Assembly: GCA_032622095.1 (NCBI GenBank)
Contig: CP136063.1
Span: 67,531,897 to 67,595,896, forward strand
DNA: 64,000 bases
Source of the DNA: Siphonodentalium dalli
Taxonomy: Eukaryota > Mollusca > Scaphopoda > Gadilida > Siphonodentaliidae
Reading direction: 5' to 3'
Shown: piece by piece, positions 1 through 64,000 of the stretch
Position numbering within the stretch: the stretch's first letter is position 1
Layout of the letters: every line of letters starts with the position of its first letter
Notes under the pieces: generated by a model
The model's input: only the letters and a program-made list of their open reading frames with translations
What the model was told of the DNA's origin: nothing
Database searches by the model: none
Program-made: the position numbers and the translations under genes

Positions 1-925
1 GTATAGAAAACCCATTTTGATGTTACCTATGATGACAGATAGACAATAGAACTGAAGATACTCACTGACTATTCACTAAAATTGATCAGTATCTGACTAT
101 TATGCATATAATATAATATTTATTTGGTACATTTGCCTAAAAACTGTACAAAAATATCTCGATAACGGGTGTTCTATTTTTGCATTCCGGCTTACTATAG
201 TATCTGCCATCTGTAAGATTTATACTTCGTACTCAGCAGATAATAATAATGGAAATCTTGTTACCTTATTCTCTGAAGCAGAGAATATAGAAACCAACAA
301 CAACATTTGTGTACAGTACCCCTTTAACTGAGACAGATTTGTTTATGTTGCAGTTGGTTATAACATATGGGGACTTATGATACGACATTATCACTCAAGA
401 TAGAAAAAAATCAATGGAAAATGCGCAAGTCAATAAAGTTAAATGAAAAATCAATAAGAAGAGGATGGATCATAATCATAAATCAGCGTTAGAAACGTAG
501 AAATCACTTCATAACAAACAGCCATTCTGGGCATCACAATCAATGAATAAGGAAATTCATTCGACATTCAGTCACTATCTGAACAACACCTCGAGGTCAT
601 TTAATCAATAGACGCAGGTGGGTGGGATTTAAAATCGCGTGATAATAGAACATCAAGAATCAAAGAAATTGAAATAAAAACTTTGGTAAATCAATTTTCT
701 CGGATGTCATGAATCGTCTGAATGACATGAAATCAGGGGATCTGTGACAAAAAGCGTTAGTCATGCTCGGGAGAAAATTACAGGATCAACGCCGAGATCA
801 GGAGACAAAAATCAATAGAAAGACGGAACACGATCCTATCTGTCTGAATGAGATCCGAGGGCACGTGTCACTCATTGTGTTATGTCAGAGATTGTTTTAA
901 CTTTTTGGGGAAAGCATCCTTAGTA
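1..925. other. No gene seen; one isolated satellite-like unit
   Basis: AT-rich sequence without a convincing coding frame. Positions 832-890 resemble a single diverged unit of the 100-bp satellite found at 1485-2400 (GATCCTATCTGTCTGAATGA followed by a GAGGGCAC motif). The rest shows no recognisable structure. Confidence 0.5.
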
Positions 926-983
926 CAGTAATGCCCTAAATAATCGACTCCTTAACCACATCAGAATTATGGGTAATTTAAGC
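926..983 (+). mobile_element. Family A foldback MITE, left-end fragment
   Basis: Begins CAGTAATGCCCTAAATAATC after TA and runs into GGGTAATTTAAG, where family D sequence takes over. Only about 58 bp of one arm survives; no matching right arm follows the D fragment. Confidence 0.8.
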
Positions 984-1125
984 CTAACAATGTTTACCTT
1001 GACCTTGTAAGCCAGTGCATTCTATTATATATGTGAGGCTCCCTATGGGAGACTCACATATATAAGAGAATGCACTGGCACAGGATCTTGAATGCTGCAC
1101 CAGCACAGCTCCCATCATGAAAGGG
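984..1125 (+). mobile_element. Family D (TTAA, piggyBac-like) MITE, right half
   Basis: Contains the D hairpin (stems around 1015-1078), the ACTGGCACAGGATCTT segment and the terminal CATCATGAAAGGG followed by TTAA at 1126-1129. The left end is missing. An apparent 73-aa minus-strand frame here is a shadow of the hairpin. Confidence 0.8.
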
Positions 1126-1286
1126 TTAATAAAATCTGAACATTTCCTATTACAATGATTTATAAATAACCTTGAAACAAGTATTGTTATTATGAATATC
1201 TTCATAAAGGGATAGTCCTAACATTTGCTCACACAGTGAGAAATTCTGAGACTAGTGAATTTTAGGATAAAAAAAAAAAATGACTA

Positions 1287-1391
1287 CAGTAATGCTCCAA
1301 GTAATCGACTTCTTAACCACAGCAGAATTATGGGTAACTTTTCAGGATTTAGTCTGAAATTTCCGATTTCCGATTACTTAGGGCATTACTG
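1287..1391. mobile_element. Family A foldback MITE, compact copy
   Basis: Both terminal inverted repeats are present (CAGTAATGCTCC at the left, GGGCATTACTG at the right), flanked by TA on both sides. The central stem is deleted, leaving 105 bp instead of about 210. TA flanks point to a Tc1/mariner-type origin; this is inference from the target site only. Confidence 0.85.
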
Positions 1392-1484
1392 TAGTTCCCC
1401 ATTAGAAATGGGTCCCATATTCGGCCAATTTTGTTCTCTAAAATCCCTGCATGGCCAGAACTGTCTTGAAGAAAATATGAATAA

Positions 1485-2400
1485 GATCGTATCTGTGTGA
1501 ATGAGATTCGAGGGCACATATCATGTCACTGAATGTTAATCCTGATGAGTTATACCGTAGTGGCCAGGACTGTCTGGGGGTGGGGATCCTATCTGTGTGA
1601 ATGAGATTCGAGGGCACATATCATGTCACTGAATGTTAATCCTGATGAGTTATACCATAGTGGCCAGGACTGTCTGGGGGTGGGGATCCTATCTGTGTGA
1701 ATGAGATTTGAGGGCACATATCATGTCACTGAATGTTAATCCTGATGAGTTATACCGTAGTGGCCAGGACTGTCTGGGGGTGGGGATCCTATCTGTGTGA
1801 ATGAGATTCGAGGGCACATATCATGTCACTGAATGTTAATCCTGATGAGTTATACCGTAGTGGCCAGGACTGTCTGGGGGTGGGGATCCTATCTGTGTGA
1901 ATGAGATTCGAGGGCACATATCATGTCACTGAATGTTAATCCTGATGAGTTATACCATAGTGGCCAGGACTGTCTGGGGGTGGGGATCCTATCTGTGTGA
2001 ATGAGATTCGAGGGCACATATCATGTCACTGAATGTTAATCCTGATGAGTTATACCGTAGTGGCCAGGACTGTCTGGGGGTGGGGATCCTATCTGTGTGA
2101 ATGAGATTCGAGGGCACATATCATGTCACTGAATGTTAATCCTGATGAGTTATACCGTAGTGGCCAGGACTGTCTGGGGGTGGGGATCCTATCTGTGTGA
2201 ATGAGATTCGAGGGCACATATCAAGTCACTGAATGTTAATCCTGATGAGTTATACCATAGTGGCCAGGACTGTCTGGGGGTGGGGATCTTATCTGTGTGA
2301 ATGAGATTCGAGGGCACATATCATGTCACTGAATGTTAATCCTGATGAGTTATACCGTAGTGGCCAGGACTGTCTGGGGGTGGGGATCTTATCTGTCTGA
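1485..2400. repeat. Tandem satellite, 100-bp unit, about nine copies
   Basis: Units start at GATC and repeat every 100 bp exactly. Copies are nearly identical. A CCGTAG/CCATAG variant near 1556, 1656, 1756 and so on follows the order G-A-G three times, which shows a 300-bp higher-order unit made of three monomers. The array ends at about 2400, where the unit diverges after ATCTGTCTGA. No open frame spans it. Confidence 0.95.
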
Positions 2401-2504
2401 CAAACATCCCACATATGTCAGAGAGTCATAATAAGTTCCCTCTGGGAGGGGGAAACCATAATTCTAACTGAGAGATATCATAGACACATATCAGCAGATG
2501 TTAA

Positions 2505-3152
2505 ACCTTCCATGACTGGAGCCTCCTGAAATTTAGGGAAAACCCTGTGCCAATGCATTCTCTTATATATGAGAGTCTCCCTTAGGGAGCCTTGCATATA
2601 TAAGAGAATACATTGACCTGACAATATTTACCTTGACCTCGTAAGACAATGCATTCTCTTATACATGTATATGTGAGTCGCCTTGCATATATAAGAGAAT
2701 GCATTGGCCTAACAATATTTATTTACCTTGACCATGTAAGCCAGTCCATTCTCTTATATATGCGAGGCTCCCTATGGGAGAAAGACTCACATATATAAGA
2801 GAATGCACTGGCTTACATGGTCAAGGTAAATAAATATTGTTAGGCCAATGCATTCTCTTATATGAGAGTCTCCCTTAGGGAGCCTTGCATATATATTAAA
2901 AGAGAATACATTGGCCTGACAATATTTACCTTGACCTTGTAATACAATGCATTCTCTTATACATGTATATGTGAGTCGCCTTGCATATTTAAGAGAATGC
3001 ATTGGTCTAACAATATTTATTTACCTTGACCATGTAAGCCAGTGCATTCTATTATATATGCGACGCTGTCTATGGGAGACTCGCATATATAAGAGAATGC
3101 ACTGGCACAGGATCTTTAATGCCGCACCCGGGCAACTCACATCACAAAAGGG
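2505..3152 (+). mobile_element. Family D MITE, expanded copy with six hairpin arms
   Basis: Starts at TTAA (2501-2504) with a CCTTCCATGACTGG end and finishes at a CAAAAGGG end before TTAA (3153-3156). At 648 bp it is over twice the usual size of about 255 bp. A direct duplication of about 295 bp (2549-2843 and 2844-3110) plus inverted segments give six TGCATTCTCTTATA-type arms. Frames at 2787-3156 are hairpin shadows. Confidence 0.88.
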
Positions 3153-3163
3153 TTAACAATTAA

Positions 3164-3547
3164 CCCAACAAACCGGCCAAAACCGGCCAAATAAAGCTTC
3201 AACAGCCTAAATATATCTTCGGTCTGTCTCAATAGAACCATACAAATATGGATATCATTGGAACCGGCTCCTTGACCACATTGTGATAGTTAGTTATGCC
3301 CTGTGCCAATGCATTCTCTTATATATGCGAGTCGACCATAGGTCGCCTCGCATATATAAGAGAATGCATTGGCCTAAAAAAAATCTTTTTTTAACACTTT
3401 TTACCATTTTTTCTTACATTTTTTAACAATTTTATTATTTTTAATGTGTTAAGCCAATGCATTCTCTTATATATGCGAGGCGACCTATGGTCGACTCGCA
3501 TATATAAGAGAATGCATTGGCACAGGGCCCTTCTGTTGGGTAAAGGG
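3164..3547 (-). mobile_element. Family C (TTAA, piggyBac-like) MITE
   Basis: Flanked by TTAA at 3160-3163 and 3548-3551. It has the two inverted hairpins (about 3307-3372 and 3453-3520) separated by an A/T-rich spacer, and the GGAACCGGCTCC and GGCCAAAACCGGCC segments typical of the family. The left end reads CCCAACAAACC, so the usual outer CCCTTTA is missing. The flanks on both sides read TTAACAATTAA. Confidence 0.9.
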
Positions 3548-3558
3548 TTAACAATTAA

Positions 3559-3955
3559 CCCTTTCTTTAATGGATCCTCCCATTCAGTTATAAAAGTATA
3601 TATTGGAATGGTCTATCATTCATTTGGAGGGATGTTCAGGTAATATAAGCAGACACAAGTCTTGAAATAGTGTGTCTGTCATTTGCAGAATGAGGTTCCC
3701 AGAGGGTGAATTTAGTGATGCTACCCTGCATAGCGGGCTAGCATCACCAAATTCACCCTCTGGAACCTCATTCTGCTGAGGTGTAAGCAGAATGAGGTCC
3801 CCAGAGGGTGAATTTGGTGATGCTAGCCCGCTATGCGGGGTAGCATCACTAAATTCACCCTCTGGGGACCTCATTCTGCAAATGACAGGCATACTATTTC
3901 ATAAGGCTTGAGTAGACGACAGATAATACAGGTGGAGAATGATTCCTATTGGTGT
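3559..3955 (+). mobile_element. Family E (TTAA) MITE interrupted by a family B MITE
   Basis: Starts CCCTTTCTTTAATGGATCC after TTAA at 3555-3558 and continues with the TTGGAATGGTCTATCATTCA and TTCAGG..AATATAAGCAGAC segments shared with other E copies. It resumes after the B insertion at GTAGACGACAGATAATACAG. The right end is not clear, so 3955 is approximate. Confidence 0.7.
3656..3910. mobile_element. Family B double-hairpin MITE (short form, 255 bp)
   Basis: Ends are CAAGTCTTGAAATAG and its inverse. Two long hairpins (3685-3775 and 3788-3880) share a GCAGAATGAGGTCCCCAGAG arm. It sits inside the E copy, with flanks AGCAGACA and AGTAGACG matching at six of eight bases. Confidence 0.92.
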
Positions 3956-4231
3956 GAAGTCTGTGTTAACATTATTCATACTAATACAGAGTCTATTGTA
4001 TTCCGCTAACTTTTCATTGCTAGGAACACCCCAAAATTATGTCACATAGCGCTACATTTAATAATCATTTTGATTAGACAGTTTTATATTGGTGCTACTG
4101 ACAGTGAGTTCTGATTGGGGCTACTGACATGGAATCCTGAAGTTCTGAAAAAATAAGTCTATGACAAGCAATCAGATTATCAGACCCGCTATTTATAAGT
4201 GGGTCTGTAGTTAACTTAGACTGTGTTTATA

Positions 4232-4650
4232 CCGTAATGCCCTAAATAATCGACTCCTTAACCACAGCAGAATTATGGGTAATTTTTCAGGATTTAGTCG
4301 GAAATATGGCTTGTTGCCATTCATCGGAAAGCTCTCGGGGAGACTAAATCCTGAAAAATTACCCATAATTCTGCTGTGGTTAACCCTTTACCCAACAGAA
4401 GGGCCCTGTGCCAATGCATTCTCTTATATATGCGAGGCGACCTATGGTCGACTCGCATATATAAGAGAATGCATTGGCACAGGGCATAACTGTAACTATC
4501 ACAATGTGGTCAAGGAGCCGGTTCCAATGATATCCATATTTGTATGGTTCTATTGAGACAGACCGAAGATATTTTAGGCTGTTGAAGCTTTATTTGGCCG
4601 GTTTTGGCCGGTTTGTTGGGTTAAGGAGTCGATTATTTAGGGCATTACTG
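4232..4650. mobile_element. Family A foldback MITE split by a family C insertion
   Basis: Arms are CCGTAATGCCCTAAATAATC and its inverse, with TA at 4230-4231 and 4651-4652. The right arm is interrupted after CTGCTGTGG at a TTAA; removing the C element plus one TTAA restores the family A consensus (GTGGTTAAGGAGTCG). Confidence 0.93.
4384..4620 (+). mobile_element. Family C MITE nested in family A
   Basis: Flanked by TTAA at 4380-4383 and 4621-4624. The left end is CCCTTTACCCAACAGAAGGG; the right end stops at GTTTGTTGGG, lacking the usual TAAAGGG. Only one of the two internal hairpins remains (about 4413-4480). Confidence 0.93.
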
Positions 4651-5222
4651 TAGCATGTAAATTTCTGCTGAATAAGCAATATAGATATTCTGTTAAATCG
4701 GAAGTCCAATTCCTCTTATTAGCACCATGATGGAAAATCTATAAAGATGGAGTAGACATGATAAGTTTATGGATTTTCAATTGATCGAGGCAGTGAGTAA
4801 TCAGTGATGAACTGGCCCAATGAAAACATCAATTTACTCTGTAGCCAGCGCACCCAAAGTGGTGATCATTTTGCTCCAATGGTTCCCAAGAAACAATTAA
4901 TTTCCAGGAACTCCATGAGAATGCGGGTCACGGAACAATTACAGTTCTGAGAGAAAATTGGCACCAAATAATGGTAGACCACAAATCTACTTCCCAGTTT
5001 ACACTGTGTCATCTGCCAATCAAATAGCTTGTTTTAGCAAACAAATGGTGACCTGCCAATAGTATAGCTTATTTCATGGAACGACTGAGTGATAAGCCAA
5101 TAATAGTATCCGACATAGGAAATTGGTAAATTTGGTTACCATTAGCTATAAAAACGGTCCATTACAAAAAAAAAATTCTTATCAAACCTGTCTATTATTT
5201 TCGATATGCAATGGAATGAAAT
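4651..5222. other. Unannotated stretch
   Basis: AT-rich DNA with no repeat family or coding frame that I recognise. Confidence 0.4.
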
Positions 5223-5624
5223 CAAGCGTGCAAATAGCGTGCCTGTCATTTGCAGAATGAGGTCTCCAGAGGGTGAATTTAGTCATGCTATCCCGCACAG
5301 CGGGCTAGCATTGCCAAATTCACCCTCTGGAGACCTCATTCTGCTTAGGCCTCATCTTCTGGGAAGTATCTATTGTATCAAATTAACATTGGTTTTAGTT
5401 ACTTTTTCCCTTCTGGGAAGTTTCTATATCCCCTAATTTGCAGAAGATAAAATACATAATCGAGGTGCCCAATGGGTGAACATCACCAACTTCAACTGGG
5501 AACTTCATTCCGATCCTAGGTCTACCATAGCAGTTGATGGCCTAAGCAGAATGAGGTCCCAAGAGGGTGAATTTAGTGATGCTAGCTCGCTCTGCAAATG
5601 ACAGACACGGTATTTGCAGGCTTG
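5223..5624. mobile_element. Family B MITE, long form
   Basis: The 402-bp copy has ends of the GCAAATAG subtype (CAAGCGTGCAAATAGCG). Two hairpins flank an internal segment containing CTTCTGGGAAGTATCTAT and CTTCTGGGAAGTTTCTAT. Flanks AATGAAAT (5215-5222) and AATGAAGT (5625-5632) match at seven of eight bases, supporting an 8-bp target duplication. The right hairpin is truncated on one arm. Confidence 0.9.
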
Positions 5625-5699
5625 AATGAAGTATTTAACAGAGTCGCATTCTTGAAGGAAATTGTCTCCTTGAATCCAAAAAAAAATACTGCACATTAA

Positions 5700-5951
5700 C
5701 TTTCCATGACTGAAGCTTCCTGAAATTTTTAGAAAACCATGTGCCAATGCATTCTCTTATATATGCGAGTCTCCCATAGGGAGCCTCGCATATATAAGAC
5801 AATCCATTGGCCTAACAATATTTACTTTGACATTGTAAGCCAGTGCATTCTCTTTATGCTAGGCTCCCTATAGGTGACTCGCATATATAATAGAGAATGC
5901 ATGGCAAAGGATCTTTAATACTGCACCAGCACAGCTCCCATCATGAAAAGG
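5700..5951 (+). mobile_element. Family D MITE
   Basis: Left TTAA is at 5696-5699 with a CTTTCCATGACTG end; the right end is CATCATGAAAAGG followed by ATAA, a decayed TTAA. Two hairpins are at about 5748-5813 and 5840-5905. Confidence 0.88.
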
Positions 5952-6028
5952 ATAAACAAAGCCAAATAGCATCTACAAATCCCCAGGAGAACACAATAAC
6001 CGCTCTTATCGAAGAGCAAATGGTAATA

Positions 6029-6140
6029 TAGTAATGCCCTAAATAATCTACTCCTTAACCACAACAGAATTATGGGTAACTTTTCAGGATTTAGTCTGAA
6101 ATGTGACTTGTTGCCATTCATCGGAAAGCTCTCAGGCCCC
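6029..6140 (+). mobile_element. Family A MITE, left half only
   Basis: Runs from TAGTAATGCCCTAAATAATC to the ATCGGAAAGCTCTC turn, then changes to unrelated sequence. The return arm is absent. Confidence 0.82.
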
Positions 6141-7072
6141 AATCCCAATTCTAAAAGTACCCAATTTTTCCCAGTTTCTAATCTAAAATTTCCCAATTTA
6201 CCAAAGTGATTGATTTCAGTATGCCGATCCTCAAAATTTTGACAATTGGAAGTGATTAGTTGATTAAATTGGTTTTCATATTTTTGCTGACAGTTGTTGT
6301 TATTATAGCTGTGACAACTTTATATATATCAGCTGTAAATATTTTTTAGTAGTTCACCTGTTTGAAAATTTCCAAGTTGACCTCCATTTATTTAGTTTTT
6401 CCCTGCCCCAAGGGTCAGATAATCTCTGATCAATTTGGTAATCAAGAGGTTATTGTTTTTTTCGAACAAACGTAAATATTGTGTTTTTTATGTAAGTTAT
6501 GCCCCTTCGCAGTTTTTTTCTCACCTGCGTCCCTGACACAAGTGTTTCTAATGAGTGTCAGCTAATTTTTGTGTGAACTCCGATTGTGATCTAATGAGCC
6601 TGATGCCGAGGTTTGATGCCCAGTTGAATATGAATGTCAGTCATTATGATGGCATACCATGTTACAATGTTACCATGATATAAGCCTGATCTCGCTGATA
6701 ACCTGAAATCACCCTTACAATATACCTATAGTATCCGCAGGCGTAATGACTACATTACTGGGATCATCTCTGCTATTGGGTAATTTGTGAGATACTCATT
6801 CTTGTGTTAGAGACTAATTACTATTAATTACCTACAGTAAACATTTGTATAAGCAGCTGTTATACGGTGCTTCATACCATTCTATATTTCATCTCTCTGC
6901 GATCCAGAGATTTTTGGCTTCACGATACCAAAACACATTGATGCTTTTGTACTATCTTTATCTACTGACATCAAAACATTTGCAGTTTATAACTTGAACT
7001 CTTATAACATACTATCAAGTTTTGAATCACATGTAGGTTCATACAGGAGAGTGTCACCCCCCCCCCCTCTTT
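6141..7072. other. Unannotated stretch
   Basis: No family resemblance or coding frame seen. A C-run occurs at about 7057-7067. Confidence 0.4.
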
Positions 7073-7185
7073 TGGTATGTGGGATTCAGGCCACATTCAG
7101 GTGGTATGCAGGATTCATACCCCTCTGTAAACTGGTACTCTGGATTCACATGTCAAATTTAACTGGTATTCAGGATTTTAACAAA
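7073..7185. repeat. Imperfect tandem repeat, about 31-bp unit
   Basis: Four diverged units begin GGTATGTGGGATTCAGG, GGTATGCAGGATTCAT, GGTACTCTGGATTCAC and GGTATTCAGGATTTT. A fifth relative (GGCATTAAGGATTCA, about 7772) lies beyond the inserted D and A elements, so those insertions may have split the array. Confidence 0.6.
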
Positions 7186-7198
7186 ATGGTTGATTACT

Positions 7199-7424
7199 AA
7201 AATTTTGCGAAAACACTGTGCCGATGCATTCTCTTATATATGCGAGTCTCCCATAGATAGCCTCACATATATAAGAGAATACATTGGTCTTACAATATTT
7301 ACCTTGACCTTGTGATCCAGTGCATTCTCTTATATAAATGCGAGCTCCCTATGTGAGACTCGCTTGAACATACAAGACATGATCATTAATGCTGCACCAG
7401 TACAGCTCCCACTAGAAGGAGTTA
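7199..7424 (+). mobile_element. Family D MITE, left end degraded
   Basis: The left TTAA end is lost; it begins near AAATTTTGCGAAAACACTGT. Two degenerate hairpins follow, then TGCTGCACCAGTACAGCTCC and a GGAGTTAA end. Confidence 0.75.
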
Positions 7425-7509
7425 AATACCTCTTGATGTTTTAAAGTTATGGATACTACATCACAGCAACTATGTGAAAACTATGATATCAGTGTAAAAT
7501 TACTAAGTA

Positions 7510-7717
7510 CAGTAATGTCCTAAATAATCGACTCCAAAACCACAGCAGAATTATGGGTAACTTTTCAGGATTTAGTCGGAAATATGGCTTGTTGCCATTC
7601 GTCGGAAAGCTCTCAGGGAGAGCTTTTAATGGCAACAAGCCATATTTCCGACTAAATCCTGAAAAGTTACCCATAATTCTGCTGTGGTTAAGGAGTTGAT
7701 TATTTACAGCATTACTG
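7510..7717. mobile_element. Family A foldback MITE, full length
   Basis: Arms of about 100 bp with TA on both sides (7508-7509, 7718-7719). The long minus-strand frame across it is a shadow of the palindrome. Confidence 0.93.
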
Positions 7718-8085
7718 TATCTGTTCCATATTTTCTTAACTTGTAGCATGATTCACCGCTCTCTGTTAACTGGCATTAAGGATTCAATGGGGTAGGGGCT
7801 GTGTCACCCTCATATAGTAAAATGGTCTTTATTTTCCCTCATGCACTTATCATCTGTAGGATAATATTTGATCAACATTTGGATTGATCTTGTGAAGAAC
7901 ATATATTCACCTTTTATTCAGAATATAATCCTTTTCAACAAATTCTGTTACGAGATTTGGGTTCTGCAAAGAGAGAAAAACATTCATCAGTCAAAAGTAA
8001 AATAAAGGAATTATAAAATTATTAAACAGTTTGAACTAGTTAACATGTGACATATCGTGACCTATGAACAGTAACACAGCTTTAA

Positions 8086-8340
8086 CTCTTTCATGATGGG
8101 AGTTGTGCTGGTGTAGCATTAAAGATCATGTGCCAATGCATTATCTTATATATGCATGTCTCCCATAGGGAGCCTCACATATATAAGAGAATGCACTGGC
8201 TTACAAGGTCAAGGTAAATATTGTTAGGCCAATGCATTCTCCTTTTATGCAAGGCTCCCTATGCGGATACTCGCATATATAAGAGAATGCAGTGGCACAG
8301 GGTTTTCATAAAATTTAAGGAAGCTCCAGTCATGGAATGT
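8086..8340 (-). mobile_element. Family D MITE, reverse orientation
   Basis: TTAA at 8082-8085 and 8341-8344. It begins CTCTTTCATGATGGGAGTTG and ends with AGGAAGCTCCAGTCATGG, the reverse of other D copies. Two hairpins remain. Confidence 0.88.
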
Positions 8341-8555
8341 TTAAAAAGGGAGCCTGAGATGGGCAGGGCTAACTGCCCACTGAAACACACTATTAAAGGC
8401 TGACAAAATGCCTAGAACTAGACCCAGAGTACCACAAATTATATCAATATGAAATCTAAGGTGCATTAAAAGACACCATGATTGGGATTCTTCTATATCT
8501 GGCCGAGGAAAATATTCCCTGACTTTAAAAAAAAATCTTCATGGCTAAAATTTAA

Positions 8556-9172
8556 CCCTTCCATGACTGGAGTTTCCTGAATTTTTGCAAAAACCCTGTT
8601 ACAATTCTCTTATATATGTGAGTCTACCATATATAAGAGAATAAATTGGCCTAACAATATCTATGTTGTCCTTGTAAGCCAGTACATTCTATATGTGAAG
8701 CTCCCTATATATGGGAGACTTGCATGTATAAGAGAATGCAATGGCACAGGATCTTTAATGTTGCACCAGTACAGCTCCAGTCATTAACCCTTTCAGTGCC
8801 AGGGGCCGATCTCATCGGCCCTAATTTATGGTCTTGGGTTAAATATTTTTGGTTATGCTTAAGCATGCTATGGCGAATTTAAAAACAAACTGGATAAAAC
8901 CTTAGGGGCATGTTATAACTCAAAAGTATTCATAGTAATAATTTTGATGCCCATGAAAAACGTAAGATTCCCTGGCACTGAACCTACAAAATAAGTCTGT
9001 TAAAGGATATAAGAATAAAATATTAAAATTGTAAAAAATTGTAAAAAATAATAACAAATGATGAAAAATTGTTAGGCGACCTATGGTCGACTCGCATATA
9101 TAAGAGAATGCATTGGCACAGGGTTTATGGGTTGATACAAAAATCGGTCTTGGCACTGAAAGGGTTAAAGGG
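8556..9172 (+). mobile_element. Family D MITE containing a nested family C2 MITE
   Basis: TTAA at 8552-8555 and 9173-9176. The D right end CTCCAGTCATTAAAGGGTTAA is opened by the C2 element at its own TTAA. Confidence 0.85.
8788..9164. mobile_element. Family C2 (TTAA) MITE nested in D
   Basis: Flanked by TTAA at 8784-8787 and 9165-9168, with ends CCCTTTCAGTGCCAGG and CTGGCACTGAAAGGG. It carries the GGGCCGATCTCATCGGCCC palindrome at about 8803-8821 and only the right half of one internal hairpin. A longer spacer (8822-8990) is shared with the copy at 15534. Confidence 0.9.
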
Positions 9173-9265
9173 TTAAGAAATGAATGTAGTTTGGACGTGT
9201 TTCATTGAGATAATGTTCTGTAGCTGTTGGGTACATTTGCATGGACGGCAAACCAGATTACACTA

Positions 9266-9379
9266 TATGTAATGTCTTAAATAATAGACCCCTAAATCAC
9301 AGCAGAATTATAGGAAATTTTTCAGGATTTAGTCGGAAATATGGCTTGTAATAAGGGTAATATACTTTGGGCATTACTG
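9266..9379. mobile_element. Family A MITE, compact degraded copy
   Basis: Left arm is TGTAATGTCTTAAATAATAG; the right terminus is GGGCATTACTG. Most of the right arm is deleted. Confidence 0.75.
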
Positions 9380-10529
9380 TATGTGCTTCATGAAAGGGTT
9401 AAGACACCATGATTGGGTTCCTATATCTGGGCGAGGAAAATATTCCCTGATTTTTTCAAAATATTTAGATTTCCAAACCTATAATAATGTTTCTTGTGAT
9501 TCCCAGGCCAAAAAGTTTTAATTTTCAACAAAAAAATGTGCTTCAAGCTTATTTATGAGACTTCATGATGTTTCTAGGCTCCTACCATATTGAGTAGACT
9601 TCAAATTCCAAAACTTTATCTTTGTGAAGTAAAAAAAATGCAATTTTTCTTGATTTGTTTTATACCACGCAGTACCTGTTTTCTTTAAGCTCAGACTGTG
9701 CAGCCTGTGAAATCTGCATGAACCTTTAAATTGAACCCAGGTTATATATGTAGCTTTGAATGTAATAAGTCTAACAAAACCCTCACCCCACCCCCACTCT
9801 TTTCTAGCAGCTAGATTCAGAATCCTGGCTACGCCAATTTCATGAATTTTATATAAACAGATAAAAATGAATAACCCCGGAGAATAAGAAGTACGCAGAA
9901 GTGCTGACAAACGGCTAGAAAAAATGTATATAAGTCTGATATTCAGGAAGTCACATTAGCACATCAAAGATAAATAACGATCTGTCTGGAAGCTACCTAG
10001 GAATGATCTGAACAAAATATCCCATGTGTATAGAATCCAGACATCAATTTCACAAGTAAGGTGGCTTCTAATGTCATTACAACCAAAGTACAGAAACAGG
10101 AATCATTGAAACAATCGCTCCTAATGCATCGAAGCCTAGAACAACAACCCTGCGGTGACACGGCAGTCCATGTCAGCTTAGAATAAACTCCCGCGGAATA
10201 TTAAACTCCCGATTCCAAACAGTTATGATTGCTTTATGATTTACCCAATAATCTCTGATATCACTAAACGCACATGTAATCATCCAATCAGGAAACAAAG
10301 AAAGGAAAAAATAACATGATAGTTAACGATATGTCCTCTGGGATGCGGATAACATCCGTCGTGACTCAGTACGATTGATATAAAAGACTCGGCTTCCAAT
10401 ACTGCAGGCTGACTTTGTCATGGGATCAATATATGGGATATAATCGTAATCCTCCACAGGGTCATAAACACCAGCGACAATCCAGTGAAAACAAGAAAAT
10501 TGTGCAATTACATCACACTGTGTTTACTT
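9380..10529. other. Unannotated stretch
   Basis: A 115-aa minus-strand frame (9563-9910) has no recognisable domain and I do not call it a gene. No repeat family is evident. Confidence 0.35.
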
Positions 10530-10728
10530 CTCATGTTAAATTGCTCCATAAATGCTGCATATATTTTAAATGATAAATTTTAAATGCCACGGTTTTACAA
10601 AGAACTTCCATTACTAAACAGTAGGTCTGCTCATGTTAAATCGGTGCTCCATAAATGCTGGATAAATTTTGAATGATTAATTTAAATGCCACAGTTTTAC
10701 AAAGAACCTCAATTACGGAACAGCATGT
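10530..10728. repeat. Tandem duplication, 100-bp unit, two copies
   Basis: Each copy starts CTCATGTTAAAT, contains GCTCCATAAATGCTG and ends near CCATTACTAAACAG or CAATTACGGAACAG. By eye identity is roughly 85 percent, so it is not recent. Confidence 0.85.
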
Positions 10729-11728
10729 CGACTAATATATAGGAAACTGTTATTGTAGTTTCCACTGAATGTTTTATCATATTACTAGTAAATGTCAACT
10801 GTGGCCCTCCAAGCTGCACTGGTCATTTAAGAAATGAGTGTAGTCTGAGTGTGTTTTATTCTGGACAATGTGAATATTTATAAGATCAGCATGAGGGTAA
10901 TCAAGTGCCAACAAGGCCAATCTGTACATGTACCTGGGTGGGTGGCCACTCCTATCCTTTTTATAGTAAGAAAAACATAATGGTCTGTATTGTCAAACAA
11001 GTGGAGTTTTATTGGAGCACACCTTTTATAAAGGTCCTTTTGAATCTTGGTTGAAGCTTGCTAAGGAGTTCACTTTGACATTTACTCTCATTGATTTGAA
11101 AAAAAAATTGCCCGAGAACCAAAACCCTTTTTTTGTTTGGCCTTAGCGCTATACAGCATGTTGTAAACAACATGGTATTATAACCAAGGTTCACTTAGTG
11201 GGATATCTTCACACTGTACAATACCATAACATGTTTTTGTTTACTAACACTGCCTATAATCTTGACAATAACATGCTATTTGTGCAATATCTATGATTGG
11301 TATAAGAACAAAATATGTCTATATTTTAATACTCTTAAGACTATTGATTCTGGAAGACTCCCGAGATCTATAAAACCCTTTCTATATTTGTCATCTTATC
11401 AGGTAGAGAGATGTAGATTAATTCCGTAGGAGGATTGCCTTCCATCCATTAGCCAGTCTACTTTATTGCAGCGAGCACTCTCCTAAATAAAAACACCCAA
11501 TACTTGGGATCGTCCTGGGAATTAAATCCAAACGTTCTGATCAAATCTGTCAATCAGCAATAAATATAGTCCAAGATTGGCCGATATATCGTCAATTTGA
11601 CCTAATAATTATGCTGAATCTGAACCTAACCCACAGGATTATACTGGCAGTAGAACACACAAGAACACATGTGTGTTAATGAGTTTACTTTATATTAGTG
11701 TTTTATGTGGTACAATGTTGTACCTATA
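10729..11728. other. Unannotated stretch
   Basis: AT-rich; nothing recognised. Confidence 0.35.
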
Positions 11729-11893
11729 TAGTAATGCTCTGAATAATCGACTCCTTAACCACAGCAGAATTATGGGTAACTTTTCAGGATTTAGTTGGAA
11801 ATATGGCTTGTTGCCATTCATCGGAAAGCTCTCACTGAAAAGTTACCCATAATTCTGCTGTGGTTAAGGAGTCGATTATTTAGGGCATTACTG
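11729..11893. mobile_element. Family A foldback MITE
   Basis: Left arm from TAGTAATGCTCTGAATAATC, right arm to GGGCATTACTG; about 40 bp of the inner stem is missing. TACCTATA occurs immediately outside both ends, longer than the usual TA flank. Confidence 0.9.
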
Positions 11894-13218
11894 TACCTAT
11901 ATATGGCAGTCTAAAGTGAACCCGGACTACAATTCACTATACAGGGAGATAGAAATGCTTAATTGTGTATTTTACACATGTGTATCCGTGGGGTGGGGGG
12001 GATAAACACAAGCAAAACTTATTCATTCTTTTGTAATGACAAGACATTGCCGGTGTATCCTCATGTCGCGTTTTTGGTAGATCATTTGTCAGTATCGCTT
12101 AACAACACAATCAATCAGTGTCTTACCGGCTATATATATGCATGCAGGCTGTGACCGTGTGATTCAGGGGCATTTTCATTGATTGTATATAAGATCTATG
12201 TAAAATGCCGAAAGCGAAAAATAAAGAGCTTCAATTTCCACCATTGACCAATATTAATAAAATGTGACCTAACAGCAACATTGACTCGGCAATACAAACC
12301 ATCAATCTGAATGCCAATATAACACCCGAGGTTAGCAATGATAATCCTATCAAACAATCACGTCACTGCAGACAATGGCAGGCCATGGATGAGCGATCCA
12401 TGCTGTACAGGCAGAGAATTGCCTGCACGGAAAGATCTTACGCTTAATTCACTGGTTGCACTTGTGGCCACTTGTTCTCGACACCCGACTAACGTGTAGG
12501 TTTGGCGCCGCAAAATCATCTGACTGGTTCAAACATTTGCATCTCCATAGCATGGTAATACATGTTACAAGTTACACATACGTGTGGCTGAACCCAGCTA
12601 ATATCTCCTGGTTTGCAAGGGGGGGATAATTACACAAAATAATCAGAATTTATTGAACTAATGCAGCCCCATTTAAAAAAAAAAACTAATTGATAATCAG
12701 AAAGCTGCACTTTTCTGCAATGACTCAATTAATACTCTTCCATAATGGTCCGAGGTTATCATAACCCGAATCGTAAATTCATCAACTCATCCTTGTTTCC
12801 ATCATCTGCCGTATTCCCATCCAGAAATCGATGGGGAGTTACCAAATGACTGGTACCTCGCAAATAGACTGGTAACTCTCAGATAATTGATTATTGGGTG
12901 AGGTCTGTTTTACATCGTAATCATTTCTTAGCTGCACCACAAACCATTATGGCCTCCGGGAATGCTCTCCTTGAATATGCCTATGAATATTATCACTAGT
13001 TTATTCAATTGTTGCCTCTCCGACCTTTTGTCAGTTCCGAGCCACATGGGCGGCAGGCATGTCCATTTGCAGCCAGACATCCGCCAAACCGCTATGTTTG
13101 AATGGGTTTAGCACACACCTATTTCCTAGTTTATCGTAATGATGCTGATCATTTTAAAGTCACAATGCAGTTTGCACTCCAAAATTCACCTGATAATTTT
13201 AACTTTTTTTTATAAATA
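11894..13218. other. Unannotated stretch
   Basis: No coding frame or known repeat recognised over about 1.3 kb. Confidence 0.35.
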
Positions 13219-13399
13219 CAGTAAATGCCCTAAATAATCGATTCCTTAACCACAGCATAATTAAGGGTAACTTTTCAGGATTTAGTCGGAAATATGGCTT
13301 GTTGCCATTCATGAATGGCAACAAGCCATATTTCGGATTAAATCCTGAAAAATTACCCACAATTCTGCTGTGGTTAAGGAGTCAGTTTATGGCATTACT
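13219..13399. mobile_element. Family A foldback MITE
   Basis: Left end is CAGTAAATGCCC after TA; the right end GGCATTACTA is mutated. The inner stem is shortened at CATTCATGAATG. Confidence 0.88.
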
Positions 13400-13593
13400 A
13401 GTGCTGTACTTGACCTGCCTTTGTACAAGCACTATATGTCCCTGAAAGACACATTGAAGTAATACAAAATACAACTTTGAACAAGATATTTGGGTCCAAC
13501 AGCCATTTGCAAGCCAAGTAACAGAAAAGAGTGTTCCGTGTTAGTCTATTCCTGATATGGAAGAAATAAAGAGAATTTGTTTCACTTCTGTGT

Positions 13594-13640
13594 GAAAAAT
13601 TGGAAACAGCTGGAAAATATCTTTGACCATGGCAAGTATC
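13594..13640. repeat. Short dispersed repeat
   Basis: TTGGAAACAGCTGGAA followed by TATCTTTGACCATGGCAAGT also occurs at 17706-17749 with few differences. Function unknown. Confidence 0.6.
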
Positions 13641-13699
13641 AAGTTTCAACGTAAAGATAAATTACCATTGGTGCCTGATATATCGCCAAGACGTCTGAA

Positions 13700-14175
13700 A
13701 CAGTCAAATGCATCGGTCGGTTATTTAAAGCGTTAACGTGATCTAACGTTATGACCTCGAACGACGTCATAGAAGTTACGCATTGTTTTTATCCTGATGG
13801 AAGATAGTACCACTTCTTCTTGATAATTGAGGCAGATAACTAACACGGATACATACGCATTATATATCGTTGGAAAGAGGAAACACGAAAGATTCTCACA
13901 GTGTCATTATTATGACTGGCATTTTATTATTCGCGCTGTTTCGAATCGATTTGTAAGCACCGAACTCAAATGAAAGTCCCATAACACAGCGTAAAAACAG
14001 ATTTGACCTCGGCACGTGAAAAGTTGACCTCAGATCTGAAAATCAATAGGCCCATGTTCGTTCCCGGGTCGAATTACGTGTCCGTACCAAGTTTGGTCGA
14101 AATCGGTCCAGCCGTGTTCGAGTCCATCGCGAACACAAACACACAGATCTTCCAAAATATATAATAGATTACTAG
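13700..14175 (+). mobile_element. Probable retroelement tail or SINE-like sequence (RTE-type 3' end)
   Basis: The 3' part reads CCAAGTTTGGTCGAAATCGG, then GAACACAAACACACAGATC and ATATATAATAGATTACTAG. Such a 3' end is common to RTE-clade LINEs and their SINEs in invertebrates. No coding remnant is visible upstream, so the boundary is a guess. Confidence 0.5.
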
Positions 14176-14303
14176 ATTCTTATCCAACTTTAAAAAAAAT
14201 ATTTTATCATGCTAAATGAATGGTCATGATCAGTTCTAGAAATTGAAGAAGTATCCTGCCATTAGAAGCAATACAAGGAATTTAGTTAGGTCATTGCAAT
14301 GTA

Positions 14304-14517
14304 CAGTAATGCCCTAAGTAATCGAATCCTTAACCACAGAGGAATTATGGGTAACTTTTAAGGGTTTAGTTGGAAATATGGCTTGTTGCCATTCATCGGA
14401 AAGCTCTCAGGGGAGAGCTTTCCGATGAATGGCAACAAGCCATATTTCCAACTAAATCCTGAAAAGTTACCCATAATTCTGCTGTAGTTAAAGAGTCGAT
14501 TACTTAGGGCATTACTG
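14304..14517. mobile_element. Family A foldback MITE, full-length reference copy
   Basis: 214 bp with near-perfect arms that meet at GGAAAGCTCTCAGGGGAGAG. TA flanks are at 14302-14303 and 14518-14519. The surrounding CAATG and CATTG are also complementary. Confidence 0.95.
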
Positions 14518-15032
14518 TACATTGAAGGTTATTGCATGAGAGAAAAAAATTTACATAAAAATTATCCAAATAAAAAGAATTGAGCAGGGAACCAAAAATA
14601 GGTTCAGGAGTTGATGAGAGAGAATCTAGCAATTTTTATTTATATTTGGCTAGACAATCTCTAACACAAAAGTATACAAGTTACGAGTTTTTGAACATTT
14701 GCCTCCCTACTATTGCCAGTAAATTACAGATGCATTACTCAACATTAAATCATGATTGGCCGACATGGAAGTGATGGCATACACTGAGTTTCCTGATTAC
14801 TAAATTCCCAAACACTGCAGAGACAAATTGAAACATGAAAATCATGCTGGATTTCCACTGTGAATGCCACGCACATGCTGTGTTCCCTATGGGCAGAAAC
14901 AGAGTTGTCCTCCTTGGGGGTGTCTAATCACCATGAATCGTGTCAAACTGCACAATAGTGTCATCTATGCTAATGTTTTGACTATTGAAAAAAACATGGC
15001 TCATTTGAACCTTCAAATTATGTATATGTAAT
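14518..15032. other. Unannotated stretch
   Basis: A 64-aa frame (14580-14774) lacks any recognisable motif; no repeat seen. Confidence 0.35.
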
Positions 15033-15287
15033 CAAACCTTGAAATAGTGTGTCTGTCATTTGCAGAATGAGGTCCCCAGAGGGTGAATTTAGTGATGCTA
15101 CCCCGCATAGCGGGCTAGCATCACCAAATTCACCCTCTGGGGACCTCATTCTGCTTACAACTCAGCAGAATAAGGTTCCCAGAGGGTGAATTTGGTGATG
15201 CTAACCCGCTATGCGGGGGTAGCATCACTAAATTCTCCCTCTGGGGACCTCATTCTGCAAATGACAGGCACAATATTTCAAGGCTTG
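15033..15287. mobile_element. Family B double-hairpin MITE, perfect 8-bp target duplication
   Basis: TATGTAAT precedes (15025-15032) and follows (15288-15295) the 255-bp element. Ends are CAAACCTTGAAATAG and the inverse of CAAGCCTTGAAATAT. Two hairpins with GCAGAATGAGG arms are separated by TTACAACTCA. Confidence 0.96.
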
Positions 15288-15533
15288 TATGTAATTTTTT
15301 AGGGATATCAAAACAAGTACCTGTGGGGAATATTTCTGATGGGAATTCTATGATAGAGCAATGAAAAACGTACTGTTGTACTTTTTATCAATTGGTGAGA
15401 AGGAAAAAATTCCAAATAAAATAATTATTAGATGATAGATGCATTTGCAGACAGGGGTCTTAGATTCGTATTTATTATTTCATACTCAGGAAACTATTTA
15501 GATCATGTTGCGGAAGAGATAATCCATCTTTAA

Positions 15534-15973
15534 CCCTTTCAGTGCCAGGTCCGATTTTTCTATCAACCCATATACCCTGTGCCAATGCATTCTCTTATAT
15601 ATGAGTATATAGGTCGCCTCGCATATATAAGAGAATGCATTGGCCTAACAATTTTTCATTATTTGTTATTAATTTTTACAATTTTTTACAATTTTAATAT
15701 TTTTTTTCTTATATTCTTTAACAGACTTATTTTGTAGGTTTAGTGCCAGGGAATCTTAGGTTTTTCATGGGAATCAAAATCATTACTATGAATACTTGGC
15801 GATAGTTTTGAGTTATAACATGCCCCTAAGGTTTTAACCAGTTTGTTTTTAAATTCGCTATAGCATGCTTAAGCATACCCAAAAAAAATTCAAATTCAAT
15901 TTTTATTTTTTTAGGGCCGATTTTACAGACCGTACATTAGGGCCGATGAGATCGGCCCCTGGCACTGAAAGGG
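15534..15973. mobile_element. Family C2 (TTAA) MITE, longest copy
   Basis: TTAA at 15530-15533 and 15974-15977; both ends carry CAGTGCCAGG in inverted form. It has one internal hairpin (about 15584-15643) and the extended spacer shared with the 8788 copy. Confidence 0.93.
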
Positions 15974-16094
15974 TTAAATAACTTAGTGTCTGTCAAATGG
16001 CATGTAGGTAAGCATTTCAGCTGTCCTATAACATTTTCGACAGGTTCAACCTATCAATGACCATGACAGGCCAGGTATTTATAGGCTTGCAGTG

Positions 16095-16153
16095 GAGATA
16101 GGGTGAGATATGTGAAGATAGGGTGAGATATGTGAAGATAGGGTGAGATGTGT
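16095..16153. repeat. Short tandem repeat, 20-bp unit, about three copies
   Basis: Unit GATAGGGTGAGATATGTGAA. Two overlapping minus-strand frames here are repeat artefacts. Confidence 0.9.
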
Positions 16154-16653
16154 CTATTGAACTTATTTGGAATTTTGTCTCCTCTGGTGACAAGTTTGAC
16201 GTCTGAAGTGCAGTGTTCAAACAGAATAATTAATTCCATCTACTGTAGTGTTTGGATCACCCAGCATTGATCAGCTCACAATTGCCGTTCACGATTGCCG
16301 TTCTCTCTGTGTGATGTGCCGTGCACTCAGTGCTATCCGCTCGAAGCAGAAATTCATTAATGTCCTGTCACATAATGATAACCTGTACATTAATTACTCT
16401 AAAACCTCACAGATTTATTGATAAACAAGCGAACAAGAGACTTGGTTCTGATGGTTTGATTATACCAATGTTCCAATAATTTGATGTATTGCATACATGA
16501 CATTTCACAGACTATTAAAGATGAGCGGTCCGATTTGACACCAAATAAGTCAGACTTTCATAAGCCAATTTTCCGTTTTAAAGAGACTAAAAGGGCTTCG
16601 AAGCGGGTTCAAGCAAAATAACATAAATTTTATAAAAGTTCTGTAAAACAACT
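16154..16653. other. Unannotated stretch
   Basis: Nothing recognised beyond a small local duplication of ATTGCCGTTC at about 16281-16306. Confidence 0.35.
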
Positions 16654-16861
16654 ACAGTAATGCCCTAAATAATCGACCCCCTTAACCACAGCAGAATTAT
16701 GGGTAATTTTTCAGGATTTAGTCGGAAATATGGCTTGTTGCCATTCATCGGAAAGCTCTCACTTTCCGATGAATGGCAACAAGCCATATTTACGACTAAA
16801 TTCTGAAAAGTTACCCATAATTCTGCTGCGGTTATGGAGTCGATTATTTAGGGCATTACTG
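16654..16861. mobile_element. Family A foldback MITE, full length
   Basis: TA-flanked, with both arms complete and a short turn at GGAAAGCTCTCACTTTCC. Confidence 0.93.
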
Positions 16862-17247
16862 TATCATCAACAAGTACATGTGAAAATTTATTGACTTTGT
16901 TCTAATATTCTTTATTAATAACCCTCCAATAATGAGATTTTGCATGTTAAAATCATTGTTATGTAAACATTACTGTTATATTGGAATTACCAATAAAAGT
17001 CCAAATAGTCCAAGTTTAATCAAAAGCCGACAGCAAATTGGAAAAGGTCAAAGCATTGAAAAATATCCTGAAAATAATATTTAGACTAAAATATTTTAAC
17101 TTATTCATCATTAGTCATGTTTGTTGATAAACCACTGTAATGGTTTTGTTTACATAACAATGTTTTCAAAATTCAAAATTCTTTACTGGAGAACTATCAA
17201 TAATAGACATAAGATCAAATTTATCTATTTCTTCATGCTCTCCTTAG
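16862..17247. other. Unannotated stretch
   Basis: No feature recognised; a 75-aa frame at 17121-17348 runs into the tandem repeat that follows and is not supported. Confidence 0.35.
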
Positions 17248-17423
17248 TGGTGATGTTTTTACAGCTCTCCTTTATAAGTGGTGATGTTTTTACAGACTTG
17301 TATAGTTTTTGCACATTTACCCACTGGAAGTGCAGTGGGTCCCTTTAATAATGGTGATGTTTTCACCGACTTGTATATTTTTTGCACATTACCCACTTAG
17401 AGTGCCGTGGGTCCCTTTAATAC
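17248..17423. repeat. Tandem duplication, 73-bp unit
   Basis: Two full units (from 17280 and 17353) share GGTGATGTTTT, GACTTGTATA, TTTTTGCACATT, TACCCACT and GTGGGTCCCTTTAATA; a 31-bp partial unit precedes them. Confidence 0.85.
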
Positions 17424-17538
17424 CAGGCAAAAGAAAATGAAATAATTGCAATCACCACCATTCATTTATTAAAACAGGCATCGCGAAAATCAACAAAATA
17501 ATCCATATATAGAGTAATAAATCAAAAACAATCACAAA

Positions 17539-17705
17539 AGCTCATGATTGAAAACGCTCGTTATTATCACTGCTCTGGGAGAAGGAAGCATGGACATTCT
17601 ATATTTTACTTGATCATTAGAATTTTTTGCTAGTCTTATGAAGTATACTCGAGCTAAATTGAGTCTGTCTAAATGACTTATTTGTTCAATTCAATAAGGT
17701 AAGTA
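17539..17705 (+). repeat. Segmental duplication, copy 1
   Basis: Nearly identical to 18004-18154: GCTCATGATTGAAAACGCTC, then AAGGAAGCATGGACATTC and CAATTCAATAAGGTAAGTA. Copy 2 lacks about 16 bp (CGAGCTAAATTGAGT region). Confidence 0.93.
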
Positions 17706-17783
17706 ATTGGAAACAGCTGGAATATGTCTTTGACCATGGCAAGTATATGAAGGCGGTATGTCAAACATTTGTGTATTTTTCAA

Positions 17784-17965
17784 CCTACAGCAGAATTATG
17801 GGAAATTTTTCAAGATTTAGTCAGAAATATGGCTTGTTGCCATTCATCTGAACGGTCTCCCGAGAGCTTTCCGGTAAATGGTAGCAAGCCATATTTCCGA
17901 CTAAATCCTGAAAATTTTCCCATAATTCTGCTGTGGTTTAGGTGTCGATTATTTAGGACATTACT
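17784..17965. mobile_element. Family A MITE, left terminus missing
   Basis: Starts within the left arm at ACAGCAGAATTATGGG and ends GGACATTACTG followed by TA. It lies between the two copies of the 17.5/18.0 kb duplication. Confidence 0.88.
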
Positions 17966-18003
17966 GTATACATGTATTATACAACATTTGGAAGCTCAAA
18001 TGA

Positions 18004-18154
18004 GCTCATGATTGAAAACGCTCGTTATTATCACTGCTCTGGGAGAAGGAAGCATGGACATTCTATATTTTACTTGATCATTAGAATTTTTTGCTAGTCT
18101 TATGAAGTATACTCTGTCTAAATGACTTATTTGTTCAATTCAATAAGGTAAGTA
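18004..18154 (+). repeat. Segmental duplication, copy 2
   Basis: Same sequence and orientation as 17539-17705, with a short internal deletion. Confidence 0.93.
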
Positions 18155-18285
18155 CCAACATCATTCTGCAATCTACAATCTCCGGGTGTGCAATAAACAT
18201 AGAAAGACACAGTGGCGTAAACTCATTATAGATTAAAAAAGGCGAGGATGATCCTCCAGGGAGGTATACTTGAAAATCCTAAAAA

Positions 18286-18328
18286 TGGTCTAGCGCTTTC
18301 GATAACAAGTGTATCTTCATCAGGACCA
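18286..18328 (-). ncRNA. Hammerhead-ribozyme-like motif (type I), probably from a Penelope-like or retrozyme element
   Basis: Reading the minus strand: stem I TGGTC, core CTGATGA (18323-18317), a stem II hairpin GATA..TATC with a CTTG loop (18315-18301), GAAA (18300-18297), the palindromic AGCGCT, TA, then GACCA (18290-18286) closing stem I with five pairs. The order matches type I hammerheads with very short stem III, known from Penelope-like elements and retrozymes. An unpaired A before stem II and a bulged C inside it weaken the model. Activity is untested, and no reverse transcriptase remnant is visible nearby. Confidence 0.6.
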
Positions 18329-18439
18329 GAATGGCATGGGTAGATGTGGATTTTATACTCTAGGTTGATTGAGCGTGAATTTGATTGGTCAAAGGGTAGA
18401 TGTCGGGTGTTTATGGACACAGAAGAGGTCTCAGGGTTG

Positions 18440-18555
18440 AGTGCGGGTAAAATGCGGGTATGTGGTCCCTCGCGATTCCCGCTAGTCTATGCGGGTAGTT
18501 TGTGCGGGTATATTGTTGCTGCCCAATCACTGTAGTTTAGCGCGGGTAGTTGTAG
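18440..18555 (+). repeat. Cluster of GCGGGTA motifs
   Basis: GCGGGTA occurs five times in about 110 bp (18443-18551), in a region richer in G than its surroundings. Together with the hammerhead-like motif it may be part of one degraded element. Confidence 0.55.
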
Positions 18556-18665
18556 CGTTGTATAAAATAGTTATTGCACTCGCTTTGTCATGCTGTGAGG
18601 TATAACCCAAACCTCCAAATTTTGTGGTCACATCACATCACAAAAAAATCATGCAACATCGTTAA

Positions 18666-19006
18666 CCCTTCCATGACTGGAGCTTCCTGAAAATACCTGT
18701 GCCAATGTATTCTCTTATATATGTGAGTCTCCCATAGGGAACATCGTATATATAAGAGAATGCATTGGTCCAACAATATTTACATAAAATTACCTTGACC
18801 TTTTAGCCAGAGCATTCTCTTATATATGTGAGGCTCCCTATGGGAGACTCGCATATAGAAGAGAATGCATTGGCCATACAATATTTACCTAAAATTACCT
18901 TGACCTTTTAGCCAGTGCATTCTCTTATATCTGCGAGGCTCCCTATGCCTATGCACTGGCACAGGATCTTTAATGTTGCACCAGCACAGCTCCCATTATG
19001 ACAGGG
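18666..19006 (+). mobile_element. Family D MITE with an extra hairpin
   Basis: TTAA at 18662-18665 and 19007-19010; ends CCCTTCCATGACTGG and ATTATGACAGGG. Three hairpin arms rather than two, each followed by AAAATTACCTTGACC, point to an internal duplication. Confidence 0.9.
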
Positions 19007-19010
19007 TTAA

Positions 19011-20018
19011 TAAGTTCACACACTTGTGTAATTCTATCTGTATATGATATTCTAAAGAAGCTACTATATTAAAATAAATTTCCTGACAAGGCGTTATTTC
19101 GCTCTATCTTAACGTCATGATGCATGATCCTGGCAATTAATTTTCCTGTGAAGCAAATCCAGGGTCCATCAGAAGGATGGGATGCTCTTCCTCACACTGA
19201 AGCCCGTAACGTCAGATTAAATCTTAATGTGTGCCCTCTGACACCAGGAACATCCCACAATTCATACTGATTCATAGCGAAATTCATTCTAGGTTATTCG
19301 GTATATTGATTCCTGAAAGCAATCGTGCAAGTTTACCGAACCAACTGACAGCTAACACAATTTATTGATGCAGTATGGTAAATAGCCATGCCGGACTTGC
19401 ACAAACTTCGGAACTGGGTTTCCGGACTCGATGAAGTTTGCACAGGATTTATATTCAATTCCAATTAATTTTTCACGAACACGCTACTCCGATTGCCATC
19501 ACTCGTGCAAACTATGACGGAATAAAAGTACAAGCCTTTCTATCTGTATCTGACTCACATCTCATATCTGTGTTTGTTTAGTATCCGTCACAAGAGTCGC
19601 AAATCAATTGTATCTCAATTTTCTTTTCAATAGTGCACACTGCGATGCATAATAAAAATCAATTTGCATGGACCCATATCAGCATCCCACCATAATATCC
19701 ATGACTGTTTCTCATTATGCCCTCATAAAAAAAACATTGCCAGCAGGGCCCCATATCTCACTGCAGCCATAAAAACCTGTAATCGCTTATCATTATACAC
19801 CAGTGAATATGAACATCAATAAAACAATTTGTCAGGAGAATTTCATTGATAAATACAAACTAAGCGACATTACCCCCTCCGCTGCCTTACAACTTTCTAA
19901 AAACAGGACGGTATCAACAGTCAATTGAGGCTAAAAATGTGATAAAAATATTTTTTTGTCAAAAACACGAGACAAACAAGAATCCTAAATAGCAATAAAT
20001 GGGAAACTTGATTTATTA
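19011..20018. other. Unannotated stretch
   Basis: No coding frame, family repeat or RNA gene recognised. Confidence 0.35.
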
Positions 20019-20424
20019 AGGACATTAACTATTTCTTTGGCTTGGGGGTAAAAATATTTGAATCGAGTCGAGGAGCCCACCCATCAAAGCCATGAGTGAT
20101 CTGATATCGATTTTTGTAGTTTGATATTTCTCGAGATGTGCAATTATTTGTGGCCCAGAAACCCGTCGTTAAATGATGGTCTCAGACAAAATTATGGATG
20201 AAAATGGATATAAACTCTAAAATCAAGTGGTAATACAGTCAAATTTTGTTGAACAAAATGTTGATAAATAACAAGTTTTGGGAAATTTTATACCATAGTT
20301 AACAGTGGTTAGCATTATTTTGTTGCAATAAGTCGATTCTGATAACCAAAGCGTATTTTGAAGAAATGTTGTTGTTTTATCTTGATGGTATGGTGACTGT
20401 CTGATTGGATTGAGTACCTTTAAC
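20019..20424. mobile_element. Family G foldback element, degraded copy
   Basis: Left part 20019-20230 matches the arm of the 25720 copy (ACTATTTCTTTGGCTT, GAGTCGAGGA, CCCATCAAAGC, CTAAAATCAAGTGGTAAT). The right end at 20405-20424 is GGATTGAGTACCTTTA. The middle part (20310-20370, with TTGTTGTTTT) is also found inverted at 23733-23790. Confidence 0.7.
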
Positions 20425-21065
20425 TTAATGGAACAAGTTATTTTTCAACAAGTCATAAAATTTAATTTAAAAAATGCTTAGTAGAGCCATGGTAACAATG
20501 GTAACAAACGGAAACAAAATTCATGTCATTAACGGGGCAAACTCAAAGCATAACAATCTCTAAAATAATTTATTCAAAATGGCTGTCAGTTTTTTCTCTT
20601 CAACTATTTTAAATGAAAAGAGATTCGACAGAATTCCCACCTCATAAACAAGGCTATTCATTAGAACAGACCCTGTCCTTCTCTTTGCGGCAGGCCCCAA
20701 GAGATAGGCCAACTAATGAACCTTTACATGCGGACCGATTTCCTAACGGACTAATGGATTCCACAGATTGCCGTAATCACTGATCTTATAAGGTAATGCC
20801 CCTCCTGAAGAAAGCTGATGATCGGTTGCTAGGCAGTACATGATAGCCACATCGGTCTAAATGTCATGTGAAATAGTCTCAATGACAGGGGAGGTAATCC
20901 ACGCATGAATAAGATAGCATAAGATGAATTGCCTGTGCCATTCAGAACTTGAACTCATTTTTAGCTGTAATTGCGAAGGCTCAGAAATATAAAGAAGTCA
21001 CCGTGAAATCGATACTATGTTGCTCAATTGATATATATTTGTCAAAGTTGTGTAATGTTAATTAA
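20425..21065. other. Unannotated stretch
   Basis: Nothing recognised. Confidence 0.35.
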
Positions 21066-21240
21066 TTAACCCTCTGATAACTGGACTCGTTGATGAGAAA
21101 CGACAGATACTCTCCCAACGAGTAGTTACTTGATAATTGATTCCCATTCATTCACTCATTCATAGGGATGTTCAGATATTAAATAATTTTGATCAGAACT
21201 TATCATCTGACCATCCCTACAAATGAATGAATGGGAATCC
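21066..21240. mobile_element. Possible TTAA element with inverted arms, E-like
   Basis: Starts TTAACCCTCTGATAACTGG. An inverted repeat pairs 21139-21177 with 21205-21239 (GATTCCCATTCATTCA against its inverse, with GGGATGTTCAGAT). The right end and target duplication are not found. A related start occurs at about 50145. Confidence 0.5.
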
Positions 21241-21403
21241 TCATGGTGTTTTCTACCCATCGTCCTTTTCTATCGCCCAAGTAGAGACAGAGCAGAACCA
21301 CAGTTAACAGTATAAAAAATATCAAATACTAGAATAATAAGTGACTCAGAGGAAAATAGTTTGTACATTTATCGAGGTATTTGATACAGAAAATAATCTT
21401 TAA

Positions 21404-21646
21404 CCCTTTGAGTGCCAGGGGCCGATCTCATCGGCCCTAAACCTACAAAATAAGTCTATTAAAGAATATAAGAATAAATTATTAAAATTGTAAAAAAAAT
21501 AAAATAAAAAAAAATATATATATTGTTAGGCCAATGCATTCTCTTATATATGCGAGGCGACCTATGGTCGACTCGCATATATAAGAGAATGCATTGGCAC
21601 AGGGTATATGGGTTGATACAAAAATCGACCTGGCACTCAAAGGGTT
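21404..21646. mobile_element. Family C2 (TTAA) MITE, short form
   Basis: TTAA at 21400-21403 and 21647-21650, ends CCCTTTGAGTGCCAGG and CTGGCACTCAAAGGG. A single complete hairpin lies at about 21531-21598. Confidence 0.93.
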
Positions 21647-21650
21647 TTAA

Positions 21651-22029
21651 GCTAATATTTAGGATAGTATAGTCATTTTTCTTCGATGAAAATTGGCAAT
21701 AACATATGGGTACCTGAACTCTGGTAGCAATTTAAAAAGATCTGAAAATTAGATCGAAATATTAATTCATGAAGTAAGTTATGTGGGAATAACATTTAAT
21801 TGGCATGTCAACAAGCTTTTTCTGATTCTGAGCTGAATTGACCTCTTAGAGACTTCCTGATGAACTGGAGGATGCCGATCCTCTGAGAGGAAAATTTTAG
21901 GTTTTGTACACCAGGCCTGCAGATTGCAAAATTCCCCTGATCGTTCCCCTGGTTGATGCTTAAGTAACTCATAGTCCGACATTCCCCTGGAATGTTCCGA
22001 TAACTCATACATGGCCGTATTATCACTTA
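21651..22029. other. Unannotated stretch
   Basis: Two overlapping minus-strand frames (21779-22026) show no domain and are not supported. Confidence 0.35.
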
Positions 22030-22248
22030 ATTTTAGAGGTATCCATCTTCACCTGCAATTTTGTCCGAGACCTCCATTTGACCACGTGTTTCTGGGCCAC
22101 ATATTGAGAAATAACAAACTTCAAAAATCTATATCTGATCACTCTGAGCTTTGATGGGTGGGTTCCTCGACTCGAATCAAATATGTTTCACCCCCAAAGC
22201 CAAAGAAATAGTAATTTATGAGCGTCTGATCGGATTGAGTAACTTGAA
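22030..22248. mobile_element. Family G element, right-arm fragment
   Basis: Matches the right arm of the 25720 copy: TTTCTGGGCCACA, CTGATCACTCTGAG, GATGGGTGGGTTCCTCGA, AAGCCAAAGAAATAGTAATT and a GATCGGATTGAGTAACTT end. Confidence 0.75.
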
Positions 22249-23036
22249 CCTTCAACTTTTTCGAAAATTCAGAATTATTCAAGCTCCCAATTATCTTAAT
22301 GTTGCATTATAGCATGTTCAAATCATTTCAGTCATCCACTGTTATTTTTATTCACTAATAATGACAACAGTTATTCTTTGAGTATTGTGTTTTGGTGCGC
22401 CTGATTTGAGTAATGATGAAGCTAATTTATCAGACTTTCACAAAATTTCTAGGCAACCCATTTCCTATTTTTCGTTCACAGCATTTTTCATACTGAACGG
22501 TCGTTCTCATGCAGGCCTGTACGCGGTGTGTGGTTATTGCAATTTAACAATGCTTCTCCAATTTAAGCATCGATTTTCAAATTGAAATTTACTTCCTTGA
22601 AATAATCGTAATGTGAAGCAAAATGGCCTTCACATTTCACGATAGCCACTGACAGGCAGTAATCACCATAAAGCCTGATTTGAACCTGTGTACACTCCGT
22701 TAACCCTAAAATCCAAAAAATTTGATCAAGAAGAAATTTTCCGTTCAGTATTCTACGATTGTCTAATTTAATAGTCCGCAACTCCAATCGAGAAATACAA
22801 ATCAATGCATCGGATTAATTTCATCGCGAAGTTCGCTATTGATTTCCCATGAACTGCAAGAAAAACCACCGTCGTACACACCCTATAGTCGACGAGTCGA
22901 GTAAGTTGCCCAAGCCTGATTGATTTATCGACAAATATACAATAAATGTTCTGCTGTACTCTTGTAACATCTATAGAAATAGGCTTGTTAAAGAACAAAT
23001 CGTAAAGGAATGTCCCAGAGGGCGTAGAGGTCAACA
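22249..23036. other. Unannotated stretch
   Basis: A 129-aa minus-strand frame (22768-23157) is the longest here; no family recognised and no second supporting exon, so it is left uncalled. Confidence 0.3.
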
Positions 23037-23320
23037 TATGAAAGGCGGTTCTTCCTACGACCGATATGACCCATGTTTGGTAAATCTTCGATCCAAAATA
23101 GCCACCTTTTAATGCTTTGTCTTTACGACTCTGACTTTTCTCAGAACTTGCTTCCATGAAGTCAGGGTGGTGGAGCCAATATGGGGGGGGGGGGTGAAAA
23201 ATGAATATGAAAGGCGACTATTCTTATGACTGTTGATCTTACAGAGCCATTTATCTGAAAGGCAGCTATTCTTACGACCTTCGAATTCTTCGATCCTACA
23301 GAGCCACATTTTATTGCTCT
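23037..23320. repeat. Degenerate tandem repeat around AAAGGCRGYTMTTC motif
   Basis: Three diverged units: GAAAGGCGGTTCTTCCTACG, GAAAGGCGACTATTCTTATG and GAAAGGCAGCTATTCTTACG, each followed by a GATC or TCTTCGATC segment and AGCCAC or AGCCATT. A G-run lies at 23183-23194. Confidence 0.55.
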
Positions 23321-23686
23321 ATGACATTTCAGTGCCATGGGGACCTTGCATAAAGTGAACAATGACTACAAGAAAGCCACATGTCCAAGTCAGATATCTG
23401 TTCACTCTATTTACAACCAGGAGTGTTTGTGCTTTATGTATACATGTACATTACAGAGAATGGAGGATTATTTGAGGCATTTTATATGGATCTTCAGCTG
23501 CTACAGAACCTTTAAAGCCAAATCTAACCACTATTAGTAGCATTATAGCAACAAAACTCTCAACATTAGTCCCTCGACCTTGACCTGCAACCATAATCGA
23601 CCTAAGAAGAAATCTTCAACATTCGTTTAGCTTCTATTTTTCTGATGCTCACATTCCAAAAACAATTACTCAGTTTTGGCTATTGT
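23321..23686. other. Unannotated stretch with a diverged local repeat
   Basis: The segment from CCTTGACCTGCAACCATAAT (23578) has a relative at about 24137 (ACTTGACCTCCAACCACATT), both followed by CTCACATTCCAAAAA and AATTA.TCAG. Confidence 0.45.
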
Positions 23687-23790
23687 TTTTTAAAAGTACA
23701 CAATCCGATTCGGTGGTCCCCATCTCATTAGATTCCAACAACAACAACATTTCTTGAAATGCCACTTCAGTTATCAGAATCGATTAATTG
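23687..23790 (-). mobile_element. Family G terminus, inverted fragment
   Basis: Starts TTTAAAAGTACACAATCCGA. The ATTTCTTGAAATG and TTATCAGAATCGATTAAT parts are the reverse of 20320-20400. Confidence 0.6.
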
Positions 23791-23954
23791 ACCAAAAAAA
23801 TTATGCTAAACACTGTCAACTATAGTACAAAAATTGTTGTAAATTGTTATCAACATTTTGTTCAACGCAATTTGGTATCAAGAGTATGTCGGTCGACATT
23901 CGTCGAATATTTGCCAGGCCGCCAAATATTCCAGGTGGTGAAAAATAATTTTCA

Positions 23955-24117
23955 TATGAATGGATATTCAGGAAATATAAGCAGACGTCAGACTGATGAA
24001 TAGATAATACTGATGAATAGATAATAGAAGAAGGAGTTCTATTCATTGGTTGGAAATATTCAGATAATAAGTTCAAAATGGCCATAACTATCGGTACTCG
24101 TCAATGAGTATTCAGTA
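23955..24117 (+). mobile_element. Family E fragment
   Basis: Contains ATATTCAGGAAATATAAGCA, AGAAGGAGTTCTATTCATTG, ATTCAGATAATAAGTTCAA and a TCAGTAAAGAA end. TTAA ends are not preserved. It includes a local duplication of TGATGAATAGATAATA. Confidence 0.65.
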
Positions 24118-25205
24118 AAGAAGCAGTCTCTATTGACTTGACCTCCAACCACATTCAACCTATTAACGTTAAAGCTTCAATCGTCTTATAGGTCTGTTTT
24201 TAGATACTCACATTCCAAAAATAATTATTCAGCCTCCGCAACTTTTTTATGCCATTTAAAAGGACATCATCGCTCCTGAGAGGGATTGATTTTTCTTGTC
24301 CTTTGATAGCTTTTGACGATAACAATAGCTGGTAAAATATTCTTCTTCAATGATTCATAACAACCGCGTAACTCTACAATATAGATGAGTCAGGTCCGAG
24401 CTCATGCAAGTCTCATGTGGCTCAGATGGGCTGCTTGGGCTCATAAAGCGATGAAATGAAAGAAGTGGTTTCATTTAGGCCACAATTAAAATATCTTTGT
24501 TTCCGCTGATGGAATGAAGTCTTTACAACTTCATCAGTGATGGTATTTTGGTCGCCCGCAACATTATTTTTAGGTTATGTAAATATTATATTTCAAGAGT
24601 GAGTAGGTAGCGGGTTTATGGCTCAAATTTCATAGACAATCTCTTAGATTTCAGCTATATTGGAAGTTTACACACACAAATGAGTAACATCAATGCATCA
24701 ACAAGGTTTTATTCAATCAGTCACGGTTCACCACTGATCAGTCTTCAATCAGAGTGAACATCAAAAGTTACCGACGATACATTCTGTGAATGTTAATGTG
24801 TGGGTATTTACAGTACCGGAAATAAGGAAATCCCCGCAAAATCACGAATATTCGAAAAAATTAAATAACATCGTTTATTTTTTTATTTTTAATGCCGGAT
24901 TTTGCTGAATCCGGGAGAAATTGGGGGGTTATCTGTATTTGCGGAATTGCCGTGGCTATCTGGGAGTCTCACGGACAATCCGTGAAACATAACAGCTCTG
25001 ATCAGAACCTCTAAATTCCAACAGTACTAATTATTATGAAAAATTCCATGCTATATATCAAAGCTAGAATATTATCATCCAGGGGCGAAATAATTTCGTT
25101 GTACCATCAAATCAAGTGTTTGTGTCAATAACTCCCCAGGCGCTTGTTCAGGTTCCCACGGAATAGGACTTTTGCATAAAATATCTCATTTTTCTATAAA
25201 TCTTT
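24118..25205. other. Unannotated stretch
   Basis: Apart from the diverged repeat near 24137, nothing recognised. Confidence 0.35.
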
Positions 25206-25530
25206 GAGGCAACTGGATAGATTTTTTCATCCATTGGTCCCAGAAGTACATGTACCTGGAGAAAACCAAGAAATTATTTGTCCATGTAGCAAGATGCCTA
25301 AGATAATATTGAGACAAAAAAACTGGACTAAATTCTAAGTTGGTGTTTTTTTTCCACAGATCCAATATTAGGCCATGACCCTATATTTTTTTTTTATGTT
25401 GAATATTTGAGATTAAAAAACTTGAGTTATTCTTCGATAACATAAAGATGATGCTTTTTCCATTCTTGGTAACATAAATTGGGTTTTTCCATACATTTTC
25501 AGAATTTTTTTTTTTTTTTTAGTTCTAAAA
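25206..25530 (+). repeat. 325-bp segmental tandem duplication, copy 1
   Basis: Starts GAGGCAACTGGATAGATTTT and includes ATCCATTGGTCCCAGAAGT, TTGAGACAAAAAAACTGG, AATATTTGAGATTAAAAAAC and GGTAACATAAATTGGGTTTT. Copy 2 follows directly. Confidence 0.9.
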
Positions 25531-25719
25531 GAGACAACTGGATTTGTTTTTTCATCCATTGGTCCCAGAAGTGCATGAATCTGGAGAAACTCAAGCAATT
25601 ATGTTTCCATGTAAGAAGATGCCAAAGATGATATTGAGACAAAAAAACTGGCCCAAATTATCAGCTGGTGTTTTTTTCCATAGAGGCAAAATGAGGCCAT
25701 GTCCCTATTTTTTAATAGT

Positions 25720-26134
25720 AAAGGTACTTAATCCGATTAAGCACCCCTAAATTACTATTTCTTTGGCTTCAGGGGTAACAAATATTTTATTCGAGTCGAG
25801 GAACCTACCCATCAAAGCTCAGAGCGATCAGATATTGATTTTTGAAGTTTGTTATTTCTCTCGATGTGTACTAATAATTGCCCCAGAAACACTTATTCAA
25901 ACGGACGAAGATGGATAACTCTAAAATCAAGTGGTAATAATAACGCAATTTTGACCGAGACCATCCTTTTGACGGTGTGTTTCTGGGCCACAAACAATAA
26001 AAATATAAAAACTTCAAAAATTGATATCTGATCACTCTGAGCGTTGATGGGTAGGTTCCTCGAATCAAATATTTTTTACCACCGAAGCCAAAGAAATAGT
26101 AATTTATGAGGGTCTGATCGGATTGAGTACCTTT
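25720..26134. mobile_element. Family G foldback element, most complete copy
   Basis: 415 bp. Terminal inverted repeats are AAAGGTACTTAATCCGATT and its inverse (GATCGGATTGAGTACCTTT). Arms of about 180 bp share TTACTATTTCTTTGGCTTC, the TCGAGGAACC motif and a GGCCCAGAAACAC motif. Its insertion point inside copy 2 is fixed by comparison with copy 1, but no clear target duplication is seen. Confidence 0.85.
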
Positions 26135-26197
26135 AAATATTTGAGATTAAAAAACCTGAGCTATTCATCTAGATATCATAAAGATGATGTACATTTC

Positions 26198-26664
26198 CAA
26201 GCCTGCAAATAATGTGTCTGTAATTTGCAAAATGAGGCCCTGGAGGGTGAATTTAGTAGCGATATCCTGCATGGTAGGCTAGCGTCACCAAATTCACCCT
26301 CTGTGAACTCATTCTGCCCAGGCCTCATCTGCTGTGGGAGACCTGGGACTAATATAACACATATATTAGTCTCAGGGGAGACCTAGGATCAGATTGAAGT
26401 TGGTGATGTTCACCCGGGTTATAGTCACCTCGATAAATCATTTTATCTTCTGCAAATTAGGGGATATAGAAACATCCCAGAAGGGAAAAAGTAAATAAAA
26501 ACAATGTTAATTTGAGACTATAGATACTTCCCAGAAGATGAGGCCTAAGCAGTGAGGTCCCCATAGGGTCAATTTGGTGATTCTAGCCTGCTGTGCGGGA
26601 TAGCATCACCAAACTCACACTCTGGGTACCTCATTCTGCAAATGACACAATATTTGCAGGCTTC
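26198..26664. mobile_element. Family B MITE, long form, decayed
   Basis: Ends CAAGCCTGCAAATAATG and the inverse of GAAGCCTGCAAATAT. Two hairpins flank the internal AAGTATCTAT/GATGTTTCTAT segment, here in inverted order. Flanks TACATTTC and TACACATT match only partly. Confidence 0.85.
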
Positions 26665-26722
26665 TACACATTGTCATTCTAGGTAACAAATTGGGTTTTC
26701 CATAAGTTTTCAGAATTATTTC

Positions 26723-27470
26723 ATATCATCATCAGCCTGACTATTAGAGGCCAATATTATAATATTTTGGGCAGTGAGGTCTTGTCAAGAGAAACAAAGT
26801 GAATGCTTAGAATGGCCTTACAGCAAGCATTGATCGCATCTTACTGAATAAAATTCTCATTTGTCAAGAGATCTAACAGTCTGGAAAATACCAATATGCA
26901 AGCAGAAGAAACCAATGAATTCCATCATTAAAATAAAATTAATTCATCAAAGCAAGCCATTTCGCAAATTGCAAAAAGGCAGCTCAATTAATCTTTTTGT
27001 TTTTTTTACTTTGAAGTGATTATTGATGAGGTATTATTACAATGACATTGTCTAATCACTTAATATTTTGCTATGATTCATTGAAATTGCAAAGCATCAT
27101 ATTTGGTCTTTTGAATGAAATTTTTATGTCTGGTATTGATGAGTCATTCTTCAGAATTTGGGCACTGCATGGGCTTTAATTACTGTCTACTGGAAAATTT
27201 TGCTGTCACATCCTGGCAACAAAATGTCAATATGAGGGTACCAGATGGGCAGCTCTCCACTGAAGGGTGCACATGCAGGTTAGATATCATTTTTATGCCT
27301 CTTAAATAATAAGAAAAATCTTAACTGTTCTGAGAGCAAAATACATACATCAGATCAGGCACAGGTTCTAATCTAGCTATATATAGAATACACACATAGT
27401 GTTTATGAATACCAAATTTACATCACGAGTGGGATTGATGATTTACCACACAAACTTTAGGCCTCAACTG
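26723..27470. other. Unannotated stretch
   Basis: A 64-aa frame (27115-27309) has no recognised motif. Confidence 0.35.
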
Positions 27471-27858
27471 CTATGTGAGACCCAAAATCAGATTTAAGTA
27501 CGTTGGGCTAGCGTCACCAAATTCACCCTCTGGGGACCTCATTCTGATTAGACCTCAACTGCTATGGGAGACAAACGATCAGATTGAAGTTCCCAAGTTG
27601 AAGTTAGTGATGTTCGCCCATTAGTCACCTCAATTATGAATCTTATCGTCTGCAAATTAGGGGATAATAAACTGAACAGAAGGGGAAAAAGTAACTAAAA
27701 ACAATGTTAATTTGAGACTATATATACTTCTCAGAAGCAGAATTAGGTCCCCAGATGGTGAATTTAGTGATGCTAGCCTGCTGTGTGGGATAGCGTCACT
27801 AAATTCACCTTCTGGGGACCTCATTCTGCAAATGTCAGACACACTATTTCAAGCCTTG
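27471..27858. mobile_element. Family B MITE, long form, left hairpin truncated
   Basis: Begins inside the left hairpin (GGGCTAGCGTCACCAAATTC at 27505), keeps the internal segment and a full right hairpin (27738-27830), and ends CTATTTCAAGCCTTG. Confidence 0.8.
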
Positions 27859-28190
27859 GAGCCTAATATCCCGCCATCTGGATTTCCAATATGTAGTGTG
27901 ATTATTCGCAACAAAACATTCCAAAATATGAGAAAATTAGGAATCGTTATTTGAGTTGATTATGATGGGTAAATTGTTGATGAGAAAATCGCGATGAATA
28001 AATCAGCTCATTGGATCGCGAGACAATGCATCATTGCAGCGATGCACAATAGAATTTATTTGGCATAAACCTGCACCAACAATACATTGACAGGTCATCA
28101 ATTATCCAAAAAAACATAATAATAGATTGGATGCTTCTTCTGCCATTCGGATGCATCAACTGCCCTGAAGATGTTATATAACTTTTACAC
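27859..28190. other. Unannotated stretch
   Basis: Nothing recognised. Confidence 0.35.
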
Positions 28191-28611
28191 CAGCTTTGTA
28201 ATAGTTTGTCTGACATTTGGAAAATGAGGTCCCCAGAGGGTGAATTTAGTGATGCTACCCTGCACAGTGGGCTAGCATCACCAAATTCAGCCTCTGGGGA
28301 CCTCATTCTGATTTATAGGCCTCATCTTCTGGGAAGTATCTAAAGTGTTTTTAGTTACTTTTTCCCTTCAGTTCAATTTCTATATCCCATAATTTGCGGA
28401 ACATGAAATGCACAATCGAGGTGACTAATGGGTGATCATCACCAACTTCAATCTGACCCCCAGGTCTCCCAAAGTAGTTGAGGCCTGAGCAGAATGAGGT
28501 CCCCCAGATGGTGAATTTGGTGATGCTAGCCCACCGTGTGTGATAGCGTCACTATATTCATCCTCTGGGGACCTCATTTTGCAAATGTCAAACACACTAT
28601 TTCGAGGCTTG
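28191..28611. mobile_element. Family B MITE, long form
   Basis: Ends CAGCTTTGTAATAG and CTATTTCGAGGCTTG. Hairpins lie at about 28225-28312 and 28490-28582, with the CTTCTGGGAAGTATCTA internal segment. No clear 8-bp duplication. A run of 15 or more G follows at about 28636. Confidence 0.85.
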
Positions 28612-28738
28612 CTTGTATAGAATAATAATAGGGATGGGGGGGGGGGGGGGGTGTTGAGGGTAGATGAGGGCAACATAGAAGCACACAAAATGCCTCATAT
28701 TATCAGCTAAAACAGCTTTGTTCGAAGATAGAAATATA

Positions 28739-29078
28739 CAGGGGCACCGGAAGAGGGGGACAGAGGGGGCAGCTGACCCCCCCCCTGCCCTTGACCAAGG
28801 GGGGCGAGCAGGGGCAGGACTTGCCCTTTTTCTGGAGACAGAAAATGCTTTTTGTGTGTTTTTATAGCAAAATGTGACTTTTTTGGTCTAAATACCACCA
28901 ATTGCACAAGGAATATTAACGGCCATAAAAACCGACAAATACCATTAAAATAGGGATTTTTGCCACAATGAATTTATGGTTATTTTCCCGAGTTTGCGGA
29001 GAAAATGCCCTTTTTTGCAGAAAAGTGCCCTTTTTGTAGGCTCTGCCCCCCTGCCCTTGGATGCTTCCGGCGCCCCTG
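28739..29078 (-). mobile_element. hAT-like MITE, 340 bp
   Basis: Ends CAGGGGCACCGGAAG and CTTCCGGCGCCCCTG, flanked by GAAATATA (28731-28738) and TAAATATA (29079-29086), a seven-of-eight match. GC-rich ends surround an AT-rich middle that is nearly identical, in reverse, to 58332-58726. An 8-bp target site and CAGGG ends fit the hAT superfamily; no transposase is present. Confidence 0.88.
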
Positions 29079-30006
29079 TAAATATATAGATACCACTAGC
29101 AGAATATATTAGCTTGGTCTTGGAAAGTGCTTTAAAAAAGTTGAATGATTACCAATACCGTGGTTCAGCTGAATAGTTTGAGTTTTCATGATAATATTCA
29201 CCTCTGACAGAAAAAAGTTCCATTTTCTGGAAGTTGTAAACACCCCCCTCCCCACCCTTGCACTTGGCTGCTTCCAGCGCCCCTGTCTGCCTGTGAGGAT
29301 ATTATGTAACAGAATAGTACCCTTGCTGGGGTTATCTATATACAGAAATTTGGACTATAAATAATGGACTACTAATTAATCATTTCCGTTATAATGGACA
29401 TGAATCTTTATAAATCCCTCCTTCCGAGGATCAAAATAGGAACATTTGGGACCAAATTCATTGCTATATTGACGATCAAAGGAAGTTATATGAGTTATGA
29501 GTTATATAAAGTACTTTATATCATATGCACCTGTTTTCATCCCTGAAACTGGCCAGGAATGTGACAAAAGCAATAATTACAAGGTTTAATTTGTGTCATG
29601 GGCCATTAACTAATTTCCATGTTTTTATATAAATAATTACTACAAATGAGACATGTAAAACTGATTTGTAAACACATGCTATAAAATATGATCGGAATTT
29701 AGAAAAGCCAATTCTTTTAAAGGTGGAAAAATAGTCTTTATCAATGATGGTCAAAAAAGCAAACAGGAAAATTATAACAATAATGAATGGATTATTTATG
29801 TGATTTTTAGAACAAGATCTGGAAGCTGGGATTGATTACAATCTACTGAGTGCCATGGTAACCAACAAAGGGAGATAAGCATCTGCTGGTTGGAAAAAGC
29901 ATGGACTGGAGAGGAAGATGATTGGTTTAAAATGGCCTCAAGTGCCTCAGTGCTGGCCACCATGGGACTGTAAGTGCTTCTCAGTATACTTGAAAAAAAC
30001 ACCTCT
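29079..30006. other. Stretch with a solitary hAT-like end
   Basis: At 29243-29286 the sequence ends in GCTTCCAGCGCCCCTG, a diverged terminus like that of the neighbouring hAT MITE; its partner end is not found. The rest is unrecognised. Confidence 0.5.
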
Positions 30007-30010
30007 TTAA

Positions 30011-30680
30011 CCCTTATGACTGGAGCTTCCTGAAATTTTGCAAAAACTCTGTGCCAATTCATTCTCTTATATGTGACCCGCCATATCAAATCCAGTCGTA
30101 AGTAGGGATTTTTTTTACCCTGTGCCAATGCATTCTCTTATATATGCAAGTCGACCATAGGTCGCCTCGCATATATAAGAGAATGCATTAGCCTAACAAT
30201 TTTTTATCATGTTTTTTAAATAAATGTTTCTTACAATTTTTAGGACATAAAATAAAAAACATCCATTACCCTGCAGGGAGCCCCACACATATATAGAAGC
30301 ATATAGAAGAGTGTCGTCTGCTCATGTTTGTCTGGGGCTCTGTATGAGTGAAATTATAAAATTGTTAAAGAATACAAGAACAAATTATTAAAATTGTAAA
30401 AAATTGTTAGGCCAATGCATTCTCTTATATATGCGAGGCGACCTATGGTCGACTCGCATATATAAGAGAATGCATTAGCACAGGGTAAAAAAACCCGACT
30501 TCCGACTGGATTTGATATGGCGGGTCACATATATACATACGGAGCTTTGCATATATAACAGAATTATTGGCCTAACAATATTTACCTTGAATTTGTAAGC
30601 CACTGCATTAATTCTTATATATGTGAGGCTCCATATGGGATCTTTAATGCTGCACCAGGGCAGCTCCCATCATGGAAGGG
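30011..30680 (+). mobile_element. Family D MITE split by the C3 element
   Basis: Left TTAA at 30007-30010 with CCCTTATGACTGGAGCTTCC; right end CATCATGGAAGGG then TTAT. The D hairpin is opened after TTCTCTTATAT and resumes at ATATATACATACGGAGC. Confidence 0.85.
30073..30528. mobile_element. C3 element: C-type hairpins in a different terminal shell
   Basis: Ends GTGACCCGCCATATCAAATC and its inverse, with ATAT outside each end. Inside are two complete C-type hairpins (about 30126-30190 and 30411-30478) in inverted orientation, and a spacer holding GGGAGCCCCACACATATAT and GTCTGGGGCTC, absent from C and C2. The TTAA ends of C and C2 are not present. Confidence 0.85.
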
Positions 30681-30706
30681 TTATTACTGGATTCATGTCA
30701 TTTTAA

Positions 30707-30970
30707 TCCTTTCTATACTAAAGCATAATTGATCTATTTATTTATCCCATAGGAATGATGAGATATAGTTATCCAATAGGAGATATTCAGATAATAAGTT
30801 CAACAAATAACCAAAACTTATTATCTGAACATTTCCCTCAAGAAATAGGACTCCTTCTGTACTTTCTGTTGGCTGTCGTCTTCTCATAATTCCTGAACAT
30901 CCCTCCAGATAAATAATTGACCCTTCCAATGTATACTTTTAACCGAGTGGGAGAGTCCATTTAGATAGGG
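30707..30970. mobile_element. Family E (TTAA) MITE, complete
   Basis: TTAA at 30703-30706 and 30971-30974; starts TCCTTTCTATACTAAA and ends TTTAGATAGGG. The central palindrome pairs AGATAATAAGTTCAAC with ACTTATTATCTGAAC. Confidence 0.88.
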
Positions 30971-30974
30971 TTAA

Positions 30975-31424
30975 ATGGCTATTTACTTTATTCCCATTCA
31001 TTCATTTTAGTGATGTTCAATTAGTATCCATTGTTTGTTTCTCTGCATGTTGACTGATTATATTATCTATTTATCCTGTCTTCCCGCTTGCTGACATATG
31101 GACGTCACACTTGTTTAATAGTCGCCTTCGACAAGCAGAAATGCCACCCCACCCCAATTTCATAGTTTCCACTGACCCTGCTAGAAAAGTAAAACAACTT
31201 CAACAATTTAAATTTATTTTTGAACTGACTCCATTAACTAGCTGACACAAAGCACACCAGGCCAACCACTCCAAAAATTCTTCTGTGGTGCTGAATGATA
31301 AAATCTCTCACCAATTAACTTACAGATACTATCTCTGCTATCATTGCTTTAGAATATTTTTCTTGTAGTATTTCCCAAATACATATGTTTTTGATAACAA
31401 CAGCCACAAGGGGTATGTGTTTGG
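30975..31424. other. Unannotated stretch
   Basis: A short E-like relative (TTCCCATTCATTCATTTTAG) lies at 30990-31010; otherwise nothing recognised. Confidence 0.4.
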
Positions 31425-31670
31425 CAAGCCTTGAAATAGTGTGTCTGTCATTTGCAGAATGAGGACCCCAGAGGGTGAATTTAGTGATGCTACTCCGCAT
31501 AGCGGGCTAGCATCACCAAATTCACCCCCCCTGGGGACCTCATTCTCCTCACACCTCAGCAGAATGAGGGTGAATTTGGTGATGCTAGCAAGCTTTGCTG
31601 GATAGCGTCATTAAATTCACCCTCTGGGGGCCTCATTCTGCAAATGACAGACACACTATTTCAAGGCTTG
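31425..31670. mobile_element. Family B double-hairpin MITE, perfect 8-bp target duplication
   Basis: GTGTTTGG flanks both sides (31417-31424 and 31671-31678). Ends are CAAGCCTTGAAATAG and its exact inverse. The second hairpin lost about 13 bp on one arm, giving 246 bp. Confidence 0.96.
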
Positions 31671-31975
31671 GTGTTTGGCCCTGTTTGAATTTGATTCAAG
31701 GTGAGACATTATCAAGTTCCACTTAGTGGTCAATTTAAATTCTTATATCTGCCTCCTCTTTGATTCCTCTACAAGATGGAGATAAATTACTGCCAGCTTC
31801 AAAGAATACCATTATATCCAATGGTGTTGACTACATTTTAAAAACATTTCCAATTTTAGAGTCAGACATGTAGACTAACTGAGATTACCTCAGGTATTTA
31901 AATTATTTTGTGGTTGGGGTCTGGGAAGCCTAGACATTTTATTTTATTTCAAAATATAATACAATCAAGCCTGCA
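31671..31975. other. Unannotated stretch
   Basis: Nothing recognised. Confidence 0.35.
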
Positions 31976-32427
31976 AATAGCGTGTCTGTCATTTGCAGAA
32001 AGAGGTCCACAGAGGGTGAATTTAGTGACGCAATCCTGCACAGTGGGCTAGCATCACCAAATTCACCCTCTGTGAACCTCATTCTGCTATAGGCCCTGAA
32101 CTGCTATTTAGACCTGGCCCAGGTCACCTGGGATCAGATTGAATTAAGTTCCCCAGTTGAAGTTGGTGATATTCACCTATTGGGCACCTCGATTATGCAT
32201 TTTATCTTCTGCAAATAAGGGGATATAGAAACTTCCCAGAAGGGAAAATGTAACTAAAAAACAATTTTAATTTGAGACAAGAGATACTTCCCAAAAGATG
32301 AGGCATCAGAATGAGGTCTCCAGAGGGTGAATTTGGTGATGCTAGCCCGCTATGTGGGATAGCATCACTAAATTCACCCTCTGGGGACCTCATTCTGCAA
32401 ATAACAGACACACTATTTACAGGCTTG
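31976..32427. mobile_element. Family B MITE, long form
   Basis: Ends CAAGCCTGCAAATAGCG and CTATTTACAGGCTTG; flanks AATACAAT and AATTCAAC match at six of eight. Two hairpins and the full internal segment are present. Confidence 0.9.
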
Positions 32428-33862
32428 AATTCAACTGCTATTCTATTTATAGCTTGTATCAATTATTTTCTTCTGAATTTTTCAAATAGAACCTCTTTTG
32501 ATTTGAACAAGATGGCTGCTGGCTGCCATGTTTAACGAATTTCCCCATTTAGAGGCCTCCCCGCATATCCATATGAAGTTTGGTTATGATTGCATGAGGC
32601 CTGTTATGTGAGCCAAAAGGCCACCGCACATTTGATTGATCAGGCCTAACAATCCGATATTGCTCACCATGCAGTCAGGTTTGAGGCAGACTTGAGCAAA
32701 CCAGCTCAGTAATCTTGACTTTAATTACTTCCAGACCACTATCCCATGGGGTACTATCTATCACCAACTGAAGGCCTACATGTATACATGCCACAGCAGG
32801 TATTATTTTACACATTGAGGGAAGCCTAATTTCAATGTTTCCACTACTTTCGGATAAGGAATCTGGCTTGTGTACCCACCTCACCTGATCAATCGGGCCC
32901 ACGAGTTGACAAAATATCAAACATGTTTGATGTGCGAGTCTGATGCTCACAAGTCCGATTGGTCAGAGAAAACATCCCGCAGATTATGAACAATCTTGTT
33001 CAGAGCAAGATTGCTATTTAAAGCTTGATAACGTTAAATGGTCCCCACCCGAGGCGCCTGGCGCTGTATCATGATTCCGATAACGTAAATCGTAATGCTC
33101 TTAACTATAATACTACAGTGTATATCTCCATATTTTCATTTTTGTGCGAAATCGAGTTTAAAGTTTTGACCCCCTCCACCAGTTCACATGTTCTCATTCT
33201 TTTTAGGAAGATAGTACACAGCAGGTATGATAGCTGGTGTAAAAATACTATTATATGATGAGTTTCGAGACAAAACAGATGATATATTGGGTGTAATCAC
33301 GAAAAAACACTTTGGAGATTTGTGTAAAATGTTCTGTTTTTATTTCATGCTATAGTGGTTTTCGTGTTTTTCAATCATATAAAGGTGCAAAAATCCAAAA
33401 TCCCACCATTTTCTATGTTATTTTAACCAAATAATTATCCTCGTAATAAGATGTTCACACCTAGGAGTGAGAACGCATTATTTCCAACTAGTCACTTCGC
33501 TGGCACTCTGCCAAGTTCGGGTTCCATTGCTTTCTATTGAAGGCCCGAGGTACAACAGTTTAGCACTGTCCACAGTGGAGATACATGTAGAACAATATAG
33601 CACTGTTAAAAAAGTGAGTTTTTGATATGGAAGAGATCTACACAGCCTCTCATTCAAAATTGTATAGGTTAGACACGATATCTGGTGATTTTTGGACAGG
33701 AAATCCAGCACCGAATCAAAAGATACCAATATATCATTTTCATGCCAAAATGGAGAGAGAATAGTTTAGTTCTGACACGATCTATTGTTTTATAACTGAA
33801 TGGAAGTATGGATAAATAGAATTCCTTAACTTTGGGATTTCAGGTTGGAAATTATAAGTTTG
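32428..33862. other. Unannotated stretch, about 1.4 kb
   Basis: No coding frame with a recognisable domain; short frames at 32675-32950, 33025-33258 and 33478-33729 are unsupported. A small hairpin (AATCTTGTTCAGAGCAAGATT) lies at about 32990-33011. Confidence 0.35.
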
Positions 33863-33960
33863 ACACCCCCTCCAATGGAGACCCTCTAGTCTGAACACCC
33901 GCCCCAATGGGGACCCCCTAGCTTTAATACCCCCCCCCCCCAGTGGAGACCCTCTAGCCA
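33863..33960. repeat. Tandem repeat, about 33-bp unit, three copies
   Basis: Units contain ACACCCCCTCCAATGGAGAC, ACACCCGCCCCAATGGGGAC and ACC(C)n AGTGGAGAC, each followed by CCTCTAG or CCCCTAG. Confidence 0.8.
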
Positions 33961-34042
33961 CGTCCATGACAGGACCCAGTTCCATACACTCATATATAAC
34001 CATATCAATAAACTATAATCATACAGAATATAAAACGTCAGC

Positions 34043-34149
34043 CAAATTCATTTCACCCACAGGCATGGCGAACACCAACAATAGTCTACAATACCAAATT
34101 CATATCACCCACAGACATGGCGAGGCACCAACAATAGTCTACAATATCA
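34043..34149. repeat. Tandem duplication, about 53-bp unit
   Basis: Two copies of CAAATTCATTTCACCCACAG with GGCATGGCGA and CCAACAATAGTCTACAATA. Confidence 0.88.
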
Positions 34150-34552
34150 AATTGTTCATCACGATACTTTTTCATGTTATGGAACAAGTGTTCAATCACA
34201 TCTTAAAATGATTGTATGATCAATCCATGAACAATAAACAAAAACAAGATGCCGCCCGAAGGTCAGTACCCACAAATCCACACAAACAGCTCGGCGTCGA
34301 TTCAATCTCGATCGCACTCGCTCTTTGGGGCGCCAGGAAATCAATAGCTTTTGGAAGTACATAAATGGGATTTCCTGCCATCTTTTAATCTCTCGCTGTC
34401 TGAATTATTCAGTATCAATGCTCGACTGTCTGATCGTCATGCGATCCATGATTTAGAGGGGAGCTCGCGTCAGTTACAGATCTAAGCTCGGAGTTCACCG
34501 GGGAATAAAATGTCACGATACGTCAGTGATTATGTGAGAACATGATTTATAA
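34150..34552. other. Unannotated stretch
   Basis: Nothing recognised. Confidence 0.35.
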
Positions 34553-35005
34553 CTCTACGTTAATTAGCGGGTGTATAACTAACCCTTTCTCTTGATGAAA
34601 TAGTACGCAGCAGAGAACGAAAGGAACCATGAGACCTATCTCAGGCTGCGACTTAACTTTATGTTAATTAGAGGATGTTAATTTTATGTTAATTAGCGGG
34701 TGTATAACTAACCATTTCTCTCGATGAAATAGTATGCAGGAGAGAACGAAATGAACCATCAGACCCAAGTCAGGCTGAGACTTAACTTTATGTTAATTAG
34801 CGGGTGATAACTATATAACCCTTTCTCTTTATGACATAGTATGCAGGAGAGAACGTAAGGACCATCATACCCATATCAGACTGCAACTTAACTTTATGTT
34901 AATAAGCGGGTATTAAGTAACCCTTTCTCTCGATGAAATAGTACGTAGGAGAGAACGAAAGGAACCATCAGACCCAAGTCAGACTGCGACTTAACTTTAT
35001 TTAAT
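34553..35005. repeat. Tandem repeat, 103-107-bp unit, four copies
   Basis: Units share GTTAATTAGCGGGTGTATAA, CCCTTTCTCTCGATGAAATA, CAGGAGAGAACGAAAGG and CTGCGACTTAACTTTAT. The first two are spaced 130 bp apart because of an extra partial segment. Confidence 0.9.
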
Positions 35006-35156
35006 AATTTTCAGCCAGTGAGACAAATCAACAGGAGCTTTATATGTCACTAAGAAATAATTTATTTTATATCCTAATTTTTTCCCATCAACTGGGACAG
35101 GAATGTTTCTATTTTTAGAATATGTTGTTCAGTTGCGTATGTTTTTTTTATATTAA

Positions 35157-35456
35157 CCCTTTACCCAACAGAACGGCCCTGTGCCAATGCATTCTCTTAT
35201 ATATGCGAGTCGACCATAGGTCGCCTCGCATATATAAGAGAATGCATTGGCTTGGCTTAACATATTAAAAATTATAAAATTGTTAAAGAATGTAAGAAAA
35301 TGTAAGAAAAAAATGGTAAAAAGTTTTAAAAAAAGATTTTTTTAGGCCAATGCATTCTCTTATATATCATATGCGAGGCGACCTATGGTAAAATAAGATA
35401 TTTTAGGCTGTTGAAGCTTTATTTGGGCGTTTTTGGCCGGTTTGTTGGGTAAAGGG
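35157..35456 (+). mobile_element. Family C MITE with a deletion in the second hairpin
   Basis: TTAA at 35153-35156 and 35457-35460; ends CCCTTTACCCAACAGAACGG and GTTTGTTGGGTAAAGGG. The right hairpin is broken after GCGAGGCGACCTATGGT, and the adjacent GGAACCGG segment is lost. Confidence 0.93.
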
Positions 35457-35524
35457 TTAAAAGTCTTGAGCTTATTATAATATAGTATCAGATCTTTGAT
35501 AAAACTGAAAAATAGGCCAATTTC

Positions 35525-35793
35525 CAAGGCTGCAAATATGTTGTCTGCCATTTGCACAATGAGGTCCCCAGAGGGTGAATTTAATAACATTAACCCGCAC
35601 AGACCTAATTCGGATTGAAGTTTCCCAGTTGAAGTAACTTTGACTATAGATACTTCGCAGACGATGAGGCCTTAGCAGAATGATGTCCCCAGAGGGTGAA
35701 TTCGCTGATGCTTGCCCACTGTGTGGGATAGCATCACTAAATTCACCCTATGGAACCTCATTCTGAAAATGACAAGCACACTACTTGCAGACA
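35525..35793. mobile_element. Family B MITE, degraded
   Basis: Left end CAAGGCTGCAAATATG, left hairpin truncated, right hairpin at about 35672-35768, right end near CTACTTGCAG. No target duplication visible. Confidence 0.75.
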
Positions 35794-35879
35794 ACCTTTC
35801 AAACATAGTTTTAGAGCTGACTGCCAGAGTTCATTCTGATTTAGAAATGAAAGGAAAAATGTAACAGGATATGCTTTAT

Positions 35880-36296
35880 CAAGCCTTGAAATAGTGTGTC
35901 TGTCATTTGCAGAATGAGGTCCCCAGAGGGTGAATTTAGTGATGCTAGCCCGCTTTCACCAAATTAACCCTCTGGAGACATCATTCTGCTTCGGCCTCAT
36001 CTTCTGGGAAGTATCTATAGTATTAAATTAACATTGTTTTTAGTTACGTTTTCCCATCTGGGAAGTTTCTATATCCCCTAATTTGCAGAAGGTAAAATCC
36101 ATATTCGAGGTGCCCAACTTCAACTGGGGAACTTCAATCTGATCCTAGATCTACCATAGCAATTGAGGGCCTAAGCAGAATGAGGTCCCCAGAGGGTGAA
36201 TTTAGTGATGCTAGCCTGCTATGCGGGATAGCGTCACTAAATTCACCATCTGGGGACCTCATTCTGCAAATGACAGACACGCTATTTGCAGACTTG
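35880..36296. mobile_element. Family B MITE, hybrid ends and 17-bp flanking duplication
   Basis: The left end is the short-form type (CAAGCCTTGAAATAGTGTG), the right end the long-form type (GCTATTTGCAGACTTG). The internal segment is of the long form. AACAGGATATGCTTTAT occurs directly outside both ends (35863-35879 and 36297-36313), longer than the 8 bp seen at other copies. Confidence 0.9.
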
Positions 36297-36313
36297 AACA
36301 GGATATGCTTTAT

Positions 36314-36775
36314 GCCTGCATTCATATGAAAACAATGAGCGGAAAGATGTGAAAGAGATATAAGCCAATATAAGAGGAAGGTTGATTTGTTCTATGATGT
36401 GTGCAAACATGTCTCAGGCAGATGAACATAAAACAATCAACTCCTGGTCGACATGAAAGGACAGATGACAATCTCTATATTAAGATGCCATTGTATCTTG
36501 GACGGAAGGCGGTTATTATAGCTAAGCTGTCCAACCACATGATATCGTTTCCATCTTATTGACAAAGCATTCCATCAATGGACTCGCTCCATCTCTGGCT
36601 ATCCCCCATCGATAAAAGGTCTGACATGCCAATTATAGACTAGAATAGTACACATAGGCCAAGAGGACAGCAAGACGGTCATTGCCATGATGGGGAAAAA
36701 AACAATCATGTAAAAGTAGTCAGGCTAGCTAGGTATTATATAAAGAGGAATAATGCTATATTTAATTAACCCTTT
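36314..36775. other. Unannotated stretch
   Basis: Nothing recognised. Confidence 0.35.
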
Positions 36776-36779
36776 GAGT

Positions 36780-37010
36780 GCCAGGGGCCGATATTATCGG
36801 CCCTAAACCTACACAATAAGTCTGTTAAAGAATATAAGAATATATTATTAAAATTGTAAAAAATGTAAAAAAAAAAAAAAAAAAAATAATATTAGGCCAA
36901 TGCATTCTCTTATATATGCGAGGCGACCTATGGTCGACTCGCATATATAAGAGAATGCATTGGCACAGGGTATATGGGTTGATACAAAAATCGACCTGGC
37001 ACTCAAAGGG
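36780..37010. mobile_element. Family C2 MITE, short form
   Basis: TTAA at 36776-36779 and 37011-37014. Closely similar to the 21404 copy; the spacer holds an A-run and one complete hairpin (36896-36963). Confidence 0.93.
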
Positions 37011-37014
37011 TTAA

Positions 37015-37638
37015 GAAGTCTGACATAACAAATATTCCCATATGAACCGACAAATGTTTACATAACAATGCATTTACATAAACGAGTGCCCTATTCCCCT
37101 TTAACAGGTTGTTTTACATGGATCAGTTATCAATGGACTCTCTTCGGTTGGTTTGGGTATTTCGGACCGCCGTGGCTACATTTACGGAGCCGTAGATATA
37201 GCCCTGAGCCTAAAATGTATTCGTGATGTCATTTGACGTCATTTAATGATGTTTACAAGCAATTCTAGAATAACAGTTTTCTCTGTGTGCAAATGAATTA
37301 ATGAAACACATTTTTAAAGTTTGAATTGTAGTGCATTGTGTGTAGAATTCATGTGTTATGTTTTATTCACAAGGCACACATAGTAAATTTTAAAATCCAT
37401 AACATATGCATAATCTACTTAGTGGTTACTTATGTCATGTTCCAAGAAGTTACTCTGCATGCACATGTCTGCCATTGCAGTGTGACCACTATACTGCTAT
37501 TAAACACAAAACAATACCGTATATGGGTTTATAAGAGCAAATAAAACAATTGAAATCAGTTAATGCATCTGCACTGGTTGCTGTATGCATGTCTTCTCTG
37601 TAGAGTCGTTAATATAATGGAATTGAAATTTGTAGGTA
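37015..37638. other. Unannotated stretch
   Basis: Nothing recognised. Confidence 0.35.
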
Positions 37639-37839
37639 CAGTAATGCCCTAAGTAATCGACTCTTTAACCACAGCAGAATTATGGGTAACTTTTCAGGAT
37701 TTAGTCGGAAATATGGCTTGTTTCCATTCATCGGGGAGAGCTTTCCGATGAATGGCAACAAGCCATATTTCCGACTAAATCTGAAAAGTTACCCATAATT
37801 CTGCTGTGGTTAAAGAGTCGATTACTTAGGGCATTACTA
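37639..37839. mobile_element. Family A foldback MITE
   Basis: TA before CAGTAATGCCCTAAGTAATC; the right end GGGCATTACTA is mutated. Both arms are near complete. Confidence 0.92.
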
Positions 37840-38872
37840 TAAATAGACCCACCATCATCCGTCATTAGGAAACATATCACATACGGACTGTTATAGACAT
37901 GAACAGTGATCATTAAAATTTGATAATATCAAGAATCGTGTTGCACAAGCATTTTCATGAATTTACAAGAATCTTGTAAAACCATGCCACTCCATAGAAA
38001 ATGTCATCCGAACTACGCTCAATTGTAAATATTTACTTCTTGATTCGGGACGGAACCATCGGCGATAAATTAACGAAAATGATTTTGCGATCGAGAGTAC
38101 ATGTAACTGCATTTAATTAATATATAGAATAATGATGCATGTTGTCAATTTTGATATAATACTAGTAAAAAATAACTACTTTGAGCAAGAATATTCTCCA
38201 TTTCGATTTGATCACCCTACTGGAGTGTTTCACATTACTTTAACAGGTCTGATAGTGACGGTGGTAAATCTTGCTCAGCATGTCGATAAAGAGAATACAC
38301 ATTTTTGCACATATGACCCGTCCCCAGTCCGAGTGATGACATTATTGTTCTGATGACAGTCGATGTACTTATTACCGATGGACCATAGCACACCCACTGA
38401 GTGGTAACAGGCACATATTGGCAGGATACAGGCATTTAAGTATAAATTATCAGCACACCCGACTGACCTAACAGACATATTATTGAGCCATATCCACTAC
38501 CCACTATGCTGCAAAGACACACCCGGCCGACCCGATCCCACAACCGACATGATCCTGCGTTTAATTGAAGATTAGAATACACCGCGTATGCTGTATCGAC
38601 TTTCCTTTTCACTCCGTAATACAATAATCAATGATTCTATTTCTATTTTTCTTCACACTCATTTGCGCCGACTTGTCATTTCATTGATTGGACAATCAAG
38701 ACGAAACTCTTTATAGACCTGCGTAACGAACATATCAATATCGCACGCTGTACTTTTACAGTGTTCTCTATATTTGTACTCCTATTAAATTGAATGAGTC
38801 ATCGGTCAGTTGTCAGTGTAAGATGATTGTACTTGGGAATGAAAAGATACCTGTGCAAAAAGTGTATGAATA
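37840..38872. other. Stretch with one dispersed repeat
   Basis: About 37998-38042 (CATCCGAACTACGCTCAATT, then TTTACTTCTTGATTC) resembles 58004-58048 (CATCTGAACTACGTACAATT, then TTTACTCCTTAATTC). Short frames here have no supported function. Confidence 0.45.
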
Positions 38873-39068
38873 CAGTAAAGCCCTAAGTAATCAACCTCTT
38901 AACCAAAGCAGAATTATGGGTAACTTTTCAGGATTTAGTCGGAAGTATGGCTTGTTGCTCGGCGAGAGCTTTCCGATGAATGGCAACAAGCCATATTTCC
39001 GACTAAATCCTGAAAAGTTACTCATAATTCTGCTTTGGTTAAGAGATCGATTACTTAGGGCATTACTG
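38873..39068. mobile_element. Family A foldback MITE
   Basis: Ends CAGTAAAGCCCTAAGTAATC and GGGCATTACTG with TA flanks. The turn is shortened on the left arm (GGCTTGTTGCTCGGCGAGAG). Confidence 0.92.
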
Positions 39069-39155
39069 TAATTTAAGAATTCTCTATTATAGCCTCTCAA
39101 TGTTGACGGGCTCCAGGCGATATCAGTCTAAGTTAACCCTTTCTCTCATCAGTTA

Positions 39156-39264
39156 CACTAATGCCCTTTCCGATGAATGGCAACAAGTCATATTTCCGAC
39201 TAAATCCTGAAAAGTTACCCATAATTCTGCTGTGGTTAAATAGTCGATTATTTAGGGCATTAAT
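39156..39264 (-). mobile_element. Family A MITE, right half with a short left end
   Basis: ACTAATGCCC joins directly to the right arm CTTTCCGATGAATGGCAACA, ending GGGCATTAATG. Confidence 0.82.
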
Positions 39265-39305
39265 GCAGAAAGAGGATCTACAACGAGTCCCCAGTCTAGC
39301 ATTAA

Positions 39306-39550
39306 CCCATTGAGTGCCAGGTCGATTTTTGTATCAACCCATATACCCTGTGCCAATGCATTCTCTTATATATGCGAGTCGACCATAGGTCGCCTCGCAT
39401 ATATAAGAGAATGCATTGGCCTAACAATTGTTGTTTTTTTTGTTTTTTTTTTACAATTTTTTACAATTTTAATAATTTATTCTTATATTCTTTAACAGAC
39501 TTATTTTGTAGGTTTAGGGCCGATGAGATCGGCCCCTGGTACTCAAAGGG
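39306..39550. mobile_element. Family C2 MITE, short form, reverse orientation
   Basis: TTAA at 39302-39305 and 39551-39554; starts CCCATTGAGTGCCAGG. One complete hairpin (39353-39420) and the GGGCCGATGAGATCGGCCC palindrome near the right end. Confidence 0.93.
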
Positions 39551-39554
39551 TTAA

Positions 39555-39800
39555 ATGCGACCATCCCGTCGAGCGATCCGGAGACGAATGATGACCAAAT
39601 TTCATTCCAATCAGTTGAGACAATGTATACCTAAAGTTTATCATCCATGTGCTAGTAAACTACCATACCAAATTTCATTCCAATCAGTTGAGACTATATA
39701 TCTAAAGTTATCATGTGGAAACCAAAAGTGAATGGACGGACAGACAGATGGACAGACAGACAGATGGACAGACCAGTACCATAATATGTCCCGTTTTTTT
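39555..39800 (+). mobile_element. Probable RTE-type retroelement or SINE tail
   Basis: Contains two copies of CCAAATTTCATTCCAATCAG with CTAAAGTT.ATCAT, then GGACGGACAGACAGATGGAC repeats and an AAAACGGGCTTATAAA end. Typical of invertebrate non-LTR 3' tails; no coding part remains. Confidence 0.6.
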
Positions 39801-40649
39801 AAAACGGGCTTATAAAATAACCACTTTATGCATCTTATTTTGAAAGTGAAGACATAACATCAAGTGAAACGTTGAGACGGCAGACAATGAGTTAACAAGC
39901 CAACTGCCAAGAGAGATATATCTGAACAATTAGAGAAATCACTTGTGTTTAAAGTTTAACAGTTTTTTTTCATCAGGACCCATTGCTCAGAGCTTTGTAG
40001 GTGATGAGTGTAGATGTGGGGCAATTCCGGCTCATTAGTTTTATATAGCATATCTGATCAGTTGTCAGAGGCAATTTGGGAAGTCCTAATCAAAACACCT
40101 TTATAGGTGGGTAGCTCAGATAAAAGCATCTAACAGTAAACTTTTTGCCACCCATGCTGATGGGTAAAAACATAAAGAAGATACATTCAAGGACAATATG
40201 AAGTGACTGGTGTCTGTGAGGAGACATGTGCGTCTGTGCGCCATTGTTTTGACCATCTTAATTCCCCATGTTTCCAAGCCAACTACTGGAAGGGAGCCTT
40301 AACCATAAAGGTGTTCTATTAAATTTGCTGATTTTCACCAGTTTTTTTGTAAATTTTTGCATAAAAAAATTAATTTTTTAAGATTTTTTTTGCAATATTT
40401 CGAGGAATTTATATATATAAAAACAAAAAACAGAAAACAAAAAACTTCTTCAGAACTTTGTCTGCATTTTCCCCAAACTAACAAAGGTATATTTTGAAAT
40501 GAAGTATTTACATTGACTCTAAAGTTTAAAATTCATAAAAATGTTCTTCTTACATTGTTGAAAGGAATATACTGGGACTGCTCTAACAAATTCCAATTGC
40601 TACGTATTCAATACTTGTATTGTTCATATTCGAAGTTGGGAATGTCACT
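39801..40649. other. Unannotated stretch
   Basis: Very AT-rich at 40320-40440; no gene recognised. Confidence 0.35.
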
Positions 40650-40653
40650 TTAA

Positions 40654-41027
40654 CCCTTTACCCAACAGAATGGCCCTGTGCCAATGCATTCTCTTATATA
40701 TGCGAGTCGACCATAGGTCGCCTCGCATATATAAGAGAATGCATTGGCTTAACACATTAAAAATTATAAAATTGTTAAAGAATGTAAGAAAAAATGGTAA
40801 AAAGTGTTAAAATAGATTTTGTTTAGGCCAATGCATTCTCTTATATATGCGAGGCGACCTATATAAGAGAGTGCATTGGCACAGGGCTAACTGTAACTAT
40901 CACAATGCGGTCAAGGAGCCGGTTCCAATGATATCCATATTTGTATGGTTCTATTGAGACAGACCGAAGATATTTTAGGCTGTTGAAGCTTTATTTGGCC
41001 GGTTTTGACGGTTTGTTGGGTAAAGGG
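40654..41027 (+). mobile_element. Family C MITE
   Basis: TTAA at 40650-40653 and 41028-41031, both standard ends. The first hairpin is complete; the second lost about 13 bp at its loop (GCGAGGCGACCTATATAAGA). Confidence 0.93.
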
Positions 41028-41031
41028 TTAA

Positions 41032-41661
41032 CTGTATTTGCACCAAAATAAAGCAGACATGTAAAGATATGTAGAGTCTGAAGAATGTAAGCAGAAGCAG
41101 GAAGGATGTCTCAGAGGGCCTAATTACTACCCCCAGAAGATGCTTGTAAACCATTAGAGTCCATATAATCAACATGAAGGGATTATAATAGCATCATAAC
41201 ATACAATAGTTCCACATTGTTAAACATCCACCATTTTAATTGGACAATAAAGCAACCATTAATTCCCTCATTTCATCTGACAGACCCCCTTTGAACTATA
41301 TTCCATCCCACCACATGTTCCCAACATGATACCATCAGATACAGGGGATGAGTAGTGGAGTGACAGTCCAACATCACCAGCATGTTACCATTTTATAGTA
41401 ATTTTAAATGGACATGGCTCATTTGAAAAGCCATTGGAAAAGTTATGTAGCATGCCCTTGGCATGTTGTAGGGTCAGTGATTTGAAACTGATGATGATCA
41501 TATTGAACCTTTGGCATGTTGTTAACAAAAATAACATCTGTCCTTTGGGCTTTTAATATTCTTTTTTATGGTGCGTTTAAATTAAAAAAATTAATTCTTT
41601 GTTATACATTATAATAAAACAAGCGTTCCAGGATCTTGCTCTCTGCCACAAAATTCCTTTC
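41032..41661. other. Unannotated stretch
   Basis: Nothing recognised. Confidence 0.35.
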
Positions 41662-41665
41662 CTAA

Positions 41666-41925
41666 CCCTTTAATCACGGAGCTGCGCTGGTGCAGCATTA
41701 AAGATCATGTTCCAGTGCATTCTCTTATATAGGCAAGTCTCCCACAGGGAGGCTGACATATATAAGAGAATGCACTGGCTTACAAGGTCAAGGTAAATAT
41801 TGTTAGGACAATGTACTCTCTTATATATGATTAAATATATCTCCCTATGGGAGACTCGCATATATAAGAGAAAGCTTTGGCCCAGGGTTTTCGCAAAATT
41901 TCAGGAAGCTCCAGTCATGGAAAGG
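41666..41925 (-). mobile_element. Family D MITE, reverse orientation
   Basis: Starts CCCTTTAATCACGGAGCTGC after CTAA and ends CCAGTCATGGAAAGG before TTAA at 41926-41929. Two hairpins, the second distorted (ATATATGATTAAATATATC). Confidence 0.86.
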
Positions 41926-42112
41926 TTAAATAATTTCCTTCCTTTGGGCTTTTAACTTTAATTGTGTGTTTACTTTTTAAAAACATTCTTTGCTAGTTAT
42001 AATTTTAAAAAGAGTCGCAGGATTTTTCTCTCTACCACAAATTTCCTTTCATTGAAAATGGGGAACAATTTGTCTGCTCTAAATTGGGAACCTGACCTTA
42101 GTGTTTTCCTAA

Positions 42113-42895
42113 TTTTGATGTCTTGTAGACATCCTCTCTAATGGAACGATAACGTACGTAAGAAACTACCCCGTAATAATAACAACCAATGCACAACGCC
42201 GTGAAATAAACTCCGAACATATAGAAAATTCAAAACTACAACCAAATTAGAGAACTACCTGAATACATGCAGAATAACGAAACACAGGGAATCACTCACG
42301 AGATTGCGGATTAGCTGTCATTCCCTCGGAATCGAACGAGGACGGTATCTCAACATTGACGAACAATACCGCATTTGCGAAAAACGGGTGGGGAAAGAAA
42401 TCCTGGCAAGCGCCTAGGAAACAAAATGCTGTCCAGACGACGAATTCCACCTCATTATAAATTGCTAGTTACTATCAAACGAACGTCAATCTCTCTTCAA
42501 ACAACTACCGAAAGACATCCAAGAGTCAGATGGAATAGCCCAATTTAAACAAATAATGACATGCTCACAACCGAACGTGCTAAAAGCAATTGCCCATTTT
42601 GTCTACCACGGACTTGCCAAAAAGGGAAAATGGCAACCTAGTGACCAACTGCTAGACAGAATACGCGACCAGACGAATGCAAATTCCCAATAATATGAAT
42701 AAAACCAAACTCGATGCAAATACATATAACTACAATATTATGTGCGACATATTGTGTCAAGACCACAAATGACCGTATGAATACATGTCCTTTCACTACA
42801 TTGTTATAAATTATGTTTCTTTATTATGTATGTATACACTTGACCATATTTGGTGTAAAAGTATAATAAATTGATTGATTGATTGATTGATTTAT
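42113..42895 (+). mobile_element. Non-LTR retrotransposon (LINE), 3' end
   Basis: A 5'-truncated LINE copy: a decayed coding remnant (42205-42693), about 180 bp of 3' UTR with a GTATAATAAATTGATTGATT end, and a TTGA microsatellite tail at 42871-42891. The clade cannot be fixed without the reverse-transcriptase core. Confidence 0.75.
42205..42693 (+). pseudogene. LINE ORF2 C-terminal remnant
   Basis: One frame of 163 codons, ending TAA at 42691-42693, with two internal stops (about 42400 and 42463). Readable parts include RLRISCHSLGIERGRY and DDEFHLIINC, then NERQSLFKQLPKDIQ and LKAIAHFVYHG. The pattern of a basic LR.S.H.L.IE.GRY block, then Cys residues and a DE.H....C motif, then a closing helix, is typical of the region after the reverse transcriptase in several LINE clades. 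The polymerase and endonuclease parts are absent. No start codon can be assigned because the copy is truncated; it cannot encode a working protein. Confidence 0.72.
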
Positions 42896-42904
42896 CTAAT
42901 AGAC

Positions 42905-43414
42905 ATTGCAGCAGACAAGTGCATTCTCTTTATATATTCAAGGCTCCCTATGGGAGACTCGCATATTTAAGAGAGTACACTGGCACAATATCTTTAACCC
43001 ATTACCCAACAAACCGGCCAAAACCGGCCAAATAAAGCTTCAACAGCCTAAAATATCTTCGGTCTGTCTCAATAGAACCATACAAATATGGATATCATTG
43101 GAACCGGCTCCTTGACCACATTGTGATAGTTACAGTTATGCCCTGTGCCAATGCATTCTCTTATATATGCGAGCCGACCATAGGTCACCTCGCATATATA
43201 AGAGAATGCATTGGCCTAAAAACAATTCTTTTTACCATTTTTTCTTACATTCTTTAACAATTTTATAATTTTTAATGTGTTAAGCCAATGCATTCTCTTA
43301 TATATGCGAGGCGACCTATGGTCGACTCGCATATATAAGAGAATGCATTGGCACAGGGCCGTTCTGTTGGGTAAAGGGTTAATGCTGCACCAGCACTGCT
43401 CCGGTCATGAAAGG
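42905..43414 (+). mobile_element. Family D MITE, left-truncated, split by family C
   Basis: Keeps the right hairpin (42920-42983) and the CACTGGCACAATATCT segment. It is opened at TTAA and resumes as TTAATGCTGCACCAGCACTG, ending CGGTCATGAAAGGG before ATAA. Confidence 0.88.
42998..43378 (-). mobile_element. Family C MITE nested in D
   Basis: TTAA at 42994-42997 and 43379-43382. Starts CCCATTACCCAACAAACCGG, ends TTCTGTTGGGTAAAGGG. Both hairpins complete (43147-43214 and 43284-43352). Confidence 0.94.
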
Positions 43415-43433
43415 GATAATCTGCTAGAAGAAT

Positions 43434-43493
43434 GTAAATATAAGAAATGGATGTCGATTTTCCTGCTTTCCATGGAGTATGGATGCAAGTTGG
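43434..43493 (+). repeat. Relative of the 45.5-kb inverted repeat arm
   Basis: AAGAAATGGATGTCGATTTT, then CCATGGAGTATGGATGCAAG, similar to 45514-45562. Confidence 0.6.
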
Positions 43494-43526
43494 GCAGACA
43501 TATTATGTGGAAGGGGAATTCCTTAA

Positions 43527-43733
43527 CCCTTTGAGTGCCAGGTCGATTTTTGTATCAACCCATATACCCTGTGCCAATGCATTCTCTTATATATGCGAGT
43601 CGACCATAGGTCGCCTCGCATATATAAGAGAATGCATTGGCCTAACCCAATATAAAAAAAAAAAAATCAACAAAAAAAAAAAAATCATTTTTTTATATTT
43701 TTTAGGGCACTCTACAGACCATAACTAAAAGGG
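43527..43733. mobile_element. Family C2 MITE with altered right end
   Basis: TTAA at 43523-43526 and 43734-43737. The left end is standard; the right end reads ACCATAACTAAAAGGG instead of the expected CTGGCACTCAAAGGG. One complete hairpin (43574-43641). Confidence 0.85.
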
Positions 43734-43737
43734 TTAA

Positions 43738-44103
43738 TTAGACTGCAGCAGACCAATAATTCCCTTAAATCTACTTTGACAGGGACAAGGTGCCCTTACC
43801 TCATTAAGAAAATTGGTGATTATTGGGTGGAGGTGTGATAACTTTGAGACTTCAATAGATTTATGTGATCTTTAGTGTCAGCCCTTCACAGGGAGGCAGC
43901 TCCCATCCACTATCATCCAGAGTTATATAGCCTGGGATACTGATAACACACTGCCTCACAAAGATACATTTAGTTTAATGGTTCCTGGATGGCTTGGCAT
44001 TTAGGAGTTCTTGTTTAGGTTATTGGGAAACTGGTTGTGATAAGATTTAACATTTGGAGGATCGTCTTACCTAGCTAAAAGTTCACAGGCTTTTGGTCTA
44101 TAA
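43738..44103. other. Unannotated stretch
   Basis: Nothing recognised. Confidence 0.35.
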
Positions 44104-44359
44104 CCCTTTCTATACTAAATACTCATTGACTGGTAATTATCCCTTAGGAAATGTTCACATAATAAGTTACACAAACGACAATAAGTCATTTGTTGACCAT
44201 ATTATCTGAACATTTCCCTCCAATAAATAGGACTCTGTCTGTACTTGCATTATATGTCGTCTTGCTTATTTTCCTTGAAAACCCCTCCAAATGAATAATA
44301 GATCATTCCAATGTACACCTTTATTAATGAGTGGGAAAATCCATTTAGTATAGAAAGGT
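44104..44359. mobile_element. Family E MITE with ATAA flanks
   Basis: Starts CCCTTTCTATACTAAATAC and ends CATTTAGTATAGAAAGG. The flanking tetranucleotide is ATAA on both sides, a departure from TTAA shared by both ends. Confidence 0.85.
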
Positions 44360-44474
44360 ATAACAATAGTACATTAGGTTTATAGAATATGTGCGCACAT
44401 GGTTCCCACAGGTCAGAGGTCAAGGCCATTTCTAAGCAATTTTCAAGTTTTTCCATATCTTCCTTTACCTATTC

Positions 44475-44632
44475 TATATGGAATGGATGATTGACAGGCG
44501 AACAGATAATACAGGTGCAGAATAATTCATATATATTAGCTGGAAATGTTTAGATAATAAGTTCACCCTTTGGTCGTTAAGACAACTTGTAACTCACTCC
44601 TCAATAAGTACATGTATTTAGTATAGAAAGGG
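44475..44632. mobile_element. Family E, right-hand fragment
   Basis: Contains ACAGATAATACAGGTGCAGA, TAGATAATAAGTTCA and the end TTTAGTATAGAAAGGGTT. Confidence 0.72.
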
Positions 44633-44662
44633 TTGATGTGTTCACTGGGCAATGCAGGAATG

Positions 44663-44905
44663 ATAATCTGGTGTAGCATTAAAGATCCTGTGCCAGTTGT
44701 ATTCTCTTATATATGGGAGTCGCCCATAGGAAGCCTCACATATATACATATATAAGAGAATGGGCTTACAAGGTCAAGGTTAATAATGTTAGGCCAATGT
44801 ATCCTCTTATATATGCGAGGCTCCTCACGGGAGACTCATATATATGAGAGAATGCATTGGCACTGAGTTTTCAAAAAATTTCAGGAATCTCCAGTCATGA
44901 AAAAG
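44663..44905 (-). mobile_element. Family D MITE, left-truncated
   Basis: Begins TCTGGTGTAGCATTAAAGAT, has two decayed hairpins and ends AATCTCCAGTCATGAAAAAG. Confidence 0.8.
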
Positions 44906-45509
44906 ATAATATTTGGGCCAAACGCAATCTCCCAGTTTACCAAATGTTTAGAGCGTAGCTGTCATGGTCCAATTGTCGGCCACACGATACCAGGGCAATC
45001 ACCTAGAAATGGGGGCATGAGGTGCAGTATGATATGTGTTAAGTTACGCAAGGAAGCAACCGGATGGTTATACCAGACCAAAGAAGCAATCATGTTATCA
45101 GAGAAAGTCGTGCCATGGGAGGAACACAAACATAGGCGGGCCACTTAGCATTGCACAGCGGATTAGATCCGTGTCATTCTAACCGAGAATGCAACAAGTC
45201 CAGACCCCTCAAGGTGGATCCCAGCTGTTAAATGTAAATTCCATTCGTGTTTCCTTATTCACCCCTCTGGGGGAAGAAATTTTATCAATAGCACAGGGTT
45301 TTATCCAAGGAAATGGAAGTTGTTTTATTAAACTTTATCGTTGTTTCAGGCTTCAGTTGCTAGCCCTTATCATGGCACAAAAGGTAAATTTCGTTGGGAA
45401 AACACTCCACTGTAGTGTTAAACGATTAGGGAATTTACTAGTCAACTAGACGATTGACCACCCCACCACATCACATATAGTACAAAAACAGATCCTGACC
45501 CTCCAAGTA
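44906..45509. other. Unrecognised stretch with two short open frames
   Basis: Plus-strand frames of 83 and 86 codons (44897-45148 and 45189-45449) are slightly denser than average but match no family I know, and the first starts inside the D element. I do not call a gene. A homology search of 44915-45430 would settle it. Confidence 0.3.
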
Positions 45510-45643
45510 TAATTTAAGAAATGGATGTTGATTTGCTTGCGTTCCATAGAGTATGGATGCAAGTTGGTCTGACATTTTGTGTGGAACCAAATTGCATCCA
45601 TACTCTATGGAACGCAACAAAATCAACATTCATTACTTATATT
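45510..45643. repeat. Inverted repeat with 50-bp arms
   Basis: 45510-45562 pairs with 45592-45643 (TCCATAGAGTATGGATGCAA and its inverse). The loop is about 30 bp. Possibly a small foldback element. Confidence 0.85.
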
Positions 45644-45991
45644 TACACTCAAATGACATATTAAAGGAGTTTTAAGTGTCCATTTCCAACGTTAATATCG
45701 TGGCTCGGTGCAAGTTGCGTCTACACAAAAATGGATGCAAGTTGGGGTCAACGCGCGACGTCATGTGACGTAATATCGACCAACCAACGTCCTACATTCA
45801 TGTTCCACAATACGAGTGCATGTGTGAGTGTAAATATTCTCACATAAGAACTCCTGTGCGTAAAGATTGAATTTTGGCCGCATACTGGCAGGATATTGTC
45901 CATATCCTTAATCATTTTCGTGATTTTGCGAAAGGTCTCTATTTACAACTTCTAAAACACTTGTGCATGCTTTCGTACGGATGATGCTCAG

Positions 45992-46180
45992 TCTGGCTAG
46001 AGATACTGAAGTTTGAGGGGGCACTTTACCTCACTCATGTAGATACAACCCCATCTCCAAACTGGGGGAGGGTGAATATATACGAGGTAAGATGCCCGGT
46101 GTTTTATGATTTGGGAGAGAGGGGTTGTATTTACATGAGGTAAAGTGCCCACCCAAACTTCAGTCTATCCAGCCACCACT
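45992..46180. repeat. Inverted repeat with arms of about 55 bp
   Basis: Arms contain CTGAAGTTTGAGGGGGCACT and its counterpart AGTGCCCACCCAAACTTCAG, plus TGTAGATACAACCCC against GGGGTTGTATTTACA; the spacer is about 70 bp. Confidence 0.85.
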
Positions 46181-46539
46181 GCTAAAATATCTAACCTACA
46201 AAGATGACTTCAAGGCTAAATCTGAAATAAATGACTGCATGTAGCTTTAGACATATCATTGTAACAATGCTTGGCCTGTCAGCATTTAGACACATGCTAA
46301 CAATTGGTTCCCTCTACTAAAATCTATGATACTCAATATCACAGGGTGGGTCTCCAATTCTCTACACATCTGGTATTGTTTCTATGTAAACTGCTGGAAG
46401 GAATTTCTGCAAGTCATATATTCCACAGAGTGGTATCAGTTGTCAATTCTTTCTTTGTCCCAGGTTGTTAACCACTATAAAACAATCTGTCCAAACACTT
46501 CAAAATGTGCAGTATGAAATGCGCAAATAAAAATCTATT
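46181..46539. other. Unannotated stretch
   Basis: Nothing recognised. Confidence 0.35.
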
Positions 46540-46543
46540 TTAA

Positions 46544-46920
46544 CACTTTCTATACTAAAATGGATAGTCCCAATCCGTTATATAATTATACACTGGAATA
46601 GCCTACTATTCGTCTGGAGGGGTTTTCAGGAAAAATAAGCAGACGACGGATAATTATACAAGTGCAGAAGGAGTTCTATTTATCGGAGGAAAATGTTCAG
46701 ATAATAAGTTTAACAAACATTGTTGAACTTATTATCTGAACATTTCCTAAGGTACAGTAATGCTCTAATTAATCGACTCCATAACCACAGCAGAATTATG
46801 GGTAACTTTTCAGGATTTAGTCGGAAATATGGCTTGTTGCCATTCATCGGAAAGCTCTCGATACTAGGCAATATCACGACTAGGGAACTACTCATCAATG
46901 AGTATATAGTAAAGAAAGGA
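46544..46920. mobile_element. Family E MITE containing a half A element
   Basis: TTAA at 46540-46543 and 46921-46924. Starts CACTTTCTATACTAAAATGG and ends TATATAGTAAAGAAAGGA. Central palindrome GATAATAAGTTTAACAAAC / GTTGAACTTATTATC, then the A fragment. Confidence 0.88.
46754..46860 (+). mobile_element. Family A MITE, left half, inside E
   Basis: CAGTAATGCTCTAATTAATC to ATCGGAAAGCTCTC, after TA. The return arm is absent, so E continues directly. Confidence 0.88.
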
Positions 46921-46924
46921 TTAA

Positions 46925-48280
46925 AAGAACAACTGTGATTTAGAATAGTTCTGTCAATTACAACTTAAATTTTACAATAATAATATGACTTGTTATTGTA
47001 AATGTTATAGAAAGGACATTTTCTATACCCATGGGTGGCAGAGCAGGTGGGGCATGCACGGGCCCATGCCCCCTTGTCTGGTGATTTTACAAATTCATAA
47101 TTTACTTTGGTAAAAAATGCCCTTTTGATACTTGTGCCCACCTTGCTTTTGACACCCCTGTCTATACCTAAGAAATATTCTGTGAAACATGGGGCTTGGA
47201 GCATCTTTGCAATAATTCTCCCATAAATGACTTAATTTGTATTAACAGTACTGAAAATGTTCTTTTATACACAAGTATGTCAATTGTGGTTTCTAACAAA
47301 ATTTTAAATAGTACCAAGCCAAAGCGAAGTAAAATTAGATTTTAATTAAGTTAAAAGATGTTGTTGTTGTTGTTGTTGTAACTGGAGATCTGAAACTTGT
47401 GAATCTTTATAAGATCTAGCTTACTATTTAAATTTGTAAATCTTTATAAGATCTTAAATTTCTTAAGAAGGCCTGAGAAGGCTACAAATAAATTTTGAAG
47501 TGAAATTCAAATGGAATAATTTTCTGTATGAATCTCAAACCTGTTGTGTTTTTATTGAGTTTTTAAATTGAATTTTTGAAAAATAAGTTCTCAGAATTTT
47601 CAAAATTTCCACTTTTCAACTAGAAGACAACATTCTGATAGTTTTAAGCATGAAAATTCAACATATAAACTTTTTCCTGGCTAATTCACTGGCTTATTTG
47701 TAAATATACACATTTAAAGCTAGAAAATTTATATTTTAAATAAAGATGAATGAAAGAAATTTCTCACATGTTAATTCATCCAGCTCATTGCTGAAGCTTT
47801 GTGAAAAATAGGATAATTTTATGAAAAGTACTCTTATTTTTTAGCAGTCTGATGGTCACTTAAATGCTAAAATATTGTGAGATGCAATAACACATGGGCT
47901 CAGATGGTATCACAACAAACAGAGGTGGCTCACAGATAAAGATCCTATGATATATGGTTAGTCTAGAATGAAATAAGTCATTTAAAGGATCAAAGAATCG
48001 TAATATTTTGCTAGGAATTCACTCATGTAATATTCATCATATTTTACAGCTATACTCTGCTCAATCTCCAGAGATATAGGACAAAATAAATAATTAATAT
48101 GACAAAATGACCACAAAATTCGCAATTTTTTTTTTACATTATGTCCAAAGAAGTTACCAAAGTTCATGAACTTAATGGTAATTATTGGGGTCCCGTGAAC
48201 AATATTATTTCTCTGAGGAATTCAATCAAACATGATTTCACAAATATTGTATCTGTTCTCTACAGAATGAAGTTATTCAG
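46925..48280. other. Unannotated stretch, about 1.35 kb
   Basis: Contains a GTT microsatellite (47359-47379) and repeated CTTTATAAGATCT segments at 47404 and 47443. No gene recognised. Confidence 0.35.
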
Positions 48281-48284
48281 TTAA

Positions 48285-48455
48285 CCCTTTCTATACTAAA
48301 TCAGTTATAAAATTATACATTGGAATGGTCTATTGTTCATTTGGAGGAGTTTTCAAGAAAAATGTCCAGACGGCAGTATGACAAAAAAGATAATAACAAG
48401 TTCAGAAGTATTCATATTCTATGGTGGGGAAATTTTCAGATAATAAGTTCAACAT
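48285..48455 (+). mobile_element. Family E MITE, left half
   Basis: TTAA at 48281-48284, start CCCTTTCTATACTAAATC; runs to TTCAGATAATAAGTTCAACA and then diverges. Confidence 0.8.
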
Positions 48456-48768
48456 TGTGTTGGAGGAATAAACATCATCTCCAAAGAGCTCTTGATAAAT
48501 TTAGAAAATCGCTAGCATTATTTAAATATTTAAATATTTATTTTTATTTCATGTGTAACATATTCATCATAAAAATGCACTGGTCCTAAATTTAAATAAT
48601 TAATTACGAAGATCCCTATTGTGGTCATTTTATGTAGAGAACGATTAAGTTTGACAACTATCTCCATTTCAGAGTTAAACCCTAAGAAAAAAACAGTTCC
48701 CCTGATCCTTAAATGATATCTCTAAATTAAAAATAATTCAATTACCTAGATCCCCCTTTAAAGAACTA
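48456..48768. other. Unannotated stretch
   Basis: Nothing recognised. Confidence 0.35.
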
Positions 48769-48772
48769 TTAA

Positions 48773-49136
48773 CCCTTTCATGATGGGAGCTGCGCTGGTG
48801 CAGCATTAAAGATCATGTGCCAGCACATTCTAAAGGGAGCCTCACATAGAGAATGCACTGGCTTAAAAGGTCAAAGTAAATATTGTTAGGCCAAAGTATT
48901 CTCTTATATACATGTCCTTAATCACTGCAGAATTATGGGTAATTTTTCAGGATTTAGACGGAAATATGGCTTGTTGCCATTCATCAGAAAGCTCTGTGAG
49001 AGTTTAACTAAATCCTGAAAAATTACGCATAATTCTGCTGTAGTTAAGGAGTTGATTATTTAGGGCATTACTGTTTAAGAGATTGCACTGGCACAGGGTT
49101 TTTGCAAAATTTCAGGAAGCTCCAGTCATGGAAGGG
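48773..49136 (-). mobile_element. Family D MITE split by family A
   Basis: TTAA at 48769-48772 and 49137-49140. Starts CCCTTTCATGATGGGAGCTG and ends GCTCCAGTCATGGAAGGG. The second hairpin is opened by the A element after TATTCTCTTATA. Confidence 0.88.
48913..49074. mobile_element. Family A MITE nested in D, left end lost
   Basis: From GTCCTTAATCACTGCAG to GGGCATTACTG. The first 20 or so bases of the left end are missing, and part of the inner stem is deleted. Confidence 0.85.
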
Positions 49137-49140
49137 TTAA

Positions 49141-50170
49141 CAGAGAGAATCACTGTCATAATATTATAATTAATAGCACCACATACCTTTATAGGAATAG
49201 TTAAGAAATAGAAATACTCCGTAAAAGTACAAGAAATAAAATCCGAATTGACGGAATTTTTCTTTAGCAACCCAGTCCGGATCAATAGATCCGTGTGGCG
49301 GGATATAGTCCACTGTGTTGATATTCCGCACGGGCTCCGGCGATTATAGATCTGATAATGGAATTCCCACACCTAGGTGTCCCAGTATATCCGCTGGTTA
49401 TGACAGAAAAGCCACCAGGTGGGCGGTGGGTTCCAGTGTTAAAAGTACGGGTAGTTGTAATGATCGCAGTGTGAATGTACGTCTGCGATAACAACACAAC
49501 ACACAGCTAATGGACAGTACAGGACTAGCTTGATTCCTGATTCGTAAAAACCAATAATCCCAACAGCATACTTGAGAAATGGTCACACAGTGTGAATGCT
49601 GAGGCTCATTTCATCTCAGCCCAGTATGATAGCAATTCTAGCCCAATATATCTTTGAATCAATTACAGACTTCCAGGAATTGATCAAAAAATGGTCATCA
49701 TACAAAATAGGCTTCCATTCTCCTATGCATAGATATTATTTATCAGGGAACTTATAATCATTCTAAAGAATTAAAAAGATGAAAATGGGGATAATGAATT
49801 TGACTTTCTTATATAAAACCAATGTTAACAAACCTAATAATAAATGATTTAATATGATCATAGATTCTAAAGTAGTAACTTGTGCTGTGTTATAGCTTGG
49901 TTCCGAGACAAATTCTCTTTGAAGTTTGAATTCCAGCCCAGAAAAATGTGGTTGTATTTAATTAGTTGAAGTGATTCCTAGCTTCCAATTGACATGAATA
50001 AAATATTGAGTAAGTAATGCCTGGTGTGGGGGACTGATTCCATGCTTAATGGAGCCCAATGAAATTATGAGGCTTATTAGCACTATCAATCTAATCTCCA
50101 ACTGAATCTCATTTAATGATCAAATTATATTATTCTTCCCAATTTAACCCTCTGAAGACTGGATATGTTG
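49141..50170. other. Unannotated stretch
   Basis: Minus-strand frames at 49112-49586 show no domain. At 50145 a TTAACCCTCTGAAGACTGG start resembles that at 21066. Confidence 0.35.
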
Positions 50171-50374
50171 CAGTAATGCCTTAAATAATCGACTCCTTAA
50201 CCACAGAAGAATTATGGGTAATTTTTCAGGATTTAGTCGGAAATATGGTTTGTTGCCATTCATCGAAAGCTTTCACTGAGAGCTTTCCGATGAATGGCAA
50301 CAAGCCGGCTAAATCCTGAAAAATTACCCATAATTATGTTGTGGTTAAGGAGTTGATTATTTAGGGCATTATTG
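50171..50374. mobile_element. Family A foldback MITE
   Basis: Ends CAGTAATGCCTTAAATAATC and GGGCATTATTG. Inner right arm lost a segment (AACAAGCCGGCTAAATCC). Flanks are TG and AA, so the TA target is not preserved. Confidence 0.9.
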
Positions 50375-50533
50375 AACCCTTGCGGAGTAGTTCATTGGGG
50401 GATTGTAATTCAAGTCAAATATTTGTTGCTTCGCTGAAACAGGCATTCTGATTTGGCCGAGAGCTGCTAACTTTAGATTTCTATTCACCAGCATCGTTCG
50501 CTGAACCATGCACAAATTTTGAATGAAGCACAG

Positions 50534-50748
50534 TCATGCCTGGTGTCAGTGACAACTCGCGTAAAATACGTCACCGCGCTGCTAGGTGTAGCATAATTGA
50601 TTCAACGTTTTTATTGACGCAGCTAATAAAAAGTTGTTTTGGTGCAGTTACGAGTAACCACATGGAACGTATCCATAGATTTGATCACAGCAAAAAGGAT
50701 CTCAGATTATTCCGTCCCCGAATCCAGAACTTAAATGAATACAAATAG
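50534..50748 (+). repeat. Duplicated segment, uninterrupted copy
   Basis: About 215 bp repeated at 51075-51980: GACAACTCGCGTAAAAT, CTAGGTGTAG, GTTACGAGTAACCACATGGA and CAGAACTTAAATGAATACAA. It keeps an open frame of 70 codons that is not open in the second copy; no protein family recognised. Confidence 0.88.
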
Positions 50749-50813
50749 CGTACCAAGTTGCTCTGAACTGTTTTGCAGCTTGCCTGAAGTCATATAATAA
50801 TAGGAACAATGAT

Positions 50814-51067
50814 CAAGCCTTGAAATAGGGTGTCTGTCATTTGCAGAATGAGGTCCCTAGAAGGTGAATTTAGTGATGCTACCCCGCATAGCGGGCTAGC
50901 ATCACCAAATTCACCCTCTGGGGACCTCATTCTGCTCACACCTCAGCATAATGATGTTCCCAGAGGGTGAATTTGGTGATGCTAGCCCACTATGCGGGGT
51001 AGCATCACTAAATTCACCCTCTGGGGACCTCATTCTGCAAATGACAGACACCCTATTTCAAGGCTTG
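50814..51067. mobile_element. Family B double-hairpin MITE
   Basis: 254 bp with ends CAAGCCTTGAAATAGGG and its inverse, lying between the two copies of the duplicated segment. Flanks ACAATGAT and AGCATGGT agree at five of eight bases only. Confidence 0.92.
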
Positions 51068-51123
51068 AGCATGGTCATGCCACGGTGTCAGCGACAACTC
51101 GTGTAAAATTTGTTACTGCACTG

Positions 51124-51810
51124 TAAAGCTGGTTACACATGGGCGCGGCGCGACCGACGCGTTTATCTAGCGAATAAACTTTTTGTCTTCGCCGCGTGAG
51201 TGTGTCGCTTTCACATGGCAGCGGCAGAATAATTATAAACGCCCAAAGTATTGTATTTCATAACATGATTTTAGAACGGAGGCAGTGTCTGATGACACAC
51301 TTGTTATAATAGCACTGGCATATTTGTATCGACAACGGAAAAAGAAGAGAAATAGAAGGTTTATGGTACACCCAATTAATAAGAAGAGATATTTACATGG
51401 TGTATTTAATCATAATTTATACCGTGAACTCTATTCAGATGAGGACAAATTTATACAATATTTTAGAACGCCAAAGGAACAGTTCGCACGGATACTTTTT
51501 TTCATCGAAGATGATATAAAGAACGAATACAGGGCGCGGAAGCCAATTGATTTTTTGGGGATTTCCCTTAAATTTGAGGTAGTGCTACATGACCCGATGA
51601 ATATGTGTGGAATGCTTTGATCTGACAGTGATTCGTCGCGCGATCACTCTGCAAAATGGCTCACGGTTCCATTGAAAATAATCGCGCCGCTCATTAAAAA
51701 TGTCGCCGCGCGTCGATTGGCCGCGCCGCGCCAATGTGTAAGGTCCCGTGCTTCATGACTGCACAAACTCGAACGTCCGGCCGCGCCGCGCCTATGTGTA
51801 AGCGGCTTTA
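51124..51810 (+). mobile_element. PIF/Harbinger internal-deletion derivative
   Basis: 687 bp. Ends TAAAGCTGGTTACACATGGG and the inverse of TAAAGCCGCTTACACATAGG, followed by GCGCGGCGCG in both. The flanking trinucleotides TAA and TTA fit the TWA target preference of PIF/Harbinger, and the paralogous segment at 50578 shows the empty site (CTGCTAGGTG). It retains a 5' part of the transposase gene and GC-rich subterminal regions. Confidence 0.85.
51285..51620 (+). pseudogene. HARBI1-like nuclease, N-terminal fragment
   Basis: The 111-codon frame encodes DDTLVIIALAYLYRQRKKK, then VHPINKKRYLHGVFN, YRELYSDEDKFIQYFRTP and RKPID. A basic stretch, a VHPIN block and an ELxxDEDKFxxYFR block are what HARBI1-like (DDE_Tnp_4) proteins carry ahead of the catalytic domain. 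The catalytic Asp/Asp/Glu region (some 250 further residues in family members) is deleted. The frame as found opens with GTG; the first in-frame ATG is at 51363, inside the conserved block, so the true start is lost or upstream in another exon. After about 51560 the frame reads into unrelated sequence. Not functional as a nuclease; it could at most be a relic of the parent element. Confidence 0.82.
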
Positions 51811-52231
51811 GGTGTAGTGTAATTGAGTCAACATTGTTTTCTATAGATGCGGTTAACAAGAAGTTGTTCTGGTGCTGTTACGAGTAACCACATGGAACGT
51901 ATCCGTAGATTTGATCACAGCAAAAAGGATATCTCAGACTATTCCATCCCCGAATCCAGAACTTAAATGAATACAAATATGGATAATCATATTTGAAGTA
52001 AGATTTTTTATGACTTCAATGCATCTTTCTTAGATATATAATGGTTGCAGAATAGCTGTGAAGAAAGGTTTTTATCGACCTATTTTGATAGCGGGGAAAA
52101 ATTCAAAAGTGAATATTATTAGGCATATTTTGGAGCGGGAATCACCATGTGGCTTTTAAAAAAGCCATTATATACAGTGAATCAAACTGATAAGTGGAGT
52201 ACCCAGGGGCGCCGGAAGAGGGTGGGGGGGG

Positions 52232-53699
52232 CATTTTGGGGTGAAAAATGGTGATTTTTGCAAAAAATGCGATAATTTTGGAATTGGAACATTTATTGAA
52301 TACTACATTGGTTACAGTAATAATTTATGCATTATTATGATGGCATCATACGTGTACTTAAAATTAATTTGGATAAAACTGCCGAAAAGGCCCAATACCA
52401 AGAGAAATACCTGTTACCATGGAAACGATATTTAAAAATACAAAAAATGCCGTTATTGGAAAGAAATGAAGACCTATAACCCTTGCGACACAATATAACT
52501 TTTTGAAATTTGTTTTTTATGACATGCACTTTTAATCCGGACTTCTGTCTTGGGTAACTGATGCGGTTTATTCAGCTGTTGTCATGGAAACGGACCAAAT
52601 TTCGCCAAATAATGATGTTTTTTTCCCATAGAGCTGACATTTAAAGCATGTAATTTTATGAAGCAAAGCATATTATGACAACCCGTTATAGATGTCTCAA
52701 AACCTTTTTCAAAGATTACTATTTCCCAATTATCCCAGTAGTAGCTAGGATGCACATATAGGATATGAAGGTTTTATTGCCATTTTGGGGTAAAAACTGT
52801 TAATTTTTGCAAAAAATGCGATAATTTTGGAATTGAAACATTTATTTGATACTACATTGGTTACAGTAATAACTTATACATATTATGATGGCTTCTTACG
52901 TGTGCTTCAATCTAGTTTTGATAAAACTGCAGAAAAAGCCCAATACCCTGAGAAATACCTATCACCATGGAAACGATATTAAAAAATACACAAAATTTCA
53001 TTATTGGAAAGAAATGAAGTTCTATAACCATTGCGACACAGATTAACTTTTTGAATAATGAATAATGATGTTTTCCCCTATAAACAGGACATTTAAATTG
53101 TGAATTTTATAAAGCAAAACATATTTTAACAACCTGTTATAGGTATCTCAAAATCTTCAACTCATATATATAATATAATAGGGGATAAGAGCACCCCTAA
53201 GACGACTTTCCTGCAGGTTTGCCAGACAAATTTACCATTATGTGAACGCACCCTGACATGGTACTCATCAGACTCAGAGTCCACGTGTTTTGATAATTTT
53301 ATTCCCAATTTCACAGCTGTTTCTGTGGATCTAGACGAAAATTGTCTAAATGTGTTTTGCACAATTTGTTTTATTATTGGAAATTGTGTGAAAAATTACG
53401 GGTATGTTTGAAAACCAACACCACGTATCTGGAAAATGCCATGATAGGATTTTAAAAGATTCGCTGTCTGGGAATTATGAAACTGATTTGAAAGCAAATA
53501 GTTGATGATTATAAGCTACATCCCTAAATAGTAATTACCTGTACTTACTCAGAATAACGGCATAACAAGTTCCTGGAATATATCACATCCGAACCCCTTT
53601 GGGTCAAATGTAGACCTGCATGATTAAAATGGGTCATGTAGTGTGATAATAGTAAGGATTGCTATGCAAATGCGGTGATATGGTACGCCATAGCTGCCT
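52232..53699 (+). repeat. Left arm of the giant foldback element
   Basis: Outer module 52232-52780 and inner module 52781-53165 both start CATTTTGGGGT and share GCAAAAAATGCGATAATTTT, CCATGGAAACGATATT and TTGGAAAGAAATGAAG. An innermost unique part (53166-53699) follows. Short frames here have mirror images in the right arm. Confidence 0.9.
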
Positions 53700-55332
53700 T
53701 ATGTCAAGCTCAGGCAATATATCCGGTTAATATATCAATATATGTGGTTAGTTAGTCAATATATTTGGCTACTTATATTTGCAATTATATTTGGCTACTT
53801 TGTCAATATTGGAGGTTAGTTAGTCAATATATGCAGCTAATTTGTCAATATATGTGGTTAGTTAAGTCAATATATGCAGCTACTTTGCAAATATATGCAG
53901 CTACGTTTCCAATATATGTGGTTAGTTGGTCAATACTTTGTCCATTAATTTGGTTAGTTAGTCAATATATGTAGCAAATTAGTCAATATATTCGGTTAGT
54001 TAGTCATTATATGCAGTTTCTTTGTCAATGAATGTGGTAAGTTAGTCAATATATACATCTATTTTGCCAAAATGTGCAATTGCATTGACAATATATCCGG
54101 CTACTTTATCAATATATATATATATGATTAGTTAGTCATTGTTTGCAGCTGCTTAGTCAATATATGTGGTTAGGTAGTCATTATATGCAACTACTTAGTC
54201 AATATTTGTGGTCAGTTAGTCATTATAGGCATCCACATTGTCAATATATGCGGTTAGTTAGTCATTATATGCAGCTCCTTAGTCAATATATGTGGTCAGT
54301 TAGATATTATATGCAGCTACATAGTCAATATATGCGATCAGTTAATCATTATATGCAGCTACTTAGTCAATATATGCGGTTAGTTAGTCATTATATGCAA
54401 CTACTTAGTCAATATTTGTGGTCAGATAGTCATTATATGCATCTACTTAGTCAATATAGGCGGTTAGTTAGTCATTATATGCGGCTACTTAGTCAATATA
54501 TATGGTCAGTTAGTCATTATATGCAGCTAATTAGTAAATATATGCGTTCAGTTTGTAATTATATGCAGCTACTTAGTCAATATTTGTGGTCAGTTTGTCA
54601 TTATATTCATCTACTTAGTCAATATATGCGGTCAGTTAGTCATTATATGCAAATAATTAGTAAATATTTGGTCAGTTAGTCATTATATGCAGCTACTTGG
54701 TCAATATATGCGGTTAGTTAGTCATTATATGCAACTACTTAGTCAATATATGTGGTCAGTTAGTCATTATATGCAGCTAATTAGTCAATATATGCGGATA
54801 GTTAGTCACTATATGCAGCTACTTAGTCAATATAAGCAGTTAGTTAGTCATTATATGTAGATACTTAGTCAACATGTGTGGTTAGTTAGTCATTATATGC
54901 AGTTACTCAGTCAATATAAGCAGTTAGTTAGTCATTATATGCAGTTACTTAGTCAATATAAGCAGTTAGTTAGTCATTATATGCAGCTACTTAGTCAATA
55001 TAAGCAGTTAATTAGTCATTATATGTAGATACTTAGTCAACATGTGTGGTTAGTTAGCCATTATATGCAGTTACTCAGTCAATATAAGCAGTTAGTTAGT
55101 CATTATATGCAGTTACTTAGTCAATATAAGCAGTTAGTTAGTCATTATATGCAGTTTCTTTGTCAATATATGTGTTAGTTAGTCATTATATGCAACTACT
55201 TAGTCAATATATGTGATCAGTTAGTCATTATATTTTGCTACTTAGTCAATATATGCGGTTAGATAGTCATTATATGCAGCTACTCTGTCAATATATGTGG
55301 TCAGTTTGTCATTATATGCAGCTACTTAGACA
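53700..55332 (+). repeat. Satellite array, 42-bp unit, left inverted half
   Basis: Unit is GTCAATATATGCGGTTAGTT then AGTCATTATATGCAGCTACTTA, itself two related 21-bp halves; about 38 units. Because 42 is a multiple of three, a 178-codon frame (54143-54679) stays open and encodes a monotonous SQYMRSVSHYMQLL repeat; I regard it as a satellite artefact. Confidence 0.93.
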
Positions 55333-56111
55333 AAGTAGATGCATATATTGACTAACTAACCGCATTTATTGACTAAGTATCTACACATAATGACTAACTA
55401 ACCACACATATTGACTAAGAAGCTGCATATAATGACCAACGAACCATATATATTGATAAATTAGCTGCATATATTGTCAATGCAATTGCACATTTTGACA
55501 AAGTAGATGTATATATTGAATAACTGACCACATTTATTGACAAAGAAACTGCATATAATGACTAACTAGCCACATATATTGACTAATTATCTACACATAA
55601 TGACTAACTAACCACATTTATTGACTAAGTAGCTGCATATAATGACTAACTAACTGCATATATTGACTAAGTAGCTGCATATAATGACTAACTAACTGCA
55701 TATATTGACTAAGTAGCTGCATATAATGACTAACTGACTCATATATTGACTAAGTAACTGCATATAATGACTAACTGACACATATATTGACTAAGTAACT
55801 GCATACAATGACTAACTAACCACATATATTGACAAACTAACCGCATATCTTTACTAATTTGCTACATATATTGACTAACTAACCAAATTAATGGCCAAAG
55901 TATTGACCAACTAACCACATATATTGGAAACATAGCTGCATATATTTGCAAAGTAGCTGCATATATTGACTTAACTAACCACATATATTGACAAATTATC
56001 TGCATATATTGACTAACTAACCTCCAATATTGACAAAGTAGCCAAATATAATTGCAAAGAGGCTGCATCTATTGACTAACTAACCACATATATTGATATA
56101 TTAACCGGATA
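55333..56111 (-). repeat. Satellite array, 42-bp unit, right inverted half
   Basis: Same unit in reverse orientation, about 18 units, so half the length of the left array. The switch lies at CTACTTAGACAAAGTAG. Confidence 0.93.
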
Positions 56112-57602
56112 TGTTGCCTCAGCTTGACATGAGGCAGCTATGGCGTACCATATCACCGCATTTGCATAGCAATCCTCACTACTATCACACTACATGACCC
56201 ATTTTAATCATGCAGGTCTACATTTGACCCAAAGGGTTTCGGATGTGATATATTCCAGGAACTTGTTATGCCGTTATTCTGAGTAAGTACAGGTAATTAC
56301 TATTTAGGGATGTTGCTTATAATCATCAACTATTTGCTTTCAAATCAGTTTCATAATTCCCAGACAGCGAAAACTTTTAAAATCCTATCATGGCATTTTC
56401 CAGATACGTGGTGTTGGTTTTTAAACATACTAGTAATTTTTCACACAATTTCCAATAATAAAAAAATTGTGCAAAACACATCACTATTTAGACAATTTTC
56501 GTCTAGATCCACAGAAACAGCTGAGAAATTGGGAATAAAATGATCAAAACACGTGGACTCTGAGTCTGATGAGTACCATGTCAGGGTGCGTTCACATAAT
56601 GGTAAATTTGTCTGGCAAACCTGCAGGAAAGTCGTCTTAGGGGTGCTCTTATCCCCTATTGTATTATATATATGAGTTGAAGATTTTGAGATACCTATAA
56701 CAGGTTGTTACAATATGTTTTGCTTTATAAAATTCACAATTTAAATGTCCGGTTTATAGGGGAAAACATCATTATTCATTATTCAAAAAGTTAATTTGTG
56801 TCGCAATGGTTATAGAACTTCATTTCTTTCCAATGACATTTTGTGTATTTTTTAATATCGTTTCCATGGTGATATGTATTTCTCAGGGTATTGGGCTTTT
56901 TCTGAAGTTTTATCAAAACTAGGTTGAAGCACACGTAAGAAGCCATCATAATATGTATAAGTTATTACTGTAACCAATGTAGTATCAAATAAATGTTTCA
57001 ATTCCAAAATTATCGCATTTTTTGCAAAAATTAACAGTTTTTACCCCAAAATGGCAATAAAACCTTCATATCCTATATGTGCATCCTAGCTACTACTGGG
57101 ATAATTGGGAAATAGTAATTTTTGAAAAAGGTTTTCAGATATCTATAACGGGTTGTCATAATACGCTTTGCTTCATAAAATTACATGCTTTAAATGTCAG
57201 CTCTATGGGAAAAAAACATCATTATTGGGCGAAATTTGGTCCGTTTCCATGACAACAGCTGAATAAACCGCATCAATTACCCAAGACAGAAGTCCGGATT
57301 AAAAGTGCATGTCATAAAAAACAAATTTCAAAAAGTTATATTGTGTCGCAAGGGTTATAGGGCTTCATTTCTTTCCAATAACGGCATTTTTTGTATTTTT
57401 AAATATCGTTTCCATGGTAACAGGTATTTCTCTTGGTATTGGGCCTTTTCGGCAGTTTTATCCAAATTAATTTTAAGTACACGTATGATGCCATCATAAT
57501 AATGCATAAATTATTACTGTAACCAATGTAGTATTCAATAAATGTTCCAATTCCAAAATTATCGCATTTTTTGCAAAAATCACCATTTTTCACCCCAAAA
57601 TG
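56112..57602 (-). repeat. Right arm of the giant foldback element
   Basis: Inverted copy of 52232-53699, outer module 57054-57602. Beyond 57602 the arm runs a little further into module-like sequence (CATATGTGCATCCTA at about 57625) absent from the left edge, so the left arm is probably truncated. Confidence 0.9.
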
Positions 57603-58323
57603 GTAATAAAGACCCGTATAACCCATATGTGCATCCTATTTAATACTTGAAATCGTTGGAACATAGTTATAGTGGACAAATCATCAATAAATGATCTTCA
57701 ACGTCTGTTCCTGTCCTAGAATGGACTTAAATTAGTTTTTACCATTTGCGGAAATGGTTTAATATCAAACTGTGTCTACATTGTTTACATTCTGTTTCCA
57801 TGGCAACGGCACCACTTTCACATTTTACAGCAGGGCGGAACATGAAGCCTACATCTTCTACTATCATATGATATATAATTATTCCGTGTGTAAAAGAAAA
57901 AATTAAAAAAAAAAAATTCTGGTCAAGACCGCTCCTCTATTTATCCACTGAATGAATATAGCATTCAACTAATATTATTGAAAATCCCCACTTCAGAAAA
58001 CACATCTGAACTACGTACAATTGTAATCATTTACTCCTTAATTCAAGGCAAATTTTCAATGATTAACAAACATCTATGATTCCTCCATTGATCATGCCTT
58101 AAAATAACTCGCCTGTCATGGTCATTGACAGGTTAAAACCTACCAACAAAATCAATATGACAGGCTCAAATACTTTTGTACCTGTCATTGTCACACAATT
58201 TAATTTATGATCAATCACAGAAATGCCAAAGCAACCAGTAATCTGTGGAAACACTTGAGATTAATCTAGGGACCTGAAGTCATGTGCAAGTAAAGGTCGA
58301 AAAGTTGGTGTTCATATGTTTAG
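57603..58323. other. Stretch with two small dispersed repeats
   Basis: 58004-58048 resembles 37998-38042. At 58109-58133, CCTGTCATGGTCATTGACAG recalls the inverse of 16034-16070. No gene seen. Confidence 0.4.
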
Positions 58324-58331
58324 TATGGCAC

Positions 58332-58726
58332 CAGGGGCGCCGGAAGCATCCAAGGGCAGGGGGGGGGGCAGAGTGTACAAAAAGGGCACTTTTCCGCAAA
58401 AAAGGGCACTTTTCCGCAAAAAAGGGCATTTCTCTGCAAACTCGGGAAAATAACCATAAATTCATTGTGGCAAACATCCCTATTTTAATGGTATTTGTCG
58501 GTTTTTATGGCCGTTTTGTGATAAAATTGACAAAAAATTAATATTCCTTGTGAAATTGGTGGTATTTGGACAAAAAAAAGTCACATTTTGCTATAAAAAC
58601 ACGAGATTAAACACACAAAAAGCATTTTCTGTCTCCAGAAAAAGGGCAAGACCTGCCCCCGCTCGGTCAAGGGCAGGGGGGTCAGCTGCCCCCTCTGCCC
58701 CCCCCCCCCCTCTTCCGGCGCCCCTG
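58332..58726 (+). mobile_element. hAT-like MITE with perfect 8-bp target duplication
   Basis: TATGGCAC flanks both sides (58324-58331 and 58727-58734). Ends CAGGGGCGCCGGAAG and CTTCCGGCGCCCCTG. It includes a 17-bp tandem repeat of GGGCACTTTTCCGCAAA. Frames on both strands are shadows; no transposase. Confidence 0.95.
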
Positions 58727-58734
58727 TATGGCAC

Positions 58735-59437
58735 GGTTTAACAACTTTCAACTGGTGAATTATTGGCTTAGTCTCTTCCTTTTCCGGCGATTTCATTTAT
58801 AAATTATAAATTTCAACTTTTGGGTTTTATTAATTGAGATATTTTGGTGCATACATTCGAAATTCTTTTCCAAATTTTGTAAAACTGCTCCGGGCCACTG
58901 CTCTCCGCCCTAAATTTATGAAAAGTGAACGAGGAATCAGGTATCTGCACAAAATTGGGTCACTGTTCCATTATTTTTTTCCCCCTATTTTCATATGCTT
59001 TGCAGATTCCCTCTTCTTTCTCTTATCATCCATACATTTTTGTGATACAAGAGCACGCCGTCAGGGCGTGGCATAATACTCCCGTTTCTGGAGTAGAGTG
59101 GGGCATGTAGACAGAACCCGTATTTGAACTCGATCTGTATACCAAATTTGGTTCAGTTCACTCGATTCAATCTAAAGTTATCATCTGGAAACTGCATATC
59201 AGGTAAAATCTAAGCCGAAAAATGGGCATAATTCAGTCGGGCGTATAAAAATGTTATATGACTAATTGATTTCGGGCCATTTTTCTTTCAGCTTATCCTA
59301 ATTTGACATATAAAGAAGGTTTCGAGCCGTCAGCCAGCATTTCATTATGACTTTTTACTGTCATCCCGGGAGGCTAGGTGTGATTTTCGCTAACCGTACA
59401 TGATGTGTTACCTGGTCATGCAGACACCCTCTTACAA
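58735..59437. other. Probable retroelement tail and unannotated sequence
   Basis: 59110-59200 (CTGTATACCAAATTTGGTTC, then CTAAAGTTATCATCTGGAAA) resembles the RTE-type tail at 39555. The rest is unrecognised. Confidence 0.45.
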
Positions 59438-59658
59438 CTTGTACTGGAGCGTCCTGAAATTTTGCAAAAAAACCCTGTGCCAATGCATTCTCTTACATAT
59501 GCGAGTCTCCCATAAGGAGCCTCGCAAATATAACAGAATGCATTGGCCTAACAATGTTTACCTAGATCTTGTAAGCCAGTGTATTCTCTTATATATGTGA
59601 GTCTCCCACTGGCACAGGTCTTTAATGCTGCACCAGCTCATCTCCCATCTTGAAAGGG
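59438..59658 (+). mobile_element. Family D MITE, left end and second hairpin truncated
   Basis: Left TTAA is lost; starts near TTGTACTGGAGCGTCCTGAA. One hairpin is complete; the second lost an arm (GTGAGTCTCCCACTGGCACA). Right end CATCTTGAAAGGG then TTAA at 59659-59662. Confidence 0.82.
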
Positions 59659-59662
59659 TTAA

Positions 59663-59944
59663 TATCTAACATTCCCTGATAAGTAATGAATAGGAATCCT
59701 ATGTTTAACTTAAATTCACCTTTATCACCTCGCTCTCCCCTTATTTGAGAACTGTACTTTTAAGCTGGATATGAGGCGACTTAAAGGGGTGTCTAATTAA
59801 TTAGATGATCAATAAAGAATGTTTATTTATTATCAATGCAGAAAATATGTGGGGGAAATTAGTGCACAGAAGTAAAATGACATGGACAATGTCACAGGAT
59901 AGGTGCTGTTGACCTCAAATCATTTAAAGAGGCACTAATAATTA
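59663..59944. repeat. Diverged relative of the following 226-bp duplication
   Basis: Contains CCCCTTATTTGAGAACTGTAC and TCAATAAAGAATGTTTATTT, echoing the adjacent repeat unit; suggests an older round of duplication. Confidence 0.5.
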
Positions 59945-60396
59945 GCAATAAAGAGTGTTTATTATCAACTTAAAAGATAGATGTAACTATATGGAGTCGT
60001 GCAATAGGTCCTGTTTACCACAGATGACTAATGATTATTTTAAATGACTTGACACCAAGCAACGCCTGATACCAAGGGGATTCCCCCTATTTGTGAACTG
60101 TCACTTTAATGTACATTTTCAGACTCACTCAAGCTTATATCATTATTTTCTGTCTAATTTGTGTCTTTATGCAATAAAGAGTGTTTATTATCAACTTAAA
60201 AGATAGATGTAACTATATGGAGTCGTGCAATAGGTCCTGTTTACCACAGATGACTAATGATTATTTTAAATGACTTGACACCAAGCAACGCCTGATACCA
60301 AGGGGATTCCCCCTATTTGTGAACTGTCACTTTAATGTACATTTTCAGACTCACTCAAGCTTATATCATTATTTTCTGTCTAATTTGTGTCTTTAT
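59945..60396. repeat. Perfect tandem duplication, 226-bp unit, two copies
   Basis: 59945-60170 and 60171-60396 appear identical base for base. Each starts GCAATAAAGAGTGTTTATTA. Either very recent or an assembly artefact. Confidence 0.95.
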
Positions 60397-60539
60397 GCAT
60401 TTTTCAGGCAACAGCTAGACTTACTGTCACTTAATCTTACATGAACACCTTCCATGGTCACAACTGATAAGAATGGACGTAAACAGGTTTAGAATGTAAG
60501 AAGAGAAAGCATTCAAGAAGACTTTATATATGCACCCCA

Positions 60540-61050
60540 CACTAGATTATCCCAGCTGAGGTTTATTAATATTACGAGATGGCTTAATTCGAAAGATGTC
60601 TTAACACCGCTTGCAAAGACTGATCAAAAGCTGTTGCATGTGGACATCCTTCATCCCATTGTGTTTCATGAATATACCCAAGATCAATCACATCCGATAG
60701 AAGATGATGGAGATACAGTGATGGATGTATTTTACTCTCAAAGTGCAATTTCAGAAGAAATGAATCGACAAAACCTTTTTCACGTGGATATATATTGTTC
60801 TGTTCAAACATGATATACAGTACTGTACAGTGAATGAGATAAGATCTAAATTTTACATAAATGCGTCCATCTTCACACAATTTAAATGGCCATAACTCTG
60901 TAACAAACTCTGGACACAAGCCATTCTATGTGGGTATTCCTTCCCCTTGGTGGTTCATGAGCATACCAAAGATCATTGAAATCTGACCTATGATGACTGA
61001 GACAGAGAGTCATGGACAACTAAACGGACATACGGATGGATGGACAGAAC
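60540..61050. mobile_element. Probable retroelement or SINE-like tail, two diverged halves
   Basis: 60595-60720 and 60892-61020 share the order ACATCCTTCATCCCATTG / GTATTCCTTCCCCTTGG, TTCATGA.ATAC, AAGATCA and GATGATGGAGA / GATGACTGAGA. It ends in GGACATACGGATGGATGGAC. A 111-aa minus-strand frame across it is not supported. Confidence 0.5.
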
Positions 61051-61487
61051 CCATTTCTCTATGCCCTGCCAAACTTTGTTTGTTGGGGATCAATACAAAA
61101 CATGTCTGAATTATATGTCTACAAGCATATTAGATACCTCATATATGAAGAGATGTATAAAACCTGTTTATCCAGGTGATATTTTCAGACAAAAATACTT
61201 TGGTGCCAGTTTTGGTGATTATGCACAGTATAAAATGAAATAAATTGGTGACCAACTCGTGTGTTGATAACCAGTTTTATAACTAATAGATCATAATAGA
61301 ATGAAAATTATTTCAATGTATCTTCGATCCTCCGTTTTATTCATAAAAGACTTCAAAGTTCCATAATTTGACCCATATTATTTTATTATTATTGAGTTTA
61401 AAAAATACCAACAAAGATTTATCGTAGCCAGTGTCTTAGCAGCTAACATATTTGTATTGGTTGCATTATACTGACATGTCGGTTGTG
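61051..61487. other. Unannotated stretch
   Basis: Nothing recognised. Confidence 0.35.
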
Positions 61488-61491
61488 TTAA

Positions 61492-61933
61492 CCCTTTACC
61501 CAACAGAACGGCCCTGTGCCAATGCATTCTCTTATATATGCGAGTCGACCATAGGTCGCCTCGCATATATAAGAGAATGCATTGGCTTGACATATTAAAA
61601 TGATAAAATTGTCAAAGAATGTAGAAAAATATTATAAAAATTGTTAACAAATGTAAGAAAAAATTATAAAATTGTTAAAGAATGTAAGAAAAAATGGTAA
61701 AAAGTGTTTTTTTAGGCCAATGCATTCTCTTATATATGCGAGGCGACCTATGGTCGACTCGCATATATAAGAGAATGCATTGGCACAGGGCAAAACTGTA
61801 ACCACCACAATGTGGTCAATGAACCGGTTCCAATGATATCCATATTTGTATGGTGTTATTGAGACAGACGGAAGATATTTTAGGCTGTTGAAGCTTCATT
61901 TGGGCGTTTTTGGCCGTTTTGTTGGGTAAAGGG
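61492..61933 (+). mobile_element. Family C MITE, longest copy
   Basis: TTAA at 61488-61491 and 61934-61937, standard ends. Both hairpins are complete; the spacer is lengthened by a duplicated AATGTAAGAAAAAATTATAA-type unit. Confidence 0.95.
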
Positions 61934-61937
61934 TTAA

Positions 61938-62341
61938 TAAACAATAACATTTAGTACATAAAATTATACGGGTCATATCAGAAGCAATATGAATTTGTGG
62001 TTTATCCCTCAATAGTTCTGTCATTGCTCAAAACGGACCTATAATTTTAGGAAAAGATCAACATCCAGGCCAGCATAACAATGGACCGGGAGTGTCAGAC
62101 TTGTAATGGTGTTAATGAACCGGGAGTATCAGACTTGTAATGGGTGTTAACGCACCGACTTGAGTTTATGACTGCCAGTGAACTATCATCTCCCAAACAG
62201 TGGCTTGGTCGGATTAAGTGGTGTGTGTGCAGTAGAGCCGCATGCTGTTTCATATCTTGCGGAAGGTCACTTGTACTGTGCTTGCTTCAACGTACCTAGA
62301 TGAGAAATAGGGACCTGGTTGTTGGGAAAGCCTAAGCTGCT
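61938..62341. other. Unannotated stretch
   Basis: A local duplication of GAACCGGGAGTATCAGACTT with its neighbour (ACCGGGAGTGTCAGACTTG) at 62083-62145; otherwise nothing. Confidence 0.4.
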
Positions 62342-62345
62342 TTAA

Positions 62346-62726
62346 CCCTTTACCCAACAAACCGGCCAAATAAAGCTTCAACAGCCTAAAATATCTTCGG
62401 TCTGTCTCAATAGAACCATACAAATATGGATATCATTGGAACCGGCTCCTTGACCACATTGTGATAGTTACAGTTATGCCCTGTGCCAATGCATTCTCTT
62501 ATATATGCGAGTCGACCATAGGTCGCCTCGCATATATAAGAGAATGCATTGGCCTAAAAAAATAATTTTTTAACGCTTTTTAACATTTTTTCTTACATTC
62601 TTTAACAATTTTATAATTTTTAATGTGTTAAGCCAATGCATTCTCTTATATATGCGAGGCGACCTATGGTCGACTCGCATATATAAGAGAACGCATTGGC
62701 ACAGGGCCCTTCTGTTGGGTAAAGGG
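62346..62726 (-). mobile_element. Family C MITE
   Basis: Left TTAA at 62342-62345; the right target has decayed to CTAG. Starts CCCTTTACCCAACAAACCGG, ends TTCTGTTGGGTAAAGGG. Both hairpins complete, one mispaired base (AACGCATTGG). Confidence 0.94.
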
Positions 62727-62794
62727 CTAGTGAATTGCCTGTAAAATGGCAGCAGTCACAGGACTTGACATTACTCAAAAGCTAGAGTAATAAT

Positions 62795-62880
62795 GTGAGT
62801 CGCTTTGGGTCTGCTCATGGTACTGGAGATATGCACTTTTTAAGCACCATTATTATCATTATTACAAGTTGCTCAGCCAG
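62795..62880 (+). mobile_element. Possible SINE/LINE 3' tail
   Basis: GTGAGTCGCTTTGGGTCTGC, then TTTTTAAGCACCATTATTATC. A GCTTTGG block and TATAAGCACC before an ATT microsatellite are common at the 3' end of invertebrate non-LTR elements. No coding part. Confidence 0.5.
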
Positions 62881-63568
62881 TTCGAGTCCCGATAAGCATG
62901 GATCTGTGATTCATACAATGGGACCAGCTTTGTGTATCTGGTCAAGGTTTTTCAGTTGCTTCATGGGGGTCAGTGGTTTCAATGTGCAGTGGAATGATTC
63001 CCCCCCCCCTGCGGCCCCCACAGAACTTGTCCTCATATGGACTGAAGGGCTAAAATAACAGTAAACCCCAAATAAACGAAACGAGATCAAACATGTTATC
63101 GGCCATCAGCAGACCTCCAGCCAAGATACGCAGATCATTATAAGCCATGAGCCAATTTCTTCAGGGCCTACTAAGAAGCCAATAGATAAAAACAATGGGA
63201 TGGAACAATAAGATTGATCAATAGGGATGTGGCCATATGTTTGTGTTAAGACAGTGGGAGGATGGCAGGTGTTGGACAGCGAAATCTATACTCACTCAAT
63301 GAGGGATGAGAGATGAGGAAAAATGACATCAGTTTCTGATTTTGTATCTCGGATTAGGCTGGAGAAGGTGGCATTAAAGATATGAATGGCCTTTCCAATG
63401 GGTATTGCTCTTAAAATAGTCTCATCGGATAAAACCACCATAAACAGACAGAATATTAAAATATAGACAAATTATTTTCTTATAGGAATCATAAATATTG
63501 CATAAATAGCATGCTATTGTCAAGATCATAAGCCGTGTTAGTAAACGAAAGCCATATTATGATACAGT
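62881..63568. other. Unannotated stretch
   Basis: C-run at 63000-63009; no gene recognised. Confidence 0.35.
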
Positions 63569-63822
63569 CAAGCCTTGAAATAGGGTGTCTGTCATTTGCA
63601 GAATGAGGTCCCCAGAGGGTGAATTTAGTGATGCTATCCCGCATAGCAGGCTAGCATCACCAAATTCACTCTCTGGGAACCCCATTCTGCTGAGGTGTAA
63701 GCAGAATGAGGTCCCCAGATGATGAATTTGGTGATGCTAGCCCGCTATGCGGGATAGCATCACTAAATTCACCCTCTGGGGACCCCATTCTGCAAATGAC
63801 AGACACCCCATTTCAAGGCTTG
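63569..63822. mobile_element. Family B double-hairpin MITE, perfect 8-bp target duplication
   Basis: GATACAGT on both sides (63561-63568 and 63823-63830). Ends CAAGCCTTGAAATAGGG and the inverse of CAAGCCTTGAAATGGGG. Hairpins separated by TGAGGTGTAA, as in the 3656 copy. Confidence 0.96.
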
Positions 63823-64000
63823 GATACAGTCCAGTACGTAAAGAGTGTGTGATCCGTAAAATACATAACACAGGGAGATCCCACTAACTTTGGTTAAAAT
63901 TGCCACCATATATTTTACAACATTATACAGTTATCGCATTGTTTCGAGGTTGAAACGAGGAATTGTCAACCCGAGGAAGTCAATATTCACCAAGGCCATA

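What the first reader, a model, noticed from the sequence alone, without database searches (positions are those of the whole stretch)
3307..3520. Shared hairpin with covarying stems, a conserved mispair and a three-base loop
In C, C2 and C3 the hairpin is CCAATGCATTC...GAATGCATTGG outside and CGACC-TAT-GGTCG inside, separated by a G-A mispair (or its complement in the second, inverted hairpin). In family D the same frame has CCAGTGCATTC...GAATGCACTGG and CTCCC-TAT-GGGAG with the same mispair position and loop. Paired changes on both arms with a retained mispair suggest constraint on folded structure, or arm-to-arm correction that spares the loop side. Dozens of copies occur in the window. The shape, near 67 nt, also resembles a small-RNA precursor.
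Basis: partly seen in the sequence, partly recalled or inferred. Interest (0 to 1): 0.8.

Follow-up and report, generated by a model that had tools for sequence, protein, structure and literature searches.

The report
Hairpin shared by tiny mobile elements
A 67-letter hairpin that occurs well over a hundred thousand times in this animal genome is a shared building block of several families of tiny jumping DNA elements, and its matched stem changes trace mainly to about three old lineage changes rather than to ongoing upkeep of the fold.

Summary
The hairpins are real: 67 nt, 31 pairs, one mispair (T·C, or G·A on the other strand), loop ATA/TAT. They lie inside non-coding miniature transposons. 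The finding (C) is a two-hairpin, TTAA-flanked element of family F3 at 3160-3551; D is family F1. The same module (CCCTGTG-hairpin-CCTAACA) occurs in at least four families with unrelated ends: three TTAA-flanked (F1-F3) and one with 4-bp A/T duplications (F4). One exact 21-nt core alone gives 126,837 hits.

The covariation is real but almost confined to three pairs. Stem types D and C are joined by a third paired type, E (338 exact copies; about 4 expected by chance), so inner-stem pairs changed one at a time. Within sampled copies, changes are one-sided: 393 one-sided against 9 complementary. Frequent ongoing correction is therefore not supported. A role for the fold in the source elements is not excluded.

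A second hairpin family (93 nt, different arms) has the same core: T·C or C·C mispair at pair 6 (17 of 17 copies), GC-rich five-pair stem, ATA or ACA loop.

I read this as a new variant of a known kind: MITEs that share a swapped hairpin module. The driving enzyme, function and small RNAs are untested.

The parts
3160..3551 (-). F3 miniature element (two hairpins) that contains the finding; TTAA at both ends (one end is a slightly shortened variant)
   Evidence: read; same layout in F3 loci
3306..3372 (+). C-type hairpin, outer side left: CCCTGTG before it, CCTAA after it; mispair T-C, loop ATA
3454..3520 (-). C-type hairpin, inverted partner; on + strand reads G-A mispair, loop TAT
2501..3156 (+). 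F1 ('family D') element expanded to an array of hairpins (arms starting at 2550, 2646, 2741, 2845, 2944, 3039)
4380..4624 (+). F3 element with a single hairpin at 4411-4477, CCCTGTG on both sides
15530..15977 (+). F2 element (long form), one hairpin at 15582-15643; TTAA ends
39302..39554 (+). F2 element (short form), one hairpin at 39353-39419; TTAA ends
30073..30528 (+). F4 element (ends GTGACCC...GGGTCAC, two C-type hairpins at 30125-30191 and 30412-30478), inserted into the left hairpin of an F1 element
43148..43351 (.). two C-type hairpins of an F3 element
62486..62699 (.). two C-type hairpins of an F3 element
1012..1078 (-). D-type (F1 right-hand) hairpin, CCAGTGC...GCACTGG

Best explanation
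The hairpin is a subterminal module of several families of non-autonomous DNA transposons (MITEs). Whole elements, with their hairpins, are multiplied by transposases acting in trans. The C/D stem variants are subfamily differences inherited from a few source elements: F1 carries D (and a rarer E form), F2-F4 carry C (one C-type hairpin of 109 had an F1 flank), and the unrooted path is D-E-C. After insertion each copy decays by ordinary, mostly one-sided mutation. Shown: the elements' ends, target duplications, the module's presence in families with unrelated ends, the paired intermediate, and the one-sided decay. Inferred: a piggyBac-type transposase moves F1-F3. The module passed between families by copying or recombination, for example template switching while repairing an excision gap. 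The three paired changes arose in source elements, most economically by one-step copying of a small patch from one arm to the other.
For: F3: 19 of 20 fetched loci have both TTAA-type ends (some with a changed base; two pairs of loci share flanks and are likely duplicates), total length 233-401; 20 of 20 hold at least one hairpin. F4: 16 of 16 short loci hold at least one hairpin, and 13 of 16 have identical 4-bp A/T flanks next to GTGACCC...GGGTCAC, ten of them ATAT (which alone would not separate 4 bp from TA) and one each AAAT, AATT, ATTT. F1: 15 of 20 loci hold a hairpin. Of 109 C-type hairpins in the sample, 105 fall in named flank classes; the other 4 are array members or truncations. 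Ends differ but the module is alike: F2 45-125 against F3 25-105 is 98.8% identical, F3 25-105 against F4 45-125 is 97.5%, one representative each. Genome counts of the 21-nt core: all 16 combinations 138,977; C/C 126,837; D/D 10,120; E/E 338; the other possible intermediate 5; one-sided D/E forms 415, which predict about 4 doubles. Of 20 fetched E copies, 15 carry the F1 left flank, 1 the F1 right flank, 4 other flanks, two of those four alike. Within-copy test. The genome gives 128 matches to the piggyBac transposase domain (116 of 649 candidates scored), many open, and one locus has TTAACCCTTAA at both ends.
Against: No transposase gene with the F1-F3 ends was found. In 22 piggyBac loci read, seven have a single weak match (up to three changes in about 15 letters) to one of these ends and none has a matching pair; two (L097, L099) have one weak hairpin-arm match. 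The reads cover about 1.3-1.5 kb on each side of the domain, so true ends may lie beyond. The route by which the module moved is not shown; no empty site was found. Between types 3 changes are paired and, counting the common C-A variant, 1 unpaired, against 9 complementary and 393 one-sided within copies (Fisher p 8e-5; the 14 double but non-complementary cells are left out). That is more pairing than plain drift predicts, but the test was set up after seeing the data. On the alignment, cells paired (93.8 against 90.7%) and covariation score (0.099 against 0.056) exceed all 500 shuffles, as lineage-linked paired changes would also do. A second hairpin family shares the core design, which descent of this module alone does not explain.
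Confidence: 0.72

Rival explanations
1. Selection on the folded form in source elements: a protein or nuclease recognises the hairpin with its mispair and 3-nt loop, so source elements that keep the fold spread best.
For: Three paired changes between types. Both inner-stem pairs changed through a paired intermediate type. A second, 93-nt hairpin family with different arms has at pair 6 a T-C (11 of 17) or C-C (6 of 17) mispair, then a five-pair stem, and an ANA loop (ATA 8, ACA 8, AAA 1) in the same polarity. Odds raised slightly (0.25 to 0.28) after the recount.
Against: Dead copies say nothing either way. An unpaired C-A variant is common in F1's left hairpin (9 of 21), yet those copies exist in numbers. 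F2 has a single hairpin, and F4 copies with a cut hairpin occur (L031 and its likely duplicate L042).
Confidence: 0.28
2. Frequent arm-to-arm correction by template switching in the genome (quasi-palindrome correction), homogenising arms in all copies.
For: The mechanism is described for stems: it can make multibase compensatory changes in one event (PMC8794818, abstract and opening text seen). The two inner-stem changes are double transversions, which have no wobble intermediate.
Against: 393 one-sided against 9 complementary changes within sampled copies. 0 of 135 hairpins with readable core and flanks have the core inverted relative to the flanks. The two C-type double changes come from one tandem array.
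Confidence: 0.1
3. The palindromes are internal binding sites for the transposase, like the palindromes bound by the C-terminal domains of piggyBac and piggyBat.
For: F1-F3 have TTAA duplications and CCCTT-type ends. piggyBac and piggyBat ends hold palindromes bound by the transposase C-terminal domains (PMC11707139, passages seen).
Against: F4 carries the same hairpin with different ends and a different target duplication. The 67-nt palindrome is far longer than the 19-bp palindromes given for piggyBac in those passages.
Confidence: 0.15
4. The transcribed hairpin is a small-RNA (miRNA or siRNA) precursor.
For: 31-pair stem, strong fold, size close to a precursor.
Against: No Rfam match in the window. 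Any young palindromic MITE would look like this. No expression data.
Confidence: 0.08

Closest known systems
piggyBac-type MITEs (TTAA target)
   Same: TTAA duplication, short CCCTT-type terminal repeats, about 250-450 bp, non-coding, very many copies, piggyBac transposase domains in the same genome
   Different: Carry one or two (or an array of) 67-nt hairpins shared with families that have unrelated ends; no matching autonomous element found in 22 loci read
REPINs of bacteria (paired inverted REP hairpins)
   Same: Two inverted hairpin units with a short spacer, high copy number, compensatory changes (passages of PMC3116915 seen)
   Different: Large eukaryote-size genome; elements have terminal inverted repeats and target duplications; no Y1/HUH enzyme was looked for; covariation lies almost only in three pairs
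Template-switch compensated RNA stems
   Same: Paired changes in both arms that can arise in one event (PMC8794818, abstract and opening text)
   Different: Seen here between subfamilies, hardly within copies
Pack-TIR elements of animals
   Same: F4-ended loci L027 and L028 hold a Bcl-2-like open frame between F4 ends, as Pack-TIRs hold captured sequence (PMC8277862, abstract)
   Different: Origin step, host source gene and expression not examined

Membership tests
MITE, TTAA (piggyBac-like) type, for F1-F3 | TTAA target duplication at both ends | tested here: met
   19 of 20 F3 loci with both ends found by a fuzzy search, a few with a changed base in or next to the TTAA; F2 and F1 copies
MITE, TTAA (piggyBac-like) type, for F1-F3 | terminal inverted repeats | tested here: met
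   F3 CCCTTTACCCAACA...TGTTGGGTAAAGGG; F2 CCCTTTGAGTGCCAG...CTGGCACTCAAAGGG; F1 ends are shorter and less alike
MITE, TTAA (piggyBac-like) type, for F1-F3 | matching transposase source in the genome | tested here: inconclusive
   128 piggyBac-domain matches; 0 of 22 loci read show a pair of F1-F3 ends, seven have one weak single match
MITE, TTAA (piggyBac-like) type, for F4 | TTAA target duplication | tested here: not met
   F4 ends GTGACCC...GGGTCAC; 13 of 16 loci have equal 4-bp flanks, ATAT (10), AAAT, AATT, ATTT
REPIN | inverted pair of hairpins as one unit | tested here: met
   F1, F3, F4; F2 has one hairpin only
REPIN | bacterial host | tested here: not met
   2.23 Gb genome in 9 contigs
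REPIN | associated RAYT (Y1) transposase | not tested
   no search for a Y1/HUH enzyme was made
structured RNA family / miRNA precursor | match to a curated family, small RNAs from the arms | tested here: inconclusive
   no Rfam match at gathering threshold in the window; small RNAs not testable here
conserved structure shown by covariation | independent paired changes at several pairs beyond shared descent | tested here: inconclusive
   49 of 53 both-side cells fall in three pairs; pairs with a double change 7, reached by 100 of 500 shuffles; cells paired and covariation score reached by 0 of 500

The most novel reading that the evidence does not exclude
The hairpin core (T-C type mispair, five GC-rich pairs, ANA loop) is a recognised structure, found in two hairpin families with different long arms. 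It marks a paired-hairpin unit, working like a bacterial REPIN, that spreads between unrelated DDE transposon families without a target duplication, perhaps through a single-strand (HUH-like) enzyme that cuts at the CCCTGTG foot.
Probability: 0.07. Interest if true: 0.85.

Novelty: new variant of a known kind. Interest (0 to 1): 0.5.

Why it matters
It offers a natural experiment with more than 100,000 copies on how near-perfect palindromes evolve inside mobile DNA: stems change pair by pair between source lineages, yet copies decay freely. It also shows one module shared by mobile element families with unrelated ends, which bears on how new MITE families arise. The shared core of two hairpin families is a concrete lead for a structure-recognising factor.

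Tried and rejected
Free-standing module: TTAACCCTGTGCCAATGCATTC occurs 328 times. I read 16 distinct places (7; 12, three of which repeat places with more flank). Judged by eye, 10 of 16 are F4 (7), F3 (2, one rearranged) or F1 (1) copies in which the letters before CCC read TTAA; three (L131/L135, L133/L136, L134/L137) have a left side not recognised, two of them with an F4 right side; L130 has unusual flanks; L142 and L143 share a further outer context. No clean free element was found.

Autonomous F4: spans between F4 ends in L027-L030 (1.9-6.8 kb pieces) showed no frame that I recognised as a transposase, but only the two Bcl-2-like frames were put to Pfam.

F1 loci without a counted hairpin (5 of 20): cut, replaced or interrupted by another insertion after the left end, not a clean empty site.

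Papers: three exact stem words were not found in the held library (0 papers). Searches for palindromic TTAA MITEs, mollusc or bivalve hairpin MITEs, scaphopod genomes and template switching gave listings; apart from the four papers opened I saw only titles and starts of abstracts, and none of these named this element. That is no proof that it is unpublished.

Rows dropped: hairpins with alignment score below 50 were not counted and cells with gaps were set aside. One search used 64 of the 68 distinct gap-free hairpins that were not chosen by their core. Two of the four left out (L042, L081) share flanks with other fetched places; the other two (L059:253-319, L064:222-288) were 'other', though some other such rows were kept. 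The 18 E-type and 5 CTACC-type rows were left out because they had been selected by core. Counts include three places read twice and a few likely duplicates. The consensus printed mixed the two orientations and so listed only the pair-16 mispair; one search repeats it with orientation set by the loop. A notebook entry that gave the unpaired F1 variant as 13 of 21 was wrong; one search counts 9 of 21.

Full report
WHAT IS THERE. The two hairpins of the finding lie at 3306-3372 and 3454-3520. Each is 67 nt: 26 outer pairs, one mispair, five inner pairs and a 3-nt loop. They fold far better than shuffles as RNA (0 of 200 shuffles) and, for the two hairpins tested, as DNA. A fuzzy search finds 44 left arms in the window, 38 of them paired with a right arm, one of these a nested artefact. 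In the whole genome (2.23 Gb, 9 contigs) one exact 26-nt arm occurs 274,098 times on the two strands.

WHERE THEY SIT. In most copies the hairpin has CCCTGTG (or ATCCTGTG and the like) on its outer side and CCTAACA, CTTAACA or CTTACAA on its inner side. Reading outward, the sequence beyond CCCTGTG falls into different families. F2: TTAACCCTTTGAGTGCCAG...CTGGCACTCAAAGGGTTAA, one hairpin. F4: GTGACCCGCC...GGCGGGTCAC, two hairpins, about 456 bp; 13 of 16 loci have equal 4-bp A/T flanks, ten of them ATAT. A further outer context appears in L142 and L143. The finding is the F3 copy 3160-3551. In the sample of 167 hairpins (window plus L007-L086), 109 are C type and 58 D type; 142 fall in the named flank classes and 25 in 'other', which are arrays, truncations or diverged flanks. 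I saw no clean free-standing hairpin.

ONE MODULE, SEVERAL UNRELATED ENDS. The hairpin with its CCCTGTG is 97.5-98.8% identical between single representatives (F2 with F3, F3 with F4) although their ends are unrelated; an AT-rich inner stretch is shared too at lower identity. So the module has moved between families, or been copied. It is present in 20 of 20 F3, 16 of 16 F4 and 15 of 20 F1 loci chosen by their outer sequence, so it is a regular part of these elements. How it moved is not shown. Template switching during repair is an inference; a study of animal Pack-TIRs reports gap filling and fork switching as sources of captured sequence (PMC8277862, abstract).

THE COVARIATION TEST. In an alignment of 64 distinct hairpins (of 68 eligible), 53 cells are changed on both sides. 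Of these, 49 lie in three pairs (4/64, 29/39, 30/38, counted from 1); four other pairs have one each. The number of pairs with any double change (7) is reached by 100 of 500 shuffles and the number of further pair types by 392 of 500; cells paired (93.8%), double-changed cells and covariation score are reached by none. Related sequences can do that without structure. Between types: C has CGACC/GGTCG, D has CTCCC/GGGAG, and F1's right-hand hairpin also has G-C in place of A-T at pair 4. Genome counts of the 21-nt core: all 16 combinations of the two inner pairs 138,977, C/C 126,837, D/D 10,120, intermediate CTACC/GGTAG 5, intermediate CGCCC/GGGCG 338, one-sided forms between D and E together 415 (10,873 less D/D and E/E). 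The 415 predict about 4 chance doubles, so 338 is a lineage. Of 20 fetched E copies, 15 carry the F1 left flank, 1 the F1 right flank and 4 other flanks, L103 and L120 being alike. The inner stem therefore changed pair by pair, through a paired form.

DECAY WITHIN COPIES. Measured against each type's consensus, C-type copies have 46 left-only and 69 right-only changes and 2 double ones in 3,308 pair cells (1.0 expected; both from one tandem array). D types have 105 and 173 one-sided and 21 double in 1,668 cells (14.7 expected), of which 7 are complementary; sliding the partner gives 7-14 doubles, 2-5 complementary. So there is no clear sign that copies are being corrected; a small excess in D types is not excluded. 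Template switching across the whole hairpin would also turn the core round: 135 hairpins with readable core and flanks are in the normal orientation and 0 are flipped; 21 have an unreadable core, 7 an unclear inner flank, and three single-hairpin copies flanked by CCCTGTG on both sides cannot be oriented. Between types the score is 3 paired changes; the commonest unpaired one, C·A at columns 7/61, is in 9 of 21 F1 left hairpins (C·G 6, T·G 2, C·C 2, C·T 1, gap 1). Taking it as 3 to 1 against 9 complementary to 393 one-sided within copies gives p = 8e-5, but four events and a test made after the fact are thin. Minor shared variants in F1 (three or more copies each) are mostly one-sided, several at CpG.

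THE MISPAIR AND LOOP. The C, D and E consensus cores keep T·C (outer to inner) and ATA. Within a young family that is descent. But a second hairpin family, 93 nt, starting GCAGAATGAGG, has at the same sixth pair T·C in 11 and C·C in 6 of 17 full-length copies held, a five-pair GC-rich stem inside it, and loop ATA (8), ACA (8) or AAA (1) in the same polarity, plus A·C at pair 16 in 15 of 17 (22 copies of all lengths). In the window plus 20 random 5-kb pieces, hairpins with a 3-nt loop and a single mispair have it at pair 6 in 34 of 39 cases, 33 of the 34 from these two families; these are copies, so only two independent families. The two share ATGC near the core, so distant kinship is possible. 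I cannot tell descent from shared recognition.

HOW IT PROBABLY WORKS. F1-F3 are moved in trans by a piggyBac-type enzyme: the TTAA duplications, CCCTT-type ends, 128 domain matches with many open frames and one locus with TTAACCCTTAA at both ends fit, but no source element with these exact ends was found among 22 loci read. F4 probably needs another enzyme. The hairpins travel as passengers or as an internal aid; no test here separates these. Paired changes arose in source elements, perhaps in one step each by copying a patch from one arm to the other, as proposed for RNA stems (PMC8794818, abstract and opening text).

WHAT IT IS NOT SHOWN TO BE. It matched no curated RNA family in the window. 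It is not a REPIN, although the two-hairpin layout and high copy number work alike (passages of PMC3116915). Binding by the transposase is open; piggyBac and piggyBat ends do hold palindromes bound by the enzyme (passages of PMC11707139).

VERDICT. An older role of the fold, and a shared core between two hairpin families, remain open.

Noticed in passing
window 3685-3879, 5252-5344, 15062-15258, 50843-51038, 63598-63793 and others: A second, 93-nt hairpin family (GCAGAATGAGGTCCCCAGAGG..., 38 arm matches in the window), several times as doublets about 103 bp apart, with the same core design as the 67-nt hairpin: mispair at pair 6, ATA or ACA loop, plus an A-C mispair at pair 16 in 15 of 17 copies.
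   Followed up: partly
L027 634-1077, L028 602-1138: Loci with F4 ends carry an open frame with a Bcl-2 domain (PF00452, E 9.6e-11 and 1.8e-13): a captured or carried host-like gene between MITE ends.
   Followed up: partly
window 30073-30528, L032, possibly L041: F4 elements sit inside the arms of other copies' hairpins (CATATATA-like targets): two clear cases and one likely.
   Followed up: no
window 53760-56096: Large inverted array of 42-bp / 21-bp repeats (TCAATATATGCAG...), both orientations meeting near 55,330; arms 53778-54054 and 55782-56058 are 93% complementary.
   Followed up: no
window 1485-2400: Satellite-like array, 100-bp unit, 9.2 copies, 98% matches.
   Followed up: no
window 4258-4383: Another TTAA-flanked near-palindrome (arms TTAACCACAGCAGAATTATGGG..., 42 nt, 100% complementary), lying between two F3 copies.
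   Followed up: no
L050: Stretch reading AGCTCACCTGAGACGAAGTCTCCGGTGGAGCT resembles, from memory only, a repeat common in molluscs; with 9 chromosome-size contigs the host may be a mollusc. Unverified.
   Followed up: no
G000:C1 about 826000-916000: Hairpin matches recur about every 11.2 kb, pointing to a tandem array of an 11-kb unit near the contig start.
   Followed up: no
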